This document shows, one piece after another, positions 1 to 61,419 of a stretch of DNA of 61,419 nt. How positions within the stretch are numbered: position 1 is the first letter of the stretch; every line of letters begins with the position of its first letter. Source of the stretch: a virus. The stretch covers positions 1 to 61,419 of IMG/VR virus record IMGVR_UViG_3300036881_000024, one strand, 5' to 3'. A program made the translations under genes and the position numbers. The notes under the pieces were generated by a model that was not told the origin of the DNA, did no database searches, and saw nothing but the letters and a program-made list of their open reading frames with translations.

Positions 1-180
1 GAGCCGCCGTTCACCGTCACGGTCGTGCCGCCGCCTGAGACTCCGCAGGTCGGGCAAGAGAAGTCAATCGTGTTTCCTGTCGGAGTAGCAACGATAGGCG
101 ACGTGCCGGTGAAGTTGACCACGCCGACTGTTGGAGTTACCGGGGTTCCGCCCGCGTCGATGCCGGTGATATTGCCGCTC
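1..180. repeat. Fibre-module repeat, left copy
   Basis: Bases 1-126 are identical to 60575-60700. The similarity continues with scattered, mainly synonymous, differences to about 180/60754. Both copies encode the same fibre module in the same strand and frame context. The window begins exactly in this repeat, which is where an assembly would be expected to break. Confidence 0.9.
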
Positions 181-2522
181 GACCATGATGTGATGCAATT
201 CGTACCAATGCAAAATCCAGAGGGATCGTTCCACTGATTTGTTGCCGGATCGAACGTCGCCCCGATCACATCGCCCGCCCCGTAGAGGGTCACAAGCGTC
301 GGGTTATCGAAGCCGATACTCATACCGCCTGCTGATCCCGCAGAAATGTCTAGGCCACCAGCCGTATCGGTTCTGAAAGACGAATACGAGTGTGCGCCGG
401 GACTGAAGTCTCCAAGTTTCAACATCGATGTGCCATAGCCGATGGTTGGGACTCCATCAAACGCAGGGCTGAGCGCAAATACCGGGGAGCCTGTTCCTCG
501 CGGGGCATTTTCCGGAATGTAGACCGAACCGACTTCAATGCCAGAAGTTCCATTGCCCGCGAAGCTGCGAACGTTGTCGGCTGTTGCCGGGGCAATCTCC
601 ACCGACGTGATCGTTCCCGTGGTTGTAGCGTTGAGGGCGCAGAATCCGGTCACTCCTGATTCCACCGCTACAGAAGCGGCAGTGAACGTCAGCCCGGCGT
701 CTACCGTGCCTGCAGCACAGGTTGTGAGGTTAGCGAAGCCCCAGAGGGTTCCACTGGCTGTTGTCAATTTAAGGGCTGCGAAGTTGTATCCCGCCGCCTT
801 CACATTGGCGGTTAAATCGTAATAGCCGCTTGGCAACACGGTGTTAGCGGGGATCGGAAGCCCCTGTGCGGTGCTGGAACTTATGACCGAATGCGCCGTG
901 TTCGCAGTGGAAGGCACTGCAAGTGCCACCAGCGATCCATCTGCCGTGGCATTCGTGATCGTTGTTGCGGTGGCTGACCAGACGCCGGAAACGCCATCGA
1001 CTGCCGGCACGGGGCACGATGCGGTGTATCCATTCGGCGCGTCGATGTAGGTGTTTGAAATCAGGTTGCACACCGTCTGATATATTTGCGGCACCCTCAA
1101 CACCGTTGCTCCGCCGCCGGTAATCAAGTAGTTCAAGTCACCATGGTAAGTGAAGTTATTTGGTCCCAGAACCGCATCGGAGCCGCCGCTTACGTGAATG
1201 TCGGCACCCATCACGTTCTGATAGAACGTTGTGTTGTTCACGACAGTGTTTGTTGCTGGATTCAGAATTCCCACGCCATCCGATACTTCATTCGCCGTCA
1301 AAATGTAACCCGCGTTGCCAACGGTTGAATCGTATAGAGCGGTTTGCTGCCCCGCGATGGCAATAGTGTTGCCCGATCCAGGCACGGAAATATAGGTTGC
1401 GGCCCCGTCCGATCCGGTAACGATGTTGGTCAGAATTGCCCCGATGGAGTTCTGCCCAACAAAGATTCCGTAATAAGCATCCTGGCCGAGAACGCACCCA
1501 TCGATCTTAGCAAGCCGAGTCAGGCTTGTTCCTGTCCCGATCTGGATTCCCATCGCTACTGCCTGCATCGAGCAGTTGGTAATTGATGGCGAATCCATCC
1601 CGCCTGTAAGCTGCATCCCAACAGAAAGGGAATCAAAATTGAGATTGTGAAAGTGCGTCTGGTCGGTGTCGTAATCGACCGTTAATCCAACCTGTGAGCC
1701 GGTCCAGTTATTCGATCCGGTGAAATAAAGATCGTGAACGTAGACCCCGCCAAGCCGTGAAGGGGGAGAGGGCGCTGGATTCCCAACAGCCAACCCAGGG
1801 CCGTTTGTGCTCGTGACGGTGATTTTAGTTCCAGTGACTCCCGTTTGGCACCCACCGCCGCAACCGCCATCCGTGCCATAAGCGAACGTACCATCAAGCG
1901 TGATCCCTGGCGTTGAGATGCGAGGAGCGGTTGAGACAGAATAGGCAGACGGCGCTAGCGTTACCGTGCCGCCGTGAGTTGTAGCTGCTCGATCAATGAG
2001 GGACTGAATTCCCGCTGTGCCATCGCTGCTCGTGTATGGAGTTGTTTCTGTACCGATTGTAGTACTGGATTCGGAAAGGTCGTAACCGGAGAGTGTCAAT
2101 GTGAACGGCGTGATGTCCTGGCCGTCGACGCAGGTTCCGAGAGGACACCCTCCGCCACCACTGCCGACCGGATACAGCCCCGTGAACGTCACCGGAGATG
2201 GATAGGTATTTGGAGCAATTCCCCCACTCAACACCACGTCGTAGCCCTGATTGATGGCCGCATAGATGGGTGGAATGGAGCCGTTCGTGTTCGCGATGAA
2301 AGGGCTCTGCGGGGTCGTAGTGGCGAGGGTGGTGGTGCCCGTCAAATAGACGGTGACGAGACAAGAGGGGATCACGCCTTGCAGATAATTCGTCGAGACC
2401 AACCCGGAAGTCTTGGCTTGAACGCCCGCCTGAGTGCAAACATAGATAGGAAGAACGGCGGTTTGAGCGTGCGCCGCGAAGGAACCCGCCAAAAGCAAAA
2501 GCGACAAAATCCGTTTCAGCAT
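1..2522 (-). CDS. Tail-fibre / beta-helix surface protein with signal peptide, C-terminus cut by window edge
   Basis: The minus-strand frame is open from position 2522 to the left edge (840 codons) with no stop, so the C-terminus lies outside the window. The ATG at 2522 is preferred because GAGG lies 6 nt before it; an in-frame ATG at 2534 is possible. The protein starts MLKRILSLLLLAGSFAAHAQ, a clear Sec signal peptide ending AHA-Q. The body is Ser/Thr/Gly/Asn-rich and has repeated short hydrophobic strands typical of a right-handed beta-helix of the pectate-lyase type used in phage tail spikes. The last ~60 residues (GNITGIDAGG onward) are nearly identical to a module in the giant fibre protein at the right edge. 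Family role in host-surface binding is inferred; exact substrate unknown. Confidence 0.75.
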   Translation of the reverse strand, partial: MLKRILSLLLLAGSFAAHAQTAVLPIYVCTQAGVQAKTSGLVSTNYLQGVIPSCLVTVYLTGTTTLATTTPQSPFIANTNGSIPPIYAAINQGYDVVLSGGIAPNTYPSPVTFTGLYPVGSGGGGCPLGTCVDGQDITPFTLTLSGYDLSESSTTIGTETTPYTSSDGTAGIQSLIDRAATTHGGTVTLAPSAYSVSTAPRISTPGITLDGTFAYGTDGGCGGGCQTGVTGTKITVTSTNGPGLAVGNPAPSPPSRLGGVYVHDLYFTGSNNWTGSQVGLTVDYDTDQTHFHNLNFDSLSVGMQLTGGMDSPSITNCSMQAVAMGIQIGTGTSLTRLAKIDGCVLGQDAYYGIFVGQNSIGAILTNIVTGSDGAATYISVPGSGNTIAIAGQQTALYDSTVGNAGYILTANEVSDGVGILNPATNTVVNNTTFYQNVMGADIHVSGGSDAVLGPNNFTYHGDLNYLITGGGATVLRVPQIYQTVCNLISNTYIDAPNGYTASCPVPAVDGVSGVWSATATTITNATADGSLVALAVPSTANTAHSVISSSTAQGLPIPANTVLPSGYYDLTANVKAAGYNFAALKLTTASGTLWGFANLTTCAAGTVDAGLTFTAASVAVESGVTGFCALNATTTGTITSVEIAPATADNVRSFAGNGTSGIEVGSVYIPENAPRGTGSPVFALSPAFDGVPTIGYGTSMLKLGDFSPGAHSYSSFRTDTAGGLDISAGSAGGMSIGFDNPTLVTLYGAGDVIGATFDPATNQWNDPSGFCIGTNCITSWSSGNITGIDAGGTPVTPTVGVVNFTGTSPIVATPTGNTIDFSCPTCGVSGGGTTVTVNGG

Positions 2523-2632
2523 CAAGAGCCTCATATCGAGGCCGTTCGCGGGTGGGGCAAGTCCAACAGGAGATTACGAATTTAGCCTACACCCGAACTG
2601 AAATTTTCTCTACTACTTTGAGGAATCAGCGG

Positions 2633-2638
2633 TATAAT
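2633..2638 (+). promoter_or_regulatory. -10 box TATAAT of a probable leaderless gene
   Basis: A perfect TATAAT lies 7 nt before the ATG at 2646, so the expected transcription start falls on or next to the start codon. No convincing -35 box is seen 16-18 nt upstream and no Shine-Dalgarno sequence fits between. Confidence 0.5.
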
Positions 2639-2645
2639 TCGCGCT

Positions 2646-3185
2646 ATGGATACGAATGTCATCACCTCAGAGCCACCCGCGCAAACCCCGAAGAAATCAC
2701 AAACCAAGAAGCACAAGATGAGCGCAGCCGGTCGTAAAGCCCTCTCCGCCGCTTCAAAAGCACGTTGGGCAGCGAAGAAAGCCACTCCTATACCTGACGT
2801 TGCGACAGTCGCTCCCGTCCCAGTTCCTATCCCTCCTTCGCCGGCCGTTCTCAAACTTCAGGAGCAGGTTGTCGAACTTGTCTCACAACGCAGCGCAGCC
2901 CGCGCACGGCTCTCCGAGGCTCATGCGGGCTACTTGCTTGCTCAGAGCACGTTTCAGGCTGCCGAAGCCAACGTGAAAGCCGCAGAACAGGATGCTCAGT
3001 ATCTCCTTGGACTGATCGCGCAACTAGAGAATCGGACACCTGTCATATCCGTCACCCAAAGTTCCCCCGTGCTCCAGATGCCGAGTTCGCTGGCCGGAGT
3101 GTCATCGGAACCGGCTCAGCCCCGGCAAATTTACGCTATGGCATCGGCGGACGATCTTAAGCGAGAGATGCGCGGGATGATGTAG
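2646..3185 (+). CDS. Lys/Ala-rich protein with coiled coil, isolated on the plus strand
   Basis: A 179-residue protein of unknown function, the only plus-strand gene among minus-strand virion genes here. Residues 16-45 are very basic (KKSQTKKHKMSAAGRKAL and on through KARWAAKK), which suggests nucleic-acid binding. A Pro-rich linker follows, then a ~70-residue Ala/Glu/Gln-rich helix (about 68-130) with heptad character. The C-terminus overlaps the end of the convergent gene at 3157 by 29 bases. A TATAAT sits immediately before the ATG, so the mRNA may be leaderless. Independent expression from its own promoter resembles a phage accessory (moron-type) gene; that role is inferred. Confidence 0.6.
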   Translation: MDTNVITSEPPAQTPKKSQTKKHKMSAAGRKALSAASKARWAAKKATPIPDVATVAPVPVPIPPSPAVLKLQEQVVELVSQRSAARARLSEAHAGYLLAQSTFQAAEANVKAAEQDAQYLLGLIAQLENRTPVISVTQSSPVLQMPSSLAGVSSEPAQPRQIYAMASADDLKREMRGMM

Positions 3186-4080
3186 TCGGGGCGAACCCCA
3201 ACTCCGCACTCGGCTCCAGACCACGCGGACAGCACGATCTAAACGGGCAGGGATTCGTCCTCTGGAAGCATTGGCTGAATTGCGGCTCCGGGGGCTCCGT
3301 CGTCCCGGCAATGCGGCTCAGCTTAGATTCCGCGAGATGCAATATTGCATTAAAGTTTTCCGGCACATCGACGTGGTGGATCAGCACCACTTCCGGCAGT
3401 AAGCCGTCTTCCACGAGTTGATCCAGCCATTGTTCCCTTGTGAACCGCGATTCGTGCTGAAACACCGGCTCCCACGCACCGTCAAAGCCTGTCCCATCCC
3501 GCTTGCGGAACCTTAACTGCTTTGATACCGGGTGAGTCCAGCCCTTTACGAGCGGGCCATGCCGCCGCCCATTCCGTTCCTGCCCCAAAACCACTACCAC
3601 GAGGTCCATCGGAACGCCATAAATTGCTGATTCCAGAGTCCTCCAGTCATGCTCGGCTTCGAGTTGGCGGTAAATGTTCCACGTGGAACACAGAACAACC
3701 CTCCGTAGATGGCTCTCAGAGGGGTCTAGGAAGGCTGATGGGCTCCAGACATGGTTTCCTACCTTAATCGGCTCCGAGCGCTTCCACGGGCCTCCAGTGC
3801 GCAGCAAATAGACCACAAACGAAGCTATCCCGGCCAGATGTTCGGCCTGCCCCAACAAATCCTCTTGGTTCGAGTCGATGCCCCGGCTGGTAGCAATTTC
3901 CATCAAAGCATCGGAGGCCGCATCGCCGGGGTCTTTCCCTGTGCTATCTGTCAGGCCAGCTTCGACGGCGCTGTACAGGGCTTCGCTGGGCGTGAGCGCG
4001 GGAACCTGCCACCGCTCGAAGTAGTAGGCGGCTCGGCGGCAGTGGTCGTCGTCAGCGAGGATGCGTGGCGTACCATTCAT
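3157..4080 (-). CDS. Possible PD-(D/E)XK / Cas4-like protein with C-terminal Cys cluster
   Basis: About 307 residues from the ATG at 4080, which has AGGA 6 nt upstream; a longer TTG start at 4095 would overlap the upstream gene by 44 bases. An N-terminal HCRRAAYYFERW and a C-terminal QCFQRTNPCPFRSCCPRG pattern resemble phage RecB/Cas4-type nucleases, which carry one N-terminal Cys and a C-terminal Cys cluster. Between them GVPMDLVVVV could correspond to the Gly-x-x-x-Asp motif, but a clear E-x-K motif is not seen, so the catalytic core is doubtful. It is the last gene of the minus-strand virion block, after the internal virion proteins. It could equally be a structural or regulatory protein. 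Confidence 0.5.
   Translation of the reverse strand: MNGTPRILADDDHCRRAAYYFERWQVPALTPSEALYSAVEAGLTDSTGKDPGDAASDALMEIATSRGIDSNQEDLLGQAEHLAGIASFVVYLLRTGGPWKRSEPIKVGNHVWSPSAFLDPSESHLRRVVLCSTWNIYRQLEAEHDWRTLESAIYGVPMDLVVVVLGQERNGRRHGPLVKGWTHPVSKQLRFRKRDGTGFDGAWEPVFQHESRFTREQWLDQLVEDGLLPEVVLIHHVDVPENFNAILHLAESKLSRIAGTTEPPEPQFSQCFQRTNPCPFRSCCPRGLEPSAELGFAPTTSSRASLA
3337..3350 (+). promoter_or_regulatory. Dispersed palindrome copy 1
   Basis: ATGCAATATTGCAT, a perfect 14-bp palindrome matching the family TGC-R-ATATT-R-CA. It lies inside the coding region of the gene at 3157. Confidence 0.4.
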
Positions 4081-5812
4081 CGCGGTCCTGCTCAAGTTGG
4101 CGCGTTTTGGGACCGCGCGGAGTGAGTGTCACCCCCACCAGAGCGGCAAGCGCGGGATTGACCTTGACACCTTGCTTATCAGCCGCTTGCACAATCGGCT
4201 TGAGGTCACCGATGAGGTCCTGGGGAATCTCGGCAATATCCTGTGCCGTTACACGAGTCAAGAATTTGATAACCGCTGGACGCTCCACTAGGCTCGCAAT
4301 CGCGTGACTTCCTCCGGCGATTGCCAAGCCTCCGCCAACAGTACCTCCTAGACTCGGCAATTCCCCTCTCACAACGTCTCGGATCACATCAAGGACAGGC
4401 CAGATCAGACCCATCCGGTATCCGACGCTGCGAATTAGACCAGCGGCTTTTTTGATGGGCGCTGCTTTTGCGGCGCGAATATCGCGCTCATTGACTTTTC
4501 CTGTCTCCCCTGGCGCAGGTTTGGGTGCCCCCTTTGAAGCCTCCTGCGCTTCGCTCAACCGCTTAAACTCCGCTGGAATCTCAGCATCAAAAGAGCCAAG
4601 CAATCGTACGCGGTTCGACAGCGTATCCTGCTCTGCAACATCGGGAGCCGCAGAGCGCAGAACGCCGGTAGCGGCATCGGTCTGTCCCAGCGGCTTGCCG
4701 AAGGTCTGTTTCATGCGCCGCCAGTAGTTCCGCGCATCCGTCAGTTTGGCTTCGTAGTTCGGGTTCGGCTCCCCTTTTTCTACCGCTGCCGCATCTTCCC
4801 TCGCGGCGATCCGGCCCATCTCTTTTCCCATCGCCTCGTGCAACTCGTCATAGGCGTGGAACTCGTCACCGGGCAGCGTTCCTTTGGACAGTTCCTTGCC
4901 GAGCCGGGAGTAGTCGCCTTGCAGGTCTTCGTAGGTAAACGCATCCCCTCGCTGAAGTTTCGCTTCCATATTTTTCAGCAGGGTCGGTTCGGTGTGACTT
5001 CCCCTGAGACTTCCCGCAGCATCAGCCAGAGCGCCTTCCATGAACTCCGGGTCTGCCTCGATGGGGTTGAGCGTAGGATTCACCGCAGCGTACTTCTGAT
5101 TGCCGACTTCCAACGCCTTCTGGCGTGCCGTCTCGATTCGCGCTCGAACACTGCTGTACGCATCAGCCGCTTCGTTTCCGGCTTGAACTTTCTTGACCAA
5201 TTCCGCCGTCGTCTTCGGTCCCGTCCCGGTCGCTGTTTCCGCGATCCTGCCGCCCGCTTTCTTCGCCGTGTCCATCAAGCCCTTTGTCACAGGCCCGACG
5301 ACTTCACTTGCCGCTCCTGTGAACGCCGCCTGTCCGGTCATTTGCTCTGCCGTCTCCAGCGGTTGCGCCTTGAATGCCTGCCACATCTCGTCATAGATGC
5401 TCGTTTTGCCGCTCAAAGCGTCGTGAAGCAGTCCGGCAGGGCTCATGCGAAACGCGCTTTCCGCCGTGGCAAGAGGGTGCAGGGGAATCGACAGAAGCCC
5501 GCCGCCGATGTTCGATAGCGCCGTGCCGTACTCCGCGGCAACATCTTTGACGAAAGCACCCGCAGATGGGTTCTTGACAAACTCCTCCGCCCGTTCCTCA
5601 AAGCGGTGCGGCTGGATCTCCGTCAACTTGTCGCGCAAGCCCTCTTCGGGAACCGGCGTGCCTTGGACGCTTGGCAAGGCAATCGCAGACTTGTACTGCG
5701 GATACTTCGCAATCACCTTGTTGGCGATGTCGGTGTCGGAGAAACTGGCGTACTGCGGATACTTGGCTTTGACCTTCTGGCCGAATTGCTCAAGGGTCAT
5801 CTGGTTAGCCAT
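4052..5812 (-). CDS. Large internal virion / ejection-type protein
   Basis: A 586-residue protein starting MANQMTLEQFGQ. The N-terminus holds two copies of a short motif (KAKYPQYASFSDTDIANKV then IAKYPQYKSAI), a KYPQY duplication of the sort found at the start of phage internal virion proteins. The middle is a long Ala/Glu/Lys-rich helical region with a partly amphipathic stretch. A Gly/Ala-rich hydrophobic segment (about 480-510) could insert in a membrane. It is translationally coupled to the gene at 5812 (TGATG, stop and start share one base). Position after the tail hub gene in a podovirus-like order supports a role in DNA ejection; no enzymatic motif (such as transglycosylase Glu) was recognised. 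Confidence 0.65.
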   Translation of the reverse strand: MANQMTLEQFGQKVKAKYPQYASFSDTDIANKVIAKYPQYKSAIALPSVQGTPVPEEGLRDKLTEIQPHRFEERAEEFVKNPSAGAFVKDVAAEYGTALSNIGGGLLSIPLHPLATAESAFRMSPAGLLHDALSGKTSIYDEMWQAFKAQPLETAEQMTGQAAFTGAASEVVGPVTKGLMDTAKKAGGRIAETATGTGPKTTAELVKKVQAGNEAADAYSSVRARIETARQKALEVGNQKYAAVNPTLNPIEADPEFMEGALADAAGSLRGSHTEPTLLKNMEAKLQRGDAFTYEDLQGDYSRLGKELSKGTLPGDEFHAYDELHEAMGKEMGRIAAREDAAAVEKGEPNPNYEAKLTDARNYWRRMKQTFGKPLGQTDAATGVLRSAAPDVAEQDTLSNRVRLLGSFDAEIPAEFKRLSEAQEASKGAPKPAPGETGKVNERDIRAAKAAPIKKAAGLIRSVGYRMGLIWPVLDVIRDVVRGELPSLGGTVGGGLAIAGGSHAIASLVERPAVIKFLTRVTAQDIAEIPQDLIGDLKPIVQAADKQGVKVNPALAALVGVTLTPRGPKTRQLEQDRDEWYATHPR

Positions 5813-7131
5813 CAGAGCACCCCGAGCGGGTCTTTAGTTTTCTTTTGCGCGTCACGATTCTTCTTCGTCGTCGGACCTTCGGGAGCCGCGATCTCCGGCA
5901 ACTCAGGCTTGGTCTGATCCGCCATCGTGCGCTGCTCTTTGGAGACTGCTTCCATGCCATCGAGAAGCATCTTCCTGAGCGGATCGGGAAGTTCACCACT
6001 CGCGGCTTTGTCGGCCATCTGCTGAATGTTCATGCCAAAACTGCCGATCTTGAGCGTCAGGTTCAACTCGGCAGCGGTTTTGCGTCCGCCCTTTTGCACG
6101 ACCGTCGTGTAGAAGTTCTGGAGTTCGTTGTCAGCCGCAGATTTGTTGCCTGGCTGCGCGTACTGATTCTTGAGCGCCGCGACCGTCTCTTCGGATTGGT
6201 CCGCCTGCGTGTTCAGCGTGCGATAGGTTTGCAGGTCGGAACGATACTGAGCCATGTTCTCTTGAAATTGCTGGCTCATCCCCATCCGCTCAAAGCCAGC
6301 GGCAATTGAACGTGACTGAGCCTGTATGCGCTCATCTTCCTTCTTGTCCTCTTCGGCCTGCTTGTCCTTCTGCGCCTGTTTGATGGTCTGCCAGATTTGC
6401 TTCGCTTCGGGGGGAGCATCGCCGTTCGCGCTCAACTGCGAGGGAAGGTACTGCTTGCCGGTGTCCTGATCCTCCACACCGTAAGCCACGCCGCCCTGCT
6501 CAAGAGCCTTGAGGCCCTTCGGCGCTTTTTCATCTCCCGGCAGTATCGGGACTGCACCTGGAGGAATCTTGCTCGGGTCTTTCGCGTCCAGATACATCTT
6601 CGTGCCGTCCGGTAGCTTGTACGGCTTCATGTCGGGCGTCTTCTCCGCGCCGGGGTCAAGACCGCCCTTGATCCGCGCTGCCGCGTGCGCCTCGGCCGGT
6701 GTAAGTTCGGCAGGATTCGGCGGGGGCGTTCCCTGCGCGTACTGTCCCGCCATCGCCTGATTCTGCTGCTGATACTTCGCCGCGTCCTGAGCACGTACCT
6801 GTGCGACGTGCGCCTTGAGATGGTTCGTGATGTGGAGCTTCGCCAGTAAGTCTCCCGCGCCTGCCTCAACCGGATTCGGGCCTCCAGCCTTCTCGCCGAG
6901 AATCCCCCGCATCTGGCCGATAGTCTGCGTCATGCGGTTGACCGTCTCTTCGTACTCTTTTTCCTTGCCTGTGACGGCCTTTGAGGGATCGTTCGGGTCG
7001 GCGTAGAGGGCGAGGCGCGTCTGGTCTGCCTGGAGAGCCTGAGACAGTGGAGCGAGTTTGAACTTCGTGTCGTCCGCCCACCGCTGATCCTGCAACGTGT
7101 GCGCTCTTTGAAGATACGGGTTCGTCGCCAT
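5812..7131 (-). CDS. Internal virion protein, Gln/Lys-rich helical
   Basis: A 439-residue, strongly hydrophilic protein (MATNPYLQRAHTLQDQR) with long predicted helices rich in Gln, Lys, Glu and Ala. A Pro-rich central part (PPPNPAELTPAEAH) is followed by another coiled-coil stretch around KQAEEDKKEDERIQAQ. No catalytic motif is visible. It sits between a small virion protein and the larger ejection-type protein and overlaps the latter by one base, so the three are likely co-translated parts of one injection apparatus. Function is inferred from position only. Confidence 0.6.
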   Translation of the reverse strand: MATNPYLQRAHTLQDQRWADDTKFKLAPLSQALQADQTRLALYADPNDPSKAVTGKEKEYEETVNRMTQTIGQMRGILGEKAGGPNPVEAGAGDLLAKLHITNHLKAHVAQVRAQDAAKYQQQNQAMAGQYAQGTPPPNPAELTPAEAHAAARIKGGLDPGAEKTPDMKPYKLPDGTKMYLDAKDPSKIPPGAVPILPGDEKAPKGLKALEQGGVAYGVEDQDTGKQYLPSQLSANGDAPPEAKQIWQTIKQAQKDKQAEEDKKEDERIQAQSRSIAAGFERMGMSQQFQENMAQYRSDLQTYRTLNTQADQSEETVAALKNQYAQPGNKSAADNELQNFYTTVVQKGGRKTAAELNLTLKIGSFGMNIQQMADKAASGELPDPLRKMLLDGMEAVSKEQRTMADQTKPELPEIAAPEGPTTKKNRDAQKKTKDPLGVL

Positions 7132-7140
7132 TCTGACCCC

Positions 7141-7692
7141 TTACGTGAGAATTGACGCCAATGCGTTCAAGTCCTGAGACGCGCCCGGTTTCACGCCCTT
7201 CAAGGAAGCAATCGAGCCAATCGTCTTTCCGATAGCGTTGATGATCTCGTTCCACTTTGCCGCCTGCTGCGCCTGCATCTGAGTCGCCATGTCGAACCCG
7301 GCTTCATTCCCGGACATGCCCATCGAGAGCAGTCCCGCGCCCTGTGAGCCCAGGTTGGTTGCCGCGCTATTGGTCAAGGCTCCCGTGAGGTTGATGATGT
7401 CGCTGCGTCCTGAAGTTCCGAGATTCGCTACCGTCGCCGCATTGCCACCCGAGCGCGGAGCGAACTGCGCGGTCTGATTGCGCTGTTGCTGGTTCTGTTT
7501 CTGCATGGTGCTGATCTGGGGAGCAAGCGCCTTGGAGACGCGAGTCGGGTCGCCGGAAAGAATATCCTGCATGAAGTTGCTACTGGCCGTCAGGTCTGAT
7601 TCCCCGAGCCCGGTCGCAAAGCCGCTCGACGCTACAAGATTGTTGTAGTTCGATTTCTCGCCGCCGCTGGGTCCAATATCGATGCCAAAGAT
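7141..7692 (-). CDS. Small internal virion protein with probable AUC start
   Basis: The first ATG in frame is at 7572 (143 residues), but the frame is open upstream and the upstream peptide ([20 protein letters not shown], then a Gly/Ser-rich stretch to LTASSNF) reads as a natural N-terminus of this class of phage virion protein. There is no ATG, GTG or TTG there; a strong GGGAGG (7702-7707) lies 9 nt before an ATC codon at 7692, which I take as the likely non-standard start (184 residues). The rest is Gln/Ala/Gly-rich with a segment [20 protein letters not shown]. The 5-prime flank abuts a relic of an AP2 homing endonuclease, which may explain a damaged start. Confidence 0.6.
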
Positions 7693-7711
7693 AGAATTAG
7701 CCCTCCCTTCG

Positions 7712-7837
7712 GTGATACAATTTTGCGTGAATCGAAAGAAGATATTTCTTGGCCTGTTTAATACCGCACAAGAGGCTCATCAAGCGTACTGCGAAGCGGC
7801 CACCAAGTATCACGGGGAGTTTGCTCGCTTTTCGTAG
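7712..7837 (+). pseudogene. AP2-domain homing endonuclease relic (C-terminal end only)
   Basis: In the plus frame ending at TAG 7835-7837 the sequence reads [14 protein letters not shown], then [20 protein letters not shown] and FARFS. This matches the end of an AP2 DNA-binding domain as found at the C-terminus of phage HNH homing endonucleases (pattern W-x-A-x-I-x-V-n-g-k-x-i-x-LG-x-F-x-t-x-eeA-x-x-AY-x-x-aa-x-k-x-x-GefA). No HNH part or start codon precedes it; a GTG at 7727 could start only a 36-codon peptide. It overlaps the 5-prime end of the minus-strand virion gene at 7692, so the element appears mostly deleted. Confidence 0.65.
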
Positions 7838-7864
7838 GACGATGCCAAACATGATGCCTCCATT

Positions 7865-8494
7865 CTACGTCGGATTCACAATCGCCGTAATAATTCCTGC
7901 GGTTACGGTCAAAGACCCGTCCGTTCCCCCAACCGTGACCTTAGCCAGCGGCACCGTTCCGCTGACCCCTGCCGGAGTCGATACGCTGAATGCTCCCGTG
8001 GAGGAGTTATACCCCGTCAGGTACTCCCCGGCCACCGCAGCGGTATTCGCGGGAACCACAGGGATTATGGTCGAACCGATGAACGCCGTCCATGCACGGT
8101 TCGCATAGTAGATCGTGCATCCCTGATGAGCGGCCAAGGTCAGACTCGATGCGCCTTGGTTGATGGCCGAGCCGTCGCTCGTGGTCAGCGTGATTGCGCC
8201 TGTGCCGAAGTTCAAAATGTTGCAAGTGAAGTTGGGCTTGACCGTCGAGTTGAGAGTGACCGCGATAGCCGAAGTGTTGTTGAACTGGATGATTCCTTGA
8301 TAGTCCGTGTTCTGTACGGTGTAGCTGGTGCCGCTCTCTTGGGCAATTCCCGAAGCAAATGCTCCCTGTGCGTAAGTTGAATTCGTATCCGCCGATGAGC
8401 CGGTATTTGGCGAAGTCGTACCGATGGGCGACACACCGGCACGCGACGGTATATTTGCCGGCTCTTCGGCATTTGGTTCGATGATCGCTGCCAT
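7865..8494 (-). CDS. Virion protein, Ig/fibre-like decoration or fibre component
   Basis: A 209-residue Ser/Thr/Gly-rich protein (MAAIIEPNAEEPANIPSRAG). After a flexible ~50-residue N-terminus it contains a beta-strand-rich domain with FTCNILNFGTGAITLTTSDG and a second segment LTLAAHQGCTIYYANRAWTA, a pattern common in phage fibre or decoration proteins. The last 50 residues are a Val/Gly-rich repeat-like tail. It lies two genes downstream of the tail hub gene. Precise location on the virion cannot be told from sequence. Confidence 0.6.
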   Translation of the reverse strand: MAAIIEPNAEEPANIPSRAGVSPIGTTSPNTGSSADTNSTYAQGAFASGIAQESGTSYTVQNTDYQGIIQFNNTSAIAVTLNSTVKPNFTCNILNFGTGAITLTTSDGSAINQGASSLTLAAHQGCTIYYANRAWTAFIGSTIIPVVPANTAAVAGEYLTGYNSSTGAFSVSTPAGVSGTVPLAKVTVGGTDGSLTVTAGIITAIVNPT

Positions 8495-8671
8495 CTACTT
8501 CCCCTTCAACTGAGTTTGAATCGCTGTGATCTGTGCCTTCAAAGACTGGTTCGCGGTCTGCAAATCGACAATCTGCTGATCGTGGTTATAGATCGTCTGC
8601 TCCACGTCGGGATGAACTTTCCCTTTCAGGTTCGGAGGAACGCGCATCGAAATCGGGTTCGGTTGACTCAT
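8495..8671 (-). CDS. 58-residue coiled-coil protein
   Basis: ATG at 8671 overlaps the stop of the upstream hub gene as ATGA, giving translational coupling, and the stop at 8495 directly abuts the next start at 8494. The product begins MSQPNPISMRVPPNLKGKVH and ends in an amphipathic helix rich in Gln and Leu (HDQQIVDLQTANQSLKAQI), probably a short coiled coil. No family recognised; tight packing in the virion operon supports it as real. Confidence 0.6.
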   Translation of the reverse strand: MSQPNPISMRVPPNLKGKVHPDVEQTIYNHDQQIVDLQTANQSLKAQITAIQTQLKGK

Positions 8672-11600
8672 CCTTCGCCTCCACTCTGTCCGAACATCTG
8701 AATCGGCTCGTACTCGGCGTCAGACCCCCACGGTTTGCAATATGCAACGCATCCGTCCATATACACCTTGAGTGCCGGATCGGTCGATTGAAACTGCCAG
8801 TTCAGCCACTTCCATTTGTTCGGAGACGGCTTTACAAAATACTTGGTCGGGGTTGTCGTAGCGGGAAGGGTAATGGCCGATGGAGCATAGCTCCCGTTAT
8901 CTGCGTCCTGCACAATTCCAGTGAGCGTGACCGTATCTGCCGAAGTGTATTCGATCACCAACGCGCCGCAGTGTCCCCACCCTCTCAGGCCAATCGCAGG
9001 CGTTGCAACCGTTCCCGTCACCGCTTCCGTTCCCGAACTTGAGAACTGCCGGATGGTGAAGTCCGAACATCCCACCAGAACACCTTGCACGCTCTGGCCC
9101 TGATTCGAGGCATGAGTCGTGGCCTTGGGGGTCGTCAAGTCGAGCACCCACGCCATCGCGTTGATGTCGAAGACCAGCGTGTAGCGGTTGCCGTCCGTTC
9201 CGATGTAGTTGTAGTAAACATAAGGCCCCTGCCCCGAGAACTGCTGCAAGTCCGGTTTCGTATCGTCAGGCGGATAGATCGTCACGCCGTTTCGCGTAAT
9301 CGCTGTGGGGGTTGATCCCTCATGCGCGAACAGCGGATACAGCGTTTCATCTGTCACGGACTCCGAAGGCCCGCCCGACTGCGAGAACTCAATCCCATCA
9401 TCGACCCGGAACAATGTCTTGCCGCTGCCCTCGACATAGAGACACCGGGGAATGAACAGGCCGCGCTTAATCTCCGTGGTCCTGAAACTCCACGTCTGTC
9501 CCTGTGTGCCTTCAGCAGTTGCCGTCGCCATTGCCAGATTCGGCTGCATGACCCATGCTCTCTTGATCGAGAACACAATCGCGTAGCCGGAACTCATCGC
9601 CCCGTTCACCAGAGCTTCAGACGGGTCAGTCAAGTTCTGCTGATTTGTGTCGGGAGCGGAATCAAGGTTGTTCCCCTTGCACCAGTAAATCGTTCCCGGT
9701 CGCAACGGATCGCCGACTCCGCACTGAAAGGGAATGTTGTCAGTCGGGCCGAAGAGATAGGGCAATGGCTGCTGAGCCAGTTTCGGCTGTGCAATATCGT
9801 AAGGAACGCCCGCGCCGCCCGATGTTCCGATGGTGTCGGGAATGTTGGGAATCACAAGTTGAGTCGTGCTCAGCGGTCTTGCCACCAATGAATAGGCATT
9901 CTGCGTGGGAGAGCCAATCAGCATGAGCGTGCCGGGAAGCCAGCGAGTGTCGAACTTGTCGCCGGATTTCCATGTCACCACGCCGTCCACGATAGTCACC
10001 ACTCCCGACTTCGGAGTGTCGATCGACGGAAACGGCTCAAAGTCGTCTTCCGCCATAATCTGATTATTCGCGGCGGCAAGATCGCTCAGCGTGTCCTCGA
10101 TGGCCGTGTTGTAGACCTCGCCGTTGATCGTTCCGCCAAGCCCATCGTTCGGGCCTGTGGCGACGTAGGTCGGATTCGCCAGCGCATCATCCTGCCGGTA
10201 GCAGTCCCACTTGTTGGCTTGGGGATCGCTCGAATACGGCATCAGGATCGTGTTCGCCAGAACTGGGGTCTGCTGAATCGGGGAAGCCTGGCCGGGATTC
10301 GACTGCGCTCCCGTTTCCGTGGCGCGGTACTTGCCCCAATATCGCACTCCCGTCCTCACTCCCTGGGGCAGCGGAGGAATCACCGCTACAGCCGCCCCCG
10401 GAGTCGGAGCCATCTCGACAATCAGCGAACGCCCTGAGTGATACCAGTAGTCCCAATCGATCTCAAACGGATAAATCCCCGCCGCTGGAAACGTCACACT
10501 GACGGTGTTCGTGACGTGGGTGCCCGTGCCGTTCGGCGTGGAGACAAAGAGTAACGGAAGCCCGCTCGCCACGGTGATCGCCTGCCCCATCGCTCCATAA
10601 ACCGCTCCGCCCGTCGAAGTGGCTCCGCCCCCGATCCCGAACATGATCTGGTCCTTGTTCTGGATCTGGATGGCGTAGGTGCCGCCCTGGGGAATCCACA
10701 ACGAGCCGGTGATGCAAGCATTGAAGTCCTGATACCCGTCCGATTCGAGAGCCGGAGAAAAGAGGTTGATCGAGCCCACCGTTGCGCCGGCTGAGTCGAG
10801 AGTTGACCACAAGACAGGGACCGTTCCGTCTTCAGGGGTCGAGTCGAAGATCAGGGAATTGTTGGAAGCGGTAGCCTGAGCCGTCCCTAAAGTGCGGGCA
10901 ATGCCTGTTCCGCCGTCGTTCGGATTCTTCCAAATGTACTCGGCGACAGGCCCGGAGTGTGGAGAGTCGCCGAAGACCGCCGCATTCACCAAGCCAACAA
11001 GCGAGGCAACCTGAGTGATCGCAGAGGTCGATACGACCGCCTCGACAAGAAATGCCCCTGAGTTCGCGGAGAAGGTTCCGCCTTGAGAGTTAATGCCGAT
11101 TTGGAGTTGCGCCGCTCCCGCGGGAACGGTCAGGGTAGCCGATGCTCCTACGTTTCCTACTACTGGCGGAGCGCCACTGACCGTGGATTGCGCAATGATA
11201 TTTCCGTCCGCGTCGGTGAAGGCGAATACCACGATCTTCGGAGACGTGATGAAGTCGCCAGGATAGTTCGCTGCGTGAGTTCCCGCATCTCCCGGCGCAT
11301 GAGTCGCCCGGTTCACCGTGGCTGTTCCCGTCACCGTCAGAGTGACCGTAGAGCCCGGAACCGGCGTAGCGATAGCTGTCGGATACGGCGGCTGAATGTC
11401 GCTTCCTGAGTAGTTGTAGTTCGCGTTCACCCCAGAGATGTTTGTCCACGGCGGCGTGTTGGCAGGAAGACTCAACCATTGCGTCACGTTCACCGTGTTC
11501 ACGCCGACAATGGGAGGATACTGCGGTTCCTTGATGCCTGTTTTGCGCACCAGACCCGTGCTCGAAACCTTAATCATCCCCGAGCACGTAAATCCGCCTG

Positions 11601-11979
11601 TCACCGTCACGTCCCCGGCGGCGGCGGAGTCGCCAAGGTACATGAAGGGGCGCACAGACTGATTGGGCTGAAACGGCGCGAACGAAACTGGATTGCCCGA
11701 GAGCCCTGTAGCGATCTTCGTGTTCCCGTTGTATAGATTTCCGTCCGCATCGACGGATAGAATTGCGTAGCCGCTCGATGGACCCGCAGGGGTTGTGTCA
11801 TTCAACCGAGCGATGGATTGTACAGCGGCAGAGAGGGTGTAGAGCGCCGCGCTCAGGGGATTGCGCAGCGCGAAGCCGCCACGAAGGAAAGCGCGGACAT
11901 TGACGGCCAGAGCGCAGAATCCAGCCCTGATCCGATTGATCGGATGAGCTAGATCGAGGCCGTGGAATTCAATCGCCAT
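8668..11979 (-). CDS. Large tail-tube / hub protein with PA14-like domain
   Basis: At 1103 residues this is the largest complete virion protein, placed where podovirus tail tubular protein B or tail stabilisation proteins lie. The N-terminus (MAIEFHGLDLAHPINRIRAG) and the C-terminal two thirds, with repeated beta-propeller-like strands (for example LFRVDDGIEFSQSGG), fit such a protein. Around residues 430-540 there is a segment that resembles a PA14 carbohydrate-binding domain (GTYAIQIQNKDQIMFGIGGG, later GIYPFEIDWDYWYHSGRSL). That would be an insertion able to bind host glycans. The start follows the stop of the 55-residue basic gene without a gap (TAG-ATG). Function is inferred from size, position and domain likeness. 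Confidence 0.65.
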   Translation of the reverse strand: MAIEFHGLDLAHPINRIRAGFCALAVNVRAFLRGGFALRNPLSAALYTLSAAVQSIARLNDTTPAGPSSGYAILSVDADGNLYNGNTKIATGLSGNPVSFAPFQPNQSVRPFMYLGDSAAAGDVTVTGGFTCSGMIKVSSTGLVRKTGIKEPQYPPIVGVNTVNVTQWLSLPANTPPWTNISGVNANYNYSGSDIQPPYPTAIATPVPGSTVTLTVTGTATVNRATHAPGDAGTHAANYPGDFITSPKIVVFAFTDADGNIIAQSTVSGAPPVVGNVGASATLTVPAGAAQLQIGINSQGGTFSANSGAFLVEAVVSTSAITQVASLVGLVNAAVFGDSPHSGPVAEYIWKNPNDGGTGIARTLGTAQATASNNSLIFDSTPEDGTVPVLWSTLDSAGATVGSINLFSPALESDGYQDFNACITGSLWIPQGGTYAIQIQNKDQIMFGIGGGATSTGGAVYGAMGQAITVASGLPLLFVSTPNGTGTHVTNTVSVTFPAAGIYPFEIDWDYWYHSGRSLIVEMAPTPGAAVAVIPPLPQGVRTGVRYWGKYRATETGAQSNPGQASPIQQTPVLANTILMPYSSDPQANKWDCYRQDDALANPTYVATGPNDGLGGTINGEVYNTAIEDTLSDLAAANNQIMAEDDFEPFPSIDTPKSGVVTIVDGVVTWKSGDKFDTRWLPGTLMLIGSPTQNAYSLVARPLSTTQLVIPNIPDTIGTSGGAGVPYDIAQPKLAQQPLPYLFGPTDNIPFQCGVGDPLRPGTIYWCKGNNLDSAPDTNQQNLTDPSEALVNGAMSSGYAIVFSIKRAWVMQPNLAMATATAEGTQGQTWSFRTTEIKRGLFIPRCLYVEGSGKTLFRVDDGIEFSQSGGPSESVTDETLYPLFAHEGSTPTAITRNGVTIYPPDDTKPDLQQFSGQGPYVYYNYIGTDGNRYTLVFDINAMAWVLDLTTPKATTHASNQGQSVQGVLVGCSDFTIRQFSSSGTEAVTGTVATPAIGLRGWGHCGALVIEYTSADTVTLTGIVQDADNGSYAPSAITLPATTTPTKYFVKPSPNKWKWLNWQFQSTDPALKVYMDGCVAYCKPWGSDAEYEPIQMFGQSGGEG

Positions 11980-12147
11980 CTATCGCTTGCCGCTTCCCTT
12001 CCTGCGTGTCTTTTTCTTCCCGTGCTTGACCTCGTGATACTTCCCTGCCACCACGACGCCTTTCGCGTGACTCTTGATGCCGTGAATGTGGCGATATGCT
12101 CTCGATTTCCGGTACGCTTCCTTGCTGCGAAATCTGTCTACTGGCAT
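11980..12147 (-). CDS. Small very basic virion-operon protein
   Basis: Fifty-five residues from the ATG at 12147, chosen because GGGAGGGGG stands 4-5 nt upstream; a longer frame from 12183 lacks this. The sequence (MPVDRFRSKEAYRKSRAYRH, then IHGIKSHAKGV) ends KHGKKKTRRKGSGKR and is extremely rich in Lys, Arg and His, suggesting DNA or RNA binding, perhaps packaged with the genome. Similar small proteins with a SKEAYR-x-x-AY-x-HIHG pattern occur beside head genes in phages; no function is known to me. It overlaps nothing and is sandwiched between the hub gene and the gene at 12170. Confidence 0.6.
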   Translation of the reverse strand: MPVDRFRSKEAYRKSRAYRHIHGIKSHAKGVVVAGKYHEVKHGKKKTRRKGSGKR

Positions 12148-12169
12148 GGCCCCCTCCCTGCTCACCGCG

Positions 12170-13687
12170 TCACGCTGGTTCATTGCTCTCAGCCTCTCTC
12201 GGCTTAGCCTCGTCCTGCTTCTTGCCTTGCGCTCTCAGCAATTCCACAAACACACCATACGTGGCCCAGCGTTTGTTCACCGCTACAGCCGCACGGTAGA
12301 AGTCCTTGAGCAGCGGCATGGTCGCCGCAAACTCCCCCCCCCCACACTTGAACATCGCCGCGTGCTGAGCGTAGTTCAAAATTGCTTCAAAATCATCCCT
12401 CGAACACTGGACGTAGGTATTCGTCGAATCGAGGAGCGGCGCGTTGCCTACGAGTTGCAGCGTGACCAACTGCCCGCTCCCCGGAACCGGCGCGATCAAG
12501 TCCATCCCCGCCTCAACCACCGAGGGCAAATTCTGCTGAGATTGCTGCCAACCCACCGCCAACGAATCCATCTCCGCGAGAGACGTTGCATCGGCTACCT
12601 TCCCATTGATGAGCGTCTGCAAGAGCCAGTTCGACCCCTTCATCATTTCGAGCATCTGCGTATAGCGTTCCATGCAGTATGCCGACCTCTGCCTGTCCGT
12701 CGCTTCCGACTCCATTCCCAATACATCCGCCAGCGCCCCGTACATCGGCACCAAGGCCCAGTCATCCGGCACTCCAAGCAGCGAAGCAGCCGGCGGAGCG
12801 AACGTTGGACCAGCGTTCAGCGCCAGTACCTCGAAGTTCCCCGGCGTGGTCGGAGCAATGTCCACATCGAACGCCAGCGGAGGCTCCGAAGCAATCGCCC
12901 ATGACTGCGGAAAACCGACCGTCTGAAGGTACTCCGGTTCGAATGACTGGAAAGCTAGCGCATCTTCGCGGGTCAAGGTAATAGGCCGCCAGAACTGCAC
13001 CGCCGACCCTGCCAGCGCCCCGGGAGTGGGCAAGCTGATCGACACCGCAAGCCCTGTGATGTCAGTCACAAAGGTTCCCGCCTGAATCCCCGTTCCCGTG
13101 ATTATCTGCCCCGCCGCAATGCCCGTTGCCGCCCCTACGTTGATCTGAGACGCGCCGAATAGGGCTGTGCCGGTGGTCTGGGCCATCAGCGCCATAAAAC
13201 GAATCCTGCGCGGTTCTAGCACCGTATCCGGCAGCACCGATCTGCGAGTTCCGGGGGTCGAGTTGACGGGAGAAATCAGTGCGATATTACACGAAGTCGC
13301 CTGAATGACCTCCTGAGTCCGTTTCTGGAGGCAGTATTGAAGATTCTGGAAGGTGAACTGATTAGTCCCCGCCCAGGTCCCCGCGTTCAACTGCGGCTCT
13401 AGAAGCATCGAGCACATCTGGCCGTATAGGTACTGGTCGGTCACCGAGCGCAGACGTGGTGATCCGGTCAGCGTCCCGGTGTTGATCCACTGACCTTGGG
13501 CATTGTTGATGTTGAAGGGTGCGTTCCACTGCTCAGTGAGGCCATTGAAATGCCTCAGGCCTTCGGTCAGCAGCATCCAAAGCTCCGCCGCCGTCCACAG
13601 ACCCGGATTCGCCGCAGTGACTTTGAGCCGCCCCTGAAGGGCTTGGATTGCAGCGGTTTTCGTGAGCCAGGTGAAAGGAGTTGCCAC
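12170..13687 (-). CDS. Large virion protein of the head-tail region
   Basis: About 505 residues from a GTG at 13687 (VATPFTWLTKTAAIQALQGR), which has AGGAG 8 nt before it; a longer in-frame start at 13747 would overlap the upstream gene. The protein has a helical N-terminal half with several Trp residues, a beta-rich central insert with ITGTGIQAGTFVTDITGL (a Gly/Thr strand repeat seen in phage appendage proteins) and a helical C-terminus ending in a charged tail (GKKQDEAKPREAESNEPA). It is between the adaptor/completion genes and the tail hub, so a connector or tail-sheath-adjacent role is plausible. No family recognised. Confidence 0.55.
   Translation of the reverse strand: MATPFTWLTKTAAIQALQGRLKVTAANPGLWTAAELWMLLTEGLRHFNGLTEQWNAPFNINNAQGQWINTGTLTGSPRLRSVTDQYLYGQMCSMLLEPQLNAGTWAGTNQFTFQNLQYCLQKRTQEVIQATSCNIALISPVNSTPGTRRSVLPDTVLEPRRIRFMALMAQTTGTALFGASQINVGAATGIAAGQIITGTGIQAGTFVTDITGLAVSISLPTPGALAGSAVQFWRPITLTREDALAFQSFEPEYLQTVGFPQSWAIASEPPLAFDVDIAPTTPGNFEVLALNAGPTFAPPAASLLGVPDDWALVPMYGALADVLGMESEATDRQRSAYCMERYTQMLEMMKGSNWLLQTLINGKVADATSLAEMDSLAVGWQQSQQNLPSVVEAGMDLIAPVPGSGQLVTLQLVGNAPLLDSTNTYVQCSRDDFEAILNYAQHAAMFKCGGGEFAATMPLLKDFYRAAVAVNKRWATYGVFVELLRAQGKKQDEAKPREAESNEPA
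13279..13292 (+). promoter_or_regulatory. Dispersed palindrome copy 2
   Basis: GTGCGATATTACAC, matching the TGC-R-ATATT-R-CA family. It lies inside the coding region of the gene at 12170. Confidence 0.35.
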
Positions 13688-13692
13688 ATCCG

Positions 13693-13977
13693 CTACTCCT
13701 GAAACATTATGTCGCAGGTATCGGTGTTCACGATATACGCGAACCACTCATTCAAGTTCTGGCCTTCGTGCTGCGCAGGCCCAAAGGTCATCGATCCCCC
13801 CGGCGTGATGAGGATTCCCTTTGTCGCACTCGTGCTCGAATCCCCGAAGCGCATATTGTGTGAACCGTTGTTTTGGACCGTCACCCACTGAAAAGGGACC
13901 GTGGGCATAATCTCTGTCGTGCGCGGAATGACCGGGATTGTTCCCGTCGCCGTTGCTGTGATCTGAAGTAGCTGCAT
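13693..13977 (-). CDS. Small virion protein (head completion or decoration candidate)
   Basis: Ninety-four residues from the ATG at 13977, which overlaps the stop of the upstream adaptor gene as TAATG. The sequence MQLLQITATATGTIPVIPRT is followed by beta strands including FQWVTVQNNGSHNMRFGDSS and a GGSMTFGP turn. A short all-beta protein next to the adaptor gene could be a head completion, stopper or decoration protein. A longer in-frame start at 14055 would lie inside the adaptor coding region and is not preferred. Confidence 0.6.
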   Translation of the reverse strand: MQLLQITATATGTIPVIPRTTEIMPTVPFQWVTVQNNGSHNMRFGDSSTSATKGILITPGGSMTFGPAQHEGQNLNEWFAYIVNTDTCDIMFQE

Positions 13978-15011
13978 TACACGCCCCCTCGCGTTGGATA
14001 CCCACCGATTTGCAACTTGCCTGAGTATGTGGCGAAGGCACCGCTGCCATTCCACTTGCCCGGCTGATTCGTGTGCGTGAAGTTTTCCCCGTCAAGGTTC
14101 AGGTCAATCGAGAGCACTTGCCCGAAGTATTCGTAGTACGTTTTCTGCGCCATCGTCGAGAGCAGCATCATGCCCTTGCCCGAGCTCGGAGTCTTCGCTT
14201 CCATCTCCGCTGCCTTGTCCATGAAGAGAATTTCTTTCGCCTTGAACTCGACCATGTTATCGGTGATTGGCGCTTCGGGATACATGCTCATCCAGTCAGT
14301 CACCACTTCCGGCAACTGCCCCCTGCGCCGGTACGTCAGCGTGTAGGGCGTGAGATTGCCCTGCCACGGGTACAGCTCAAAGCGCTGCCAGCCGTAAGTC
14401 GAACTCCCCGGCCTCTGGTCGATTCCGGCAGGAACAACGTTGGTCGGTAGCGACTGGTCTTGCCGCTGCGGGTCGAGGTTCGCAAGGTCGGCGCGTGTCA
14501 GGCTCCAGAAGTCTAGCGGCTGGTCATTGGTGAAATCTTGAATCGCAATCCACTTCCTGAAGTCCTGTACCGGCGACACGAAGTAGTGCTGGTAGATGTA
14601 GTAAGGCTGGCCACTCCCCGATCCCGGCTCCATCCACGGACGGTCCAGAGTCAGGGTCACGAAGCCGGGGTTGATGGTGTTGTAGTCGTATCCAACGATG
14701 TCGTAAATGGCGAAGGCCGGGTTGCGATACTGAAGTTGCGTGATGAACGGGCGTCCAGTGTAGGCGATGAGCACAGCGGTCGCCGTCGCATCGGCGATGA
14801 CTTGATTCGAGTATGGAGTCGTTGTGAAGGTGCCAGTGTTGAAGACGACGCCCGGAGCAAGCCACCCCGCAAAGCCCTTCTGAAACGACCAGTCAGTTTG
14901 GTTGTAGATCGCCTCAAGAGCGCGGCGCACACCCGTCTGAGCACGCGATAGAGGCGTATCTGGAACCAACCGGGTTAAGTTGAAGCTGACCGTGTACAGC
15001 GACATTCTCAC
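13977..15011 (-). CDS. Head-tail adaptor-like protein (tail tubular A position)
   Basis: A 344-residue protein with MSLYTVSFNLTRLVPDTPLS near the start (MRMSL; the second ATG is also possible). Features seen: an N-terminal helix followed by WSFQKGFAGWLAPG, a central region rich in Tyr, Trp and Phe, and a helical C-terminal part (MVEFKAKEILFMDKAAEMEA). This layout and its position after the capsid genes and before the tail hub are those of podovirus head-tail adaptors, but sequence alone does not prove it. It is the first gene after a strong terminator, so it needs read-through or its own promoter. Confidence 0.5.
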   Translation of the reverse strand: MRMSLYTVSFNLTRLVPDTPLSRAQTGVRRALEAIYNQTDWSFQKGFAGWLAPGVVFNTGTFTTTPYSNQVIADATATAVLIAYTGRPFITQLQYRNPAFAIYDIVGYDYNTINPGFVTLTLDRPWMEPGSGSGQPYYIYQHYFVSPVQDFRKWIAIQDFTNDQPLDFWSLTRADLANLDPQRQDQSLPTNVVPAGIDQRPGSSTYGWQRFELYPWQGNLTPYTLTYRRRGQLPEVVTDWMSMYPEAPITDNMVEFKAKEILFMDKAAEMEAKTPSSGKGMMLLSTMAQKTYYEYFGQVLSIDLNLDGENFTHTNQPGKWNGSGAFATYSGKLQIGGYPTRGGV

Positions 15012-15016
15012 TCCCT

Positions 15017-15051
15017 AAAAAAAGGGACGAGCGGCTTTTGCCACCCGCCCC
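15017..15051 (-). terminator. Rho-independent terminator after the capsid gene cluster
   Basis: Read on the minus strand, GGGGCGGGTGGC pairs with GCCGCTCGTCCC over 12 bp (three G-U pairs) around an AAAA loop, followed by seven Ts. It lies directly after the third head gene and before the adaptor gene, comparable to phages that place a partial terminator downstream of the capsid gene to raise capsid expression. Confidence 0.8.
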
Positions 15052-15074
15052 GATGGGCCACCCGCGATGACGGC

Positions 15075-16298
15075 CTACAAACTCGATACCAGCGCCGCGA
15101 ACTGTACCTGCTCTGCGCTCAAATTCGTTCCCGCTGCCACCTGATTGCCATTCACCGGAGCGCCTGTCACCAGCACCGCCGCGGTCCCGCCGTCGGCGGA
15201 TGTGTTCGCAATGGCTGTCCAGCCGTTCGCCTTGATGAGTTGGTTCGTCAGGCCGGTCGCAATCACCGTTCCCAGACTGCCGTTCAGGACCGTGTTGGTC
15301 GTGACACCCTGCACCACAATCAACTCGCCCGGCACAAAGTTCTGCGTCGCCGTCAAGGTGAAGAGGCCGGAGTGCGACGCATCGGCGGCAACCGCCAAAG
15401 TGTTCGTGATGCTTGCCGGGGTCGCTGTCGTGATTGGAGCCCCGCCGTTCGTCACCAGCAGCGAAGCGGTGCCGGTTTCGCCGGTTGTCGCGCTCAGGTT
15501 AGCGGCCTGTAGGTTCGCCGTCCAACCCGTCGAGGATGCCGTGACGATCTGCGCGACCGTTCCCTGCGGAACCTCGCCAGCAACGAGACCTTGCAGGACC
15601 ACAAACTGTCCAACAGAGAAAGTGTTGGCTTGGACGACAGTGAGCACATCTGACGCGACCGCAACACTGGTTACCGCGCCGCCGGACACAACCGCCTGTA
15701 ATGGGTTTCCAGACGCGGCTTGTACGACCTGAAACTTGAGAGCCGCATCTGCAGCAGAAGCGTAGCTGAGTGCTTTCGCGGGACCGTAGTTGAAACTGAA
15801 CTGCGTCGCGCTGGCCGCCGTCACCTGCACCATCACGCCATTGAGGAAGATCGACTTTGCGCTTGCGCCGCCGGAGAGAACGACGAATTGCCCCACCTGA
15901 AGCGAATTGGCAACCACGATTGTCCCAACGCCGTTGGCAGTGAACGCGCTGGTCGTAGCGGCAGCGGAAAGAGGTCCGAGAGACAGAGGCACACCGGCGA
16001 CGGGAGTGTTTCCGTTGGCTCCCGAATACTCCCACACCGCCGTCCAGCCAGAGACCGAGGGACCGCCCACGCCGCCCCCGGCCCGGACTTGGTTGTAACC
16101 CACAGCAAGCGGGATGAAGCGCACCTTGTAGTTTCCGCTCAGGCTCGTGCAGTCGGACGGGAAGTTGATGTACTCGCCGGAACCCGGATTGTAGACCGGA
16201 TCGCCAGCGGAGACGTAGGACGAAGGACCGCTCGCGTAGAGCAGGGCATTGCGAATCTCGCCTACCTCCGCCGCAGGAAACACATAGCTGGTATTCAA
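15075..16298 (-). CDS. Virion protein with repeated Ig-like beta domains
   Basis: A 407-residue protein (MNTSYVFPAAEVGEIRNALL). After ~80 residues it contains at least three copies of a beta motif with VGQFVVLSGG, VGQFVVLQGL and PGELIVVQGV, each followed by a GTVAQIVTASSTGW-like strand. Such Val/Gly/Thr-rich repeats are typical of immunoglobulin-like or fibre domains decorating capsids or tails. It is the last gene before the 15017 terminator and so belongs to the same transcript as the capsid, suggesting a copy number like that of the capsid. Confidence 0.65.
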   Translation of the reverse strand: MNTSYVFPAAEVGEIRNALLYASGPSSYVSAGDPVYNPGSGEYINFPSDCTSLSGNYKVRFIPLAVGYNQVRAGGGVGGPSVSGWTAVWEYSGANGNTPVAGVPLSLGPLSAAATTSAFTANGVGTIVVANSLQVGQFVVLSGGASAKSIFLNGVMVQVTAASATQFSFNYGPAKALSYASAADAALKFQVVQAASGNPLQAVVSGGAVTSVAVASDVLTVVQANTFSVGQFVVLQGLVAGEVPQGTVAQIVTASSTGWTANLQAANLSATTGETGTASLLVTNGGAPITTATPASITNTLAVAADASHSGLFTLTATQNFVPGELIVVQGVTTNTVLNGSLGTVIATGLTNQLIKANGWTAIANTSADGGTAAVLVTGAPVNGNQVAAGTNLSAEQVQFAALVSSL

Positions 16299-16306
16299 TG
16301 GTCCCC

Positions 16307-17167
16307 CTATCCCTGCACTACGGGCAAGCGCAAGCGCACGCGCGTCAATGACGTTGCGGCTGCAATGTCGATGGTGTTGCCGATGTAGCCAAGCGTCGGC
16401 GCGGTTGCCGATGTCGTGGTCGTCACCGCCGCAGCCGTTGCCGCGCTCGCTACCGAGCCCGAGGCGGTTGCCGTGGCCGTGGTCACGTACAGCGGCGCAT
16501 CGCCGAGTTCCTGAATCAGAATCCAGGCCGCCGCGCTGATCTGAGCCGCCGTCAACGTGGTCAGAGCGATACCGCGCACATCGACAAGATTGCCAGAGCT
16601 TGAATCGAACGAGCTGATGAAGTTCGGGCTCTCATGCTGCTGTGCGACCACCGACCCACCCGAGCCGGTCGAAAGCACGCTCGACAAAGTGAATGTCGGG
16701 ACGGAGGTCATGTTCGCGCCCGCATAAGTGACTTGCGCCGAAGTGATGACGCCCGCCGACAGCGTGAGATTCACGGTTGCGGCCGTCCCGCCGGCTGTCG
16801 AAGAATTGATCGCCACGGTGCCGGTTCCTGAGCCGGTTGCGGTGATGACGTACCCGGTGCCCCCGGCGACAACAATGGCATTGTCGATGTAGGTGCCAAG
16901 GCCGTAGCCCACGGGATAGCCAAACCCGAAGTTCGAGTACGTCGCATTCGGCGAAACCCTCACGAACCGATAGCGGCCCGGATAGAGCTTGTTCCCGTAG
17001 GCGATGTTCCACTGCGCGGCTTCGCTGAGTGTCAGGTCAACGTAGTCACCTTCGTGCAGGGTGCCGCCGAGGTATGGCGTGCCCGTGATCGGGCTGGACA
17101 TGCCAGTGGGCGACGTGTAGACGGCGTAGGGTCCGAGGTAGACCGCATTGAAAGGAACTTGTGCCAT
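16307..17167 (-). CDS. Capsid-associated beta-rich virion protein
   Basis: A 286-residue protein (MAQVPFNAVYLGPYAVYTSP), whose stop is 9 bases before the next gene and whose ATG overlaps the capsid stop (TAATG). The centre is Gly/Thr/Ala-rich with GSGTGTVAINSSTAGGTAAT and a long stretch of Ala/Thr/Ser (TATATASGSVASAATAAAV). The C-terminal YIGNTIDIAAATSLTRVRLR returns to normal composition. Direct coupling to the capsid gene supports a head-decoration role. Confidence 0.6.
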   Translation of the reverse strand: MAQVPFNAVYLGPYAVYTSPTGMSSPITGTPYLGGTLHEGDYVDLTLSEAAQWNIAYGNKLYPGRYRFVRVSPNATYSNFGFGYPVGYGLGTYIDNAIVVAGGTGYVITATGSGTGTVAINSSTAGGTAATVNLTLSAGVITSAQVTYAGANMTSVPTFTLSSVLSTGSGGSVVAQQHESPNFISSFDSSSGNLVDVRGIALTTLTAAQISAAAWILIQELGDAPLYVTTATATASGSVASAATAAAVTTTTSATAPTLGYIGNTIDIAAATSLTRVRLRLPVVQG

Positions 17168-18450
17168 TACTGTCCCACTCCTTTGAATCCGAAGAGCGGC
17201 AGCCCATGTGTCGGCTGGTCTCCGAAGATATTTGTCGCGTAACGGAGGTAGCGGATCGAGGACGAAATGTTGTTCGGAATCCGGTTCTCGTCAAAGTCCA
17301 TGTTCCACCCGGAACCCGCCTTCGGCTTCAAAGCGACCAGCGAGTACGGGTCGATGAACCACAAGACCTCGCCGGGGTTGATCGTGGTAGCCGAAGGAAT
17401 GTTCGAGCCGGTCGGCGATGCCGTTCCCGCGCCCACATTGACGCCGTTCAGCTTGTACGTCGGCGTCAGGAACGGGGTAAGCTGCGTTGTGCCGCCCACG
17501 CCGTCGTAGAACTTCGCCGTGCTCGCGCCGCCGAACGCTCCGGGGTTTCCCCCAGGCAACGTCTGCCACGCCGCGCTTGAAGGCGCCAGCGGGTCAGCGT
17601 GAATCTTGCAGCCATTGAAGTCAACCGAGGGCCAGCCGAAGTCCGTGCCTTCCTTGACTTCGAGTTGCAGAATGACCGCCTGTTGCCGGAAGGCCAGCGC
17701 AATTGCGCCCCATCCGTAGAAGCTGGTGAATCCGCACAGAGCCTTTGCGCCCAGAGTTCCGAGACGGGCATTGGCGAGCAGGAAGTGCGAGTAGTTGATC
17801 GACCCTGCCTGCCCTGCGAGCGAGCCGCAGTAGTAGGGTGTCGAGTTGTACGCCTGCCCCACAACGCCGTTGCGGGTGATGCCGCCGGTCAGCGTGAAGA
17901 AGTTGCCGAACGGGGTGGGATCGACGCCGTTGGTGAAAATCTCCTCGAAGCCGTTCATGGCAAGGTGACGGTCGGTGTTGACGCCCGCCGCAGAAGATCC
18001 CGAAACGCCGGAACCGGAGTTCCACTGGCCGTGCTGGTACGCCTGCATCTCGACCATCGACTCCAGCCGTTGCGTCATGCAGTAGTTGTCAATCAATTCC
18101 TGATCGGCAACCTGCGTCTCGCCGGGGGCGTTGTAGAGCTTGTATTCGGTCGGCTCAACGATGAGGTTCGACTGCATGAAGCGGATGTCGTACACGGTAT
18201 CCGTCACGCGCTGCTGATTAGTCGGGTTGATCGTCGCGCCCGGTTGGGTAGCCGAACCGTCCGTATAGTTGTAGATGCCCGGAGTGCGGACACCCGTACC
18301 CTGGAAGTCGAGATCGATAATCCCCGCTTCACGCAAAAGCGTCATCAGCGGATAGTTCGTGCCGAACCAGTCGATGCACGTTCCCTTGCGAAGCATTTCC
18401 CGCGAGACGGCATCCCTGACGTTAAAACTCGGATCGTTGGGCAAACCCAT
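17167..18450 (-). CDS. Major capsid protein
   Basis: A 427-residue protein (MGLPNDPSFNVRDAVSREML) following a scaffold-like gene, with size and order as for HK97-fold capsid proteins of podoviruses. It has an N-terminal arm, a helical region containing LIDNYCMTQRLESMVEMQAY, a Gly-rich middle with an insertion, and a C-terminal part with GEVLWFIDPYSLVALKPKAG. No cleavage motif is evident and no protease gene is nearby. The 16-base gap to the scaffold gene and the overlap with the following gene show a single head operon. Confidence 0.8.
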   Translation of the reverse strand: MGLPNDPSFNVRDAVSREMLRKGTCIDWFGTNYPLMTLLREAGIIDLDFQGTGVRTPGIYNYTDGSATQPGATINPTNQQRVTDTVYDIRFMQSNLIVEPTEYKLYNAPGETQVADQELIDNYCMTQRLESMVEMQAYQHGQWNSGSGVSGSSAAGVNTDRHLAMNGFEEIFTNGVDPTPFGNFFTLTGGITRNGVVGQAYNSTPYYCGSLAGQAGSINYSHFLLANARLGTLGAKALCGFTSFYGWGAIALAFRQQAVILQLEVKEGTDFGWPSVDFNGCKIHADPLAPSSAAWQTLPGGNPGAFGGASTAKFYDGVGGTTQLTPFLTPTYKLNGVNVGAGTASPTGSNIPSATTINPGEVLWFIDPYSLVALKPKAGSGWNMDFDENRIPNNISSSIRYLRYATNIFGDQPTHGLPLFGFKGVGQ

Positions 18451-18466
18451 TTTCCGTTACTCCTTC

Positions 18467-19282
18467 TTACGCGGCAGCCATCCGCGTTTTGATTTCGTTG
18501 CTCACGCGGTCGCGTGCCGTGCGAATCTTTTCCATCGGCGACATTCCGGCCAACTTTGCCACGCCCGCGGCATCGGAGGGCTTGGGGATGTTCGGGAAGT
18601 TCGATGGGACGCCGGGGCCAAGCTCCGGGTGCCCGGTCGTAATCGGGTGCGCGGCCTTGTATTCCTCGACACCTGCTGCCACCGCATCGTCGACTTCTTT
18701 CTTGTGCGCTGCGGCGACAGTTGCCTGCTCCCTTTCGGAGACCTTGTACGTCTGCTCCATGTAGGCGCGGACGTTTTTGAATCCAGCCGCAACCGCGCGG
18801 TCTGCTAGTGTAGCCGGGTCTTCGGGAAGCGGAGCGCCAAACACGCGCTGATAGCGGTTGACTTCGTTCATGGTCTGCCCCATCGCCGCAAATCCGCCCA
18901 TGAGCTTGTCGGTCAGTTCCTTCACCGGGTCTTTCGCAGGAGCCGTTGCGAGCGGGGGAAGATCGGGGACCGTGATGCCCGTGAAGCCCTGATCCTTGAT
19001 TGACTTGATCGCGGCATCACGCGAGGCAAGAGCGGCGGTGAGCGCGGCGTTGTTTGCCTGCAACTGCGCCATGTTCATTTCGGTGAGGCCGGACTTTGCG
19101 ATGTTGTCGTCGATCACGCGCTGCAAATCCTGCGCGTCCTTCAACTGCTTTTGAGCATCGGCCAGCTTCTGCGCTGCGCCCGATTCGGTTGCGGCAAGCG
19201 TCGTATTCCACTTCGCAACATTTGCGGTCTTCGCGGGATCTACAGTGACTCCAAGATCGTTTAAAATTTCTTCAACAGTCAT
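18467..19282 (-). CDS. Scaffolding protein
   Basis: A 271-residue, highly charged helical protein (MTVEEILNDLGVTVDPAKTA) directly upstream of the capsid gene. It has an N-terminal coiled-coil stretch (KLADAQKQLKDAQDLQRVID), a Pro-rich hinge (VPDLPPLATAPAKDP) and a basic C-terminal helix (SPMEKIRTARDRVSNEIKTR), the usual site in scaffolds for capsid binding. Size and position match phage scaffolds. Family assignment is by these features, not by a diagnostic motif. Confidence 0.7.
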   Translation of the reverse strand: MTVEEILNDLGVTVDPAKTANVAKWNTTLAATESGAAQKLADAQKQLKDAQDLQRVIDDNIAKSGLTEMNMAQLQANNAALTAALASRDAAIKSIKDQGFTGITVPDLPPLATAPAKDPVKELTDKLMGGFAAMGQTMNEVNRYQRVFGAPLPEDPATLADRAVAAGFKNVRAYMEQTYKVSEREQATVAAAHKKEVDDAVAAGVEEYKAAHPITTGHPELGPGVPSNFPNIPKPSDAAGVAKLAGMSPMEKIRTARDRVSNEIKTRMAAA

Positions 19283-19291
19283 TTTCTTCTC

Positions 19292-19534
19292 CTAAGACTG
19301 CATCGGCGCTGATGGCTGCTGCGGCGCACTGGGACTCGCCTGCGCGGACATCTGAATCGCCTGCACTATGTTTTGCACTGCTGCGTTGAGGGGTTCCTGT
19401 ACGGAGGTGTTCTGTGCCGCAACCTGCTTGAGCAGCATCGCAATCTTCCCCAGCGTTTCCGTCAGAGGGTTAGCAGGCTGCCCTCCGCCCGGTGGAGCGG
19501 TAGCAGCCTGCGGATTGGGCATTGACGTAGCCAT
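19292..19534 (-). CDS. Small Gln/Pro-rich protein between portal and scaffold genes
   Basis: An 80-residue protein (MATSMPNPQAATAPPGGGQP) with a disordered Pro/Gly/Gln-rich start, a central amphipathic helix (LTETLGKIAMLLKQVAAQNT) and a disordered Ser/Pro/Gln tail. It lies 10 bases before the scaffold gene and so is likely co-expressed. Its composition fits a minor head or assembly protein. No family recognised. Confidence 0.55.
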   Translation of the reverse strand: MATSMPNPQAATAPPGGGQPANPLTETLGKIAMLLKQVAAQNTSVQEPLNAAVQNIVQAIQMSAQASPSAPQQPSAPMQS

Positions 19535-19547
19535 TGGGGGTCAGCTA

Positions 19548-19655
19548 CTACTTCTTCCCGTGCTTCCGACCACGGACCTTGCGACCGCGCTTTTTGCCAC
19601 GGCCCTTGTGCTCGCTGACGCCCTTGATGTGCATTCCCTTTTTGCCCTTTGCCAT
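19548..19655 (-). CDS. 35-residue Lys/Arg/Gly-rich basic peptide
   Basis: ATG at 19655 is chosen because AAGGAGAAG lies 5 nt upstream; the longer frame from 19739 runs through a terminator hairpin and has no such site. The product MAKGKKGMHIKGVSEHKGRG ends RGRKVRGRKHGKK and is about 45% Lys/Arg. It resembles the basic gene at 11980 in composition. A DNA-condensing minor virion peptide is a reasonable guess, unproven. Confidence 0.6.
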   Translation of the reverse strand: MAKGKKGMHIKGVSEHKGRGKKRGRKVRGRKHGKK

Positions 19656-19684
19656 GATGCTTCTCCTTTGGTTGAATTTCGCCC

Positions 19685-19728
19685 TAAAAAGCGAACGGCC
19701 CCAAAGCCATTCGCGCTCTGAGGCCGTT
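19685..19728 (-). terminator. Rho-independent terminator after the portal cluster
   Basis: On the minus strand AACGGCC-TCAGAGC pairs with GCTTTGG-GGCCGTT (14 bp including G-U pairs) around a GCGAATG loop, followed by CGC and five Ts. It separates the portal cluster from the scaffold/capsid genes. Confidence 0.7.
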
Positions 19729-19783
19729 TCTGTCTCCAAAGGAGTGAAACTGGATTCTCGAATCGGTAATCTAAAATCAGACG

Positions 19784-20110
19784 TTACGCCGTATCCGGTT
19801 TCCTGTCAACACCATTATTTTCGAGACGAAATACCTGATCGGTCAAATCGTCGAGTTCGGAGCCTAGCTTTACCCGGCCATTTTGTTCCGTCAGAACGTT
19901 CACCACGCCCCCCTGATTGACGTTCACGTTGACCTTCCCCGTGACCCTACCGCGATGAATCATTGACTGGATATGAGCGATGGCTTCGGGGATGCGGTCC
20001 TTGTTGCGGAGAGCCACGGTTTCGCGGTAGGAAACGATTTTTTCCCGTTTGACTACTTCGATCCCAAGGTCTTTCTCGATCTGTGTGCGGGTGTCCAATG
20101 TTGCCTCCAA
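19784..20110 (-). CDS. Small protein downstream of the portal gene
   Basis: A 108-residue protein (MEATLDTRTQIEKDLGIEVV) starting 3 bases after the portal stop. It has a helical N-terminal half (IVSYRETVALRNKDRIPEAI) and a basic beta segment with GRVTGKVNVNVNQGGVVNVL, then an acidic tail. Close coupling to the portal suggests a head-assembly or accessory role. No family recognised. Confidence 0.55.
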   Translation of the reverse strand: MEATLDTRTQIEKDLGIEVVKREKIVSYRETVALRNKDRIPEAIAHIQSMIHRGRVTGKVNVNVNQGGVVNVLTEQNGRVKLGSELDDLTDQVFRLENNGVDRKPDTA

Positions 20111-20112
20111 AG

Positions 20113-22914
20113 CTACGAACTGGAATTGACTACGCGAACCTGTCCCGATTTACTGCCTTTTTGCTCTGGATGATGCGCCGTCTTGCCGGTTGGCTTGCGC
20201 CCACCACCCGCACCTTGCCCTTTGCCTTGGTCCGGCGGCGGCTCGATGCCGAGCGACTTCATCTTGTCCTGCACCGCCTTCGCCACTTCGAGTTTCCAGA
20301 TTTCATCGGCGAGCTGCTCTTCCTTCCACTTCTCATGCCGCACCTGATAATCGGGAACGCCGATCTTCTCCATTGTCGTTTCGAGGTCAACGGGAAGATG
20401 CTGTTGCACGATGTACATTTGGAGCATCCGCTCCTGAATGTGCGTCACGTTCAAAAGCTGTGCCGGCGTGTTGATTACGCGCATCCGCTCGCAGTACCAC
20501 TTCGCGCGTTCCTGCCGCGTGTGGGCGCTGGCGTTGCCTGTATCCTCGCCGGGGAGATGCGACGGAACCAGAGAATTGGGATCGTTGTCAAACGTCTCGA
20601 CTCCAACTCCCTCCGGGCCGATCATGTCCATAATCATCGACACGGTGAAATACTGAGCGATGTTGTATTTCAGCATCTCCGCGTCTTTAGAGTTCGCAAT
20701 CCACTGATTTACCGCGATGCCTTTTGCCACCGGACCAAGATTCTCGATGATCTTGTCCATCGCCTGGTCGCTCATGTTGCCCTTGACTTCGCGCATCGAA
20801 GCAATGTCCGTCAGACCGAGAGCAGCTTTGATGGATGACCGCAGCATTTCGACAGTCTTAAAATCCGTCTCGTCGATTTTCAGGGACTCCGGCAAGAGAG
20901 ATTTCGTCCACTTCGAAGGATCGCCCTTGCCGCCGATTCTCACGCCCTGAGCGTGAAGAAGATCGAGCTTGTCCATCTGCGTCCGAGAGACGCCGGTCGA
21001 AACGTCAGAGCCAAGCGGAGGGTCTTTCTCAATTGCCTTCACAGTGTTGATGTCGGATAGGCGGTCGCGGCTGGCAACCTCCAAGCCCCGAATGCCGCTC
21101 ACGATGGAGTAGCCCATCGGCGACCACACCCAATCGTTCACGTCATGCTGCGTGACTGGTATCTTGCCGTGCCAGTCAAAGGCGGTGTCGTCGTAAAGCG
21201 GGACCGGGCAAGACGGCGAAGTAATAACCAGCCGAAGTTGCGGGTACATCCGGCAATCGGCAATCTCAGCTTTCCGGCTCTGCGGCAATCTGTTTTGCGG
21301 ATTGACCGTCACGATCAGGTCGCCCAGCGAAGGCACTTGGTATCCCCACCTCGTTCCGTCTACGCCCATCTGCTGCATGTAGCCGGTATCGTTGATTCGC
21401 AAATCATGGACAAAGTGATAGCGCAGCTCGCAGTTTCCGGTGATAGTTATTACGTCACCCTGACGCATTAGCCACGTTCCTAGCCCCGTGGTCGGGCACC
21501 ACACGTCCTGCGTTTCGCATTCCTCTCGCTTGAACTCCGTTCTCCTGTGAGGGTTTTGGAATAACGAAAATGTCCTAGTTTCAGACCCTTCGCCTACCTT
21601 CCTCCCTATTCCGGTGGATATTCCCTCAAGGGCACAAGCCAACTTCATAGCGTCGTACACTGGCCCCGGAAGTTGCGCAAACGATTCGTAATGATATTCT
21701 CCATCACCATGCGTCCGGCTGTTCCCTTCGCCAAATAGCATCCCGAGAATGAATGCCCTTCTTTCCCCTGAAGTCATTTGAAGGACCATCTCAACAGCTT
21801 TGCCTTTACGGATATAGTTTCCGACATCGATACCCTGAAGGCCGGGACCACTGGGAGCAAGCGCGGATTGAATCAGAATCGAGGCGTTTGAACAGTCGTC
21901 AATGGTTGCGAATTCTGAAGTTTCCCTGTAGAACTGCTCTGGCCGATTTTTCCTTGACTTTAGCGACGCCCTTTTCCGCACCACCCAGCGATGGTGGCGA
22001 GTGCATCGAACTGAGAATTTACTGCTCTTATACCAGTAGACTTTCTGTTCTGGGAAAACGTTGATGGCGTTCAACTTCGTCCACTCGCACCTGCGTGTGG
22101 TTTGGTTGTATCCCATGACCTCTTGGCCGATGACTAGTTCATCGTGCTTCTTCCATCCGTCCTTGGTAAGAATCTCCGAATCAAGCGGAACACAATATTT
22201 CTCGACCCAATCGGAATTACTTGACCCGCCGAATCTCCACCTGTCATAGAACTCGTACCGGCGAAGCATGTTCGGAGTTACGTTGACTCCCGTTCGCGCA
22301 TACTGCGAAATCGGCGTGAGCCATTGCTGGAATCGCGGGAACCGCGCGTGCGCTTCGGCGAGGCCCATCGGGAACACAATCGTCCCCGCATAACCATCGT
22401 CCAAGTCGCCGTTGTGCGGAAGCTGGTCCGGTAAGAATTCCCTCGGCCCCAGAGCTTCAAATTTCATCTTCGCCACGCCGCCGTTGTGCCACGGGCGAGA
22501 GAACTTCTGCCACTTGTAGCCGCGACCAAGCATGGCCCATTGAAGAGCTTTACGAGTATTCGGAACGTAGAGCGAATCCCAAAACACGAACTTGAAAATG
22601 TCGTTATAGAGCGCGACGGTTTTCTTTGACTGCTCCGCCTTCGATCCCATCGTCGCAATCTGGCGGAGGTCGGTAATCGTTTCGATGAATGAGCGGATGT
22701 CCGGCTGGAGAAGGTTCGATGGCATATCCCGGTCTTGGCCGGTGCCCATCAAAAGCTGAATGTCGTTTGTGAGGTTCGCAATACCGGGTTGATTCTGGAC
22801 CCAGGCATCGCCAGTCGCAACGAGGTCGGCCATCCAGCCAGCGATTTGGTATCTCGGCGTCTCACGCGGCGGGGCTTGCCAAGATAAAACCTTCCCATCG
22901 TCCTCACGCAGCAT
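20113..22914 (-). CDS. Portal protein precursor containing an intein
   Basis: About 933 residues from the ATG at 22914 (MLREDDGKVLSWQAPPRETP), preferred because GAGGT stands 5 nt before it; an ATG four codons earlier (22926) is possible. The outer parts are a portal: helical wing with PNTRKALQWAMLGRGYKWQ, a central domain, then PPPDQGKGQ and a basic disordered C-terminus. Residues 241-494 are a protein-splicing element (see 21433-22194). Removal leaves a ~679-residue protein joined EKY-CELRYHF, a usual portal length for this phage type. Twelve dodecamer subunits form the DNA entry channel between terminase and capsid. It follows an HNH gene whose first residues share VLSWQA with this protein. 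Confidence 0.8.
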   Translation of the reverse strand: MLREDDGKVLSWQAPPRETPRYQIAGWMADLVATGDAWVQNQPGIANLTNDIQLLMGTGQDRDMPSNLLQPDIRSFIETITDLRQIATMGSKAEQSKKTVALYNDIFKFVFWDSLYVPNTRKALQWAMLGRGYKWQKFSRPWHNGGVAKMKFEALGPREFLPDQLPHNGDLDDGYAGTIVFPMGLAEAHARFPRFQQWLTPISQYARTGVNVTPNMLRRYEFYDRWRFGGSSNSDWVEKYCVPLDSEILTKDGWKKHDELVIGQEVMGYNQTTRRCEWTKLNAINVFPEQKVYWYKSSKFSVRCTRHHRWVVRKRASLKSRKNRPEQFYRETSEFATIDDCSNASILIQSALAPSGPGLQGIDVGNYIRKGKAVEMVLQMTSGERRAFILGMLFGEGNSRTHGDGEYHYESFAQLPGPVYDAMKLACALEGISTGIGRKVGEGSETRTFSLFQNPHRRTEFKREECETQDVWCPTTGLGTWLMRQGDVITITGNCELRYHFVHDLRINDTGYMQQMGVDGTRWGYQVPSLGDLIVTVNPQNRLPQSRKAEIADCRMYPQLRLVITSPSCPVPLYDDTAFDWHGKIPVTQHDVNDWVWSPMGYSIVSGIRGLEVASRDRLSDINTVKAIEKDPPLGSDVSTGVSRTQMDKLDLLHAQGVRIGGKGDPSKWTKSLLPESLKIDETDFKTVEMLRSSIKAALGLTDIASMREVKGNMSDQAMDKIIENLGPVAKGIAVNQWIANSKDAEMLKYNIAQYFTVSMIMDMIGPEGVGVETFDNDPNSLVPSHLPGEDTGNASAHTRQERAKWYCERMRVINTPAQLLNVTHIQERMLQMYIVQQHLPVDLETTMEKIGVPDYQVRHEKWKEEQLADEIWKLEVAKAVQDKMKSLGIEPPPDQGKGQGAGGGRKPTGKTAHHPEQKGSKSGQVRVVNSSS
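21433..22194 (-). mobile_element. Intein in the portal gene, with degenerate LAGLIDADG-like motif
   Basis: Codes 254 residues from Cys (CVPLDSEILTKDGWKKHDEL) to Asn, followed by Cys+1. Block A is the Cys with D-x-E-I-x-T-x-x-G; block B is RCTRHHRWVV with the T-x-x-H signature. Block F/G is ETQDVWCPTTGLGT followed by GDVITITGN-C, a form in which Gly replaces the penultimate His. Between them FILGMLFGEGNSR looks like one LAGLIDADG helix; a second is not clear, so the endonuclease may be dead or single-motif. Autocatalytic splicing is inferred from intact Cys1, B-block His, terminal Asn and Cys+1. Confidence 0.85.
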
Positions 22915-23668
22915 ATAGCACCTCATACTTTATAATTGAAGTGCCCTTCTTTGAATTACATACGCCACATAGCGGCTGCAAATTCTCAATCGTGTTTGAG
23001 CCGCCTTTAATCAGTGGAACAATATGATCGACGGTCAGCTTTATTTCTGGTTCCCGTTTACCGCAGCAGAGGCAGCGATGCTCGCAGTATTCAACAAGCG
23101 CGGTCCATTCTTGGGCGGTGAAATTTCCCCTTATCCTAGCCGCCGCCTTGCGCTTCCGATTCGCCTTCCTGCTCACTTCTCTATGGGCGTGTTTCCACAC
23201 AGCCTTTACGGCCTTATCTTGAACCTTTCTCTCCGCGTCTCTAGCAGCAAGACGAGCCTTCTCTATCTCATTTTTGTGCTTCTTCTGATCGGCGTCTCTC
23301 TTTGCGTACCATTCGCGGTTCTTTTGGCGAAAAGACTCTTTCCTCTCTTCGGACGCAGACTTCCACGCTCTCTGGTAGGAATTCTCGGCTTCCCTATCCG
23401 CAGGAGTCATGCTCTTCCGTCTCGCCCTGGCATGGTCTTGCTTTTGCTTGTTTCTTGCATCCTTTTTATCTGATACAAGATTCCGATGCCAAAGTCTATT
23501 TCTTTCGCGGAAATGCTCGATTCGTTTAGGGTCATGATAACGACGACGCGCACCCTCTTTATCTTCGGCGCGAGCTTTCTCCAGTTCCTCTGGAGTCATA
23601 TCGGCTCGGCGCTTCTTGCGCCAATTTGCTTGCCAGCTAAGGACGCGCTCTGGCTCTTCAATCCTCAC
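22904..23668 (-). CDS. HNH homing endonuclease with basic N-terminal arm
   Basis: A 254-residue protein from a GTG overlapping the upstream stop (GTGA). Residues 194-242 form an HNH nuclease: CLCCGKREPEIKLTVDHIVP, then IKGGSNTIENLQPLCGVCNS with two CxxC pairs and the DHIVP core. Residues 15-170 are a long Arg/Lys/Glu-rich helix with repeats of the form N-R-x-W/Y. The first residues (MRIEEPERVLSWQA) share VLSWQA with the start of the portal protein, whose gene it overlaps by about 10-23 bases. I infer insertion of the endonuclease gene into the 5-prime end of the portal gene, capturing its original start. It would nick intein- or HNH-free relatives to spread. Confidence 0.8.
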   Translation of the reverse strand: MRIEEPERVLSWQANWRKKRRADMTPEELEKARAEDKEGARRRYHDPKRIEHFRERNRLWHRNLVSDKKDARNKQKQDHARARRKSMTPADREAENSYQRAWKSASEERKESFRQKNREWYAKRDADQKKHKNEIEKARLAARDAERKVQDKAVKAVWKHAHREVSRKANRKRKAAARIRGNFTAQEWTALVEYCEHRCLCCGKREPEIKLTVDHIVPLIKGGSNTIENLQPLCGVCNSKKGTSIIKYEVLYAA

Positions 23669-24129
23669 TGGCTCAATCTCCCCGCTCGCCCATCCTTCAC
23701 GATGCGCGTATCATCGCCGCCCTGCTCGTACCGCTCTGCCGCCAGTTGAGGTATAGCCCTCATCCGCTGGCTCAGGATGCGCTCGTAGAGCTTGTCCTGC
23801 GCGTCCAGCATCCGCAGGTTCACATCGCGGTTGAATTGGTCCAGATGCGCGTTGCGTGCGATTACCGCGTCACGCACAGCTTTGCGGAAACCGCGCTCGC
23901 GTTCGAGCTTCGAGACTGCGGCCCGTTCTTCGTCTTCGATGTGCTGTTGGCGGTACTGATCCATGAAGCGGTCGAGGTCTGAGGCGTGCAGGCACTCGAT
24001 AGTCTCGTAGCGGATACCCGGCGGGACGTGCAGCGGGGGTGCGCCAGCCACGCCGAAGGATAAAATCCTTCCGCTGTCCAAATCCTTGTAGACTACGGTG
24101 CGCTCTTTGCCTGTTAACTGGACGCTCAT
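23665..24129 (-). CDS. Protein upstream of the portal/HNH genes
   Basis: About 154 residues from the ATG at 24129 (MSVQLTGKERTVVYKDLDSG); a longer frame to 24204 would run through the promoter of the divergent small gene and is not preferred. It has a short beta-rich start with PPGIRYETIECLHASDLDRF, then a long charged helix (YRQQHIEDEERAAVSKLERE and on). The stop overlaps the HNH GTG start. Position between terminase and portal suggests a head-assembly accessory role. No family recognised. Confidence 0.6.
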   Translation of the reverse strand: MSVQLTGKERTVVYKDLDSGRILSFGVAGAPPLHVPPGIRYETIECLHASDLDRFMDQYRQQHIEDEERAAVSKLERERGFRKAVRDAVIARNAHLDQFNRDVNLRMLDAQDKLYERILSQRMRAIPQLAAERYEQGGDDTRIVKDGRAGRLSQ

Positions 24130-24170
24130 GCTGAAACAAACTTTACATCGTCGGAGAGCAAACGGCAAGA

Positions 24171-24176
24171 TATAAT
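24171..24176 (+). promoter_or_regulatory. -10 box TATAAT for the small plus-strand gene
   Basis: A perfect TATAAT that would start transcription near 24183, about 46 nt before the ATG at 24229. A TTTACA at 24142 is too far (23 nt) to be a standard -35 box. Confidence 0.45.
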
Positions 24177-24228
24177 GGGGCTGTGGATGTTTGAGCATCC
24201 GCACATCTCAGGCTTTAGGGAGCCGTCA

Positions 24229-24432
24229 ATGCCAACCCCATCTGACAAAGTGTACAACGCCAAAGAGCGTGCGCGTGCTGCCGTGCGCAAATATCATGCT
24301 TCCCACAGAGAAGAGAAGAACGCATATTCGCGCAAATACTACAAAGCAAATCGGGAAAAGATACTCGCGCAAAAAGTGGAGATATTGCTTGCTGCCATTG
24401 AATACCTTTCAGTAGCCCGGAACAAGGATTGA
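24229..24432 (+). CDS. 67-residue basic helical protein, resembles the arm of HNH endonucleases
   Basis: ATG at 24229 has AGGGAG 8 nt upstream and a TATAAT about 50 nt upstream. The sequence MPTPSDKVYNAKERARAAVR continues with KYYKANREKILAQKVE, a Lys/Arg/Tyr-rich helix with the N-R-x-K repeat also seen in the N-terminal arm of the HNH protein at 22904. No HNH motif is present. It may be the DNA-binding remnant of a homing endonuclease. The last 24 bases overlap the end of the convergent terminase gene. Confidence 0.55.
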   Translation: MPTPSDKVYNAKERARAAVRKYHASHREEKNAYSRKYYKANREKILAQKVEILLAAIEYLSVARNKD

Positions 24433-26583
24433 CCTTTCGGACCACCCATCTTCGAGAGCCTTCTTGATCCGCGGTTCCAGCGGCCACCTAGACTGAATTC
24501 TCTGAGCGGAGTTTTCGTCATCGTGTAGTGCCGTCCAACATAACGCATCTCCGAATATCCCGTCGTCGTGCTGTCCGACTTCATGTTCCATGCGAGCGGC
24601 TGCGCTTCTCCCTTCGCTTGCATCGAACTTGCGAACGAACGTGGCTAATTGGCGAATGGAAATCGGATCATTTAATATCAACCATCCAGTGTTAACCGCA
24701 TCGACGTACCGACTCAGAAGAATCGCTCGCGTATAGGTCCGCGTGAACCATCCCTCCTGAGTTCCCTTGTTCGGGTCGATATTTCCTTTCGAGTCGTAGC
24801 GGTGCATGATGTGGTGATCGAGAAATCCCATGATCTTGAGTTGGTGCATACACTCGTCACCGGGCTTGCGTACCTGCTCAATGATGAATCTCGCCAGCAA
24901 GGGATTCGATGAAATAACATTTCCCCTGCCATCGCTCCCATACAACACGGCTACAGCAGCAGCGATACGCGCCATCTGGGGGGAATTCACGCGGAGAGAA
25001 TTGAAACTTGCCACAATTATGTCGGGGTCGCGGCTGTGTCCGTATTTGCTCACCCGTAGCGCCGATCGATCTTCGTTGGGCTGATTGAGCCCATGCGCAG
25101 TGTCAATCGAGATCGCGTACTCCGCCCCTGGTTGCGGCTCCTCAAAGATCAGCAGCTTGTCGAAGCATGGCTCGTCAGTCGAATCGTCGAACTGGCGCAG
25201 CGGCACAAGGCTCCAGCGGTATTGGTTGTCGTCCAGACCAGTCCAGTCGAGCACGATGTTCGGCTCGTTCGGATTCACGTCCACAGGATCGGGCTCGTAA
25301 GGCTTGTTCTCATTGCCCATCAAGATCGTGCGGCCTGTGATCGCGTAAGCCGCGTAGTTCTTTTCCCGCGCATCGGTTACCAGCGTGATCGTTTCCTGTG
25401 TGAACACCGGATCGTCTTTCGACTGGAAAGCATCTACCGGGGTGACGGCGTTGGCGGCGAGGAATTCCCGCTCCGTGTGTCCAGCGATTGCCTCTTCGTA
25501 GCCGCACTGCCAGAACCACTGAAACTCTTTAGGCATCTCCCAACGCTGGCCCAGCACTTTCCAGAGATAGTCCGTCGAGCGAACGTAAAGCTCTCCCCTG
25601 CGCCGCATCTTGCGCGTAGCGTCCGTTACGTGCTCGTTCCATGGCTCGGGGACCGGATGCTGCCGCAACCACGACTCCGGCGGGTACAGGTCTGTCGCAC
25701 AGGCCGGGGGGATGAAGAATGCCTTGAACCGGCCACGACCCGATGAGTAGAGTTCCCACTTCTCTTTCTGCCACGTCGTAGCCGTCGAACCCGTTCCTTC
25801 AAGCACCATGAAAAGCGACGGCAGTTGATGACACGCGGGAAACAGACCTTCGTCCAGCGTATGCGCCGGGTTCGTATAGTCGCCCAGCTCTGAGATATGA
25901 ATACATGAGGGCGAATCACCCTGCGCGATACCGACTTCCTGCGCGCCAGCTTGAACCGAAAGACGAGAGCCATTCGTCCAGCGCGGCTCAGTGACTTTGA
26001 TAGACGACTGCGGAACGCGGAGCCAGAACGGAAGCCGCTCCTGACAGGTGTCGATCATGTTCTTCAACTTCTGCGATTGCGGAACCTGCACAGACGCCAT
26101 GACCGCGTAGGTGTTCGCAACGTAGAGAATCCGGTGCAGGAAGAACAGAGCCGTGACCGTCGAGACGCCCAACTGCCGCGCCTTCAAAATGAAAAGCTGA
26201 ATCGCTATCTGGAGGTCGTCGCACTCAGCAAGGAACGCGAGAAAGATTTTCTGAGCGAGCCGGAAGTCGAAGTGAACGATCTGCGTGTTCGCGGCGCGGA
26301 TGAAAGCGTAGCGGGTGACGAAATACTCAGCCGAGGCGAAGCTCAGGAACCGTTCGTTGGTGATCCATCGCTTGATCTTTTTGACTGTCGCCGGTGAGGG
26401 AGATTTTTCGTCCTTCCAGAAGAAGTACGACCGCGCTCCGGTTTTTGATTGCGACATATCCGCATACTTCGCTATCTCCTCAACCATGTGATCGCACTCG
26501 CCGACCGAGTGCATCTGCGGCTCCCAGCCGTTGCGCAGTTCAAAGTCTCGGATTGTAGCGGCGACGACCTTATCGCTGTACAT
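24409..26583 (-). CDS. Terminase large subunit
   Basis: A 724-residue DNA-packaging motor (MYSDKVVAATIRDFELRNGW). The ATPase has a Walker A-like KARQLGVST at 134-142 and a Walker B CIHISE at 227-232. The C-terminal nuclease begins around YAISIDTAHG with the first metal-binding Asp at 494 and has a later acidic pair in DDGIFGDALCW (about 680). The N-terminal ~70 residues are an extra helical region compared with many terminases. Length is at the long end for the family. The gene follows the C-terminal fragment of a broken methyltransferase with a 14-base overlap and precedes the portal cluster. No intein is seen here. Confidence 0.88.
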   Translation of the reverse strand: MYSDKVVAATIRDFELRNGWEPQMHSVGECDHMVEEIAKYADMSQSKTGARSYFFWKDEKSPSPATVKKIKRWITNERFLSFASAEYFVTRYAFIRAANTQIVHFDFRLAQKIFLAFLAECDDLQIAIQLFILKARQLGVSTVTALFFLHRILYVANTYAVMASVQVPQSQKLKNMIDTCQERLPFWLRVPQSSIKVTEPRWTNGSRLSVQAGAQEVGIAQGDSPSCIHISELGDYTNPAHTLDEGLFPACHQLPSLFMVLEGTGSTATTWQKEKWELYSSGRGRFKAFFIPPACATDLYPPESWLRQHPVPEPWNEHVTDATRKMRRRGELYVRSTDYLWKVLGQRWEMPKEFQWFWQCGYEEAIAGHTEREFLAANAVTPVDAFQSKDDPVFTQETITLVTDAREKNYAAYAITGRTILMGNENKPYEPDPVDVNPNEPNIVLDWTGLDDNQYRWSLVPLRQFDDSTDEPCFDKLLIFEEPQPGAEYAISIDTAHGLNQPNEDRSALRVSKYGHSRDPDIIVASFNSLRVNSPQMARIAAAVAVLYGSDGRGNVISSNPLLARFIIEQVRKPGDECMHQLKIMGFLDHHIMHRYDSKGNIDPNKGTQEGWFTRTYTRAILLSRYVDAVNTGWLILNDPISIRQLATFVRKFDASEGRSAAARMEHEVGQHDDGIFGDALCWTALHDDENSAQRIQSRWPLEPRIKKALEDGWSERSILVPGY

Positions 26584-27076
26584 CGGTTCCCTGCGGTTTG
26601 AAGCAACGCGCGATGTGCGAGGAAAGCGGAAAGGGAATCTTTGCGATCATGGCGGATGCGGCCTTGCGGGAATCTGATTTGCTTCCAAATCTTCGACCGA
26701 GTGTATTTTTTCCCAGCGGTTGTCCGTTCGGCGTAAATCCCTTAACGCCGTCTTCTGTGACTTTGAACTCTTCCCGGTATCGCTGTGCGGCGGTCACGTT
26801 GAATCCCTGCGGCTTGTAATCGGGGTCGCCGTGCCTGCTCCAGTTCATACCGGGAACCTTGCGGCCATCATTTTCACGCTGGCTCGTCAGATGCGCCCCT
26901 TTCCCGCCGTTGCGCCTCGGGTCCGAATAGCCGACAATCCTCTGGTGATTTATTGGCGGCATCAGCGCCGGCACATCACCCCACAGGTAGAAGCTGCCGT
27001 AGTGCCACCGTGCATTTCCGACCCACTTCTGCGCCCCGCGAACGCTCTCGACTACACTCCGCACATTCCTTCGCAC
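26570..27076 (-). pseudogene. C-terminal fragment of a DNA cytosine methyltransferase
   Basis: This 168-codon frame corresponds to the C-terminal part of phage Dcm-type methylases: SVVESVRGAQKWVGNARWHY and GSFYLWGDVPALMP match the segment that follows the VVEN motif, and GRRFGSKSDSRKAASAMIAK with IPFPLSSHIARCFKP match the C-terminal end. The AdoMet-binding motif and catalytic PPCQ motif are absent; the matching N-terminal piece lies at 28285-28448, across a PP-loop ATPase gene and two small genes. The first codons overlap the end of that ATPase gene by 25 bases. I read it as a remnant that can no longer methylate, though it might retain DNA-recognition ability if translated. Confidence 0.7.
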
Positions 27077-27852
27077 TCGTTCTCAAACAGGTTTATCTGC
27101 GCATCTTTGTTGGCAGTGAAGTTGACTTGGTCAATGGGGATTAGCGATGGGTGTAAGAACAGTCCAGTTCTGTGATTATCATTCGTTGCCACCGCTCTCT
27201 CGAAGGCCACCGCTCTCTCGAAGGCTTGCGGTTCCTGATCCTGCAGGCGCTTCCATTCTTCATTTGAATGATAAGGGCAGAACACGCAAGCTGATCTCGG
27301 AGGTTGCGGAAAACCGCGCCGCTGCATCCAGTTCAAGCAATCAGTCCGACTTATTGCAGCTTCAATCAACGGCCAGCGATTCTCTTGCCAAGGCTCCCGG
27401 CTGTCCTTCATGCGGGTCGCTTCGTTAGTAGAAATACCTATCCACTGGATAATACCCACGGTCTTTTGGCCGCGCTTTATGCCGCCGATCTCACGCGCCT
27501 TCTTGGAAATCGGTGCGATCTTGTAATCGTAGGTGCATTGACGACGTGGCACCTGACCCTTTTTGCCGTTCACCGACGTGAAATAGGGAAGGCCCTGCTT
27601 GATATAGGTGTGCCCATCTTTGGCGGTTCTACGGCGAGTCATATCGCTTTCCAGATGGCCCTTAGAGACACGGTACACGGGAAACGGTAATTGCTTCTCC
27701 AGCCAATCCAGCCAGATATAGACGCTGTTTGGCTCGGCCTGTGTATCCGCAAAGATCGCAGCGTCAGGCATCGGCGTAATCTCACCGGCAGCAGCCATCA
27801 GCGCCATCGTGCTCGACTGGACCCCTGCTCCGAGGCTGATTATGTGCTTCAT
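27052..27852 (-). CDS. PP-loop ATPase of the PAPS-reductase-like superfamily
   Basis: About 266 residues from the ATG at 27852, which has GGGAGGGAAG upstream. MKHIISLGAGVQSSTMALMA carries the PP-loop (S-x-G-x-G/D-S-S variant) of adenine-nucleotide alpha-hydrolases. Other points are GIIQWIGISTNEATRMKDS and a Cys motif ACVFCPYHSNEEWKRLQDQ as in phage PAPS-reductase-like proteins. Such enzymes activate a substrate by adenylation; in phages the substrate is unknown, and sulfur or base modification of DNA is only a guess. The gene interrupts a cytosine methyltransferase. A tandem 18-bp duplication gives AFERAVAFERAVA near the C-terminus. Confidence 0.75.
   Translation of the reverse strand: MKHIISLGAGVQSSTMALMAAAGEITPMPDAAIFADTQAEPNSVYIWLDWLEKQLPFPVYRVSKGHLESDMTRRRTAKDGHTYIKQGLPYFTSVNGKKGQVPRRQCTYDYKIAPISKKAREIGGIKRGQKTVGIIQWIGISTNEATRMKDSREPWQENRWPLIEAAISRTDCLNWMQRRGFPQPPRSACVFCPYHSNEEWKRLQDQEPQAFERAVAFERAVATNDNHRTGLFLHPSLIPIDQVNFTANKDAQINLFENECEGMCGV
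27189..27224. repeat. Tandem 18-bp duplication
   Basis: Two exact copies of CCACCGCTCTCTCGAAGG in tandem. In the PP-loop protein it duplicates six residues (FERAVA), in frame. Confidence 0.9.
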
Positions 27853-27877
27853 TTGCTTCCCTCCCCGTTCTCCCACC

Positions 27878-28078
27878 TCACTGCTCGGTCGGTTTTCCGG
27901 TTATCACTTCGGCTCCGCTAACGTGAGCTTGGATGTAGCCATTGCTGTTTCCGATATTGAGAAGCGATTCCAGTTCAGCATTCTCGACATCAAAGGTGCG
28001 CATTGTCACCTGCACAGGACCGCCAACATTAGCAGCCATTCCAGCATCCGCCACGGTTACACAAATACGAACCATCAC
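27878..28078 (-). CDS. Small conserved-looking phage protein
   Basis: Sixty-six residues (MMVRICVTVADAGMAANVGG, ending GAEVITGKPTEQ) with predicted beta strands and a short helix (VENAELESLLNIGNSNGYIQ). It is packed between the PP-loop gene and the gene at 28075, overlapping the latter by 4 bases. No family recognised. Confidence 0.55.
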   Translation of the reverse strand: MMVRICVTVADAGMAANVGGPVQVTMRTFDVENAELESLLNIGNSNGYIQAHVSGAEVITGKPTEQ

Positions 28079-28284
28079 TCGCTCCCTTCCTTCATGCCAC
28101 GGCGTAACTCGGCCAGACGTGCTTGCTCGACGGCTAGGATGCGGGATGCCGCATCTGGAATAGAAATCCGCAATAACTTCTCACTGAGCCAAGTAATCTC
28201 TTCCTCGACCTCGGAAATCTCCTGCTCACGCTGGACGGTGAAGGCGCGGACGGCGAAGCTACGATACACGCCGCATCTTTGCAC
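28075..28284 (-). CDS. Small coiled-coil protein overlapping a methyltransferase remnant
   Basis: A 69-residue frame from GTG 28284 (the ORF could start later). From residue 18 it is a strong coiled coil: QREQEISEVEEEITWLSEKL and then AVEQARLAELRRGMKEGSE. The end EQARLAELRRGMK closely resembles the C-terminus of the protein at 47412 (EQAALDELRRGMK), suggesting a shared module. The first third overlaps the broken methyltransferase N-terminus in another frame, so the true start may be nearer 28235. Confidence 0.5.
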   Translation of the reverse strand: MQRCGVYRSFAVRAFTVQREQEISEVEEEITWLSEKLLRISIPDAASRILAVEQARLAELRRGMKEGSE

Positions 28285-28448
28285 TCCTCGCCAGTGATTG
28301 ATCGCACATCTCTGAGGATCAGCGTGCCGGGATAGCCCCCGGTCCCGTAATCGTGCGCCTCAATGTCATATCCAGTCACGTCGTACCCCTCGGCGAGAAA
28401 TCCTTCCGCCCAGCCGCCTAGTCCGCAATAGAGGTCGTAGACTTTCAC
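28134..28448 (-). pseudogene. N-terminal fragment of a DNA cytosine methyltransferase
   Basis: The frame starts MKVYDLYCGLGGWAEGFLAE, the AdoMet-binding motif I (DLYCGLGG) of C5-cytosine methylases, and continues GYDIEAHDYGTGGYPG and VRSITGEECKDAACIVASP as in phage Dcm proteins. After ASP, where PPCQ with the catalytic Cys should stand, the frame changes to unrelated Ser/Arg-rich sequence, so only ~53 codons are methylase. The rest of the gene is found at 26570-27076. Insertion or rearrangement between the two pieces has removed the catalytic centre. Confidence 0.7.
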
Positions 28449-29293
28449 TTCCCGCCCTCCAATAGCTTATGTTTATCCGCACTCCACGTTTTCACTTCAT
28501 CGCCCAGCGGCGGAAACGCCTCGTCCCATGCTTCGTCGGCGTCCGAGTCTTCATCGCGCTCTTCCGCTGGCCGTCCCAGCCCGAAGTTAATATTCACTTC
28601 GCCGCCCTTCTTCGACGGCAGAAATCCGACCGCTTCGTGCATGATCCGCTGCGCCGCCACGTCGCCATGATCGTAGCGCAAGACTTTTCCCTCCTCATCG
28701 AAGACCGGCTTGCCGCCCACTAGGACCGGGGTTCCCTCGGTGGCGGCGTCCACCGTCGCCTGTACTACCTCTGGATGGGCCAGAATTGCCTTGAGGGCCG
28801 ATTCCTGAGCCTTCATAGACCTAGCGGCTACCACTACGGCCCCCATGAGCGCTACGGGACTTACTCGGGCTCTGACACACATCGCCTCAAACGATAGTTG
28901 CTTCAGGTCAAGCGCACGAATCTTGCGGATGGCATTCATAAATGTCACGGCCACGGGATCATTCGAGACAGCGGCAAACGACAGGATGCGCTGGCGGGGG
29001 AGATTCTTTCCGCCTCCAAGACACCGGGTAAGGATTTCGGCGGGCTCGCGGGGCATGAGCGCCACTTCTGCAGGGTCGATGTCGAGACGGCGGAGAATGG
29101 CCGTTGACTCTCTGGACCCGCCGCTACGAGCGAGCGCCGATCCTTCTGGCGAACGCTTCGACTGGATCTTCCCGCGGCTCGAAGTTGTTGTACTCTTCAC
29201 GGCTTTGCGGGAGCGCACGATCTCCAACCCGGCTGATGGTGGCTTCGACTTCATCGGTTTCAGGATACTCCCGATCTGCCCAGCGTTCGGCAA
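28445..29293 (-). CDS. Possible small terminase subunit / DNA-binding protein
   Basis: Up to 282 residues (MPNAGQIGSILKPMKSKPPS); an ATG at 29254 and later starts are possible because the first ~50 codons overlap the gene at 29124 in another frame. The middle has a helical DNA-binding-like region (LSFEAMCVRARVSPVALMGA, then VVVAARSMKAQESALKAILA) and an Ala-rich ATVDAATEG segment. The C-terminus is acidic (AEERDEDSDADEAWDEAFPP). Size, position two genes above the large terminase, and the helix-rich centre fit a small terminase subunit; no decisive motif is seen. Confidence 0.55.
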   Translation of the reverse strand: MPNAGQIGSILKPMKSKPPSAGLEIVRSRKAVKSTTTSSRGKIQSKRSPEGSALARSGGSRESTAILRRLDIDPAEVALMPREPAEILTRCLGGGKNLPRQRILSFAAVSNDPVAVTFMNAIRKIRALDLKQLSFEAMCVRARVSPVALMGAVVVAARSMKAQESALKAILAHPEVVQATVDAATEGTPVLVGGKPVFDEEGKVLRYDHGDVAAQRIMHEAVGFLPSKKGGEVNINFGLGRPAEERDEDSDADEAWDEAFPPLGDEVKTWSADKHKLLEGGK

Positions 29294-29348
29294 CTTTTAC
29301 GGCGCGGTCGATGATGGAGAGCAGACGGTCAAGCTGCTTGGAGGTCAT
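29124..29348 (-). CDS. Small helical phage protein
   Basis: Seventy-four residues (MTSKQLDRLLSIIDRAVKVA) with an amphipathic N-terminal helix and an acidic/aromatic C-terminus (LPQSREEYNNFEPREDPVEA). ATG overlaps the stop of the upstream gene as ATGA. The last 170 bases overlap the start of the gene at 28445 in another frame; this frame looks the more natural in the overlap. No family recognised. Confidence 0.5.
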   Translation of the reverse strand: MTSKQLDRLLSIIDRAVKVAERWADREYPETDEVEATISRVGDRALPQSREEYNNFEPREDPVEAFARRIGARS

Positions 29349-29521
29349 GCTGGAACCACCGGGAGCTGCTTACCTATTCCTTGAATCGTCGCCAGAAAGA
29401 AGCGTTGGTCGGTGTCCAGTTCGTCCACCTGCTGCATGAGTTGATCGTTGGCCTCTTTTACCATTGTCGCCAAAATCAGCGCCTCGAATGGGGAAAGGCG
29501 AATCGTTACTAAATCACTCAT
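29345..29521 (-). CDS. 58-residue phage protein
   Basis: MSDLVTIRLSPFEALILATM is followed by a charged helix (KEANDQLMQQVDELDTDQRF). Both ends are coupled to neighbours by 4-base ATGA overlaps (29518-29521 and 29345-29348), which strongly supports translation. No family recognised. Confidence 0.6.
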   Translation of the reverse strand: MSDLVTIRLSPFEALILATMVKEANDQLMQQVDELDTDQRFFLATIQGIGKQLPVVPA

Positions 29522-30006
29522 ACCTGCCTCCGCCTTCCATTGCCCCGCGTAGACCGCGAGAACGTAGACTTCTCCGGCTCCGGCGGCTTGATCTCCGTTG
29601 GCTTGGGAATGGGCTGGTCAGTCTCGCGGCGGAAGCGGTCAGGGGGAGCTTCTTCGATTACGCCTGAGAGCTTCGTCGCTCCGTTGGGAATGTCACCCCA
29701 AGAACCGCCGCCAATGCCGCCACGAGTAACCCTGCCGAAGTCGTTCAGTTCGTAATCAACCCACCATCCACATTCGAGCAAGTGCGGCACTCTGCGCCAC
29801 CACGCCAGACGCCACGTCGCCTTGAACTTCGCATACGCGGCGTTCGCCATCAGCGAGCACGTCTTTCCCAGCCCTGCAATGATCTGCTCCCGCAACGGCT
29901 CGGCAACGTCAGCGGGGAGTCCCTGCGTCATGCGGACAGCGATGCCCTTTTTTATTTCGATTCCGCCGAGTGGCTGAGGAATTGACTTCACTGGTGCCGT
30001 TGCCAT
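29518..30006 (-). CDS. Hypothetical phage protein
   Basis: A 162-residue protein (MATAPVKSIPQPLGGIEIKK). It has a helical centre with Trp-rich ATWRLAWWRRVPHLLECGWW, a Gly-rich turn and a Pro/Lys-rich tail (PIPKPTEIKPPEPEKS) ending in basic residues GNGRRRQV. Downstream genes are coupled by ATGA. It is upstream of the putative small terminase gene. No family recognised. Confidence 0.55.
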   Translation of the reverse strand: MATAPVKSIPQPLGGIEIKKGIAVRMTQGLPADVAEPLREQIIAGLGKTCSLMANAAYAKFKATWRLAWWRRVPHLLECGWWVDYELNDFGRVTRGGIGGGSWGDIPNGATKLSGVIEEAPPDRFRRETDQPIPKPTEIKPPEPEKSTFSRSTRGNGRRRQV

Positions 30007-30347
30007 CAGTTACCCCTCGCTTGCGCGCGCTGGAACCGCTGCGTCATGTTCGCAAACATCCCGCGTAGCCGTTTGAATACGCTCGTGCCAGTCAACGGAT
30101 CGCCGTCCGGTCCCCGGTCCTCTCCCGGTACACCGGCCAGTTGCAATGCGCGCTCACGCTTCTGCTCGGCCTCGGTTTCCCGCATCCGCTCCTTGGTGGC
30201 CTTGCTCAACCTTCCGGTATGTCTCTCCAGATTCCGCGCCGAGAACACTGGCTTATTGCGGCAGCACAACTGGCGCAATTTCTTCCGGCTAAGAGGCTTC
30301 TCGCAGTCCGTCTGCGTGCCCGTCATGTCGTGAATGATGAATGTCAT
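30006..30347 (-). CDS. Basic hypothetical protein
   Basis: A 113-residue protein (MTFIIHDMTGTQTDCEKPLS), rich in Arg and Lys with a central helix (KATKERMRETEAEQKRERAL) and a basic C-terminal helix ending RFQRAQARGN. A 59-base overlap with the HTH gene upstream makes the exact start uncertain; a later start would shorten the overlap. No family recognised. Confidence 0.45.
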   Translation of the reverse strand: MTFIIHDMTGTQTDCEKPLSRKKLRQLCCRNKPVFSARNLERHTGRLSKATKERMRETEAEQKRERALQLAGVPGEDRGPDGDPLTGTSVFKRLRGMFANMTQRFQRAQARGN

Positions 30348-30564
30348 TTTCTTTCGCCTCCCGGTACTTCCTCTGCAATGCTTCGAGCTTCATTCTCGAA
30401 CTCACATTAGGCCTATGATAGCCGCGCTCCACGTTGATAACCGTCCGCGCTGAAATCCTCAACACCGATGCCATCTGCTCCTGCGTCCATCCTTGAGACT
30501 TCCGCCAGCGCCGCCACTCACGCGCGTAATTCCGTGATGGGTCGCCGTGGATGCGCTGCCTCAT
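30289..30564 (-). CDS. XRE-family helix-turn-helix DNA-binding protein
   Basis: Ninety-one residues (MRQRIHGDPSRNYAREWRRW). Residues 24-52 form an XRE-type HTH: KSQGWTQEQMASVLRISART with the recognition helix near TVINVERG. The C-terminal half is a basic helix (SRMKLEALQRKYREAKEN). It is likely a transcriptional regulator of the late minus-strand operon; its operator is not known. The start overlaps the stop of the gene at 30561 as ATGA. Confidence 0.65.
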   Translation of the reverse strand: MRQRIHGDPSRNYAREWRRWRKSQGWTQEQMASVLRISARTVINVERGYHRPNVSSRMKLEALQRKYREAKENDIHHSRHDGHADGLREAS

Positions 30565-30854
30565 GCGTCATTCCTAATGTCTCTGACGACAGTTTCACCG
30601 CAATGTATGTCGCACGCGCATCGCTTATACCAAGGTTCAAACGGCCACACTGCTCCGTCTGGAATTAGGTCACTCACGTGCAGGACCACGCCTGAAAATC
30701 TAAACCATCCCTGATTGTCACGATCTCTTATGCTCTGCGTTGGAACTAGGGCGCACGCAATCTGCTGGTAGGTTTTTCGGTTACATATTCCTTGGCCGAT
30801 GCGCACGAGTGCTTCCGATGAATGCAGTAAATGATTGGCTTCTTCTTCTGTCAC
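30561..30854 (-). CDS. Hypothetical protein with Cys/His cluster
   Basis: Ninety-seven residues (MTEEEANHLLHSSEALVRIG). A C-terminal cluster YKRCACDIHCGETVV might bind metal. It is coupled by ATGA overlaps at both ends (30561-30564 and 30851-30854). No family recognised. Confidence 0.5.
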   Translation of the reverse strand: MTEEEANHLLHSSEALVRIGQGICNRKTYQQIACALVPTQSIRDRDNQGWFRFSGVVLHVSDLIPDGAVWPFEPWYKRCACDIHCGETVVRDIRNDA

Positions 30855-31066
30855 GACGGCCTCACTAGCGCCACACGCGCTACCTCAGGCGGCTTCTGGC
30901 CGACGAACTGGACAGCCAGCGTGTAGCCGCAATCGCCGCACCAGCACACCGATACCAGGGCTCCCATTCCCGTCACCAGAGTATTCTGCGCGAAATTCAA
31001 AGGCGAGTGCTCACACGAGGGGCACTTCGGGTCTTTGGGCGGTTTCGGAACGATCTCAAGGCTCAT
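30851..31066 (-). CDS. Zinc-ribbon-like protein
   Basis: Seventy-one residues from ATG 31066, which has GGGAG upstream and overlaps the stop of the micro-ORF above it as ATGA; a longer frame to 31105 is less likely. MSLEIVPKPPKDPKCPSCEH and VCWCGDCGYTLAVQF give a CPSC...CWCGDC pair of knuckles, as in small zinc ribbons. The role is unknown. Confidence 0.55.
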   Translation of the reverse strand: MSLEIVPKPPKDPKCPSCEHSPLNFAQNTLVTGMGALVSVCWCGDCGYTLAVQFVGQKPPEVARVALVRPS

Positions 31067-31140
31067 TGCTCCCACTTTCCCGCCAGCCAGTAGCCGAAGG
31101 CGCACACAATCACCGGCAGAGTGAACAAGGCAATCTCCAC
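31063..31140 (-). CDS. 25-residue single-span membrane peptide
   Basis: GTG at 31140 with GGAG 6 nt upstream; the stop overlaps the next ATG (ATGA). The peptide VEIALFTLPVIVCAFGYWLA ends GKWEQ and is one hydrophobic span. Such micro-ORFs are common between phage genes; real expression is uncertain. Confidence 0.45.
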   Translation of the reverse strand: MEIALFTLPVIVCAFGYWLAGKWEQ

Positions 31141-31141
31141 G

Positions 31142-31357
31142 TCAGACTCCGTGGCCGATCACGTCAGCGTCAGGAAGAGGGCCGGGAAACGGTAAAGGCA
31201 CTTCGCCCTTGAGCCGCTTCACCGGACCCAACTCCGGCTGCCGGCAATTGAAGTGTTCGCGGGTGGTCCATGTCCAAAACAGGAAGCGGTGATAGCGGCG
31301 GTGCCACCTGTGGGAGCGAAAGAAACGGCGTTTGCATTTCGAGCATGTTTGTCTCAT
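31142..31357 (-). CDS. Basic zinc-finger-like protein
   Basis: Seventy-one residues from ATG 31357 (MRQTCSKCKRRFFRSHRWHR) with AAAGG 6 nt upstream; the longer frame to 31414 would pass through the palindrome at 31375. A CSKC knuckle and a very basic Arg/His/Trp-rich stretch suggest nucleic-acid binding. The C-terminus is Pro-rich. No family recognised. Confidence 0.5.
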   Translation of the reverse strand: MRQTCSKCKRRFFRSHRWHRRYHRFLFWTWTTREHFNCRQPELGPVKRLKGEVPLPFPGPLPDADVIGHGV

Positions 31358-31373
31358 CGGGTACCTTTCAGAG

Positions 31374-31387
31374 GTGCAATATTGCAT
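31374..31387 (+). promoter_or_regulatory. Dispersed palindrome copy 3
   Basis: Core TGCAATATTGCA (31375-31386), a perfect 12-bp palindrome. It lies between the genes at 31357 and 31447, the first copy in a non-coding gap. Confidence 0.5.
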
Positions 31388-31446
31388 CTGCTCTTGGCGC
31401 GGGATGACGAACAAGTCGCTGAGCCGCGCCGTGAGCAGGGGAGAAA

Positions 31447-31923
31447 CTAAGCGACCTGGTCGAATTTGCCGCCGGTCACGTCGTCCACAATGCCCTCTTC
31501 GGTCACTGTGCCGGTGACGGTGGCAACGACGCCATCGGTGTTGGTGTAGGTCCAGGTCACGGTCAGAGCCTCGCCGGAGGGGTCAATGACCGCATCGGGA
31601 GTCAGGTTCAGAACGAACGTCGCGCCTGTCGGATCGTCGGTGAGGTCGAGCACGGCAGGAGCATTGACGGTATCGGAGGTTGTGACGGCTGCTTTCGAGC
31701 CATCGAGAGTGAAGGCGGGTCCGCTGAAAGTCGGCGTGACTTGAAACTTCGGCGATTGTCCGGGCTGGATGGGAACCATTGGATCTCCTATCTGGGACAT
31801 GACGCCGCCCAGAACGCGGTTGGGGGTTAAAAGCCTGAGAATCATGCGGAGCAGAAAACGGTTCTCGCGCTCCAAGTACAGCATCTCACGAAGTTCATGG
31901 TACGGGTTGTTGGATACAGTCAT
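31447..31923 (-). CDS. Protein with Ig-like beta domain
   Basis: A 158-residue protein. Residues 1-40 form a basic helix (LYLERENRFLLRMILRLLTP). From MSQIGDPMVPIQPGQSPKFQ a Val/Thr/Asp-rich beta domain follows, ending VVATVTGTVTEEGIVDDVTG, like a bacterial Ig-like or decoration domain. An internal start at ATG codon 42 could give a separate domain protein. It is the second gene of the minus-strand transcript. Confidence 0.55.
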   Translation of the reverse strand: MTVSNNPYHELREMLYLERENRFLLRMILRLLTPNRVLGGVMSQIGDPMVPIQPGQSPKFQVTPTFSGPAFTLDGSKAAVTTSDTVNAPAVLDLTDDPTGATFVLNLTPDAVIDPSGEALTVTWTYTNTDGVVATVTGTVTEEGIVDDVTGGKFDQVA

Positions 31924-31933
31924 TTCGACCTCT

Positions 31934-32302
31934 TCATTTCAGTTCCCCGCGAGCAATCCTGCACATCGTACAGGGACAGTTCTCGCGGTGCTTGGGCCTT
32001 ACGGCTTGCGATTCGCCGCCAGCACCACTCTCAGGTCTTGCCTCAACCTCTCGCCGTGGCACTTCCGGCAGATCGACTTTCGACTGCTTCCCGTTTCTCG
32101 GTCGGGCAGTTCTCGGGGTCTGACTCCGCATAGTTTTCATTTCAACGGCGCTGTTGTTATTCCCACCCTCAGCCCCCTTTTTCGGCTCCGACCAGTCCAC
32201 CCGCTTGCACCTTGGACACTGCACCGGCAACCGACCCTTTAACCTGATCGTCCAGTCTTGCCCGCATTGGTTGCAGTGTGCGTGTTTTATTATTACTTCC
32301 AC
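31934..32302 (-). CDS. Zinc-ribbon protein, first gene of the leftward transcript
   Basis: Start taken at GTG 32302 (alternatives GTG 32311 or longer), because the promoter-like TTGACA at 32333-32338 lies directly upstream and the longer frame reads through its AT-rich spacer. About 122 residues: VEVIIKHAHCNQCGQDWTIR with LPVQCPRCKRVDWSEP forms a four-Cys zinc ribbon. A basic Pro/Arg-rich linker follows, and a C-terminal CPCTMCRIARGELK. It is likely a nucleic-acid-binding regulator. Confidence in the gene is moderate; the start is unsure. Confidence 0.55.
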   Translation of the reverse strand: MEVIIKHAHCNQCGQDWTIRLKGRLPVQCPRCKRVDWSEPKKGAEGGNNNSAVEMKTMRSQTPRTARPRNGKQSKVDLPEVPRREVEARPESGAGGESQAVRPKHRENCPCTMCRIARGELK

Positions 32303-32309
32303 AACATCC

Positions 32310-32338
32310 ACGCTACGCTTATTATTATTATTTGTCAA
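32310..32338 (-). promoter_or_regulatory. Leftward promoter candidate
   Basis: On the minus strand TTGACA, 17 bases (AATAATAATAATAAGCG), then TAGCGT. The -10 is poor by standard consensus, but the same TTGACA-N17-TAGC-x-T layout is seen at 44866-44894. Confidence 0.45.
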
Positions 32339-32617
32339 GTGTAAAAATGACCCGTTTCTGTTTTTGCCGATGGAAGCGTCCAAGCCATCACACCGCCCAC
32401 CTCGGGACAACATCCGACAACCCACCAGCAGGCCAGCTCTGCACCCTTTGGACAATGCGCCAATCGCACGCGGAAGGCCCGCCAATCAAGCGCAGATCCA
32501 CTGCCGCAGGGCGCGGAGAGGCAGGGCGAGACGCACATCAAGGCATCGCGATGTGACGATGCAGAGCAAGGCGGAGGAGGATGGGAAAGCGCTCCTATAC
32601 ATAGATAGCGTATGACA

Positions 32618-32633
32618 TGGTAACGCATTACCA
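32618..32633. promoter_or_regulatory. Inverted repeat, operator-like
   Basis: TGGTAACGCATTACCA: 6-bp arms around CGCA, in the control region just upstream of the rightward genes. Confidence 0.35.
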
Positions 32634-32734
32634 AAGATTAGTTAGTATGATACGATTTTAGTTGACATGAGTTAGCAATAGGAGCAAGGTGGAAGAGTGA
32701 ATCAGCCAAGGTTCACAGAATGGAGCGAAACAAG

Positions 32735-33085
32735 ATGCAAGCTTATTCAAACCCAAAGAGAGCAAGTGATCCGTACTCCCTGCCTGATGTAGAAGTCTTT
32801 CAGCTCACGGCTACTGAAGTAGCAGCGATGGATGAAGACCTTGTTTCGGAGTACTCACGGCGGAAGGAATTCCGCCTTTGCCACATGAATAGCCGCACGC
32901 GCGAAGCGATGCTGGATGCGATGGTCGAAGAGGAGGGGATCACTGGCGGATGGTTCTGGTGGACGTGCCTTCCTGGATGCCTGCCTGATTCATCGGCAAT
33001 GGGACCATTTGAGACGCGCGAGCAAGCCCTGGCCGATGCACAAGAGAATTCAGACCTCGGCGACGAGGAATCGGACGAAGAGTAA
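32735..33085 (+). CDS. First gene of the rightward operon, acidic protein
   Basis: About 116 residues from ATG 32735 (MQAYSNPKRASDPYSLPDVE) with GGAG 9 nt upstream; an in-frame ATG at 32720 is possible. It has a helical middle with SRRKEFRLCHMNSRTREAML, a Trp-rich TGGWFWWTCLPGCLP and an acidic tail (SDLGDEESDEE). As the first gene after the control region it is probably an early regulator or host-takeover protein. No family recognised. Confidence 0.55.
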   Translation: MQAYSNPKRASDPYSLPDVEVFQLTATEVAAMDEDLVSEYSRRKEFRLCHMNSRTREAMLDAMVEEEGITGGWFWWTCLPGCLPDSSAMGPFETREQALADAQENSDLGDEESDEE

Positions 33086-33172
33086 CTTTCCCCTGCCAGC
33101 TCCAATGGGGGAGACGCGCAAGTGGCACTTGCTGGGCCGGAGCGTAGACCGGCCAGAATTCAGGAACCCACA

Positions 33173-33373
33173 ATGACCCTCGCACTGATTCTCGTCGCCC
33201 TGGCCCTCGTGCTGCTCGTTATGGCCCTGCTACGCCTCAGACGCGCACGCCTAGACCGGCTATTCCTTGACCGGCTGGAGGCCGAGTCCTGGCAGAGCTA
33301 CACCGACCAGAAGTATCCGCCTACCCTCACCGATGAAGAAGTAGCCGAGTACCACAAAATGCGGTGGGACTGA
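33173..33373 (+). CDS. Small single-span membrane protein
   Basis: Sixty-six residues from ATG 33173, which has AGGA 7 nt upstream. MTLALILVALALVLLVMALL is one transmembrane span, followed by an Arg-rich patch (RLRRARLDRLF) and an acidic soluble tail. Topology would be N-out, C-in. The role is unknown. Confidence 0.6.
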   Translation: MTLALILVALALVLLVMALLRLRRARLDRLFLDRLEAESWQSYTDQKYPPTLTDEEVAEYHKMRWD

Positions 33374-33374
33374 G

Positions 33375-33394
33375 TTTGTGCAATATTACACAAA
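33375..33394 (+). promoter_or_regulatory. Dispersed palindrome copy 4 (longest)
   Basis: TTTGTGCAATATTACACAAA, a 20-bp near-perfect palindrome (one mismatched pair). It lies in the gap between two rightward genes and is followed by CCCGAA as at 34357. Confidence 0.6.
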
Positions 33395-33416
33395 CCCGAA
33401 ACCGACTAGCGGCAAC

Positions 33417-33440
33417 CAGCCGCATGGAGAGATGAAATGA
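33417..33440 (+). repeat. Leader repeat, copy A
   Basis: Twenty-four bases (starting CAGCCGCATGGAGAG, ending at the ATGA of the gene) identical to 34084-34107. It includes the GGAGAG ribosome-binding site and start codon of the gene at 33437. Confidence 0.85.
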
Positions 33441-33739
33441 CAAAAGCACAGCAAATCGTGAAAGCGTTGTTTGAACTTAACCCCCCTTGCCCTTTCCCAC
33501 CGTCTGATGGACGCTACAAAGAATGGTTTCACTTGTGGGAGAAGGTTGCGGCAGAGGCTGGCCGTGTGACGACTCCGGTTAGCAAGTGTCCCGGTTGCGA
33601 ACAGTGTGGGGAAACCTACTCTCCAGACCATGACTGTACGGCTGGAGATCACCACTACACGGCTAAGGGTGCAGTACAACTCCCTGATCCATTTCGGGAA
33701 ATCGCCGTCTCCCTTAGTCTAGCAAGGATGAATCCATGA
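33437..33739 (+). CDS. Hypothetical protein with Cys/His cluster
   Basis: One hundred residues (MTKAQQIVKALFELNPPCPF). A CPGCEQCGETYSPDHDC cluster may bind zinc. The start follows GGAGAG within a leader shared with the gene at 34104; the stop overlaps the next ATG (ATGA). No family recognised. Confidence 0.55.
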   Translation: MTKAQQIVKALFELNPPCPFPPSDGRYKEWFHLWEKVAAEAGRVTTPVSKCPGCEQCGETYSPDHDCTAGDHHYTAKGAVQLPDPFREIAVSLSLARMNP

Positions 33740-34061
33740 GCGCCCAGTCTAATCTGCTCCCACGTATCTATGTCCAGACCGCGCGGACTGACGGCAAGTT
33801 TAAGGTGCAATACGTTTTCCCGATTACCGGAACACGTACCACTAAGATCATTACCCGCGCCAAGCTAGATGACGCTCAGGCATCCGGATCGTACGCGGTG
33901 ATCTTTACCGGAACACAACGAACTTCACGCCCTATGGCATCACCGTCAGGCTCAAGGGATTGCGGTCGAGCTACACCATCACCCCGGCCGCAATCTACAA
34001 CCGCGCTGTAATGGCGCACGTCGAGAGGCAGCGCGCGGAGCGGAAAGCGAAGAAACGGTAA
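33736..34061 (+). pseudogene. Small protein gene disrupted by a 2-base frameshift
   Basis: The first frame (MSAQSNLLPRIYVQTARTDG) reads to a stop at 34011, but after GSYAVIFTG it becomes Arg/Ser/Pro-rich nonsense. From about 33915 another frame continues sensibly as TNFTPYGITVRLKGLRSSYT and ends AHVERQRAERKAKKR at 34061. The join needs removal of two bases from GGAACACAACG, consistent with an AC duplication. This may be a real mutation, an assembly error, or a programmed shift. The intact product would be ~108 residues. Confidence 0.5.
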
Positions 34062-34083
34062 CCCGGTAACAGCGGCCTAGACT

Positions 34084-34107
34084 CAGCCGCATGGAGAGAT
34101 GAAATGA
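34084..34107 (+). repeat. Leader repeat, copy B
   Basis: Identical to 33417-33440; supplies the ribosome-binding site and start of the gene at 34104. Confidence 0.85.
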
Positions 34108-34322
34108 AGAATCTGATGGTCAAGACGCGCCTTCAAACGGCACAGGATTTGGTCAACACGCTAACCGAGTTCGGCGAGATTTGCGGTCGCGGACTGGATG
34201 AGATTTACATCGAAGATCTTGACATGGCCGCACTGGTTGAAGAAACGCTCACGGACGGCAGCAAGGTCTACAACGTAGAACTGACCGATGTGGGTCCAGA
34301 CATTAGCCTGCCCACTCACTAA
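34104..34322 (+). CDS. Small acidic protein
   Basis: Seventy-two residues (MKNLMVKTRLQTAQDLVNTL) with a helical start and an acidic second half (LDEIYIEDLDMAALVEETLT). The start follows the repeated leader. No family recognised. Confidence 0.5.
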   Translation: MKNLMVKTRLQTAQDLVNTLTEFGEICGRGLDEIYIEDLDMAALVEETLTDGSKVYNVELTDVGPDISLPTH

Positions 34323-34357
34323 CCTTCGCCGCGCCGTCTCTACGGTAAACCAAATCA

Positions 34358-34371
34358 GTGCAATATTACAC
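34358..34371 (+). promoter_or_regulatory. Dispersed palindrome copy 5
   Basis: GTGCAATATTACAC in the gap before the HTH gene at 34392, followed by AAGCCCGAAAGGA. The arrangement mirrors that at 33375. Confidence 0.6.
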
Positions 34372-34391
34372 AAGCCCGAAAGGACGACCCC

Positions 34392-34601
34392 ATGACCAAA
34401 GCCAAGGCGCCACCACCTCAAACCCTAGACCGCGATCTGCTCACCGTAGACGAAGCCGCGGCCTACCTCCGAGTACACCCCATGACCGTGAGGCGCATGA
34501 TCCGCGAAGGCAAGCTCAAAGCCTCGCAGCTCGTCGCCCGTGGCCGCGTCCTCATCGCTGCAACTGACATCGAAAAGCTGCTCGAAAAATCCAAGCACTA
34601 A
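34392..34601 (+). CDS. Excisionase-like HTH DNA-binding protein
   Basis: Sixty-nine residues (MTKAKAPPPQTLDRDLLTVD). A MerR/excisionase-type winged HTH: LLTVDEAAAYLRVHPMTVRR, MIREGKLKASQLVARGRVL and a helix DIEKLLEKS. These proteins bind DNA as regulators or recombination directionality factors. With no integrase nearby, a regulatory role is more likely. A palindrome of the dispersed family is 20 bases upstream. Confidence 0.65.
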   Translation: MTKAKAPPPQTLDRDLLTVDEAAAYLRVHPMTVRRMIREGKLKASQLVARGRVLIAATDIEKLLEKSKH

Positions 34602-34620
34602 TTTTCAGACTGGAGATACC

Positions 34621-34761
34621 GTGAACGCTCGTGACCGCGAAGAGATAGAAGGCCGTCCCGTGGGCTGGCGCGGCGAGACACTGTTCTTTGCATTCTGTGT
34701 CGCAGCCATCATCCTCGAAAGCTGGGGAGTGTGGGAATTATGGAAGTGGGCGACACGATGA
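34621..34761 (+). CDS. Small membrane protein
   Basis: Forty-six residues from GTG 34621 with GGAG 5-6 nt upstream: VNARDREEIEGRPVGWRGET, then a span LFFAFCVAAIILESWGVWEL. It is coupled to the next gene by an ATGA overlap. The role is unknown. Confidence 0.5.
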   Translation: MNARDREEIEGRPVGWRGETLFFAFCVAAIILESWGVWELWKWATR

Positions 34762-34862
34762 CCCGCGACGGATGGGACCAACTCACTTACATTCTGGCCG
34801 CTATCACTGGCGGCTGCATGGCCTTCGTGATCTACCGCGTAGGCTGTTGGATTTGCAACTAA
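34758..34862 (+). CDS. 34-residue membrane peptide
   Basis: ATG 34758 overlaps the previous stop (ATGA); an earlier in-frame ATG exists at 34740. MTRDGWDQLTYILAAITGGC continues MAFVIYRVGCWICN with one membrane span and three Cys. Coupled translation with the upstream membrane peptide suggests a pair. Confidence 0.5.
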   Translation: MTRDGWDQLTYILAAITGGCMAFVIYRVGCWICN

Positions 34863-34881
34863 CCCGCGAAAGGAAACCATC

Positions 34882-35664
34882 ATGGCCGTAGAATTCACCG
34901 TACCTGGTCACCGCACAAGCGAGAACCGCTTCCTCCCTGAGCACATCGAAGTCGATGCCAAACTGAACGGTCGGCATGAGCTGCCTGATATTCAGTGGAT
35001 CATTGATTCGATTCTCCGACATGGGCAACTTCAACCCGTCACCATCCGCCGCACCGGAGGCAAACCCGTTCTAGTCGCCGGATTCTCTCGCTGGCGTGCG
35101 GTGTCTGAAATCAACAAGCGCAAGCTTTACGAGAAGGAGCCGCTGGAACTGCGCTGCTCCTACACGCAGTTGACCGAGAAACAGGCGTTTCTGGCAAACA
35201 TCGAAGAGAACCGCGTCCGCAACCAAACGACGCCGATGGACGACGCCTACAACATCCAGCGGCTCGTCAACGTGTACCAGATGACCCTGGACGAAGTGGC
35301 CGACGCCTACCGCGCCTCAGTGTCATGGGTCAAGGGCAGACAGGCGCTCATCGAGGCCACGCCGGAAGTCGAGAAGCAGATCCGTGCTGGCAAGATCAAA
35401 GGCCCAGCGGCCAAGGCAGTCGCCAAGCTCTCGAAGGAACACCAGAAGAACCTCGCGGCCGTCGCCGAGAAGAAGGGAAAAGTCACAGCGGCAGACGTTC
35501 GCAAGGAAACCGGCAAGCCTGAGCCCGCGAAGAAGCCCGACGCGGCCAAGGCGCTCCAGTTCGCCGACGACCTGGCCCGTCACGTCATCAAGGACGACCT
35601 GACGTTTGAGAAGATGGAAGCACTCGCCAAGGCATACTTGAAAGTGAGGGGCATCGAGCTTTAG
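34882..35664 (+). CDS. ParB-like nuclease/partition-family protein
   Basis: A 260-residue protein (MAVEFTVPGHRTSENRFLPE). The ParB N-domain is clear: QWIIDSILRHGQLQPVTIRR, GGKPVLVAGFSRWRAVSEIN (the G-x-x-R-x-x-A box) and ANIEENRVRNQTTPMDDA (the ENxxR box). An HTH follows near MTLDEVADAYRASVSWVKGR. The C-terminal part is Lys/Glu/Ala-rich. Phage ParB-like proteins may act in plasmid-like partition, as CTPase switches or as regulators. No ParA is seen. The dispersed palindromes in this window are candidate binding sites, which is untested. It is the last gene of the rightward early operon. Confidence 0.8.
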   Translation: MAVEFTVPGHRTSENRFLPEHIEVDAKLNGRHELPDIQWIIDSILRHGQLQPVTIRRTGGKPVLVAGFSRWRAVSEINKRKLYEKEPLELRCSYTQLTEKQAFLANIEENRVRNQTTPMDDAYNIQRLVNVYQMTLDEVADAYRASVSWVKGRQALIEATPEVEKQIRAGKIKGPAAKAVAKLSKEHQKNLAAVAEKKGKVTAADVRKETGKPEPAKKPDAAKALQFADDLARHVIKDDLTFEKMEALAKAYLKVRGIEL

Positions 35665-35690
35665 TTCCGCGCGAAGGATGCGCCATAATG

Positions 35691-35972
35691 TTCCCTGGGC
35701 CGGGGAATGAACCGAAGACGGTTGAAGTTAGAAGGGAGGGTAGCGATATGCGGGCTTGACCGCCCGTGCCATGCAGTGACCTCTACCAGAGGCAACCTAG
35801 ACATGCAACACGCCTTCAATGGCTATCGGAGCCGGGGCCGAAAAATGGAGTACCCCGGCACGTCTTCATACTTCCGCAACACCTTACCCGCAGCACCACT
35901 TCGCTCCACCATCCGCAAACGGTCCCACCAAAATAAAACGCCGTCCGAGAGGCTTTCGGACGGCGTTCCCTC
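35691..35972 (+). ncRNA. Candidate structured RNA ending in a terminator
   Basis: After the ParB stop, a ~280-base gene-free stretch has a row of hairpins on the plus strand: TTCCC/GGGAA (35691-35707), AACCG-AAGA-CGGTT (35710-35723), CGGGC/GCCCG (35751-35766), CCTCT-ACC-AGAGG (35780-35792), GCCGGGG/CCCCGGC (35831-35859), then the 12-bp terminator stem at 35937-35967. The series resembles a folded RNA rather than an mRNA tail. No known RNA family is recognised; it may simply be a 3-prime trailer. Confidence 0.35.
35931..35972. terminator. Strong bidirectional terminator hairpin
   Basis: AACGCCGTCCGA and TCGGACGGCGTT (12 bp perfect) around GAGGCTT. The minus strand has TTATTTT after the stem, the plus strand CCCTCTTT. 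It is placed between convergent transcripts. Confidence 0.8.
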
Positions 35973-36394
35973 TTTGCAGAGGCTACGGGGCAACTGGGGC
36001 AAGTTGCTTAGGCTTAGCCAGGGAGGACAGGTGTCACCCCGCATTCCCATGTTGACATAATTGACCGCCTCATGCAACCTTTAACTTGCTTAGGTAAAGC
36101 GGAGTCGGGAAACCGATTCGGGGAGTTCGCGGGACACTCAGCCCAATAACAACGGCCCGCTTGAGCACGACAGGTACGGACAGAGGCACCCGATGAAAAC
36201 ACTCACAGACGAAACTCCGGGCAACGGGCTGGTGCTTGATCCAGCAATGGGGACTACGCCCCGGTCGCATGGGACGCTACGCAAGTAGTGGCTAAATAAG
36301 CTGTGCTGTTTTCCAGACCTGAGAGCTAAGCCGAGAGACAGAGGCACAGAACCCAAAGGCTTTTCCCGAGGGAAGTCCCCAAGTGTGTGACCCG
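35973..36394. other. Gap between convergent operons, possible second structured element
   Basis: About 420 bases with no convincing protein gene. It contains repeated words (GACAGAGGCAC at 36179 and 36336; TTGCTTAGG at 36004 and 36086), a TTGACA at 36052 and GC-rich pairs. A 31-codon frame (36193-36288, MKTLTDETPGNGLVLDPAMG) has AGAGG 6 nt upstream and might be a micro-ORF. I could not assign a known ribozyme or RNA family. Confidence 0.35.
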
Positions 36395-36730
36395 CTATGA
36401 AGGCAGAAACGTCACACCCAGGACCGCCAGCACGTCATCGATCGCAGTACCGGCGTGCACCATCTTCGCGGTGTAGCGCAGCAGCATCCAGCCGCCTTTC
36501 TGCAGGGCGTTGTACTTGTCCAAATCCGAGGCGAATCTGCCGTTGATCCGATGGACACTTGACTCGATCTCCACAGCAAGTTTCCGCTCCGGCCAGGCGA
36601 AGTCTATCCGCCACTTTCGGGTAGGGTGAAACAGGTACTCTCGCTCCGGCCTCAGCTTGTAGATGCGGCAGTGCAACGAAAATTCTTCCTCACCGGCACT
36701 ACTCGGCCTTGGGAGGGACTGGCTTACCAT
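36395..36730 (-). CDS. DUF559/Vsr-fold endonuclease-like protein
   Basis: About 111 residues from ATG 36730 (MVSQSLPRPSSAGEEEFSLH), with AGGTGA 6 nt upstream; a longer frame to 36886 overlaps the HNH gene. The core HPTRKWRIDFAWPERKLAVE, then FASDLDKYNALQKGGWMLLR, matches small phage PD-(D/E)XK/Vsr-fold nucleases (D in RIDFAWP, E in VEIE, and D-x-x-K-Y-N-x-L). In phages these act in DNA repair, recombination or resolution. The start overlaps the HNH gene stop by 32 bases. Confidence 0.65.
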   Translation of the reverse strand: MVSQSLPRPSSAGEEEFSLHCRIYKLRPEREYLFHPTRKWRIDFAWPERKLAVEIESSVHRINGRFASDLDKYNALQKGGWMLLRYTAKMVHAGTAIDDVLAVLGVTFLPS

Positions 36731-37013
36731 GCAATTCACCTGAATGTTCCTTCCAATGGCACGCGGCGCACAGCAGACGGCAATTATCAGCCACGTCTGA
36801 GCCTCCAGCGCCCCGGCTGATGATGTGGGCCAGATGCCCGGACGCCCAACTGCACGGACGCCCACACTCGCGGCACTTCCACTCATCGCGGGTGAATACT
36901 TCCCGGCGCAGAGCCTCCAGGGGCTTTCCTTTGAGCCTGATTCTGCCGAGCTTGCCTGGTACTCCGCTGCGGATGGTCAAGGACGCCACCCAAGAGACCA
37001 ATGAACGACGCAA
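36699..37013 (-). CDS. HNH endonuclease
   Basis: Up to 104 residues (start is a TTG at 37013; GTG at 36989 is possible). The HNH core is EVFTRDEWKCRECGRPCSWA, then GHLAHIISRGAGGSDVADNC, RLLCAACHWKEH, with the two CxxC/C-x-x-C zinc knuckles and the H-x-x-x-x-GG-x-x-x-x-N pattern. It overlaps the nuclease gene downstream. It may be a homing nuclease or a phage DNA-processing enzyme. No splicing element is nearby. Confidence 0.7.
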   Translation of the reverse strand: MRRSLVSWVASLTIRSGVPGKLGRIRLKGKPLEALRREVFTRDEWKCRECGRPCSWASGHLAHIISRGAGGSDVADNCRLLCAACHWKEHSGELHGKPVPPKAE

Positions 37014-37159
37014 TCCTTGGTCGGGTCCGCTTTCACTTTCGGCGGAAATGCCGGGTTGTTCAGCATCGCGGTTATGGCCTTGATGAGCTTCGGGCTCCCA
37101 ATGCTGAAACCGAGCGCGTCTAAATCTTCTCTAACGTCCTCTTCGGTGCGGTGTCTCAT
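36977..37159 (-). CDS. 60-residue helical protein
   Basis: MRHRTEEDVREDLDALGFSI continues GSPKLIKAITAMLNNP and ends in a Trp-rich tail. The start overlaps the stop of the gene at 37156 (ATGA). No family recognised. Confidence 0.5.
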   Translation of the reverse strand: MRHRTEEDVREDLDALGFSIGSPKLIKAITAMLNNPAFPPKVKADPTKDCVVHWSLGWRP

Positions 37160-37815
37160 GCTGTCTGCTCCTTTAGGTGTTCGTACTCGGCAGCGTGGTC
37201 TTGGATGTAGCTCACAGCGATTGCCTTGATGGCGTCTGCGCGCGAGTGGCAGTCCTCAAGCGCCATCGCCATTTCGATAGCAGACTCAAACTCGCTAACA
37301 TCCCCCGTAGGGGCCATCGTTACGGGATGCTTCACTTCGAGGTGCTGATTGTGGTCGCGGTTCATCGTTTCCACGAACTGCTTTTCCGGCAGGGTCTTGG
37401 CGGCTTCGATCACGGCGGGCAACGACCTTACCCCGGTAGAGACTTGCTTTAGCTGCTCCAGGTTGCACCGCTTGACCTGCACCAGTTCGCCGGGAGCAAT
37501 ATCCTTCAGGGCTTCGATGGTTCTCTTGGCGTCGTAGCAGTAGCTCCACGATCGGGGAGCCAGCCATTTTACCCATCTATCCTGACTGGCGAAGGGCATC
37601 CCTACTTCGGGGTCGATGTGTTCCCGCCACAACTCCCGCTCCTCGGCCAGCACCAGACACATCCCGCGCACGGCGAAGACTCGCTCCTCAATGCCTTCCA
37701 GGCTCACCAGGATGCCCGCCAGCGCGTCCGCACACTGCCGGGAAGGTTCCAGCCTCAACGCGAAAAAATCAGGCGTTCTAAGGATGTTGTGCGATATTAC
37801 ACCAACTGTACTCAT
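37156..37815 (-). CDS. Hypothetical protein, DNA-metabolism operon
   Basis: About 219 residues from ATG 37815, which is coupled to the stop of the gene above (ATGA) and has GGAG upstream; the frame extends to 37884. MSTVGVISHNILRTPDFFAL carries a dispersed palindrome in its first codons. It has a helical middle with Trp/Arg-rich WVKWLAPRSWSYCYDAKRTI and a C-terminal helical region. No family recognised. Confidence 0.5.
   Translation of the reverse strand: MSTVGVISHNILRTPDFFALRLEPSRQCADALAGILVSLEGIEERVFAVRGMCLVLAEERELWREHIDPEVGMPFASQDRWVKWLAPRSWSYCYDAKRTIEALKDIAPGELVQVKRCNLEQLKQVSTGVRSLPAVIEAAKTLPEKQFVETMNRDHNQHLEVKHPVTMAPTGDVSEFESAIEMAMALEDCHSRADAIKAIAVSYIQDHAAEYEHLKEQTA
37789..37802 (+). 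promoter_or_regulatory. Dispersed palindrome copy 6
   Basis: GTGCGATATTACAC, with TTGTGC...CACCAA flanks, so partly symmetrical over 20 bp. It sits 13-26 bases inside the start of the gene at 37815. Confidence 0.5.
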
Positions 37816-38051
37816 GGTTTGGGATCTCCAAAGGGCCGTAAATCCGGGTTGTTGAAATAGTACGCCAAAACTCTGTTCATGCAACCGGCCAATAGGGGAA
37901 CCAGATACCTTTCGTTTGACCCCACGGCCATAAGGAGCGAAAGAGCCTTTGCCGTCTCCCAGTCCGTGCAGTAGTCGGCCTCCGTGTAGCGCATCAGCTT
38001 GCGCATTCTGGAGACTTCGGGATCGAAGTTATAGCCGGTGCTGCTTCTCAC
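37812..38051 (-). CDS. Small hypothetical protein
   Basis: Seventy-nine residues from a GTG (38051) overlapping the stop of the micro-ORF above. The sequence RKLMRYTEADYCTDWETAKA and SLLMAVGSNERYLVPLLAGC is helical. No family recognised. Confidence 0.5.
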   Translation of the reverse strand: MRSSTGYNFDPEVSRMRKLMRYTEADYCTDWETAKALSLLMAVGSNERYLVPLLAGCMNRVLAYYFNNPDLRPFGDPKP

Positions 38052-38110
38052 TGAATATCCGCCTCTCCCTGCTTTCCATCGGCCAGTTTTCGGTCGCGCT
38101 TGGGCTTCAT
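38048..38110 (-). CDS. 20-residue basic micro-ORF between the helicase and the next gene
   Basis: MKPKRDRKLADGKQGEADIQ. It has an ATGA overlap with the helicase stop and a GTGA overlap with the following gene. It may only serve to pass ribosomes between the two genes. Confidence 0.4.
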   Translation of the reverse strand: MKPKRDRKLADGKQGEADIQ

Positions 38111-40626
38111 ACTTTTGTCCTCATCATGGAACGCTTGGCATCGATAGCCGCGCTCACCTGCCCTTTGGTCGCCCCCGGAGGCACCGCGAGTCTCAGGATG
38201 CGTGCCAGAGATAATTGCTTTTCTGTCGGCTTGTCGCCGTGCCATCTCGCATCGCGCTTCACCAGCCCGGTAAATTCCTTCGGCACCATCGCGTCTGCGA
38301 TGTTAAATGCGCCAGGTAAATTCTGTGCTGAGTATTCGATCTGCGCTCCATTCAGGTTTCCGCGTATCTGGTACTCATCGCGCAAGTCTTTCGTGATTGT
38401 GACCACGCCGCGATTGACCACCAGCATGTACCCGTCGCCGTTCTTCCGCCAGCCGAATTCAGATAGCTTCGAGACTTCAGGCGGGTAGTGAACCTGAAAC
38501 AGCGCAATGTCTTCTGCTATCGCGTCCAGCTTTGACAGGCTCAGAACTTCGCTCAGGTCGGCGCTTGGAAATTCTTTGGCCACCTTCTCAAACTGTTCCT
38601 TCGCCCGGATAACTGACTTGCCCTTAAGGTCGAGATTCGTCGGCAGTCCCAACAGACTCGGCATCGTTACCAGCGAGTGCTTTGAAGTGTTGTCTACCAC
38701 ATCCATAATCAGCGTGTACTCTTTGCCGTCATCGATCCGGGTTCCCCGTCCGATCATCTGCGTAAAGAGAAGCTGAGACTTCGTGGGCTTTGCCAGCACG
38801 ATGCACTTGATTCCCGGGTCGTCGTATCCCTCTGTCAACACTGCACAGTTACACAGGACCGTCAGGGCGTTCTCTCTGTGCCGCTGGAGCTTGCGTGCGC
38901 GCTCGGGATCGTCTCCCCAAACTGCCTCGGCTTCAATGGAGCACTGTTTGAACGCCGCCGCGAGGTCGAGGGCGTGCTGAATATCCACAGTGAATACGAC
39001 CGTCTTAAATCCATAGGCGACCCGCATCCATTCCTTAACGATGATTGCGTTGCGCTCTACCGTGTTCACTGCATCCGATAGTTCATCCTCGGCAAAGTCA
39101 CCGGCCCGTGAGTGAACCTTGTCGAGATTCGTTTTGGTTGATACGCGGACGCCGCGAAGATCAACGAGCCACCCGGACTCGATGCCCGAGCGGATACCCA
39201 TGTCGAATACGATCTCATCGAAGAACTGCCTGAGCCCCTGTCCGTCGGAACGGTTGGGCGTTGCCGTCAGGCCCAGCGAAAGTATCTGCGACTCTCCCGG
39301 TCTAAGGAGGCCGAAGTATTCAAGCACGTTCCGCCACTGAGCGCCGGTCGCATGGTGACAGTTGTGAACTAGGAAGCCGTTGGCGAAATAGGTGTGAGTT
39401 TCTTCGACTTCGAGATTGTAGACATAATCACATTCAGGACGCCCGGAAGATTGTTGAGGATTTGGTCGTTCCTGAACCTCAATACCGTCCACCCTAACCC
39501 ACTCAGAAGCGCATCCTTCTTCCGGTCCTGTTCCTGTCGAGATAGCATCCCGTGAGAAGTCCCTTCGGCCTCCACACCTACCTTGAGGTCGCGGTTCCCA
39601 ACATCCAGCTTGTAGACGGTCGGATAGCCACTGCCACGGCCTTTGCCAGTAAGAACGCCAACCTCCGTTTCCCACCCCAACGCTGCTGCGAGCATCTGCT
39701 GCGGTTTCGTGAGTCCCGTCCCGTTCCCCCCGCGCACTGAGGGCTTGTGTCCCATCGCCCTCAGTGTTGCGGTCATCTTTTCTTTCGATCCCGCTCTCCG
39801 CATGGGATTGTTCGTCTTCATACGAGCCGAACAGTGCTCTAAGTTGGTCCGCGTCATGCGCTCCGAACTGAGACGTGCCACATATGCTACCTTGCAAGAA
39901 TCCGAGCAGTAAGCCCTGCCCTTTTTCGCGTATAGCATCATGCGGTCGTGTGATTGGGTGCAGAGGTCCACGTCTCCAGTGCAGTGAGAACAAGAGACGA
40001 TCATCGCTGGTGAGGTCGATTGCATTGATCCATCCTTTCTGTGTATAAATCGGATGTTCCGCCGTGCAAGTGAAGTTGCCGTCTGCGGTTTTCACCAGCA
40101 CTAAATATTCAGGCATCGGGTTCCTGTATATTCGAGAAACCCCGCGTTTTTCAATGGTCCCATTGGACTCATCATACGACAATACAGCTTCCCCAATGCG
40201 GATAGTTTCTATAGGTTTCCCGTCGATCAATGTGCCTGCTGGGAAGCACTCATCAGAGACAACGCAATCGAAGTCGTCGCGGTGAAACTTCAATATGCGC
40301 TTCGATCTTGCCCGTCCGAGCGTGGGCACGGACGCCACGATGAATGTGTCCATCGGGCTTGAGGTTCGCTCCGCCTTTTCGACGCCAACCATCAGGTCCG
40401 GGTTCCAGCGTTGCAGTTTATCCGCCGCCTGGTTAGCCAACTCCTCGCGGTGTACAAGAACCATGATCTTCTTGCGGAAGTTCATCTGGTCCCTGAGCGC
40501 CGCGAAGAGAACTGCTTTGCCGAGTCCGGTAGCCAACACGCCAAGCTGCCGCGTAATTCCCGCATCATATCTCTCTCTAACTCGCTGGAAGAATTCGCGC
40601 TGGTAGTCCCGAAGTTGAAGGGTCAT
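38107..40626 (-). CDS. Superfamily 2 helicase precursor containing an intein
   Basis: About 839 residues from ATG 40626 (MTLQLRDYQREFFQRVRERY) with AGGA 5 nt upstream; the frame is open to 40767. Motifs are Q-like LRDYQ, motif I LATGLGKAVLF, motif II split as SDE/CHH, motif III LGLTATPNRSDG and motif VI TQMIGRGTRID. The fold is the RadD/UvsW/SSL2-like group. Motif I reads GLGKA where GKT/S is expected, so ATP binding may be impaired. Residues 127-422 are an intein. Spliced, the helicase is ~543 residues with an intact DECH box. It works in phage DNA replication or recombination next to a PD-(D/E)XK nuclease and annealing-like protein. Confidence 0.8.
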   Translation of the reverse strand: MTLQLRDYQREFFQRVRERYDAGITRQLGVLATGLGKAVLFAALRDQMNFRKKIMVLVHREELANQAADKLQRWNPDLMVGVEKAERTSSPMDTFIVASVPTLGRARSKRILKFHRDDFDCVVSDECFPAGTLIDGKPIETIRIGEAVLSYDESNGTIEKRGVSRIYRNPMPEYLVLVKTADGNFTCTAEHPIYTQKGWINAIDLTSDDRLLFSLHWRRGPLHPITRPHDAIREKGQGLLLGFLQGSICGTSQFGAHDADQLRALFGSYEDEQSHAESGIERKDDRNTEGDGTQALSARGERDGTHETAADARSSVGVGNGGWRSYWQRPWQWLSDRLQAGCWEPRPQGRCGGRRDFSRDAISTGTGPEEGCASEWVRVDGIEVQERPNPQQSSGRPECDYVYNLEVEETHTYFANGFLVHNCHHATGAQWRNVLEYFGLLRPGESQILSLGLTATPNRSDGQGLRQFFDEIVFDMGIRSGIESGWLVDLRGVRVSTKTNLDKVHSRAGDFAEDELSDAVNTVERNAIIVKEWMRVAYGFKTVVFTVDIQHALDLAAAFKQCSIEAEAVWGDDPERARKLQRHRENALTVLCNCAVLTEGYDDPGIKCIVLAKPTKSQLLFTQMIGRGTRIDDGKEYTLIMDVVDNTSKHSLVTMPSLLGLPTNLDLKGKSVIRAKEQFEKVAKEFPSADLSEVLSLSKLDAIAEDIALFQVHYPPEVSKLSEFGWRKNGDGYMLVVNRGVVTITKDLRDEYQIRGNLNGAQIEYSAQNLPGAFNIADAMVPKEFTGLVKRDARWHGDKPTEKQLSLARILRLAVPPGATKGQVSAAIDAKRSMMRTKV
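39361..40248 (-). mobile_element. Intein in helicase motif II, hosting a nested endonuclease gene
   Basis: Codes 296 residues from Cys (CFPAGTLIDGKPIETIRIGE) to Asn, with Cys+1 (CHHATGA). Block A is CFPAGTLI; block B is FTCTAEHPIYTQKGW with T-x-x-H; block F/G is YVYNLEVEETHTYFANGFLV followed by HN. Insertion between Glu and Cys of the DECH box is a typical intein site. The stretch between blocks B and F is polar low-complexity sequence with no endonuclease motif in this frame, because it overlaps the separate gene at 39369 in another frame. Confidence 0.85.
39369..40025 (-). CDS. Vsr/EDxHD-like homing endonuclease nested out of frame in the helicase intein
   Basis: A 218-residue protein from ATG 40025 with AAAGGA 7 nt upstream, in a frame different from the helicase on the same strand. 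An N-terminal zinc-finger-like part (CSHCTGDVDLC, CSDSCKVAYVA) is followed by a basic linker. A C-terminal Vsr/DUF559-like nuclease follows: KLDVGNRDLKVGVEAEGTSH, then RQEQDRKKDALLSGLGWTVL, RFRNDQILNN. Acidic Glu/Glu, His and Asp residues line up with the EDxHD family of homing endonucleases. It ends 8 bases before the intein end, so it is wholly inside the intein. It likely promotes intein or gene spread to intein-free relatives. Confidence 0.75.
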   Translation of the reverse strand: MQSTSPAMIVSCSHCTGDVDLCTQSHDRMMLYAKKGRAYCSDSCKVAYVARLSSERMTRTNLEHCSARMKTNNPMRRAGSKEKMTATLRAMGHKPSVRGGNGTGLTKPQQMLAAALGWETEVGVLTGKGRGSGYPTVYKLDVGNRDLKVGVEAEGTSHGMLSRQEQDRKKDALLSGLGWTVLRFRNDQILNNLPGVLNVIMSTISKSKKLTPISPTAS

Positions 40627-40832
40627 GATTTCCTGAATGAATCCTGCTCTGTGCAAGTGGCCCAATGCGCGACCGCCGCATCCCCGCCGCGCTGCATCGG
40701 GTTCATCGGAATGTTCTTGCCGTTGGGAGTCTCCCACCATTCGATAGACTCCCCGCAGCCCTTGCACTCGGCATGGTCCTTGAACTTGTAGCCGCGCGCC
40801 GTCATTTCGTCTAGCGTTTTCGGAAATGCCAT
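40623..40832 (-). CDS. Small zinc-ribbon protein
   Basis: Sixty-nine residues from ATG 40832 with GGGAG upstream (frame open to 40859). MAFPKTLDEMTARGYKFKDH is followed by ECKGCGESIEWWETPNGKNI and HWATCTEQ, giving CKGC and HW..C ligands. It is coupled to the helicase start (ATGA). Similar small Cys proteins accompany phage helicases; possible DNA binding. Confidence 0.6.
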   Translation of the reverse strand: MAFPKTLDEMTARGYKFKDHAECKGCGESIEWWETPNGKNIPMNPMQRGGDAAVAHWATCTEQDSFRKS

Positions 40833-40833
40833 A

Positions 40834-40974
40834 CTACTCCCACCTTGTATAGCGGTCATGTTTGCTCGCCTGACTGCAAAGCCATTCCCCGCAGCGATGA
40901 ACGAATCGCCAGAATCGGGTACGGCTTACCCACACCACCGAGTATCCGAGGGCATCAACTTGGTCGTCGCTCAC
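40834..40974 (-). CDS. 46-residue Trp/Arg-rich small protein
   Basis: GTG 40974 overlaps the stop of the gene above (GTGA); SD-like GGACAGG upstream. VSDDQVDALGYSVVWVSRTR continues FWRFVHRCGEWLCSQAS. It occupies the gap before the zinc-ribbon gene. No family recognised. Confidence 0.45.
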   Translation of the reverse strand: MSDDQVDALGYSVVWVSRTRFWRFVHRCGEWLCSQASKHDRYTRWE

Positions 40975-41756
40975 CTGTCCACCGGCACCTTTCTCTCATT
41001 CACCGTGATTGCCCCGGCACCGACGAGTTGTTCCGCTGTCCGATGCATCGACCGCACCAGCGCCCCGATTTCCTTGTCCTTCGGTGTCAGGAACTCCGGC
41101 TTGAGCTTGGTCACATCGTTCAGCACCCACTCCCACACCGACCGGAAGCTGACGCCCTGGACCTGGGGAACGGTTGACGGCAGTTCCACGGCCGGCGCTT
41201 CGACGGTCACCGCCTCTTCGAGAATGGCCTCCGCGACCTCAGTTTTGCCCTCTGCCGCGGCGAGACGGGCTTCCTCGATCAACCGGGCCTCTTCCCGCTG
41301 GCGAGCCCCTTCCTGAGCCCTCTGAGCGGCTTCGCGGCGCTTGCGCTCCTCTTCGGCGGCAAACTGCTCGCGCTCACCTTTGAGCCGCTTCGTCTCGGCC
41401 TGTATCGGCGTCAGGTAGGAGCTGCGGATTGCCGTCGCTGCCCGGTGCGCCGCGAACAGCTTCTTGATGAACGGCTCCATGAGTTCGTTGATCTCATCTT
41501 CGGTCGAGTTGAGCGCCTTGACCTGCTCCGACGCTTTCATGAACGCATCGGGATCGGAGACGGTGATCTCGCCACGGGGTCCGCGCTGGAATACGACGAT
41601 GGCCTTTGACTGCGTGACAAGAGCCTCGCTCATGGCGACGTTCGACTCCATCTCTGGCAGGTTGGCGAAGAATTGCTCAAGGGTGGTTTTCAGGTCCGCT
41701 TGCAGGTTGGTCACCTGAGTTGCGAGTGTCAGTTCGGTAGTAGCCACGGGTGTCAT
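40971..41756 (-). CDS. Coiled-coil protein of the recombination cluster
   Basis: A 261-residue protein (MTPVATTELTLATQVTNLQA). It has an N-terminal helical region, then a very long charged coiled coil (LKGEREQFAAEEERKRREAA, QRAQEGARQREEARLIEEAR) and a C-terminal domain with VSFRSVWEWVLNDVTKLKPE and GALVRSMHRTAEQLVG. This layout is seen in phage proteins beside recombinases. It may bridge the nuclease (downstream overlap of 4 bases at 41753) and the annealing-like protein. Function is inferred. Confidence 0.6.
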   Translation of the reverse strand: MTPVATTELTLATQVTNLQADLKTTLEQFFANLPEMESNVAMSEALVTQSKAIVVFQRGPRGEITVSDPDAFMKASEQVKALNSTEDEINELMEPFIKKLFAAHRAATAIRSSYLTPIQAETKRLKGEREQFAAEEERKRREAAQRAQEGARQREEARLIEEARLAAAEGKTEVAEAILEEAVTVEAPAVELPSTVPQVQGVSFRSVWEWVLNDVTKLKPEFLTPKDKEIGALVRSMHRTAEQLVGAGAITVNERKVPVDR

Positions 41757-42826
41757 CCTTTCATCAGCTTGTTGTTAATGCGGAATTGCGAGAGCATCAG
41801 CGCAGCCAGGAATATCTTCTCGTCGCCACGGTCCTCGTGCGGCTCGACCGCGTAGAACTTGCCAGAGCCGTTCGCCTTGTCCAAGAGATAAACGGCCATC
41901 CTCTTTACCGGCACCGATCCGTCACCCTTGAATGGAATGGCTTGCCCCGCCGTCTGGATGCGGTGACTCGGCTCCTTATCGGCGCACGTCTTGATCTCGA
42001 CCACCGCCCAGCTTCCCTTCTCCGCCTTGATCTCTTCGAGCGTGCCGAGAACGCCGAAGCGGTCCACCGTCATGCCGTAGAGCATCCCATTGACCTTGAC
42101 GGCGCAGGGAACCTCGCACCAGTTCAAGTCAGGGTTGAAGTGGAAGTCCTCGCGGAATTGCAGCCAGCCTGTGATTCGTGGGCCGTACTTCGGGTGAGCC
42201 TTCAACTGCTCAATGTCCGGCGGGTCCAGCTCCCCCTGATCCATCCACTTCGTGTACTCGTGGACCTTGGTTCCGAATTCAGCCTTGTTCTTGAGCACCA
42301 CGGGATCGATGTGCGAATAGTCGATCAGCCCGGCGGCGTCCAAAAGCTGCGTGAGCGAAATCAGCCGGTCGCCCTTGAGCCGGTAGACGTGATCCTTCTC
42401 CTCGAAGGTCAGGCCGTCTTCAGTCCTGAAAAACTCCACTACTCTACCTCCCGCGCTTTGAGCATCGCGTCGGCCCATCGGTAAGCCTTTGCCGCCATTA
42501 GGTCCGCTTGCTCGATCCCCTGCGGGAAACCGGCCAGCATCCCCACCATTGCCGCCATCGCAAACTCGTCCCGCAGTGTTTTGTACGTCACTGGTTGTTC
42601 CATTGCTCACCTTCTCCGGCTTCTCTACCGGGTACTTCCCCTTCACGGTCTGCGTGAAGTATTTGTCGGGATACGGCACGCGTCGGAGGCTAACCCAAAT
42701 CTTCTCCGGCACGCCCTTAAATCGGTACGTCCCCGACTTTGCGAACTGCACAGCGAGGATTCCATCCACCGGCTCGTAACCGGCGCTGACGATGTTCTTC
42801 CCGCGTATGGACACCATCTGCATCAC
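41753..42826 (-). CDS. KTSC domain read through into a PD-(D/E)XK exonuclease-like protein
   Basis: A 357-codon frame. Residues 1-67 (MVSIRGKNIVSAGYEPVDGI, VPEKIWVSLRRVPYPDKYF) are a KTSC domain. Residues 70-128 are Gly/Asn/Asp-rich and overlap a different small gene. From GTG 42439 (VEFFRTEDGLTFEEKDHVYR) a ~228-residue PD-(D/E)XK nuclease follows: GMLYGMTVDRFGVLGTLEEI, WAVVEIKTC with D and E-x-K. The KTSC and nuclease frames are continuous without a stop, so either one fused protein or two products from two starts are made; a lost stop of the KTSC gene is the simplest cause. The nuclease would act with the annealing protein and helicase. Confidence 0.65.
   Translation of the reverse strand: MMQMVSIRGKNIVSAGYEPVDGILAVQFAKSGTYRFKGVPEKIWVSLRRVPYPDKYFTQTVKGKYPVEKPEKVSNGTTSDVQNTAGRVCDGGNGGDAGRFPAGDRASGPNGGKGLPMGRRDAQSAGGRVVEFFRTEDGLTFEEKDHVYRLKGDRLISLTQLLDAAGLIDYSHIDPVVLKNKAEFGTKVHEYTKWMDQGELDPPDIEQLKAHPKYGPRITGWLQFREDFHFNPDLNWCEVPCAVKVNGMLYGMTVDRFGVLGTLEEIKAEKGSWAVVEIKTCADKEPSHRIQTAGQAIPFKGDGSVPVKRMAVYLLDKANGSGKFYAVEPHEDRGDEKIFLAALMLSQFRINNKLMKG
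42439..42603 (-). CDS. 54-residue protein nested out of frame between KTSC and nuclease domains
   Basis: ATG 42603 (MEQPVTYKTLRDEFAMAAMV) with AAGGTGA upstream; ends AKAYRWADAMLKAREVE. Its TAG stop shares one base with the GTG start of the nuclease (TAGTG). The sequence looks natural (helical with AYRWADAM), whereas the other frame across it is low-complexity, so this is likely the real gene here and the KTSC-nuclease linker is a shadow. Confidence 0.6.
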   Translation of the reverse strand: MEQPVTYKTLRDEFAMAAMVGMLAGFPQGIEQADLMAAKAYRWADAMLKAREVE

Positions 42827-43095
42827 GACACCTGCTGCGGCTCCGTCTCAATCTTCGTGAACGGATACTTCTCAGGGAACGGCTTGATGTGCTGGTGGAA
42901 GTACCGTCCCACGCTCTCTGCCGTCATCAGAGCCGCGTGAACGTCCTGCGGGACAAACTGGTAGTGGTACTCGCTTCCCCGCTGTCCCGCTTCCTTCTGC
43001 TTCTTCGTCGGCGTGAAGCGGATGCCGAGGGTTTCCGTCTCCGCCTCATAGCCAACAGCTTCGATCTGTGAACTTTCAACGCTCTGCCAAATCAT
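42823..43095 (-). CDS. KTSC-domain protein
   Basis: Ninety residues (MIWQSVESSQIEAVGYEAET). The KTSC signature is visible: SSQIEAVGYEAETETLGIRF, YHYQFVPQDVHAALMTAESV, GRYFHQHIK. It lies directly upstream of the second KTSC domain (42826), so the two are tandem. KTSC domains are found in phage and bacterial proteins of unclear, probably nucleic-acid-related, role. Confidence 0.65.
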   Translation of the reverse strand: MIWQSVESSQIEAVGYEAETETLGIRFTPTKKQKEAGQRGSEYHYQFVPQDVHAALMTAESVGRYFHQHIKPFPEKYPFTKIETEPQQVS

Positions 43096-43109
43096 CGCGG
43101 GTTATCCTT

Positions 43110-43424
43110 TCAAAACGGAAGATCGTCGTCTTTGACTTTGGCGACGGTTACTGGCTCCGGCAGTGGAGCGGGTTCTGGTACAGGTTCCGGTTCTGGCGCT
43201 GGCTCAAACAACGCCGTAGAGAGACCGCCGCAGGCCGAATCGTCCAACTTCGGGATGAGGAGGTTAGCAGCGTCCCGACATGGCCTTGCGCCGTAGGTCC
43301 CGTGGTAAGCATTGGCGCACACCTTTTCGTGCAGCCATTCCTCGAAGCGATCCCGAAGGACGCTCTGCCTCTCGGTGAGAGCCGTCCCTTCGATGATCTT
43401 TCCGTCCTCTGTGATGAACTTCAT
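43110..43424 (-). CDS. Protein with SSB-like acidic C-terminal tail
   Basis: A 104-residue protein (MKFITEDGKIIEGTALTERQ). After a helical domain with RFEEWLHEKVCANAYHGTYG there is a Pro/Glu repeat (PAPEPEPVPEPAPLPEP) and a terminal KVKDDDLPF. This matches the DDD-x-PF tip by which SSB recruits repair proteins, but no OB fold is seen. It may mimic SSB or link the nuclease, helicase and annealing protein. Confidence 0.55.
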   Translation of the reverse strand: MKFITEDGKIIEGTALTERQSVLRDRFEEWLHEKVCANAYHGTYGARPCRDAANLLIPKLDDSACGGLSTALFEPAPEPEPVPEPAPLPEPVTVAKVKDDDLPF

Positions 43425-43433
43425 GGTTCCCTC

Positions 43434-44522
43434 CTACTTGGGTTTGTTCTGGTGAAAGCGCATTTGGGGATCGATCGCGTCTACGGCCGCTTCGTACAGC
43501 CGCTTCGGGATGCCGTCACGATGGCCGTGGTAGCCGAGCTTTGCCAGCCGCGCCTTGCACTCCCCTTCCGACAGGTCAGCCGAGCGCATGATCGCAAAAA
43601 ATCTCTTACTTTGGGGTCCGGTGATCGTCGGCTCCGAGGTCACCACTTCGCCTTGTACCGCCCCGCCTTGCCCTTGGCTTGGCTCAGGTGAGGCCGCTGG
43701 AGCTTGGGGGGAGGGTTGGGCACCCCTCTGGCTCCGAGGGCGTATATCGGGTTCTGGAGCGTTGTGCGATATTGCACTGCCCTCAGTCGTCCCATTCGGA
43801 GCAGCCCCACCCGAAGCCGAGGATGGTTGCGTAGTCGTCGTTCCAGTCGCGCTCTGAATCGGCTCCGTCCCCTCTTCCACGGTCCCCGTCATCTCCTCTG
43901 CCGGTGTCGGCTTGTACCCGGCGAGAACCACGACCCACTTGAAGAGGTTTGACAGCGCCTTCGCACAGGCCCGTGTCTGCGCCATCGACCGAAGCTGGAA
44001 TAGCGGAGTCGCAATCTCTCCGACCTTGACCTTTTTGCGCTTTGGCAAGTCTTTTCCCTTGGCTGCGTTGTATTCCCATATCTTTTTCCCCTGTCCATCC
44101 AGAACGTCTTCCCACTCGTACTGTGGCCTCATGCCCCAATTCTCTTCGTCATTGAGGCACATCGCTTCGCCCCGGCTCACTTCCCGCCCGTTGCAGTCCA
44201 GAGCAACCGCCGCGGCCTCGAACCCCTGCGCTTCGCCGAACTGGACGAACCGCGTGCTCTCGATCTTTGCCGTGACGCCGTAGAACTTAGCTACGGTCTG
44301 CCAGTCTCCGCTCTCAAGGTACGTCTCACCGTTGAAGACGATCTGCTTCTTCTTCGACTTCACCACCTTCATCAGCGCAGCGGCGGCTTTCTGTGCGTCG
44401 GCCAGAACTTCTTCCGGCTCCCGCGTTACCGCCAGCGCCTCGCCGGGGATGTACCGGACCATCTCGCTTCGGATTGGAGTTGCATCCATCATCGGTGCCT
44501 CTTGATCCACTTCGTTTGCCAT
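43434..44522 (-). CDS. Putative single-strand annealing / recombination protein
   Basis: A 362-residue protein (MANEVDQEAPMMDATPIRSE). The conserved part is GETYLESGDWQTVAKFYGVT, FEAAAVALDCNGREVSRGEA, LFQLRSMAQTRACAKALSNL with FKWVVVLAGYKPTPAEEMTG, resembling phage proteins in recombination operons (Rad52-like). A Ser/Thr/Gly/Pro-rich disordered linker follows (TTTTQPSSASGGAAPNGTTE). The C-terminal helical domain GPQSKRFFAIMRSADLSEGE, then AKLGYHGHRDGIPKRLYEA, is a ~55-residue DNA-binding-like module. Function is inferred from context. Confidence 0.5.
   Translation of the reverse strand: MANEVDQEAPMMDATPIRSEMVRYIPGEALAVTREPEEVLADAQKAAAALMKVVKSKKKQIVFNGETYLESGDWQTVAKFYGVTAKIESTRFVQFGEAQGFEAAAVALDCNGREVSRGEAMCLNDEENWGMRPQYEWEDVLDGQGKKIWEYNAAKGKDLPKRKKVKVGEIATPLFQLRSMAQTRACAKALSNLFKWVVVLAGYKPTPAEEMTGTVEEGTEPIQSATGTTTTQPSSASGGAAPNGTTEGSAISHNAPEPDIRPRSQRGAQPSPQAPAASPEPSQGQGGAVQGEVVTSEPTITGPQSKRFFAIMRSADLSEGECKARLAKLGYHGHRDGIPKRLYEAAVDAIDPQMRFHQNKPK
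43767..43780 (+). promoter_or_regulatory. Dispersed palindrome copy 7
   Basis: TTGTGCGATATTGCACTG contains the TGC-R-ATATT-R-CA core. It is inside the linker region of the gene at 43434. Confidence 0.45.
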
Positions 44523-44534
44523 GTTCCCTCTCTC

Positions 44535-44843
44535 TCAGAACTTTCCGAATTCGCGGTTGCCCCGTGTGATCCTTGCTTCCTTGCCTTCCACCAAATCGAA
44601 ATTCGCCAGCAACTCTCCGGCGAAGTCCTTGCAACGGTCACAGTAGCCGCCGTTGGTTTTCTGTTGGCGGTCGAATTGCTGCTCAACTTGATCGGCCGTG
44701 TATCCCGCCGTGAGCTTGAGCGCGAAGTCATGGTAGGAGTTTTCTTCGCACAGCCACTTCGCCAGCTTGTCTAGCGCATCTTTGTCCAACTGTGAGACTG
44801 TTTCCACTCCCGACGATGTGTGAGCCAGTACCGGGTTTAGCAT
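44535..44843 (-). CDS. First gene of the leftward DNA-metabolism operon
   Basis: About 102 residues from ATG 44843 (MLNPVLAHTSSGVETVSQLD) with GAGGG 7 nt upstream; the frame to 44939 would run through the promoter. The helical region DKLAKWLCEENSYHDFALKL is followed by NGGYCDRCKDFAGELLANFD, a CDRC knuckle. No family recognised. Expressed from the promoter at 44866. Confidence 0.55.
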   Translation of the reverse strand: MLNPVLAHTSSGVETVSQLDKDALDKLAKWLCEENSYHDFALKLTAGYTADQVEQQFDRQQKTNGGYCDRCKDFAGELLANFDLVEGKEARITRGNREFGKF

Positions 44844-44865
44844 CTGGTTTCCCTCTTCTTTACGG

Positions 44866-44894
44866 AGGCTAGCATAGCCGTTTCTTGTTGTCAA
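44866..44894 (-). promoter_or_regulatory. Leftward promoter of the DNA-metabolism operon
   Basis: Minus-strand TTGACA, 17-base spacer, TAGCCT (TATGCT is a 12-spacer alternative). It has the same layout as the candidate at 32310. It lies between the divergent repressor gene and the leftward operon. Confidence 0.55.
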
Positions 44895-44901
44895 CTTTTT
44901 T

Positions 44902-44928
44902 GTTGCAATTACTTTTGAAGTGTGCAAC
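44902..44928. promoter_or_regulatory. Operator-like inverted repeat of the divergent switch
   Basis: GTTGCA and TGCAAC arms around 15 bases containing ACTT-TTG-AAGT. It sits directly upstream of the Cro-like gene and overlaps the upstream side of the leftward promoter. A dimeric repressor site is a natural reading. Confidence 0.55.
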
Positions 44929-44937
44929 GATGTGTCC

Positions 44938-45162
44938 ATGAAGTTCTACACCGAAGGCGAATTGTTCAAAGTTCTGCGGGAGAAGTTTCAGCCTCGCGCA
45001 GGCCAGACGCAAACTCAGACGGCGGCGAAGCTCGGCTTTTCTGTCCAGTTCATCAATATGGTGCTTGATGGCCAGCGGCCAGTTACAAAGGATATGGCCT
45101 CTGCGCTTGGTTTCCGCGAGTGTCCGCGCAGGTTCACCCGCAAAGCGACCGCAAAGCCATGA
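44938..45162 (+). CDS. Cro/XRE-like repressor
   Basis: Seventy-four residues (MKFYTEGELFKVLREKFQPR). The HTH is QTQTAAKLGFSVQFINMVLD, then GQRPVTKDMASALGF, an XRE/Cro-like DNA-binding unit without a long C-terminal domain. It is divergent from the leftward DNA operon, with an operator-like repeat between, which is the layout of a phage switch. The stop is coupled to the next micro-ORF (ATGA). Confidence 0.6.
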   Translation: MKFYTEGELFKVLREKFQPRAGQTQTQTAAKLGFSVQFINMVLDGQRPVTKDMASALGFRECPRRFTRKATAKP

Positions 45163-45242
45163 CGCTGCTGGACCTGTTCTGCATCATCCCGGCCATCGGC
45201 ATTGCGCTGATGCTGCTTTTGCCGGCACGAAAAGAGTGGTAA
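45159..45242 (+). CDS. 27-residue membrane peptide
   Basis: ATG overlaps the repressor stop (ATGA). MTLLDLFCIIPAIGIALMLL ends LPARKEW, one hydrophobic span. Real expression is plausible by coupling; role unknown. Confidence 0.5.
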   Translation: MTLLDLFCIIPAIGIALMLLLPARKEW

Positions 45243-45274
45243 CGCCCGGCGGCAAGCCGGAGAAGGGGATCGCA

Positions 45275-45904
45275 ATGACACTGACCACCACATTTAAGCG
45301 GCTGCGCAAGGCTCACGCCTGCTCATCGCGCTACAAGTTTCTGCGCAAAGCTCTACCGCGCAAAAAGTACGGCGACGACACGCCCATCAACCTGCTCATG
45401 ATCTTAAAGACGAACGGCCTCAACAATGCGCTGTGGGCGCTCCGCGCGGTAACGACGAGTCGTGCTGAGGCAAGGGCATGGGCTATTCACGCTCTTAGCA
45501 TCTGCGATCCAGAACTGAAAACGTGGGAAACAAACCGCATTGTAGATTCTTTGATTCGGTTGATGGCGGCTGATTTCGCCGAGGAAGTTTTGCCGATCTG
45601 GCAGAAATACGCTCCTGATGACAAGCGCCCGGAGTTGGCGATTAAAGCGGCGCGGGATTTCGCAAACGGACGTATCTCCCGCGAGGCATTGGCCGCCGCC
45701 GGGGACGCCGCCGGGGACGCCGCCTGGGCCGCCGCCGGGGCCGCCAGGGACGCCGCCTGGGCCGCCGCCGGGGACGCCGCCTGGGCCGCCGCCGGGGCCG
45801 CCAGGGACGCCGCCGGGGCCGCCGCCAGGGACGCCGCTCAACAAAAGCAGCGCGAGATTTTCACTCGTTACCTGCAACCCGCCAAGAGGAAGGTCCGCCC
45901 GTGA
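45275..45904 (+). CDS. Helical protein with Ala/Gly-rich repeat tail, immunity-protein-like
   Basis: A 209-residue protein from ATG 45275 with GGAGAAGGGG upstream (MTLTTTFKRLRKAHACSSRY). The helical core resembles the putative-immunity-protein group (INLLMILKTNGLNNALWALR; AEEVLPIWQKYAPDDKRPEL; AIKAARDFANGRISREAL). From about residue 140 follow seven or so repeats of AAGDAAWAAAGAARDAA type, which is also typical of that group. A role in blocking toxins or as a phage accessory (moron) gene is possible but unproven. The GC-rich tandem DNA is prone to length change. Confidence 0.55.
   Translation: MTLTTTFKRLRKAHACSSRYKFLRKALPRKKYGDDTPINLLMILKTNGLNNALWALRAVTTSRAEARAWAIHALSICDPELKTWETNRIVDSLIRLMAADFAEEVLPIWQKYAPDDKRPELAIKAARDFANGRISREALAAAGDAAGDAAWAAAGAARDAAWAAAGDAAWAAAGAARDAAGAAARDAAQQKQREIFTRYLQPAKRKVRP
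45691..45840. repeat. GC-rich tandem repeats encoding Ala/Gly/Asp/Trp units
   Basis: Irregular 12-30-bp units of the type GCCGCCGGGG and GCCTGGGCC repeat in tandem across the C-terminus of the gene at 45275. Copies are nearly identical, which suggests recent expansion. Confidence 0.8.
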
Positions 45905-46035
45905 CCGCGCTCGCCCTTATCCTCGCCGCCGCGTTCCTCGTGGGTGTGCCGTGGGTCATGTGGTACAGCCGGTGCTGGCACAGGCGCGCGGTGGAGCGCC
46001 CCGACATGCGCGATCACAGGCAGAAGGGACGGTGA
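45901..46035 (+). CDS. 44-residue membrane protein
   Basis: GTG 45901 overlaps the preceding stop (GTGA). VTALALILAAAFLVGVPWVM is a membrane span, followed by a basic His/Arg tail (WHRRAVERPDMRDHRQKGR). Coupled translation supports it. Confidence 0.5.
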   Translation: MTALALILAAAFLVGVPWVMWYSRCWHRRAVERPDMRDHRQKGR

Positions 46036-46038
46036 GCC

Positions 46039-46287
46039 ATGACCGATGAAGAGTTAAAGAATAAGACAGCCCTCATCCTGAATTTGGCGATGCTCGTTAG
46101 GCGGCTGGTACGGAAAATGCACCAACTTGCCCCGACCGATCCCATCATTCAACAAGCAATGGACTTTCTCTCCAAGAATGGATTGCAGGGAAGTGTATTG
46201 CGCGCCGAAGCAAGCGAACACGACCGCGACTGGTATCAGGAGAACGATCCTCAATCGCTGGTCGATTCGATCAACAACAGCAAATAG
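46039..46287 (+). CDS. Small helical protein
   Basis: Eighty-two residues (MTDEELKNKTALILNLAMLV). It is amphipathic helical with a basic patch (RRLVRKMHQLAPTDP) and an acidic tail. The ATG follows a GCGCGATCACAG-type leader also found at 46303 and 47182. No family recognised. Confidence 0.5.
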   Translation: MTDEELKNKTALILNLAMLVRRLVRKMHQLAPTDPIIQQAMDFLSKNGLQGSVLRAEASEHDRDWYQENDPQSLVDSINNSK

Positions 46288-46334
46288 AACGCGGCCGGAC
46301 ACGCGCGATCACAGAATGAAAGGAAGGTAAATCA

Positions 46335-47168
46335 GTGAAGAACGTGGAGTGTAGAACGCAGCTGGAATTAGATACCGCCTTGAAAGACCCAAATGTGTCG
46401 CCGATCCTGGTCGGGAATGGGACATTCACGGCCTGCGACTCCTCGCAGGTGAGGGCCTACGGCTCCTCGCAGGTGACGGCCTACGACTCCTCGCAGGTGA
46501 GGGCCTACGGCTCCTCGCAGGTGACGGCCTACGGCTCCTCGCAGGTGACGGCCTACGACTCCTCGCAGGTGAGGGCCTACGGCTCCTCGCAGGTGACGGC
46601 CTACGACTCCTCGCAGGTGAGGGCCTACGACTCCTCGCAGGTGACGGCCTACGGCTCCTCGCAGGTGACGGCCTACGACTCCTCGCAGGTGAGGGCCTAC
46701 GGCTCCTCGCAGGTGACGGCCTCAAAACATGTAGCGGTCACGAAGCATGGGAAAGGCACAAGGGTGTCAGGTGGGGTTCAGATCGACTATCTCCCGCCGC
46801 AGACTCTTGCCGAATGGCTGGAAGAATACGGCGTGCAAGTGAAAGATGGGATCGCCATTGTTTACAAAGCGGTGGACAGCGACTTCAAGAGCCCACATGG
46901 CGGCGATTATTCCCCAGGAACTCTGACGGAATGTGATCACTGGAATACGACCGTTGAGTGTGGCGGCGGGCTGCATGCATGCGGGACGCCTCGTCACGCG
47001 CTTAGATTCTATGTAGACGCGAAGCGGTTCGTTGCGCTTCCAGTAGCAGTCAATTCAATCGCACATTGGCCCAACGGAGATTACCCAACAAAGGTCAAAG
47101 TGCCGCGAGTCGTCGCGCCCGGATGCTACGAAGTGGATATAAACGGAAAACCGATAGTCGCATCGTAA
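46335..47168 (+). CDS. Repeat beta-solenoid plus conserved C-terminal domain (DUF7666-like)
   Basis: A 277-residue protein (MKNVECRTQLELDTALKDPN). Residues 33-128 are twelve near-identical 8-residue units of AYGSSQVT / AYDSSQVR type, encoded by 24-bp DNA repeats, likely a small beta-solenoid. The C-terminal ~140 residues (SPHGGDYSPGTLTECDHWNT, TVECGGGLHACGTPRHALRF, YEVDINGKP) match a domain often fused to such repeats in phages and bacteria. No function known. Repeat number may vary between relatives. Confidence 0.7.
   Translation: MKNVECRTQLELDTALKDPNVSPILVGNGTFTACDSSQVRAYGSSQVTAYDSSQVRAYGSSQVTAYGSSQVTAYDSSQVRAYGSSQVTAYDSSQVRAYDSSQVTAYGSSQVTAYDSSQVRAYGSSQVTASKHVAVTKHGKGTRVSGGVQIDYLPPQTLAEWLEEYGVQVKDGIAIVYKAVDSDFKSPHGGDYSPGTLTECDHWNTTVECGGGLHACGTPRHALRFYVDAKRFVALPVAVNSIAHWPNGDYPTKVKVPRVVAPGCYEVDINGKPIVAS
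46431..46718. repeat. Twelve 24-bp tandem repeats in the solenoid gene
   Basis: Units of GCCTACGGCTCCTCGCAGG plus GTGACG/GTGAGG alternate with a G-to-A variant (Gly to Asp) and a C/A-to-G change (Thr to Arg). Near-identity of copies points to recent gene conversion or slippage. Not a CRISPR array: no spacers. Confidence 0.9.
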
Positions 47169-47214
47169 GGAGCGGCCTGATTGCGCGATCACAGAATGAA
47201 AGGACGGTGGCCCG

Positions 47215-47397
47215 TTGAGTGAGATAGATTACTCTTGCCGTATTTGTGGGAAAGAATGCGATTCCGCTCCCAGTCTTCCTGAGCGCGTAATTTGCGAAGA
47301 TTGTTGCGAGGATCACGACTATTGTTATGAGCGGGAACTACGCGGGCACTTCTGCAAGAACTGCGGGAAGTCCGCTCCGTCAGATTGGTTCTCTTAG
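47215..47397 (+). CDS. Zinc-finger-like protein
   Basis: Sixty residues from TTG 47215, with GGACGG upstream in a repeated leader. LSEIDYSCRICGKECDSAPS, ERVICEDCCEDHDYC and HFCKNCGKSAPSDWF hold three C-x2-C pairs, so one or two zinc ribbons. No family recognised. Confidence 0.55.
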   Translation: MSEIDYSCRICGKECDSAPSLPERVICEDCCEDHDYCYERELRGHFCKNCGKSAPSDWFS

Positions 47398-47411
47398 GAA
47401 GGACGTCCGCA

Positions 47412-47786
47412 ATGACCAACGAGGAGTACGTGCGTGAGCGCGTCTTGAGTTTAAGCGCTAGGCCCGGTGAAGATGGTGGATACAACGTTCTGCTTCATGA
47501 CGTTGTAAATCCGTCTGGAGCGAAATATGCGGCAAATGGGGTTGCAGCTCCATCTGCTTTTTTGGCTTGGTTCAGATATGCTTCTAAATCCGAAGCCTGG
47601 CTCGCCGCCCGCCAGTTCACGGAAGCCCGCGAGAAGGAAATCGAAAAGCGCGTGGAAGATATTGGCTGGCTGAAGATCATGGGCCTTGATCGCGTTGCTT
47701 GGGATCAGCATGGCCAAGCAATTCTTACCCGCGAGCAGGCCGCGCTGGATGAGCTTCGCAGGGGGATGAAAGGACGCCCGCAATGA
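47412..47786 (+). CDS. Hypothetical protein with the EQA-x-L-x-ELRRGMK C-terminus
   Basis: A 124-residue protein from ATG 47412 (MTNEEYVRERVLSLSARPGE), with GGACG upstream. The helical middle SEAWLAARQFTEAREKEIEK is followed by the end REQAALDELRRGMKGRPQ, nearly the same as the C-terminus of the protein at 28075. It is coupled to the next gene by ATGA. No family recognised. Confidence 0.5.
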   Translation: MTNEEYVRERVLSLSARPGEDGGYNVLLHDVVNPSGAKYAANGVAAPSAFLAWFRYASKSEAWLAARQFTEAREKEIEKRVEDIGWLKIMGLDRVAWDQHGQAILTREQAALDELRRGMKGRPQ

Positions 47787-47959
47787 CCGATGCGCACGAC
47801 CCCCGCGGGAGCGATCCGCCGGACTCGAAGGCGCTCTCGGATGATCCGCCCCAGGTCAGCGCGGGCTTGCGGCGGCTGGTCTGGTACGCGATAGCGATTG
47901 AGCTTGCAGCCGCGCTCGCGGCCTGGGGCGCGTGGTGGATTTGGAGGATATGGAGATGA
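47783..47959 (+). CDS. Small membrane protein
   Basis: Fifty-eight residues (MTDAHDPRGSDPPDSKALSD), with a Pro/Asp-rich soluble start and one hydrophobic Trp-rich span (WYAIAIELAAALAAWGAWWI). Coupled to both neighbours by ATGA overlaps. Confidence 0.5.
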   Translation: MTDAHDPRGSDPPDSKALSDDPPQVSAGLRRLVWYAIAIELAAALAAWGAWWIWRIWR

Positions 47960-48189
47960 GCGTCATTGGCGATAAGTTTTCGCTGGAATTGGCGGTGTTC
48001 GAGCGATACCGCCGGGAGTGGTATCGTTTCCACCCCGGCGAATTTGTCGTTATCCAAGGTGAAGAAATCGCGGACGGGTTCTTTAAGACCTATGCCGAAG
48101 CCTTGAAGGCAGGTCTGCAGAGGTTTGGTGCCGAGCGCGAGTTCCTTGTTAAGCAGATTTGGGTCACGGAGCCGGTGTACTTGGTATGA
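47956..48189 (+). CDS. Hypothetical protein
   Basis: Seventy-seven residues (MSVIGDKFSLELAVFERYRR). Compact mixed fold: FHPGEFVVIQGEEIADGFFK, ALKAGLQRFGAEREFLVKQI. Starts by ATGA overlap. No family recognised. Confidence 0.5.
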   Translation: MSVIGDKFSLELAVFERYRREWYRFHPGEFVVIQGEEIADGFFKTYAEALKAGLQRFGAEREFLVKQIWVTEPVYLV

Positions 48190-48203
48190 GAGAGGATTTG
48201 GAG

Positions 48204-48383
48204 ATGAGCGAGACAACGTTACTGCCGTGCCCGTTCTGTGAAGGCGAGGCGCGCGTTGAGCCTGACGCGCTGTACAACGTGCTCCGCGAAAAGCCGCGCA
48301 AGCGCATGGACCCGGCGACAAAGATCAGCCTTTGGATCACAGGCGTAATCGCGGTGATCCTCATGTACTGGATTTTCAGCTAA
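48204..48383 (+). CDS. Zinc-knuckle plus membrane-span small protein
   Basis: Fifty-nine residues from ATG 48204 (MSETTLLPCPFCEGEARVEP), with GAGG 8 nt upstream; an earlier in-frame ATG at 48186 overlaps the previous stop. PCPFC is the Lar-like knuckle found in phage restriction-alleviation proteins; a C-terminal span ISLWITGVIAVILMYWIFS follows. The role is unclear. Confidence 0.55.
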   Translation: MSETTLLPCPFCEGEARVEPDALYNVLREKPRKRMDPATKISLWITGVIAVILMYWIFS

Positions 48384-48403
48384 TTACCCGTACAGGAGAG
48401 GGG

Positions 48404-48532
48404 GTGAGCAAATTGACCACATTCAGGCGAAAAGGGTATTTATCGGCAATTGCGTTAGCTTGGACGATTCTCGTCCCGGTTCTCCGCACACAGGATACTA
48501 TTCCTGCCCGCCAGATTGACGGCGCTGCATAG
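48404..48532 (+). CDS. Small protein with hydrophobic N-terminus
   Basis: Forty-two residues from GTG 48404 with GGAGAGGGG upstream: VSKLTTFRRKGYLSAIALAW continues TILVPVLRTQDTIPARQ. It may be a membrane or exported peptide. The stop is followed by a hairpin repeat. Function unknown. Confidence 0.45.
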   Translation: MSKLTTFRRKGYLSAIALAWTILVPVLRTQDTIPARQIDGAA

Positions 48533-48534
48533 GG

Positions 48535-48573
48535 CCCCGTATTGCAGGCCGCACCACACACGGGGCGCAAATA
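48535..48573 (+). repeat. Hairpin repeat copy A
   Basis: About 39 bases ending in the exact 20-base word CCACACACGGGGCGCAAATA. CCCCGT near the start pairs with ACGGGG near the end to form a stem. Imperfect copy at 48695-48733 keeps the pairing with a G-U change. Confidence 0.6.
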
Positions 48574-48608
48574 AAGCGCAGCAGCGCAGGAGAGGGGGTG
48601 ATACTTCG

Positions 48609-48680
48609 ATGAGCCGATGCAATTGTACCGAGCCTTGGACTGGATTCCAGAGACAGCCGTGTCCCGTGCATGGTTCGTAG
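48609..48680 (+). CDS. 23-residue Cys-rich micro-ORF
   Basis: MSRCNCTEPWTGFQRQPCPV continues HGS. C-x-C and C-x-x-H could form a tiny zinc knuckle. It lies between the two hairpin repeats. The ribosome-binding site is poorly spaced. Real expression is uncertain. Confidence 0.4.
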   Translation: MSRCNCTEPWTGFQRQPCPVHGS

Positions 48681-48694
48681 CCGCGCCTCGTAGG

Positions 48695-48733
48695 TCCCGT
48701 ATCGAGGCGCGGCCCACACACGGGGCGCAAATA
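48695..48733 (+). repeat. Hairpin repeat copy B
   Basis: Shares the exact 20-base word CCACACACGGGGCGCAAATA and the CCCGT/ACGGG stem with 48535-48573, after which the nuclease gene at 48768 begins. Confidence 0.6.
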
Positions 48734-48767
48734 GCCCGCAATCCACCGGGGCGGCCGCGAGGATTAC

Positions 48768-49262
48768 ATGACGCACGACGATTTGCGGATGAAGGCCATT
48801 TCGATTCTCAGGCGCAGCAACGCCGTTGCTCGAAAAGGGGGATGGAAACATCAACTCGGCTTTTCCTGCGGAGTGATTCTGTCTGAGATTTCATCTGCCG
48901 CCAACGATAACCCGGACGCGATTGGCTGGAGCTACGGGCGCTCCGTAATGATCGAATGCAAGATGAGCCGAGCAGACTTCTTTGCCGACTCCAAAAAGCC
49001 TCAACGTTTGACGGGCACCGGAGCCGGTGAGCGCCGGTACTTTATGACCCCAAAGGGGCTGCTGAAACCCGCTGAATTACCTGAGAACTGGGGACTGATA
49101 GAGTGGGACGGGAATGAGACCATCGAAGCAGTTGGAGCACCGAAAAGACAACTTGATTTACTGGGGCATGTCGCCGAAAAAAAGATGCTGCTTTCAACCG
49201 TCCGGCGGATCAGGATGCGGGAATTTCTGATTATTCAAGACGAATGCGTGCCAGCGCACTGA
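48768..49262 (+). CDS. PD-(D/E)XK-like endonuclease
   Basis: A 164-residue protein (MTHDDLRMKAISILRRSNAV). GWSYGRSVMIECKMSRADFF with E-x-K (IECKMS) and ADSKKPQRL marks a VRR/MmcB-like nuclease; YFMTPKGLLKPAELPENWGL is a familiar follow-on of this phage group. It probably cuts or repairs phage or host DNA. Adjacent to the Dam methylase, but no restriction-modification pairing is proven. Confidence 0.65.
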   Translation: MTHDDLRMKAISILRRSNAVARKGGWKHQLGFSCGVILSEISSAANDNPDAIGWSYGRSVMIECKMSRADFFADSKKPQRLTGTGAGERRYFMTPKGLLKPAELPENWGLIEWDGNETIEAVGAPKRQLDLLGHVAEKKMLLSTVRRIRMREFLIIQDECVPAH

Positions 49263-49288
49263 GGCGGCGCGCGAGAGGAGGCGGAAGG

Positions 49289-49765
49289 GTGAATTGGCAA
49301 GCGCAATCCGAACGCTGGCAGACTCCGCCGCAGATCTTTGACCCGCTCATGCGCGAGTTTAGCTTTGATTTGGATGCCGCTGCAGATCCGCAAACGGCCC
49401 GCGTGCCGCGGTTTCTTTCGAATGCCCTCGATAGTGAAGAGTGGCCGGGAGAGCGGATTTGGATGAACCCGCCTTATGGTAGAAAGCTAGAATCCTTCGT
49501 ACGTAGAGCTGCGTGGGAGCATCAACGGTATCCCAACAAGACCATTGTCGCTTTAATTCCGTTCCGCTGCCGCGCTTCGTGGTGGCATGAGTGCGTAATC
49601 GGCAAGGCGCAAGAAGTCCGCTGCGTGAGAAAGCGCATCCGATTTGTTCGCCTTGACGGGGCTCCAGGACGGTTCACTGGCTCCTGCGACTCCTGCTTAG
49701 TGATCTGGCAGGGAAAGGCGAAGAGGACTGTGCTGGTTTCTTGGAATCCCGCCAAGGTCTACTAG
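49289..49765 (+). CDS. dam: DNA N6-adenine methyltransferase (phage Dam)
   Basis: About 158 residues from GTG 49289 with GGAGGCGGAAGG upstream (VNWQAQSERWQTPPQIFDPL). It fits the T1-type phage Dam family: FSFDLDAAADPQTARVP, ERIWMNPPYGRKLESFVRRA with the catalytic NPPY, and TIVALIPFRCRASWWHECVI. Length fits (usual ~160-180). It methylates adenine in a short site, protecting phage DNA from restriction. The stop overlaps nothing; a minus-strand frame over its end is not convincing. Confidence 0.8.
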   Translation: MNWQAQSERWQTPPQIFDPLMREFSFDLDAAADPQTARVPRFLSNALDSEEWPGERIWMNPPYGRKLESFVRRAAWEHQRYPNKTIVALIPFRCRASWWHECVIGKAQEVRCVRKRIRFVRLDGAPGRFTGSCDSCLVIWQGKAKRTVLVSWNPAKVY

Positions 49766-49914
49766 CGCCCCTGCTCCCTTTTCCACTGCTGCCACGCGGC
49801 CTCGCTAGGCGCCGGAGGGCGCGGAGGTGGCTTCGGCGCAGGCTTGGGAATGTGTATCTTTTTGAGCACAATCCAGTTTAGCACGGGTGGTAGGATATGG
49901 GGAGAGGTGACCTC

Positions 49915-50124
49915 ATGCTTGGACTGCTCGTTACGATTCTGGTTATGTGCATTATTTTTGGGCTGATCTGGTGGATCATCAGCGTGATCCCACTCCCCCC
50001 GCCGTTCGCTAGGATCGCCCAGGTGGTATGCGTTGTCCTATTTTGCCTGTGGCTTATCTATTTGATTCTGCCGCTTGCAGGCGGCGGATTCGGGCATCCG
50101 CTCCCAGGTCCATACCCGCGCTAA
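49915..50124 (+). CDS. Two-span small membrane protein (Thivi_2564-like)
   Basis: Sixty-nine residues from ATG 49915 with GGAGAGG upstream: MLGLLVTILVMCIIFGLIWW, then IPLPPPFARIAQVVCVVLFC and a second span. The IPLPPPFARIAQVV loop is typical of a small membrane family found in phages. It is a candidate holin, but position before convergent lysis genes is the only support. Function unproven. Confidence 0.65.
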   Translation: MLGLLVTILVMCIIFGLIWWIISVIPLPPPFARIAQVVCVVLFCLWLIYLILPLAGGGFGHPLPGPYPR

Positions 50125-50133
50125 CGCACCAAA

Positions 50134-50149
50134 GGCCGCTCGCGCGGCC
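50134..50149. terminator. Short hairpin between convergent genes
   Basis: GGCCGCTCGCGCGGCC: 6-bp GC stem, TCGC loop. On the minus strand it is followed by TTT. A weak terminator candidate. Confidence 0.35.
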
Positions 50150-50216
50150 CTCGGTGTCCTACTGCGGCAATAGACGGATTACCCCCGACTATCGCGCCTA
50201 GCCTGCGCGCGATCCC

Positions 50217-50762
50217 TTATCCCGCGATCCTCAATTGCGGCAAGCCTATGCCAATCGCGGTGTCGTTGTACTGCTGCTTGAACGATCCGGCGGGCGTCTG
50301 CAGAAAGTGCGAAGCCTTGAGCGCCACACGGCCCTTATGCGGGTTGTTCTGAATCGTGGCGCGCTCCCTGGTGAACTTCATGCTCTGCGGCGCGAAGTAG
50401 TTAATCACCGCCTCGATGCCGGATATAATCAGGTCAATCAGCGGAGAGTAGAGCGCGGTGAACGGGATCACAGCGACCACTGCCTCAATCGTGTTCAGCG
50501 CGTCGATCACGATGGCTGCGGCCCCGCCTGTCTTCCACGATGCCTCGGCCTGTTCGAGCGCGGACAGCGCATTTGAGAGTTCCACCGCCCACGGCTGCGA
50601 ACCGCCAATATATTTCAGGAGCCCCTGCAAAGCGTCGATGATAACGCTCAAGGTGCCGCTCACCGAGAACGAGCAGCCTTCCATGAGCATTGTGGATGGT
50701 GTCAAGACCGCGACTGCGGCGCCTGTGCCCGAGAGTCTGAGAAATGTTCTGCGATCAATCAT
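50217..50762 (-). CDS. Twin-arginine-signal protein
   Basis: A 181-residue protein (MIDRRTFLRLSGTGAAVAVL) with a Tat-type signal RRTFLRLSG and a Cys after it (MEGCSFS), so perhaps a Tat lipoprotein. The mature part is helical (LSVIIDALQGLLKYIGGSQP, and an amphipathic VIDALNTIEAVVAVIPFTAL). It is next to the protease and lysis-type genes. Role unknown; export by the host Tat system is inferred. Confidence 0.6.
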   Translation of the reverse strand: MIDRRTFLRLSGTGAAVAVLTPSTMLMEGCSFSVSGTLSVIIDALQGLLKYIGGSQPWAVELSNALSALEQAEASWKTGGAAAIVIDALNTIEAVVAVIPFTALYSPLIDLIISGIEAVINYFAPQSMKFTRERATIQNNPHKGRVALKASHFLQTPAGSFKQQYNDTAIGIGLPQLRIAG

Positions 50763-50772
50763 GTGATTCTCC

Positions 50773-51570
50773 TTAGTTGCTCGGTGGTATGTTGGCCTTT
50801 GCCGCTTTCATCGCGGCTATAAGGCTGTCAAGGTTGAGGTTCGTGGGCGACTTCTGTTGTTGATTGAGCCAGTCTGGACCCACGACAATGTACCCCTCGT
50901 CGATGTAGCCGCCCATAAAGCCAGCGGACGCCGGAATGAATAACCCCCAAGAGCGCATCTTGCCGCCGAGTGATCCTTCTCCAGCTTGAACGATGCAGTG
51001 TCCGCCCGCGATGGGAAGTCCCGGCGCGAAGTTCCAGTTCGTCGTGTTATCCTCGCACTTCTGAGGACACTGGATTCCAAGATAGTTCCCGCCGAACGTG
51101 TACCCGGCCCAACGAAGGAGCGCAAAGCTGGAGATGTCGAGCGAGGCCCACCCGACGATCTGGCTCAGTCGTGTCTTGCCAGATCGTGTCGTTACTTCAA
51201 AGCCTGTAGTCTGCCAGGAATTGAGCAAGTCAGTGAGGACCGTTCCCTGATCCGTGGACGGATCATTTGGATCGAATCCAGTCAGTGCCGTGTAAAGAGC
51301 AAGCACCTGATCCGTGGTAGGGACAATAGGATCGCTCGCATTTGCGTTGTTGCTTTGAATCTGTGCTAGGCCGTAGGCTCCAGCCGGAGCACAGCAGCCG
51401 TACAAATCGTTGCCCAGCACGCTCATCTCGTCTTGTGAAACTGCGAATTCCCACCCCTGCGGCGGAACCCGAGGCCATGTGACAGTGGCTCCCATGTGAT
51501 CGGTGAGCGCGACGTGCCACGGCTTGTGAACCGGTGGCAGTTTCCCGCCCTTGAATCGCTTAAACGGCAT
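50773..51570 (-). CDS. Papain-like cysteine peptidase
   Basis: A 265-residue protein (MPFKRFKGGKLPPVHKPWHV). NDLYGCCAPAGAYGLAQIQS holds Cys59/60, GGHCIVQAG gives His191, and YIDEGYIVVGPDW an Asp, the Cys-His-Asp layout of C1/C39-type peptidases. No signal peptide is seen. It could be an endolysin-like or virion-processing protease; there is no other obvious endolysin in the window. Confidence 0.55.
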   Translation of the reverse strand: MPFKRFKGGKLPPVHKPWHVALTDHMGATVTWPRVPPQGWEFAVSQDEMSVLGNDLYGCCAPAGAYGLAQIQSNNANASDPIVPTTDQVLALYTALTGFDPNDPSTDQGTVLTDLLNSWQTTGFEVTTRSGKTRLSQIVGWASLDISSFALLRWAGYTFGGNYLGIQCPQKCEDNTTNWNFAPGLPIAGGHCIVQAGEGSLGGKMRSWGLFIPASAGFMGGYIDEGYIVVGPDWLNQQQKSPTNLNLDSLIAAMKAAKANIPPSN

Positions 51571-51799
51571 CGTAATTCTCCTCGAATTCTTGCTTCTTTA
51601 TCACGTGAAAGCCACGATCCGCGCCCCTCACCATGTAGTCTCCGGGATCGCAGCGCATCATGCCTTCGAGCGTCTGGATGCTGATAAAGCCGCCGTTATT
51701 CATCAAGCCGTGGCCGGTGAACTCGTCCATCTCCGGCCAGTTCTCTCCGGTCCACCGGACGGCATGGACGATAGTCGGCTTGTGGCGGAATTGTGTCAT
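51560..51799 (-). CDS. Small phage protein of the KP-x-VHAVRWTG type
   Basis: Seventy-nine residues from ATG 51799 (MTQFRHKPTIVHAVRWTGEN). A common phage family with this opening and a CDPGDYMVRGADRGFHVIKK ending, function unknown. Overlaps the peptidase gene by 11 bases. The frame to 51868 runs into the gene above. Confidence 0.6.
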   Translation of the reverse strand: MTQFRHKPTIVHAVRWTGENWPEMDEFTGHGLMNNGGFISIQTLEGMMRCDPGDYMVRGADRGFHVIKKQEFEENYDAV

Positions 51800-51803
51800 G
51801 TGC

Positions 51804-52040
51804 TCACTTCGCGGGCGTGGCCGCGCCGACCTCGGTGAAGTGAACGTAGAAAAACTTGCCCAGCTCAAAAAACTTCACCGCTTCCGGGTTGTCAACGTAA
51901 ATTTGGATGGTGCCGTCGGGCACCATCAAACGCTCACCATCCTTGACCGTGGTGTCTCGTTGAGGGAAAAGTGTCACCTCGATCGCGCCCCCATAGATGG
52001 TTCTCGCGACCTTTTGAACCTGAAACATCGCCTTTAGCAT
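51804..52040 (-). CDS. Small beta-rich protein
   Basis: Seventy-eight residues from ATG 52040 (MLKAMFQVQKVARTIYGGAI) with GGGAGA 5 nt upstream. Beta-rich: EVTLFPQRDTTVKDGERLMV, IQIYVDNPEAVKFFELGKFF. No family recognised. Confidence 0.5.
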   Translation of the reverse strand: MLKAMFQVQKVARTIYGGAIEVTLFPQRDTTVKDGERLMVPDGTIQIYVDNPEAVKFFELGKFFYVHFTEVGAATPAK

Positions 52041-52087
52041 AATTCTCCCTTCCTTCAACTTCCTTTCAGTGTCGCCGCGCTGACTTG

Positions 52088-52438
52088 CTATTTTACTTCA
52101 CCGTCGGTTATGAATCCATGCCAGCCCTCACAGGCTGGTTTCGCGGGATCAATTAGGATCGATGGGGTCGTAGTCAGGTCAGAATATCCTGATCCAGCAA
52201 CACTCCAGCGACTCGGATTCCCCTCGCGGTTGTGGCTTCCCTGATGATCGAGCACTCCTTTATTAGCGAAACTCACTTCGATATAGTGAGTACCGATGGG
52301 TCCATTGTGCGCAGCGAAACAGACTGGACAGAGAAACTGAATGCCTTGCGCCTCGGCCAGAGAATCGACTTGTCGCAAATACTGATGATCGCTAGTCTCA
52401 TAGCGCATAAATTGCGGCTCTAGTTCGCTCAGTCGCAT
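52088..52438 (-). CDS. DUF6527-like protein
   Basis: About 116 residues from ATG 52438 (MRLSELEPQFMRYETSDHQY), coupled by ATGA to the gene above. FLCPVCFAAHNGPIGTHYIE, SGYSDLTTTPSILIDPAKPA and CEGWHGFITDG match a small phage family with CPxC and C-x-WHGFI. Function unknown; metal binding likely. Confidence 0.6.
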   Translation of the reverse strand: MRLSELEPQFMRYETSDHQYLRQVDSLAEAQGIQFLCPVCFAAHNGPIGTHYIEVSFANKGVLDHQGSHNREGNPSRWSVAGSGYSDLTTTPSILIDPAKPACEGWHGFITDGEVK

Positions 52439-52776
52439 CACTTCCCCGGTGTCGCCGCCTTGACCTCGGTTGCGGTGGGCGGGTTGTCGCCTGCTTCGAT
52501 TGCCTTGGCTTGCGCTACGGTTCCTGCAGCGGATGACGAGTGCGAGAAATTTCGCCACAGGGCCACGGCGGCTGCAATGTTGGTCATCAGTTCGCCCAGG
52601 CGCGTCACCACCACAGGATAGCCGGTAAACAGCGTGCCGATGTAGTTTCGCAGTTCCGGCGAACTGTCGTACAGACAGGCAAAGGTGATGATGGCTACGC
52701 CGATGCTATGTGTGGTGACATTCTTCCCGCGAAGCCACGGGCCGATGCTGCGGAGCCAGGTCAAGATTGCGTTCAT
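52438..52776 (-). CDS. Holin-like membrane protein
   Basis: A 112-residue protein (MNAILTWLRSIGPWLRGKNV). One or two spans (HSIGVAIITFACLYDSSPEL; a second weaker one near LMTNIAAAVALWRNF), then a Ser/Ala-rich tail. Size and position near another membrane/coiled-coil protein resemble a phage holin/spanin set; assignment tentative. Confidence 0.5.
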   Translation of the reverse strand: MNAILTWLRSIGPWLRGKNVTTHSIGVAIITFACLYDSSPELRNYIGTLFTGYPVVVTRLGELMTNIAAAVALWRNFSHSSSAAGTVAQAKAIEAGDNPPTATEVKAATPGK

Positions 52777-52791
52777 GTTGTGCCTTCCATG

Positions 52792-53058
52792 TTACTCCCG
52801 CCTTCCCGATTCCTGTCCAGCAGCGTAAATTTCCTTCCACTGATTCAGCCGGGCAAGTTCCCGGTCAGCGTCGTTCATGCGCTTTTCGTGGATATCGAGT
52901 TCCGTGCGATGTACATTGACGCGCGTGGTAAGGTTACTGACACGCTCAGTGAGCTTGCCCCACATGATGCCGCCGATGCCAACAGTCCCTACCAGCGTCA
53001 CCACGGAAGCAAGCGCGCTAACCGCTCCCCAGTTGAAAAGTTCGCTCACCTGTGCCAT
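52792..53058 (-). CDS. Membrane-anchored coiled-coil protein (lysis-accessory-like)
   Basis: Eighty-eight residues (MAQVSELFNWGAVSALASVV). One span (VVTLVGTVGIGGIMWGKL) then a coiled coil (LTTRVNVHRTELDIHEKRMN). This is the build of XhlA/hemolysin-type or spanin-like lysis accessory proteins. Pairs with the holin-like gene downstream. Confidence 0.55.
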   Translation of the reverse strand: MAQVSELFNWGAVSALASVVTLVGTVGIGGIMWGKLTERVSNLTTRVNVHRTELDIHEKRMNDADRELARLNQWKEIYAAGQESGRRE

Positions 53059-53094
53059 CTGTTCACTCCGAGCCCTTCTTTCCGGTCCCCCGGT

Positions 53095-53580
53095 TTACAT
53101 CCCTTTGAGCTTCACGTCCAGTTTCCCTATCGCGGCCAGCGTCGGCTTCGGCTCCTCAGCCTCGCTCGTGGTTACCGGACCTACGGCCGGGATCGCAGGT
53201 GCCGTAGCTGCGACTGCGAGAGCACGGCTCACAATCCATTTGACTCCTGTGCAGGTCGTTCCTGTGCCGGCAGTGCAAGTCCACGAGATCCCATTCTTGC
53301 CCGTAGGGCCGCCCGCGGATGGTCCAACGGTGTTGCTCCATGCGCCATAGCCGGGGCCGGACAGCCAGCCGGTGACAACGTAACAGGATTGGCCCGAGGG
53401 CGTATCGGTGTAAGTCATAGCCGTTGTGGGCGGATTCGCTGAGCCTACGTCATTGAGCGCCGTGTAGGCATTGTTGCCCGCGGTCGGACAGGTGTAGACA
53501 GGGGGTGTTGGGTTCGGCTGCCCGTGACAGCCACAGGTGACGACCAGGAGTGCGATTAAAGCGAATGGTGCGCGTTTCAT
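53095..53580 (-). CDS. Secreted lipoprotein-like protein
   Basis: A 161-residue protein (MKRAPFALIALLVVTCGCHG). The signal ends LLVVTCGC, a lipobox-like Cys. The mature part has beta strands and Cys residues (TPSGQSCYVVTGWLSGPGYG; SWTCTAGTGTTCTGVKWIVS), like exposed virion or secreted domains. It is next to the secreted beta-helix protein. Role unknown. Confidence 0.6.
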   Translation of the reverse strand: MKRAPFALIALLVVTCGCHGQPNPTPPVYTCPTAGNNAYTALNDVGSANPPTTAMTYTDTPSGQSCYVVTGWLSGPGYGAWSNTVGPSAGGPTGKNGISWTCTAGTGTTCTGVKWIVSRALAVAATAPAIPAVGPVTTSEAEEPKPTLAAIGKLDVKLKGM

Positions 53581-53589
53581 AGGATCTCC

Positions 53590-55578
53590 TCAAAGCGGTG
53601 AAAGTAGCAGGTTCTGTGGCGCAGCCGGTGTCGGTGTGGGCGGCGTGCTCGTGTAACATGTGTTGGCGTCGAAGGCGAGCACGGACCCTGTACCGTCCTG
53701 TGGTCCGCTCATCGTCACAAAGTAACAGTTCGCGGCAGGGATCAATGCGGCATGGCTGGCTACGCCCGGAATTGTCCCTGTCGCTACATCCGGCCCAATC
53801 GCAGGCCACGAAACCGATCCCCACCAGGAGGGCTTCGAGGTTAGCCAGAAGGACGCGGGCAGCGTGTGGCTGGCCGGTACGGAGTTCGCATAGCCGTCAC
53901 TCAACCCGCTGGGAACTTCTCCACTGACCCACCGCACAGCCGCGTTGTAGGTATCGTAGTTCCCCCAGCGCATCATCGAGGTAACGGTGTAGGGGTCGGC
54001 TAGAACAGTGGTATCCGCTTCCGTATCGCCCGCACCGAGGTCGTAGATCGTGTGATCCGGCCCGTCCCCCACGCTGGTCTGATAGGCCGTTGGATAAGGG
54101 GAGCCGCAGTTGCCGGGGAAGGTCGAAGTCGCATTGTTGCATCCAAGCACGTTCCCGATCACGTTCTCGAAACGATTGTAGGAATAAAGCTGAAAAGCGG
54201 CGGTGTTTACGGCCTTGCCTGGTGCCCAGCCGACCACATAGTTTCGGAAGGTCGTGTTCGCCCCACCCGTGCCGTGGAAAGCATCCTCGGCGAAACCCTC
54301 CGAAATGTTCCCCTCGAACAAGTTGTATTGCGCCCCAGCATCGTGACGGAGCGAGTCCGCGATCATCCAGTCGGACACGGTGTAGGGATAATCGATCATG
54401 AAGTTGTAGGCGAATACGGAACCTGTCGAGGGACCATTCACGAGTCCACCCGTCACCTGCTGAAAGATGTTGTTCTCGACAAGATTATCTCCGGCCATGA
54501 ACGACTCCACGCCGTAGCTCACCGAGGCGGAATTGTCGCTCAAATAAAAGTAATTGTTTGCAACGGTGATGTGTGCGCTCTGGTAGAGCCACACATGATT
54601 TCGGTTGGGCTTGATCCCCCGCACCCCGGTTTCCCAGCAGTTGAAGGCATTGAGGAACCACGTCCCGACATTGTTGTTCCCGACGCCGGTACCCGTGGAG
54701 TCGATGGTCAGATTCTCGATGCCGGAGTTCTGCATGTTGTTCGCGGACCACCATGCGCCAGGGGAATGCGAAGTATCCCACTTGAGGCCGTAAAGCCCCG
54801 GCGTGATTGTTACGCTGAAAGGCCCAGCGCCCGTACAGGCAGAGGCGCACCCGCTGACGACCTTGACGAATTGAATCAGGTTACGCTCTACGCCGCCGGT
54901 AACACGTCCCGGCGCCCCACCTTCGAGCGAGCATCCGTCCGTTGCGCTTACGTTGTCGCAGATTAGCATTCCAGTTGAAAACGTGGTTGAGGGCGTGGCC
55001 GGATTGTCATTGATCTGGTCGAGGTAGATGTACTGTCCGTTCACGACGCCGGCCGCCCCAATGCTCGATAATTGGATGGTCGTCGCGCCCTGCGAGTAGG
55101 TATTGTTACACGCCCCGCTTGAGGCGGTCCCGCAGAACGTTGCGGCGTTCGATCCACCCGGCTGCGTTGGCGAACTATCAACACCGTATCCGTTCGAGTC
55201 CTTGAAGCAGATCGATGCCCCCAAACCGCCGCAGCTTCCTGCCGCGCTAAAGACGAGAAGTGTCGAACTCGACCCGCTGCCGCGCAGAACCACGTTCGGA
55301 ACCATGTTGAGGCCGGTTGAAAGGTTGAAGGTTCCCGCGCCAAGCAGAACGTAGTGATTCGCCGCACAGCCATTCAGAGCCGATTGGATCGTTGCTGCGC
55401 TGGCTCCTGCCGCGATGGTCGAGCCGCATTGCGTCCAAGTTGCGGAGGGAACGCCGCCTACCACGCCGGGCGAGGTAGCTGACCAGTCGATTGCGCGCGC
55501 GGGTGCGATGACGCCGGACCATGGTTGTGCATGGACAATTGTCGAGAGAAGCGCGAGGAACAAAATAGCGTGCTTCAT
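53590..55578 (-). CDS. Signal-peptide-bearing beta-helix protein (pectate-lyase-like)
   Basis: A 662-residue protein (MKHAILFLALLSTIVHAQPW) with signal cleavage near AHAQ. AATIQSALNGCAANHYVLLG is the opening of pectate-lyase-type right-handed beta-helices, followed by repeated short strands (LSTGLNMVPNVVLRGSGSSS; NNYFYLSDNSASVSYGVESF; NNIFQQVTGGLVNG). No catalytic Lys/Arg/Asp set is certain. It is a tail-spike-like or exported polysaccharide-binding protein. Presence of a Sec signal is unusual for a virion protein. Confidence 0.65.
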   Translation of the reverse strand: MKHAILFLALLSTIVHAQPWSGVIAPARAIDWSATSPGVVGGVPSATWTQCGSTIAAGASAATIQSALNGCAANHYVLLGAGTFNLSTGLNMVPNVVLRGSGSSSTLLVFSAAGSCGGLGASICFKDSNGYGVDSSPTQPGGSNAATFCGTASSGACNNTYSQGATTIQLSSIGAAGVVNGQYIYLDQINDNPATPSTTFSTGMLICDNVSATDGCSLEGGAPGRVTGGVERNLIQFVKVVSGCASACTGAGPFSVTITPGLYGLKWDTSHSPGAWWSANNMQNSGIENLTIDSTGTGVGNNNVGTWFLNAFNCWETGVRGIKPNRNHVWLYQSAHITVANNYFYLSDNSASVSYGVESFMAGDNLVENNIFQQVTGGLVNGPSTGSVFAYNFMIDYPYTVSDWMIADSLRHDAGAQYNLFEGNISEGFAEDAFHGTGGANTTFRNYVVGWAPGKAVNTAAFQLYSYNRFENVIGNVLGCNNATSTFPGNCGSPYPTAYQTSVGDGPDHTIYDLGAGDTEADTTVLADPYTVTSMMRWGNYDTYNAAVRWVSGEVPSGLSDGYANSVPASHTLPASFWLTSKPSWWGSVSWPAIGPDVATGTIPGVASHAALIPAANCYFVTMSGPQDGTGSVLAFDANTCYTSTPPTPTPAAPQNLLLSPL

Positions 55579-55589
55579 TTACTCCTCTC

Positions 55590-56018
55590 CTATAACACGG
55601 TTCCAATCAAATTCTGCAGTGCCGCGGGGGTCGAGTTCATCGCTGGCCCTCTACTCAGAATGTATCCTGTTGACGTGAATGTGTCCGCTCCGTCTGGGGC
55701 ATCCCACTCGATTTGCGCCACGTAGCCGTTTGGCACCGTTACCATGACCGCGCTCGAAGGCGGACTGATCCCGTAAAGAGCGACATTCGGCGGAACGATG
55801 GCCCATGTCTCCACCGTGTAGCACCAAGTTCCCACACCAGGATCGTCGATTGCGGTCAAGCCCGTGATGTTCGCGTTTAGGGTGTTGTCAGCAGGGGCGT
55901 TGATCTCTGTATAAGTAGTTCCTGTACAGGTCTGTGCTCGACAGACAACCGAGCAAGATAGGGCCGCACACGGAAGCGCAAAAATCAGGGCTGCTAACCA
56001 TGCTGTAATCCGGCGCAT
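55590..56018 (-). CDS. Secreted small protein
   Basis: A 142-residue protein (MRRITAWLAALIFALPCAAL) with signal peptide and Cys pairs (SCSVVCRAQTCTGTTYTEIN). A beta-sandwich-like domain with GTWCYTVETWAIVPPNVALY, PNGYVAQIEWDAPDGADTFT follows. It overlaps the gene above (TAATG). Role unknown; likely part of the surface-protein set. Confidence 0.55.
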   Translation of the reverse strand: MRRITAWLAALIFALPCAALSCSVVCRAQTCTGTTYTEINAPADNTLNANITGLTAIDDPGVGTWCYTVETWAIVPPNVALYGISPPSSAVMVTVPNGYVAQIEWDAPDGADTFTSTGYILSRGPAMNSTPAALQNLIGTVL

Positions 56019-56992
56019 TACCAGCCTCCGGTTGTGCAGATCGAAGAACCACCAGAGTAACTTCCCGTATTCGGCCCGTAGACCACACCGCTCTTGACGT
56101 TGGTCGAACCGGGGTCTGTTGGCATCAGTGTGGCGTGGCTGTCGATGGTTCCAAGCGTGTAACTGGAGTCTTTTGGGTAGAGGATATAGCTCGTGGCGGA
56201 TGGCGTGTATAAAATTGGGCCGGACTGCCCTGTCGCCTTCAGTCCGTTGATGATGTTTCCGTTAAGCGTGAACGTACCGGCAGTCCCGAAAGAATAACAA
56301 CCTGCCGTGGCGACTGTGTTTGACCCAACACAATTTCCGTTCACCGTAACTGAACCAGAGCCGCCATTGACAAGATTCATTCCATAAGCTGTTGTCGCGC
56401 TTCCCGATGTGACATTTCCTATGATGGTTAGCGCCCCGCTACCAACTCCATATACCCCCACTGCGCTCGATACACTCCCTCCGGTGACGTTTCCGATAAT
56501 GTACTGAATCGTGCCGGACGTGTTGATAAATACTGGTTCCGAGTATGTCTCCACAGACGACCCGGTAACGGTCCCGCACAAGGTGCCTCCGCCAGAGCCG
56601 TTCATCAGCAGGGTGTATGAATTTGCTCCCGCGATCACGTTGGCGTGAATCACGAGAGTTGTGGCCTGATATTGAAACGAGCCTCCAAGCGAAGCATTGC
56701 TTTGAATTGTCACCTGAACCGTCGTCGTCCCGCAGACTCCTTGACTTGCTCCCGTAGCCGTTCCGGGATCGACGTTGAGTTGGATTGTGATGCAGCCGTT
56801 CGCATCGAATACGTCCCCGTTGGCCTGAGCACCCCAAACCAGAGCCGTGCCGCTTCCCGTGCATGATCCTGTCGAAGTCGGAACCCACAGTGAGGTTGCG
56901 TTGATGTTCGCTGATGAAGAAGTGGCGTACCAAGTCGTCGCGTAGAGCGGAGCGGAAAGCAGCAAGAATAAAAGTGGCAGAAATCTTTTCAT
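56018..56992 (-). CDS. Secreted beta-helix protein
   Basis: About 324 residues from ATG 56992 (MKRFLPLLFLLLSAPLYATT), with GAGGA 6 nt upstream; longer starts exist to 57025. After the signal peptide it is Gly/Ser/Thr/Val-rich with repeat strands (GTIQYIIGNVTGGSVSSAVG; ALTIIGNVTSGSATTAYGMN; GSVTVNGNCVGSNTVATAGC), a clear parallel beta-helix. It is a member of the surface/tail-spike-like cluster. Confidence 0.6.
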   Translation of the reverse strand: MKRFLPLLFLLLSAPLYATTWYATSSSANINATSLWVPTSTGSCTGSGTALVWGAQANGDVFDANGCITIQLNVDPGTATGASQGVCGTTTVQVTIQSNASLGGSFQYQATTLVIHANVIAGANSYTLLMNGSGGGTLCGTVTGSSVETYSEPVFINTSGTIQYIIGNVTGGSVSSAVGVYGVGSGALTIIGNVTSGSATTAYGMNLVNGGSGSVTVNGNCVGSNTVATAGCYSFGTAGTFTLNGNIINGLKATGQSGPILYTPSATSYILYPKDSSYTLGTIDSHATLMPTDPGSTNVKSGVVYGPNTGSYSGGSSICTTGGW

Positions 56993-57000
56993 GGCTATCC

Positions 57001-60000
57001 TCATCGGGTCGTGGTCATCACGCATTGTATTGATGTGCTGGTGCCATCAGCGACGAACGTCCAGTTGGTCCAGACATTTGAGGCGATGGTCGTCGTCGCG
57101 CTCTGCGTGCCAGCGACAAAAGTATTGGCCGTGTTCATTGTGATCGCGCCAGTCAGCAGCGCATTACTCCCGCTGTCAGCCACATTCGCCGTCGAGGTTC
57201 CACTGTTGTCGGCTTGGCAGGTTACGCCTGTGATCGTATAGGTCACGCCGTAAACATTCAGGCAACGGGCATTGACGTGGTAGGTTGCCGCCACGATAGC
57301 TGATCCGCCGCCCCATATACCCACACCGCAGGGAATGATACGGTTGGCGGTAGGCAAATCCGTCGCAGCAATGGCACGGAACGCAGGGGCCGTGGCCGTG
57401 GCAAAGAGCGCCTGGGTTGTGGTCGTGCTGGCTGCGATGGTGGATGGAGCTGCGCTCGCTCCGCCGCCGATCATCACCCCGTACTGGGTAAGAAGCGCGG
57501 ATGCCGACTCGCTCGTGGTCGTGTCGTACCACGGAATTGCACCTGCCACGCCCGCAGTCTTCGCCGCGTTCATGGTGTACGTGTTCGAGAGCGTGGTTCC
57601 GTCCGCGACGGTGAGCGTCGAGCCGGTAGCAGGAGCCGTTACTGTGACTTTGTTGATGCTCGTAGAACTGGAAAGCGCGGCAGGAAGATCAGCAGCCGCA
57701 ATCGCGCTAAAAGTCCCTATTCCCGCTCCGGCAGTCGCGTGAAGCACGTAGGCCGTGTTGGAAGACGAGGCCGATTCCGCGATCAGCGTGTCACCGCTTG
57801 CGATGGGGAAATACTCTGTGATTGTTCCCAGCGCCCCAGTGATCGGCTCAATGGTCAGCAGTCCGCTGGTCGCGTTGCCCATCGTGAGGGAGCCGAGCGT
57901 GCCCGCAGCGCCCAGTGTCGGCGTAGCGGTCCACGAGGCCGCGCTGCTGCTGGTCGTGTCGGGGATGGTTCCCGCTGCCGCGCCCGCGCCGAAACTCACG
58001 CCGTTGACCGCGCTCACGGTCGGGGTAGCCGTGGTCACCGTCGTAAGCTGTCCAGCCGCGTTGTAGGTGATGACCGGGATTGAAGTAGCGCCTCCGGTCG
58101 GACCAGCCCCCGCGATAGTTCCGCCAAGGACTACTTGATTCGATCCGGTCCCGGTGGGCAAATCAGTATAGGCAATAGCCGCGAAGTTCGCCACGCCTGC
58201 GACTGCCGTGGCATGAGCAACATGCGTTGTCGTCGTGTCGCTGTTCGCGCCCACCATGTACTCAGTGGTATTCGGGAAAGTTAGCGTGACTGCGCCGGAA
58301 GACGCCGGATAAGTCGAGGTCGTGAGATTGGTCAATGTTCCGGTGACAAGCTGATTGCTCGCGGTTCCCAGATTCAGCGGCTGATTGAACGTACCCTTAT
58401 TCGTCGCGAAGGTCAGCGTGGGCGTGCCGGAATCCGCGCTTCCGACCGATCCGCCCGCTGCAAGTTGCAATGCTCCCCCGCTGCTCAGTGTCGAGGTTGT
58501 AGAGGGAGTTTGCAGTGTTGTGGTTCCCCCGCCTGTCACCAGAGCGGTTGAGGTCAGGTTGCCAGAACCCACGACGGTGACTGTGCCCCCTCCCGGCGTT
58601 GCGCAAGTCCCATCGCTTTTCAAATAGCCTGAGCATGATCCGCTCGCCCACAGCGAAACCACGTCGCTGTACCCAGCGTCAGAGAGCGCTCCAGTTGTGA
58701 TGGTGTTCTTGACAATGCCAGTGCCGAGGGTCGCCCAATTCTGATTACTGCTGCCAAGCGTGAGCGTCGCGGTATTTACAACCCCCGTCCCGCCGTTCCC
58801 TGCCGCAAGCTGAGTCCCTGACCAGTTCCCGTTATTGATTGCACTGGCGTTTGCCAACGTCCCGAATGCACTCCCGTTGGCGTTGGAGATTTGGGCGGTT
58901 AATCCTGTCCCGTCTATCGTGGTGATGCTCGCCGATGCGCCTACCGGAATGATGCACGAGGAAGGAACACACGCCAGTGTGGGACCGCCTGTAACGATGG
59001 TGACAGCCGCCGTGCCCGCGTTATAGATCGCCGCGAGGAATCCCGCGCTGGACGACGCTGGAGACGTTGCGTTGACCGCGCCGGACCCGGTGAAGCGATA
59101 GCACGCATTGGTCGCAAACGAGAATGCGGAAGTCTCAGGAGTGCAGTTGGGAAGCGCCGCTGCTGGCGCATATCCTGCATCCGCGATCTGGCCCCCTGTG
59201 CCTGTATATATCGCCGCATTGCCGCTGGTTACTCCGCTTGCAGGTCCAGTCGTGATCCCTGCGCCTGTTCCGGCGAGTGCTTTACTACTGGTTACCGTAG
59301 AGGCCGAAGCGGCGAGAGGAACCTGCCCGGAAGTCATGCCGGACAGCCCCGAGCCGCTTCCCCCCGCTGCGAATGTGCAGACTGACGGATTCGCCGCCGT
59401 GCAGGAGAGATAGGTATTAGCCCCCGAAGGCTGTGCGACAGGAAGTTGAAGCGTGTACGAGGTGATCGCGCCTGTGGCGGGTTCCAAAGTCAGCAGCCCG
59501 CTTGTCGCGTTGCCGAATGTCACGGAGCCAAGCGTTCCCGCCGCACCGAGCGTTAGAGGCTTGTTGACCGTGACGCTGTTGGTTCCGAAGGTGATTCGCG
59601 GCGTTCCAGTATCGGAGCTTCCGAGTGACCCGCCAGCAGGCAGCGTCGTGGCTCCCGTGCTTGCATGGTAAGTCGCTGACACTACGTCCAACGCCTGATT
59701 TGATGAAGAGTTGGCGGGCGCGAGAACCAGGTAATAATCCGTGCTATCGGATTTCGTCGTCGTGGCAGCGTTGGTTGCGTTCGTTGCTGTCGTAGCTGTA
59801 CTGGCGGAACTAACCACCAACGTGTTGACGTTGATTGCAGTGGGGGCCAGCGCTGCGCTTCCTGTTATTACCCAACCCATCGCATAGGTTCCGTTCACAG
59901 TCGGCGAGGCTACGTCTGTCAGCGCCGCAGCCGTTCCTGCGCTGTACGGGATCGAATACTGCGGGATATTGATGAGAGCACCGAGGTGCGCCTGAGTAGC

Positions 60001-61419
60001 TGACGTAATCGATGTGCCACCGCTGAACTCCGCAAGCTGTCCGGAGGACGGAGAGCCGGTTGTAGTGACGGTGCCCGCCCCGGCTGGCGTATCGCAACTT
60101 GGCCCGCTGGTCGTGTCTCCCGTCTCGAATTGCCCAGCCGTACAGCTTCCCGTTCCTGCCCGCGCTGCCGCAGCCCCGGAAAGATCGTAGGTATTCGTAT
60201 CCAGCGCGAACGTGCCTGCCGCGGTCATCTTCACGAAGGGGCTTCCCGAGGCCCACGTAGGATAGTTCAACGCGCCCCAGGTGCCTACGGAGGGGACAAC
60301 GCCACCATCCGCGATCAACGTTCCGCTCGTGTTGTTCATCACGGCAAGGTGCCCGACCGTCGCTCCGCTTCCGGGGCCGGTCACGGGGTTGGTCAACGCA
60401 TTCTGCTTTCCGTTGAACGTGCTCCAGTTTGTTGAGGAAAGATAGCCGTTGTCGGAGGAATCCGCGACGTGTTGCTCGACGATCATGTTCGCGCCGCTGA
60501 TCTTGGGCGTGAGCGCCATATTGCTCGCGTCCGGCGATGGCGTTGCGGCATTGATGTTCAGAGAGCCAAGCGAGGAGCCGCCGTTCACCGTCACGGTCGT
60601 GCCGCCGCCTGAGACTCCGCAGGTCGGGCAAGAGAAGTCAATCGTGTTTCCTGTCGGAGTAGCAACGATAGGCGACGTGCCGGTGAAGTTGACCACGCCG
60701 GCCGTCGGCGTGACCGGGGTTCCGCCCGCGTCGATGCCGGTGATATTGCCGCTTGGGGTGCCGCAGCCAGACCCATCAGTCTTAGCGTAAGTTCCTGCAC
60801 CGCAACCGCTTCCGACGAGAGTGAGATTCAGAGCGGCAAAAGGAGCATATCCACTGGTCTGATCATAGGCATAAACAGTTCCACCCGCCGCGTCATTATA
60901 CAGATAAGTGTTTGGCGAAAAATAGCTCAGGATCGTCTTCGCGCCGTCCTTCACTCCGGCAGATGGATTAAGAGGAATATCTTCTACCCGCGCGAAAGTG
61001 CCGGCGAGAGATGGATAGGTAAGGGCAATTCCCGAAGCAAGATTTGATTGGTAGAAGTGGTAAAAGTACCCGTTCGTCAGGTTCGTCGCGTTGAGTGGAA
61101 AGATGAACGAGTACCCGCAGTTCGACGGTAGCGTTGCACTCCACGCGGCGGCTGCGGAAGCACACTGAACAAAATCGATGTTTCCACCGTTGTCTCCTTG
61201 AACCGAGGAAGCGTAGAACGTGCTCGATCCAGTGTTGGCCCAGTAGTTCCATCCGGGTTGAGAGAAAACCGAATTGGCCGACATATAGTTCGGTTGCGCG
61301 GTAGACCCGGAATAAATCGGAGTCGGAGCTTGCTGATTCAGAGGCATCAGCGTATTTAGAAGCGTGGTCTGTGCGCCAAAACCCAACGTGTAATTTACGT
61401 TTCTCTGGAACCAGGATTG
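57001..61419 (-). CDS. Giant repetitive fibre protein, N-terminus cut by window edge
   Basis: The frame is open from the right edge to 57001 (1473 codons); a TTG at 61386 is not a natural start and the reading continues upstream (RNVNYTLGFGAQTT). The protein is Gly/Ser/Thr/Ala-rich with many repeats, such as AAGTLGSVTFGNATSGLL near the middle and AAGTLGSLTMGNATSGLL later. The segment GNITGIDAGGTPVTPTAG through TVTVNGGS is shared with the left-edge gene. It is a receptor-binding or long fibre protein; composition and repeats, not a motif, support this. Confidence 0.7.
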   Translation of the reverse strand, partial: QSWFQRNVNYTLGFGAQTTLLNTLMPLNQQAPTPIYSGSTAQPNYMSANSVFSQPGWNYWANTGSSTFYASSVQGDNGGNIDFVQCASAAAAWSATLPSNCGYSFIFPLNATNLTNGYFYHFYQSNLASGIALTYPSLAGTFARVEDIPLNPSAGVKDGAKTILSYFSPNTYLYNDAAGGTVYAYDQTSGYAPFAALNLTLVGSGCGAGTYAKTDGSGCGTPSGNITGIDAGGTPVTPTAGVVNFTGTSPIVATPTGNTIDFSCPTCGVSGGGTTVTVNGGSSLGSLNINAATPSPDASNMALTPKISGANMIVEQHVADSSDNGYLSSTNWSTFNGKQNALTNPVTGPGSGATVGHLAVMNNTSGTLIADGGVVPSVGTWGALNYPTWASGSPFVKMTAAGTFALDTNTYDLSGAAAARAGTGSCTAGQFETGDTTSGPSCDTPAGAGTVTTTGSPSSGQLAEFSGGTSITSATQAHLGALINIPQYSIPYSAGTAAALTDVASPTVNGTYAMGWVITGSAALAPTAINVNTLVVSSASTATTATNATNAATTTKSDSTDYYLVLAPANSSSNQALDVVSATYHASTGATTLPAGGSLGSSDTGTPRITFGTNSVTVNKPLTLGAAGTLGSVTFGNATSGLLTLEPATGAITSYTLQLPVAQPSGANTYLSCTAANPSVCTFAAGGSGSGLSGMTSGQVPLAASASTVTSSKALAGTGAGITTGPASGVTSGNAAIYTGTGGQIADAGYAPAAALPNCTPETSAFSFATNACYRFTGSGAVNATSPASSSAGFLAAIYNAGTAAVTIVTGGPTLACVPSSCIIPVGASASITTIDGTGLTAQISNANGSAFGTLANASAINNGNWSGTQLAAGNGGTGVVNTATLTLGSSNQNWATLGTGIVKNTITTGALSDAGYSDVVSLWASGSCSGYLKSDGTCATPGGGTVTVVGSGNLTSTALVTGGGTTTLQTPSTTSTLSSGGALQLAAGGSVGSADSGTPTLTFATNKGTFNQPLNLGTASNQLVTGTLTNLTTSTYPASSGAVTLTFPNTTEYMVGANSDTTTTHVAHATAVAGVANFAAIAYTDLPTGTGSNQVVLGGTIAGAGPTGGATSIPVITYNAAGQLTTVTTATPTVSAVNGVSFGAGAAAGTIPDTTSSSAASWTATPTLGAAGTLGSLTMGNATSGLLTIEPITGALGTITEYFPIASGDTLIAESASSSNTAYVLHATAGAGIGTFSAIAAADLPAALSSSTSINKVTVTAPATGSTLTVADGTTLSNTYTMNAAKTAGVAGAIPWYDTTTSESASALLTQYGVMIGGGASAAPSTIAASTTTTQALFATATAPAFRAIAATDLPTANRIIPCGVGIWGGGSAIVAATYHVNARCLNVYGVTYTITGVTCQADNSGTSTANVADSGSNALLTGAITMNTANTFVAGTQSATTTIASNVWTNWTFVADGTSTSIQCVMTTTR
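60575..60754. repeat. Fibre-module repeat, right copy
   Basis: Exact match to 1-126 (60575-60700), then diverging. It encodes the shared fibre module in the giant protein. See the entry at 1-180. Confidence 0.9.

Follow-up and report, generated by a model that had tools for sequence, protein, structure and literature searches.

Layout of the portal locus

The window analysed here is the whole of the IMG/VR virus record IMGVR_UViG_3300036881_000024 (61,419 bases), which comes from a phage known from environmental DNA. On its minus strand, an ORF of 937 amino acids (positions 20113–22926) is open throughout and combines what appears to be a phage portal protein with a probable intein that interrupts it. 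The parts of this ORF are as follows.

22195–22926 (−): portal N-extein, residues 1–244, ending EKY; adjoins the C-extein without a gap in 15/15 relatives that cover the site
21433–22194 (−): probable intein, 254 amino acids, Cys1 to Asn254; from translation, empty sites, family alignment and predicted Hint fold
21865–22194 (−): N-terminal Hint part, about residues 1–110, with Cys1, Thr65, His68 and Trp70 (B:12); from profile matches and invariant columns, with approximate boundaries taken from the structure model
21517–21831 (−): predicted single-LAGLIDADG endonuclease half-domain, about residues 122–226, with the acidic residue Glu156; from the model, boundaries approximate
21433–21516 (−): C-terminal intein segment; its C, T, G and N are invariant across the 49 aligned members
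20113–21432 (−): portal C-extein and stop codon, +1 residue Cys; 16 relatives at 73–98% identity

The identification of the host gene as a phage portal, already made in the first-pass annotation, is supported by several matches. The annotated portal of the Tunturiibacter phages Tunturi_1 and Tunturi_2 matches the window portal in tblastn (27% identity, 39% of the query, E = 4e-36), phrog_156, a portal family of PHROG, is matched by the relative L107 (E = 2.3e-6), and a terminase-like gene lies upstream (24409–26583; phrog_5989, E = 3.9e-8). The window portal ORF itself had no portal family match in Pfam or PHROG, nor had that of the relative L012, and a profile of 15 portals searched against solved structures matched no solved portal; the portal name is thus based on homology together with gene order. 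The host of the Tunturi phages suggests an acidobacterial host for this phage as well. A structure model of the portal, which was meant to place the insertion site in the protein, reached a pLDDT of 34 and was set aside.

Inserts at the portal start and elsewhere in the window

The start of the portal gene is occupied by an HNH endonuclease ORF (22904–23668, −; Pfam HNH, E = 6.6e-14). The sequence that opens the portal in the relative L016 (MRIEEPER...) here opens this ORF, and past the ORF the portal starts anew from a diverged second copy (VLSWQAPPRE). At the beginning of the restarted portal, over ~100 bases, agreement with L016 is poor (23/48 and 37/60); further on, 52–56 of 60 bases match. 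The same arrangement, with this HNH gene (69%), is seen in another relative, L017, which carries no intein, so that the HNH gene and the intein are separate elements. An Rfam scan of the whole window at the gathering score found nothing, so that an intron reading of the HNH insert has no support from known intron families.

The spot in front of the portal is apparently an insertion hotspot. Other inserts lie there in the relatives (L003:3862–4557, L005:4663–5296 and L012:4239–5281), and each contains an antisense ORF that by eye resembles an HNH gene. In the window, a short antisense ORF at 24175–24432 (+), between the terminase and the next gene, resembles by eye the basic N-terminal part of the relatives' antisense endonuclease ORFs. 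A second, unrelated-looking intein is seen in a RadD/ResIII-like helicase ORF (38107–40767, −), at about residues 175–470; it ends FANGFLVHN before CHHATG, matches Pfam PT-HINT (E = 1.9e-11) and NCBIfam intein_Cterm (E = 2.7e-9), and the helicase matches split around it.

The insert is absent to the codon from related portals

Positions 21433–22194 (−) translate without a stop into 254 residues that run from Cys1 to Asn254, in frame within the portal ORF, with EKY before them and CELRYHF after. Relatives of the C-extein were found on 16 viral contigs, 15 of which cover the join (L015 falls short of the site). None of these 15 has anything between N-extein and C-extein; the insert is absent to the codon. 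The alignment with intein-free portals therefore bears out, to the base, the 254-residue intein and the extein join EKY/CELRYHF that the first-pass annotation had proposed. The residue before the site is Tyr in 15/15 relatives, and the +1 residue is Cys in eight, Thr in five, Ser in one and Ile in one. L016, the nearest relative, shares 95% of the 359 portal residues that were compared.

The motifs from which the intein had originally been called, namely Cys1, a T-x-x-H stretch, a block containing WCPTT and an Asn followed by Cys+1, are all in place, with T-x-x-H at T65/H68 and VWCPTT at residues 231–236. The intein profile search that had been suggested as a check was less productive: Pfam and PHROG scans gave no match for the window intein, and its NCBIfam intein_Nterm match (E = 0.16, 13 bits) lies below the cut-off of 24.5. 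Family relatives came from tblastn, by which annotated phage records were found to hold full-length relatives of the intein (E down to 6e-29), one of them with the depositors' label 'intein'. Considering the N-terminal nucleophile Cys1, T65/H68, Asn254 and Cys+1 together with the codon-exact absence in homologues, the predicted Hint fold and the signs of mobility described below, we put the probability that 21433–22194 encodes a mobile intein hosted by a phage portal at roughly 95%, its splicing being what we infer from these features.

Cys1 occurs together with the class-3 WCT triplet

The block residues of the window intein are Thr65 (B:7), His68 (B:10), Trp70 (B:12), Cys233 (F:4), Thr252 (G:5), Gly253 (G:6) and Asn254. 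They include, alongside Cys1, the full class-3 WCT triplet (Trp70, Cys233 and Thr252), of which the first-pass annotation made no mention, and the residue before the final Asn is Gly, not the usual His. Trp(B:12), Cys(F:4) and Thr(G:5) are named as the class-3 triplet in the passages of PMC5222942 and PMC7891396 that deal with it, and, for the Mch DnaB1 intein, the corresponding part of PMC7664689 describes a Cys-His-Thr triad at these class-3 positions. Class 3, as defined in passages of PMC7891396 and PMC5050341, has no nucleophile at position 1. The window intein has Cys at that position and, for this reason, we do not file it as class 3.

We then counted these residues across the family. 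Loci were chosen by the patterns GTW[VL]MRQ and [EQ][IA]LT[RK][DK]GW plus a tblastn match to the window intein; neither pattern contains Cys1, Trp(B:12), Cys(F:4) or Thr(G:5). The resulting 80 loci, among which there are near-duplicates (e.g. L018/L019/L020, L025/L026, L028/L029, L045/L046 and L096/L097/L098), were read in two parts. From the 49 read first, the fragment L033 was dropped, and the remaining 48 plus the window make up 49 aligned members; the other 31 were read later, 29 of them with a readable start and 21 readable at both ends.

Cys1, His(B:10), Cys(F:4), Thr(G:5), Gly(G:6) and the final Asn are present in 49/49 aligned members, window included, and Trp(B:12) in 45/49. The further 29 members with a readable start have Cys in 24 cases, Cys after a one-residue shift in two (L099 and L100) and Pro in three (L068, L072 and L073). 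Across the 70 viral members readable at both ends, both cysteines occur in 67, Cys(F:4) only in two (L068 and L073, both read to the end), Cys1 only in one (L094, with Ala at F:4) and neither in none. On bacterial genome contigs we found 29 members, and Cys1 is present in 23/23 of those read; these members were picked by patterns containing WCP and TGN, so that their Cys1 count alone is informative. Tori and Perler reportedly noted, in 2011, a few inteins that combine the WCT triplet with Cys1 or Ser1. The literature passages returned by our search held no description of the present lineage as keeping both cysteines throughout.

As to the members with Pro, it replaces Cys after LPGG in L068, L072 and L073. 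The block-F Cys and TGN are retained in L068 and L073, which look like naturally occurring class-3-like members in a lineage otherwise dominated by Cys1. The DNA surrounding L073 matched nothing in the phage records.

Judged by these residues, either Cys1, as in class 1, or Cys233, as in class 3, may initiate the first acyl shift. We give roughly even chances to a plain class 1 intein, in which Cys1 does everything and Cys233 merely replaces the usual block-F Asp. Such an intein would agree with the presence of Cys1 in 49/49 core members and in 26/29 of the further ones with a readable start, and Kelley et al. treated as class 1 an intein that also has a penultimate Gly, the Bethlehem RDF intein, which splices completely and is slowed by changing Gly to His (PMC5050341, in the sections on this intein). 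It would, however, leave aside that the class-3 triad Cys(F:4), His(B:10) and Thr(G:5) (the triad as given in the part of PMC7664689 cited above) is kept in 49/49 members and that members without Cys1 exist (L068, L072 and L073). We lean slightly toward a block-F cysteine that is able to start splicing. That the intein holds two nucleophiles is what we infer from conservation, and a conserved cysteine pair would also be compatible with another role for one of the two.

Predicted fold and the endonuclease half-domain

The AlphaFold model of the intein (17 sequences) has a mean pLDDT of 89.5 and a pTM of 0.87. Its top Foldseek matches are PI-SceI entries (E = 1.1e-8). Structural re-alignment gave Z = 17.8 for the TliVMA intein (rmsd 3.5, 235 residues), Z = 16.6 for the AceL NrdHF class-3 intein (rmsd 2.1, 142 residues) and Z = 16.6 for the Synechocystis DnaB intein, SspDnaB (rmsd 2.3, 131 residues), and an intein profile matched solved inteins over profile positions ~5–100. 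Within residues ~122–226 the model places the elements H142–156, E157–162, E167–174, H178–189, E207–212 and E216–218 (H for helix, E for strand). The half-domain shows the helix-strand-strand-helix-strand pattern, and its LAGLIDADG helix reads ILGMLFGEG, with Glu156. According to the model, the window intein would consist of a Hint fold and one LAGLIDADG half-domain, compact and not evidently degenerate.

The first-pass annotation had described the LAGLIDADG-like stretch as short and the endonuclease as possibly degenerate. The first part stands, with one LAGLIDADG half per chain in the window intein; the second does not agree with the half being complete in the model, with the conservation of its acidic residue or with low dN/dS in relatives. 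At the acidic position, 48 of the 49 members have Glu (27) or Asp (21) and one has a gap. Over the endonuclease part, the boundaries of which are approximate, dN is 0.013 and dS 0.363 for the pair L034–L035, and 0.286 and 1.477 for L018–L025, a pair near saturation.

We consider it rather unlikely that the intein is real and its endonuclease degenerate, with a spread that is passive or helped by the neighbouring HNH endonuclease. The single LAGLIDADG motif, the lack of a Pfam LAGLIDADG match in the window intein and the HNH gene at the portal start would all fit such a history, but the retained acidic residue and the dN and dS values just given argue against decay, single-motif members are found in portals, metallophosphoesterases and DNA polymerases alike, and L017 carries the HNH gene but no intein. 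The profile match to I-DmoI is weak (E = 0.14). A one-motif LAGLIDADG enzyme would have to dimerise. Around the join, we found no palindromic homing site beyond chance: in five sequences, the best of 17 centres was equalled by 2.8 to 12.4% of positions in the same gene.

The intein in a second portal lineage

The inteins nearest to the window's (L018, L019 and L020 at 56.4% identity, L025 and L026 at 54.7%) come from uncultured phages in IMG/VR and occupy the aligned same codon of a second portal lineage. They resemble the window intein in having Cys1, WCT, TGN and one LAGLIDADG, and differ from its case in that they carry no annotation and sit in exteins just 28–29% identical to the window's. 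Between the window and L018, identity is 56.4% for the intein and 28.6% for the extein. Within the second lineage, the two are alike (71.4% for the intein and 71.1% for the extein between L018 and L025). The intein is thus far more alike than the extein across lineages, unlike within the lineage, which indicates that it moved horizontally between distant portal lineages. A tree built from 21 inteins places the window's together with L018 and L025 (support 96/94).

The second lineage has the intein in 5/14 loci and lacks it in nine. L113, with the intein, and L115, without it, have flanks identical at 3,594/3,595 and 2,239/2,251 bases and differ by an exact in-frame insert; the flanks of L112 and L115 are identical at 4,359/4,404 and 2,236/2,251 bases. 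In the window's own portal lineage, the sole intein carrier among the loci found is the window itself, with no second copy. Overall, exact empty sites, pairs of near-identical phages that differ in carrying the intein, and clear movement between distant portal lineages make this portal intein a well-documented one.

We propose that the Hint domain would excise itself from a 937-residue precursor and join Tyr244 to the +1 Cys, and that the product would be a 683-residue portal resembling those of the intein-free relatives. Portal alleles lacking the intein would be cut at the insertion codon by the single-LAGLIDADG half-domain, probably in dimeric form, and repair of the cut allele would copy the intein in. 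A portal is normally indispensable, and a dead intein should therefore be lost from its gene. That the segment is an ordinary extra domain kept in the mature portal, or a dead non-splicing intein, is very improbable: the penultimate Gly in place of His and the curated intein models below their cut-offs speak for it, but every catalytic position is kept across the family at ~30% identity, the insertion is codon-exact in two portal lineages, and the Bethlehem RDF intein splices with the same penultimate Gly (PMC5050341, same sections).

Comparison with known inteins

Portal inteins are already in print, and the window's is a further example. The remark in the first-pass annotation that a portal is an uncommon host for an intein has to be tempered accordingly: Table 1 of Kelley et al. 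2016 (PMC5050341) gives six portal inteins in mycobacteriophage cluster C1, which we liken to the window's by host gene alone, and gene 8 (portal) of Gordonia phage Lahirium bears the record note 'contains intein'. Belphegor, also a Gordonia phage, has a portal intein without such a note, and both inteins are of the same family as the window's. The Lahirium and Belphegor inteins share the portal host, Cys1 and the end motifs WCPTT...TGN with the window intein, but they are 332–354 residues long and have Ser at +1; by eye, their flanks differ from the window site and their portals are of other types.

Outside portals, the DNA polymerase I intein of phi92-type Escherichia and Klebsiella phages (e.g. 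PaulScherrer) gives a full-length match at 32–34% identity (E down to 6e-29). It shares the end motif VWCP...TGN and the size of the window intein, and differs in host gene (DNA polymerase). The feature that the depositors call 'intein' in Escherichia phage PaulScherrer (L021:3007–3741) is apparently one codon off, running from Val2 to the +1 Cys. The family also occurs in metallophosphoesterase-like genes (L027 and L028) and in other family-A polymerases.

As the lineage keeps the nucleophiles of both class 1 and class 3, the debated origin of class-3 splicing could be addressed by mutagenesis of a 254-residue protein. As far as their published descriptions go, the class 3 inteins Msm DnaB1, Mch DnaB1 and AceL NrdHF share Trp(B:12), Cys(F:4) and Thr(G:5) with the window intein, and AceL NrdHF, which matches its model, likewise has no block-G His. 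Class 3 inteins, by the published definition in those passages, have no Cys or Ser at position 1, whereas the window intein has Cys1.

Follow-up and report, generated by a model that had tools for sequence, protein, structure and literature searches.

A probable homing intein with a separately encoded endonuclease gene nested in its +1 frame

Fractured genes that combine split inteins with EDxHD nucleases were reportedly described by Dassa and colleagues in 2009. In mycobacteriophage DNA methylases, an out-of-frame HNH endonuclease gene is carried within the ShiLan domain and the Pacc40 insertion (Arsenault et al. 2025, PMC11855218). Neither an intein nor an intron was found at these sites; the insertion is predicted to stay in the methylase, and the HNH gene lies in the third frame without a Shine-Dalgarno sequence (PMC11855218). 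The EDxHD homing endonuclease I-Bth0305I (PDB 3r3p) is carried by a group I intron (Stoddard 2014, PMC3943268). Searches of open-access papers turned up no intein whose nuclease is encoded out of frame, and the arrangement reported here is apparently undescribed, its novelty being provisional.

The window, which is the whole 61,419-nucleotide stretch of virus DNA analyzed here, contains an SF2 (ResIII/RadD-like) DNA helicase gene at 38107 to 40626 on the minus strand (ResIII, 3.2e-21; Helicase_C, 4.8e-6; PHROG 16 DNA helicase, 1.5e-68). The open reading frame was listed as 38107 to 40767 from a GTG codon, the likely ATG start lies at 40626, and the frame is open across an intein at 39361 to 40248 (minus strand). 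By its motifs, profile matches and AlphaFold model, this intein of 888 nt (296 amino acids) is of the class 1 type, with Cys1, a TxxH block, a His-Asn end and Cys+1; it begins with CFPAGT and ends with VHN. Insertion is after the Asp-Glu of the helicase Walker B motif, between DE and CHH, with VVSDE before the intein and CHHATG after it.

Entirely within the bounds of the intein, on the same strand and in the +1 frame relative to the helicase, lies a gene for a putative homing endonuclease of 218 amino acids (39369 to 40025, minus strand), with an N-terminal Cys4 zinc finger, a helical linker and a C-terminal EDxHD/DUF559 domain. A Shine-Dalgarno match, AAGGA (40033 to 40037, minus strand), is located 7 nt before its ATG and forms part of the codons for Lys-Gly in the K-G-W motif of intein block B. 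These codons were considered as a family-wide source of the Shine-Dalgarno sequence; this holds in the window, but elsewhere the starts lie at varied distances, so it is not general. The host-frame stretch that overlaps the nuclease gene (39505 to 39954, minus strand; approximately intein residues 99 to 248) is stop-free, polar and glycine-rich, and predicted to be disordered. Downstream of the helicase, nearby on the same strand, a second DUF559-like protein (36398 to 36886, minus strand) and an HNH nuclease (36702 to 37013, minus strand) are encoded by overlapping open reading frames.

The initial annotation of this DNA had placed the intein and the nested gene at exactly these coordinates. 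It had also proposed a complete intein whose own frame encodes no endonuclease, a zinc-finger and EDxHD-type nuclease with its own ribosome-binding site in another frame, and a helicase frame that stays open over the nested gene in a continuous host gene, all of which agreed with the splice motifs, the unbroken helicase frame and profile searches of both frames. The intein frame matched TIGR01443 (C-terminal splicing region, E=2.7e-9), PT-HINT (1.9e-11) and Intein_splicing (2.1e-8), and the nested frame matched Pfam DUF559 (E=2.6e-11). All class 1 splice motifs were found, including Cys1 (CFPAGT...), the block B TxxH motif (TAEH) and a C-terminal VHN followed by Cys, and these were invariant or nearly so across the family alignment. 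In the AlphaFold model of the host-frame intein, residues ~4 to 100 and 250 to 303, most of them at pLDDT values over 90, adopt a HINT fold that matches mini-inteins in the PDB (1mi8, 7cfv). Over the nuclease gene, the spacer was modeled at pLDDT below 50 (model residues 100 to 155 and 157 to 248).

The nested protein is identified as a predicted EDxHD-type nuclease because of its conserved core, its profile match to I-Bth0305I and the fold of its model. Profile matches in the PDB included 3r3p (I-Bth0305I; E=0.0027) and 3hrl (5e-11). The AlphaFold model had a mean pLDDT of 91, and its top PDB fold match was the catalytic domain of I-Bth0305I (3r3p; E=1.7e-3, probability 1.00). An alignment of relatives revealed conservation of the Cys4 finger (C12, C15, C40 and C44) and of the nuclease core (Y138, D141, E152, G155, H158, D167, W179, R183 and N186). 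D141, E152, H158 and D167 were conserved in 37 to 38 of the 38 aligned members, and all four are present in the window copy. The EDxHD/Vsr-like catalytic fold and residues are therefore present in the nested protein, with the exception of position 154, which is Glu in the window copy and Asp in 37 of the 38 aligned sequences; the activity of this copy may therefore be altered.

Searches for the family used the nuclease frame alone as query, and loci were counted when both intein blocks were present. A tblastn search of phage records with the nuclease identified 40 records, all under a gene annotated as helicase, coil protein, P-loop protein or hypothetical protein, and the same layout was found in each of the eight loci fetched from this set. 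Profile scans of IMG/VR and GTDB genomes, followed by uniform re-analysis, yielded 125 loci with both intein blocks, which clustering at 85% identity reduced to 97 representatives. Both intein blocks lay in one continuous open reading frame, and the nuclease was always in the +1 frame, in 125 of 125 loci; since only the nuclease frame was used in the search, this continuity is not an artefact of how the loci were chosen. The presence of both open frames in independent isolates and contigs ruled out a sequencing or assembly error as their source. A chance nested open reading frame was likewise rejected, as 125 loci have relatives (mostly 31 to 53% identical) that share its position and frame. 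The layout is thus real, conserved and widespread, and the single fixed frame is most simply explained by one origin of the composite element.

The element is inserted at the Walker B region of its host genes, which encode SF2 helicases (between DE and CHH), SNF2-type proteins (L044 and L046, between DE and SSILK; L048 and L052 as well) and DnaX-like clamp loader proteins (L051 and L053). Corynebacterium phage phi673, which grows in C. glutamicum, is among the carriers. Contigs bearing the element come from many bacterial phyla and are probably mostly phages or prophages; no plasmid relatives were found. Truncated nuclease copies occurred in L003 and L052. The host open reading frame of L052 (1 to 6453) encodes a methylase/SNF2 helicase fusion of 2151 amino acids, in which the element, with its truncated nuclease, follows DEAH.

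The constraint on the host frame was measured in 96 non-redundant loci, with the expected number of stops obtained by synonymous recoding of every nuclease at the codon usage of the exteins. No host-frame stop was observed in the overlap, as compared with 817.6 expected, while the third frame, which nothing requires to be open, contained 996 stops against 744 expected. Two-fold codons preceding AA, AG or GA ended in T in 0 of 527 cases; elsewhere, they did so in 1220 of 2226 (P=5e-156). Because stops are avoided by synonymous choice, the host frame must be translated and must stay open. This stop avoidance also argues against a group I intron around the nuclease gene, since it suggests that the region is translated rather than spliced from RNA. 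The window overlap on its own contained 0 host-frame stops versus 4.5 expected (P0=0.003). The reverse test in the window only, with host codons randomized, was weak for the nested frame (P0=0.275); proof of selection on that frame therefore rests on the family and not on the window copy.

Substitutions between relatives supplied this proof, by the codon-position analysis that the initial annotation had suggested. In closely related pairs, differences fell at host position 3 in the exteins and intein flanks, and at nested position 3 (host position 1) in the overlap. Across 17 independent pairs, substitutions in the overlap at nested positions 1, 2 and 3 numbered 632, 481 and 1252, respectively. 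Changed codons in the overlap were synonymous in 796 cases and nonsynonymous in 769 when read in the nested frame, and 116 and 1450, respectively, when read in the host frame. These counts show conservation of the nuclease protein but not of the host-frame peptide. Purifying selection on protein thus acts in the nested frame only, and the host frame over the nuclease is constrained merely to avoid stops.

The genetic code offers a rationale for the frame used. In the +1 arrangement, a host-frame stop always requires a nuclease codon ending in T, and every such codon has a synonym ending in C; any protein can therefore be encoded in this frame with the host frame left open. The other frame cannot avoid a host-frame TGA wherever the nuclease has a Met with M, I, T, N or K as the next residue, and such a pair occurs in 85 of the 96 family nucleases. 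The +1 frame may have been favored by its compatibility with any protein, a consideration that rationalizes the frame and does not imply selection for it.

Signals for translation of the nuclease were found in many loci. A Shine-Dalgarno match of at least 5 nt preceded an ATG or GTG start in 20 of 42 loci but in only 43 of 474 control windows (P=2e-9). Such a match is absent from about half of the loci, and initiation may therefore differ among hosts. Each of the 97 representatives has a stop within the element that closes the nested frame; in 83.5% of them, the last upstream stop in this frame lay in the final 100 nt of the N block or further on. Some nested starts directly follow an upstream stop, as in L018. 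Internal initiation is the simplest reading of these sequence features for synthesis of the nuclease.

Comparison with relatives lacking the element, also suggested in the initial annotation, revealed clean empty sites in pairs of relatives elsewhere in the family. Vibrio phage CP-T1 is filled and vB_VchM-138 is empty, and the two are ~96% identical around the site; the junction reads GATGA(G/A), then the insert, then a codon for Cys (filled) or Ala (empty). Further filled and empty pairs were K391 and 234P10, and 104E43.1 and 142E35-1. The empty 234P10 retains the Cys codon, and loss of the element is therefore also possible there. Between K391 and 1.088.O, the element was ~94% identical and both flanks ~78%; this greater likeness of the element indicates lateral movement. 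Over 62 loci, mean identity was 43% for the nuclease, 41% for the HINT domain and 27.5% for the extein, although the higher identity of the nuclease than of the extein could partly reflect stronger constraint. At the level of sequence comparison, the empty sites and the contrast between element and flanks indicate recent mobility, with the case for lateral transfer resting mainly on the Vibrio pairs.

Other elements occupy the same site. Mini-inteins of ~143 to 150 amino acids were found there in K389, K453 and 13VV501A; their intein sequences differ, and an origin of these Vibrio mini-inteins by simple deletion of the element was not supported. The helicase of Vibrio phage 13VV501A (L171, 1152 to 3653) carries two inteins, one at Walker A (GAGK/C...HN/TVVA) and the mini-intein at Walker B. 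In Salmonella phage S16 (L166, 656 to 3382) and Proteus phage PM2 (L167, 659 to 3391), UvsW is fractured at the same Walker B site, and a TnsA-like/NUMOD3 nuclease gene lies between the split intein halves and overlaps both ends. In Xanthomonas phage FoX3 (L168, MT161383), the intein at this helicase site (helicase, 1301 to 3667) contains a LAGLIDADG_2 gene (1732 to 2490; E=9e-22) in the +2 frame; the host frame is continuous and held 0 stops versus 3.15 expected (P0=0.001). FoX3 is an independent case, with another nuclease family and another frame, and suggests a solution that evolved at least twice. KLEP7, a relative of the FoX3 LAGLIDADG, was rejected as a nested case, its nuclease being in frame as in an ordinary intein.

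The EDxHD gene was also found free-standing, just upstream of an intein-free helicase and with its 3′ end overlapping the helicase start, in four loci (L023, identical to L121, 3917 to 4603; L029, 3358 to 3999; L163, 1513 to 2148; and L031). An Rfam scan of three loci without intein blocks, in which the nuclease is free-standing, gave no match. In L031 (4900 to 4930), the helicase frame breaks exactly at the intein site, where CGGA stands between GATGAA and CACCAC in place of the expected three-base codon; this could be a scar of imprecise repair after cleavage or an assembly error. The free-standing nuclease with an intein-free helicase is a possible ancestral or escaped form of the element. 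These arrangements suggest that a free nuclease aimed at Walker B helicase genes joined an intein at that site.

We consider it about 85% probable that the element is a homing intein and that its endonuclease, instead of being an in-frame domain, is the product of a separate gene lying within the intein in the +1 frame. Under this model, ribosomes in the helicase frame would produce one long precursor in which the HINT domain is interrupted by ~150 disordered residues, which would be merely the frame-shifted reading of the nuclease gene. As its intact motifs and fold suggest, the HINT domain would fold around this spacer and excise itself to leave an intact helicase. Other ribosomes would start within the same mRNA at the nested start, as suggested by the Shine-Dalgarno enrichment and the upstream nested-frame stops, and make a free zinc-finger/EDxHD nuclease. 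This nuclease would be expected to cut intein-free Walker B helicase alleles, and repair would then copy in the whole element, with the Cys+1 codon replacing the Ala of the target. It is likely that such elements form a large, previously unrecognized class of mobile inteins, in which an independent endonuclease gene overprints the intein in another frame and the intein frame serves there only as a stop-free disordered spacer.

The initial annotation had offered two readings, one of them a transient intermediate toward a split intein, in which a free-standing nuclease gene has newly invaded an intein and the host gene is about to fracture. The fractured UvsW genes of S16 and PM2, with a nuclease gene between the halves at the same Walker B site, and the free-standing relatives just upstream of intein-free helicases are consistent with such a step. 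However, the nuclease of the fractured cases is of another family, 0 of 125 loci are fractured, and the single +1 frame and the strong selection that holds the host frame open persist across very divergent phages and phyla, making this reading quite improbable. Its second reading, a stable dual-coding element, was borne out, with one modification: protein-level purifying selection is confined to the nested frame. True dual coding, with the nuclease and the spacer peptide both functional and constrained in sequence, would account for the real constraint against stops and for a few host-frame columns that look conserved, such as Q218. Such columns are expected wherever the nuclease itself is conserved, and the large excess of nonsynonymous host-frame changes in a spacer predicted to be disordered renders this reading very improbable indeed.

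If ribosomes shifted out of the intein frame to make the nuclease, fused to the N half of the intein, this would need the fixed +1 relation that was observed, and would fit the half of the loci that lack a strong Shine-Dalgarno sequence. Shifted ribosomes would stop at the end of the nuclease and yield no helicase, however, and nested start codons with Shine-Dalgarno enrichment, late upstream stops and the start of L018 also argue against a fusion, which we regard as unlikely. There is similarly a small chance that the element has decayed, the nested frame being the relic of an inactive nuclease carried along. The truncated copies and E154 of the window copy point in that direction, but the nested proteins are full length, their four core acidic and histidine residues are nearly invariant, and codon-position selection is clear in recent pairs. 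Collectively, these data indicate that the nested-gene intein is a stable dual-frame homing element, rather than a passing stage on the way to a split intein or DNA that encodes two constrained proteins.

The element indicates that a homing nuclease and a splicing domain can share DNA without being fused, with each able to evolve almost unhindered and the host frame paying only through synonymous stop avoidance. Overprinting explains why annotation missed the nuclease in all isolate phages examined, where the gene is labeled helicase, coil protein or hypothetical. The family offers a widespread natural system for the study of the origin and translation of nested genes, and might yield natural inteins able to accommodate long disordered loops where the endonuclease usually sits.

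Several described systems resemble the element in part. With the ShiLan domain it shares an endonuclease gene in a shifted frame, a host frame open throughout, a homing-like distribution and a disordered-looking host-frame product. In contrast to the HNH gene of ShiLan, which has no splicing element, the EDxHD nuclease here lies in the +1 frame within a complete HINT domain, has Shine-Dalgarno signals and is represented by 97 non-redundant members. I-Bth0305I has the same nuclease fold and active-site layout, but the carrier here is an intein. The free-standing EDxHD genes beside helicases (L023/L121, L029, L031 and L163) belong to the same nuclease family, but they lie upstream of a helicase that has no intein. 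Ordinary large inteins likewise combine a cis-splicing HINT domain with a homing nuclease (in-frame LAGLIDADG or HNH) encoded between its halves, whereas here another frame would encode the nuclease as a protein of its own rather than as a domain of the intein. Fractured split-intein genes have a separate homing endonuclease gene between the intein halves, and those of S16 and PM2 share the Walker B site; in these, however, host gene and intein are divided between two genes and splice in trans, whereas here one open reading frame, continuous in 125 of 125 loci, would splice in cis. The element is thus best described as a variant between in-frame inteins and fractured split inteins, and represents a third arrangement besides these two.
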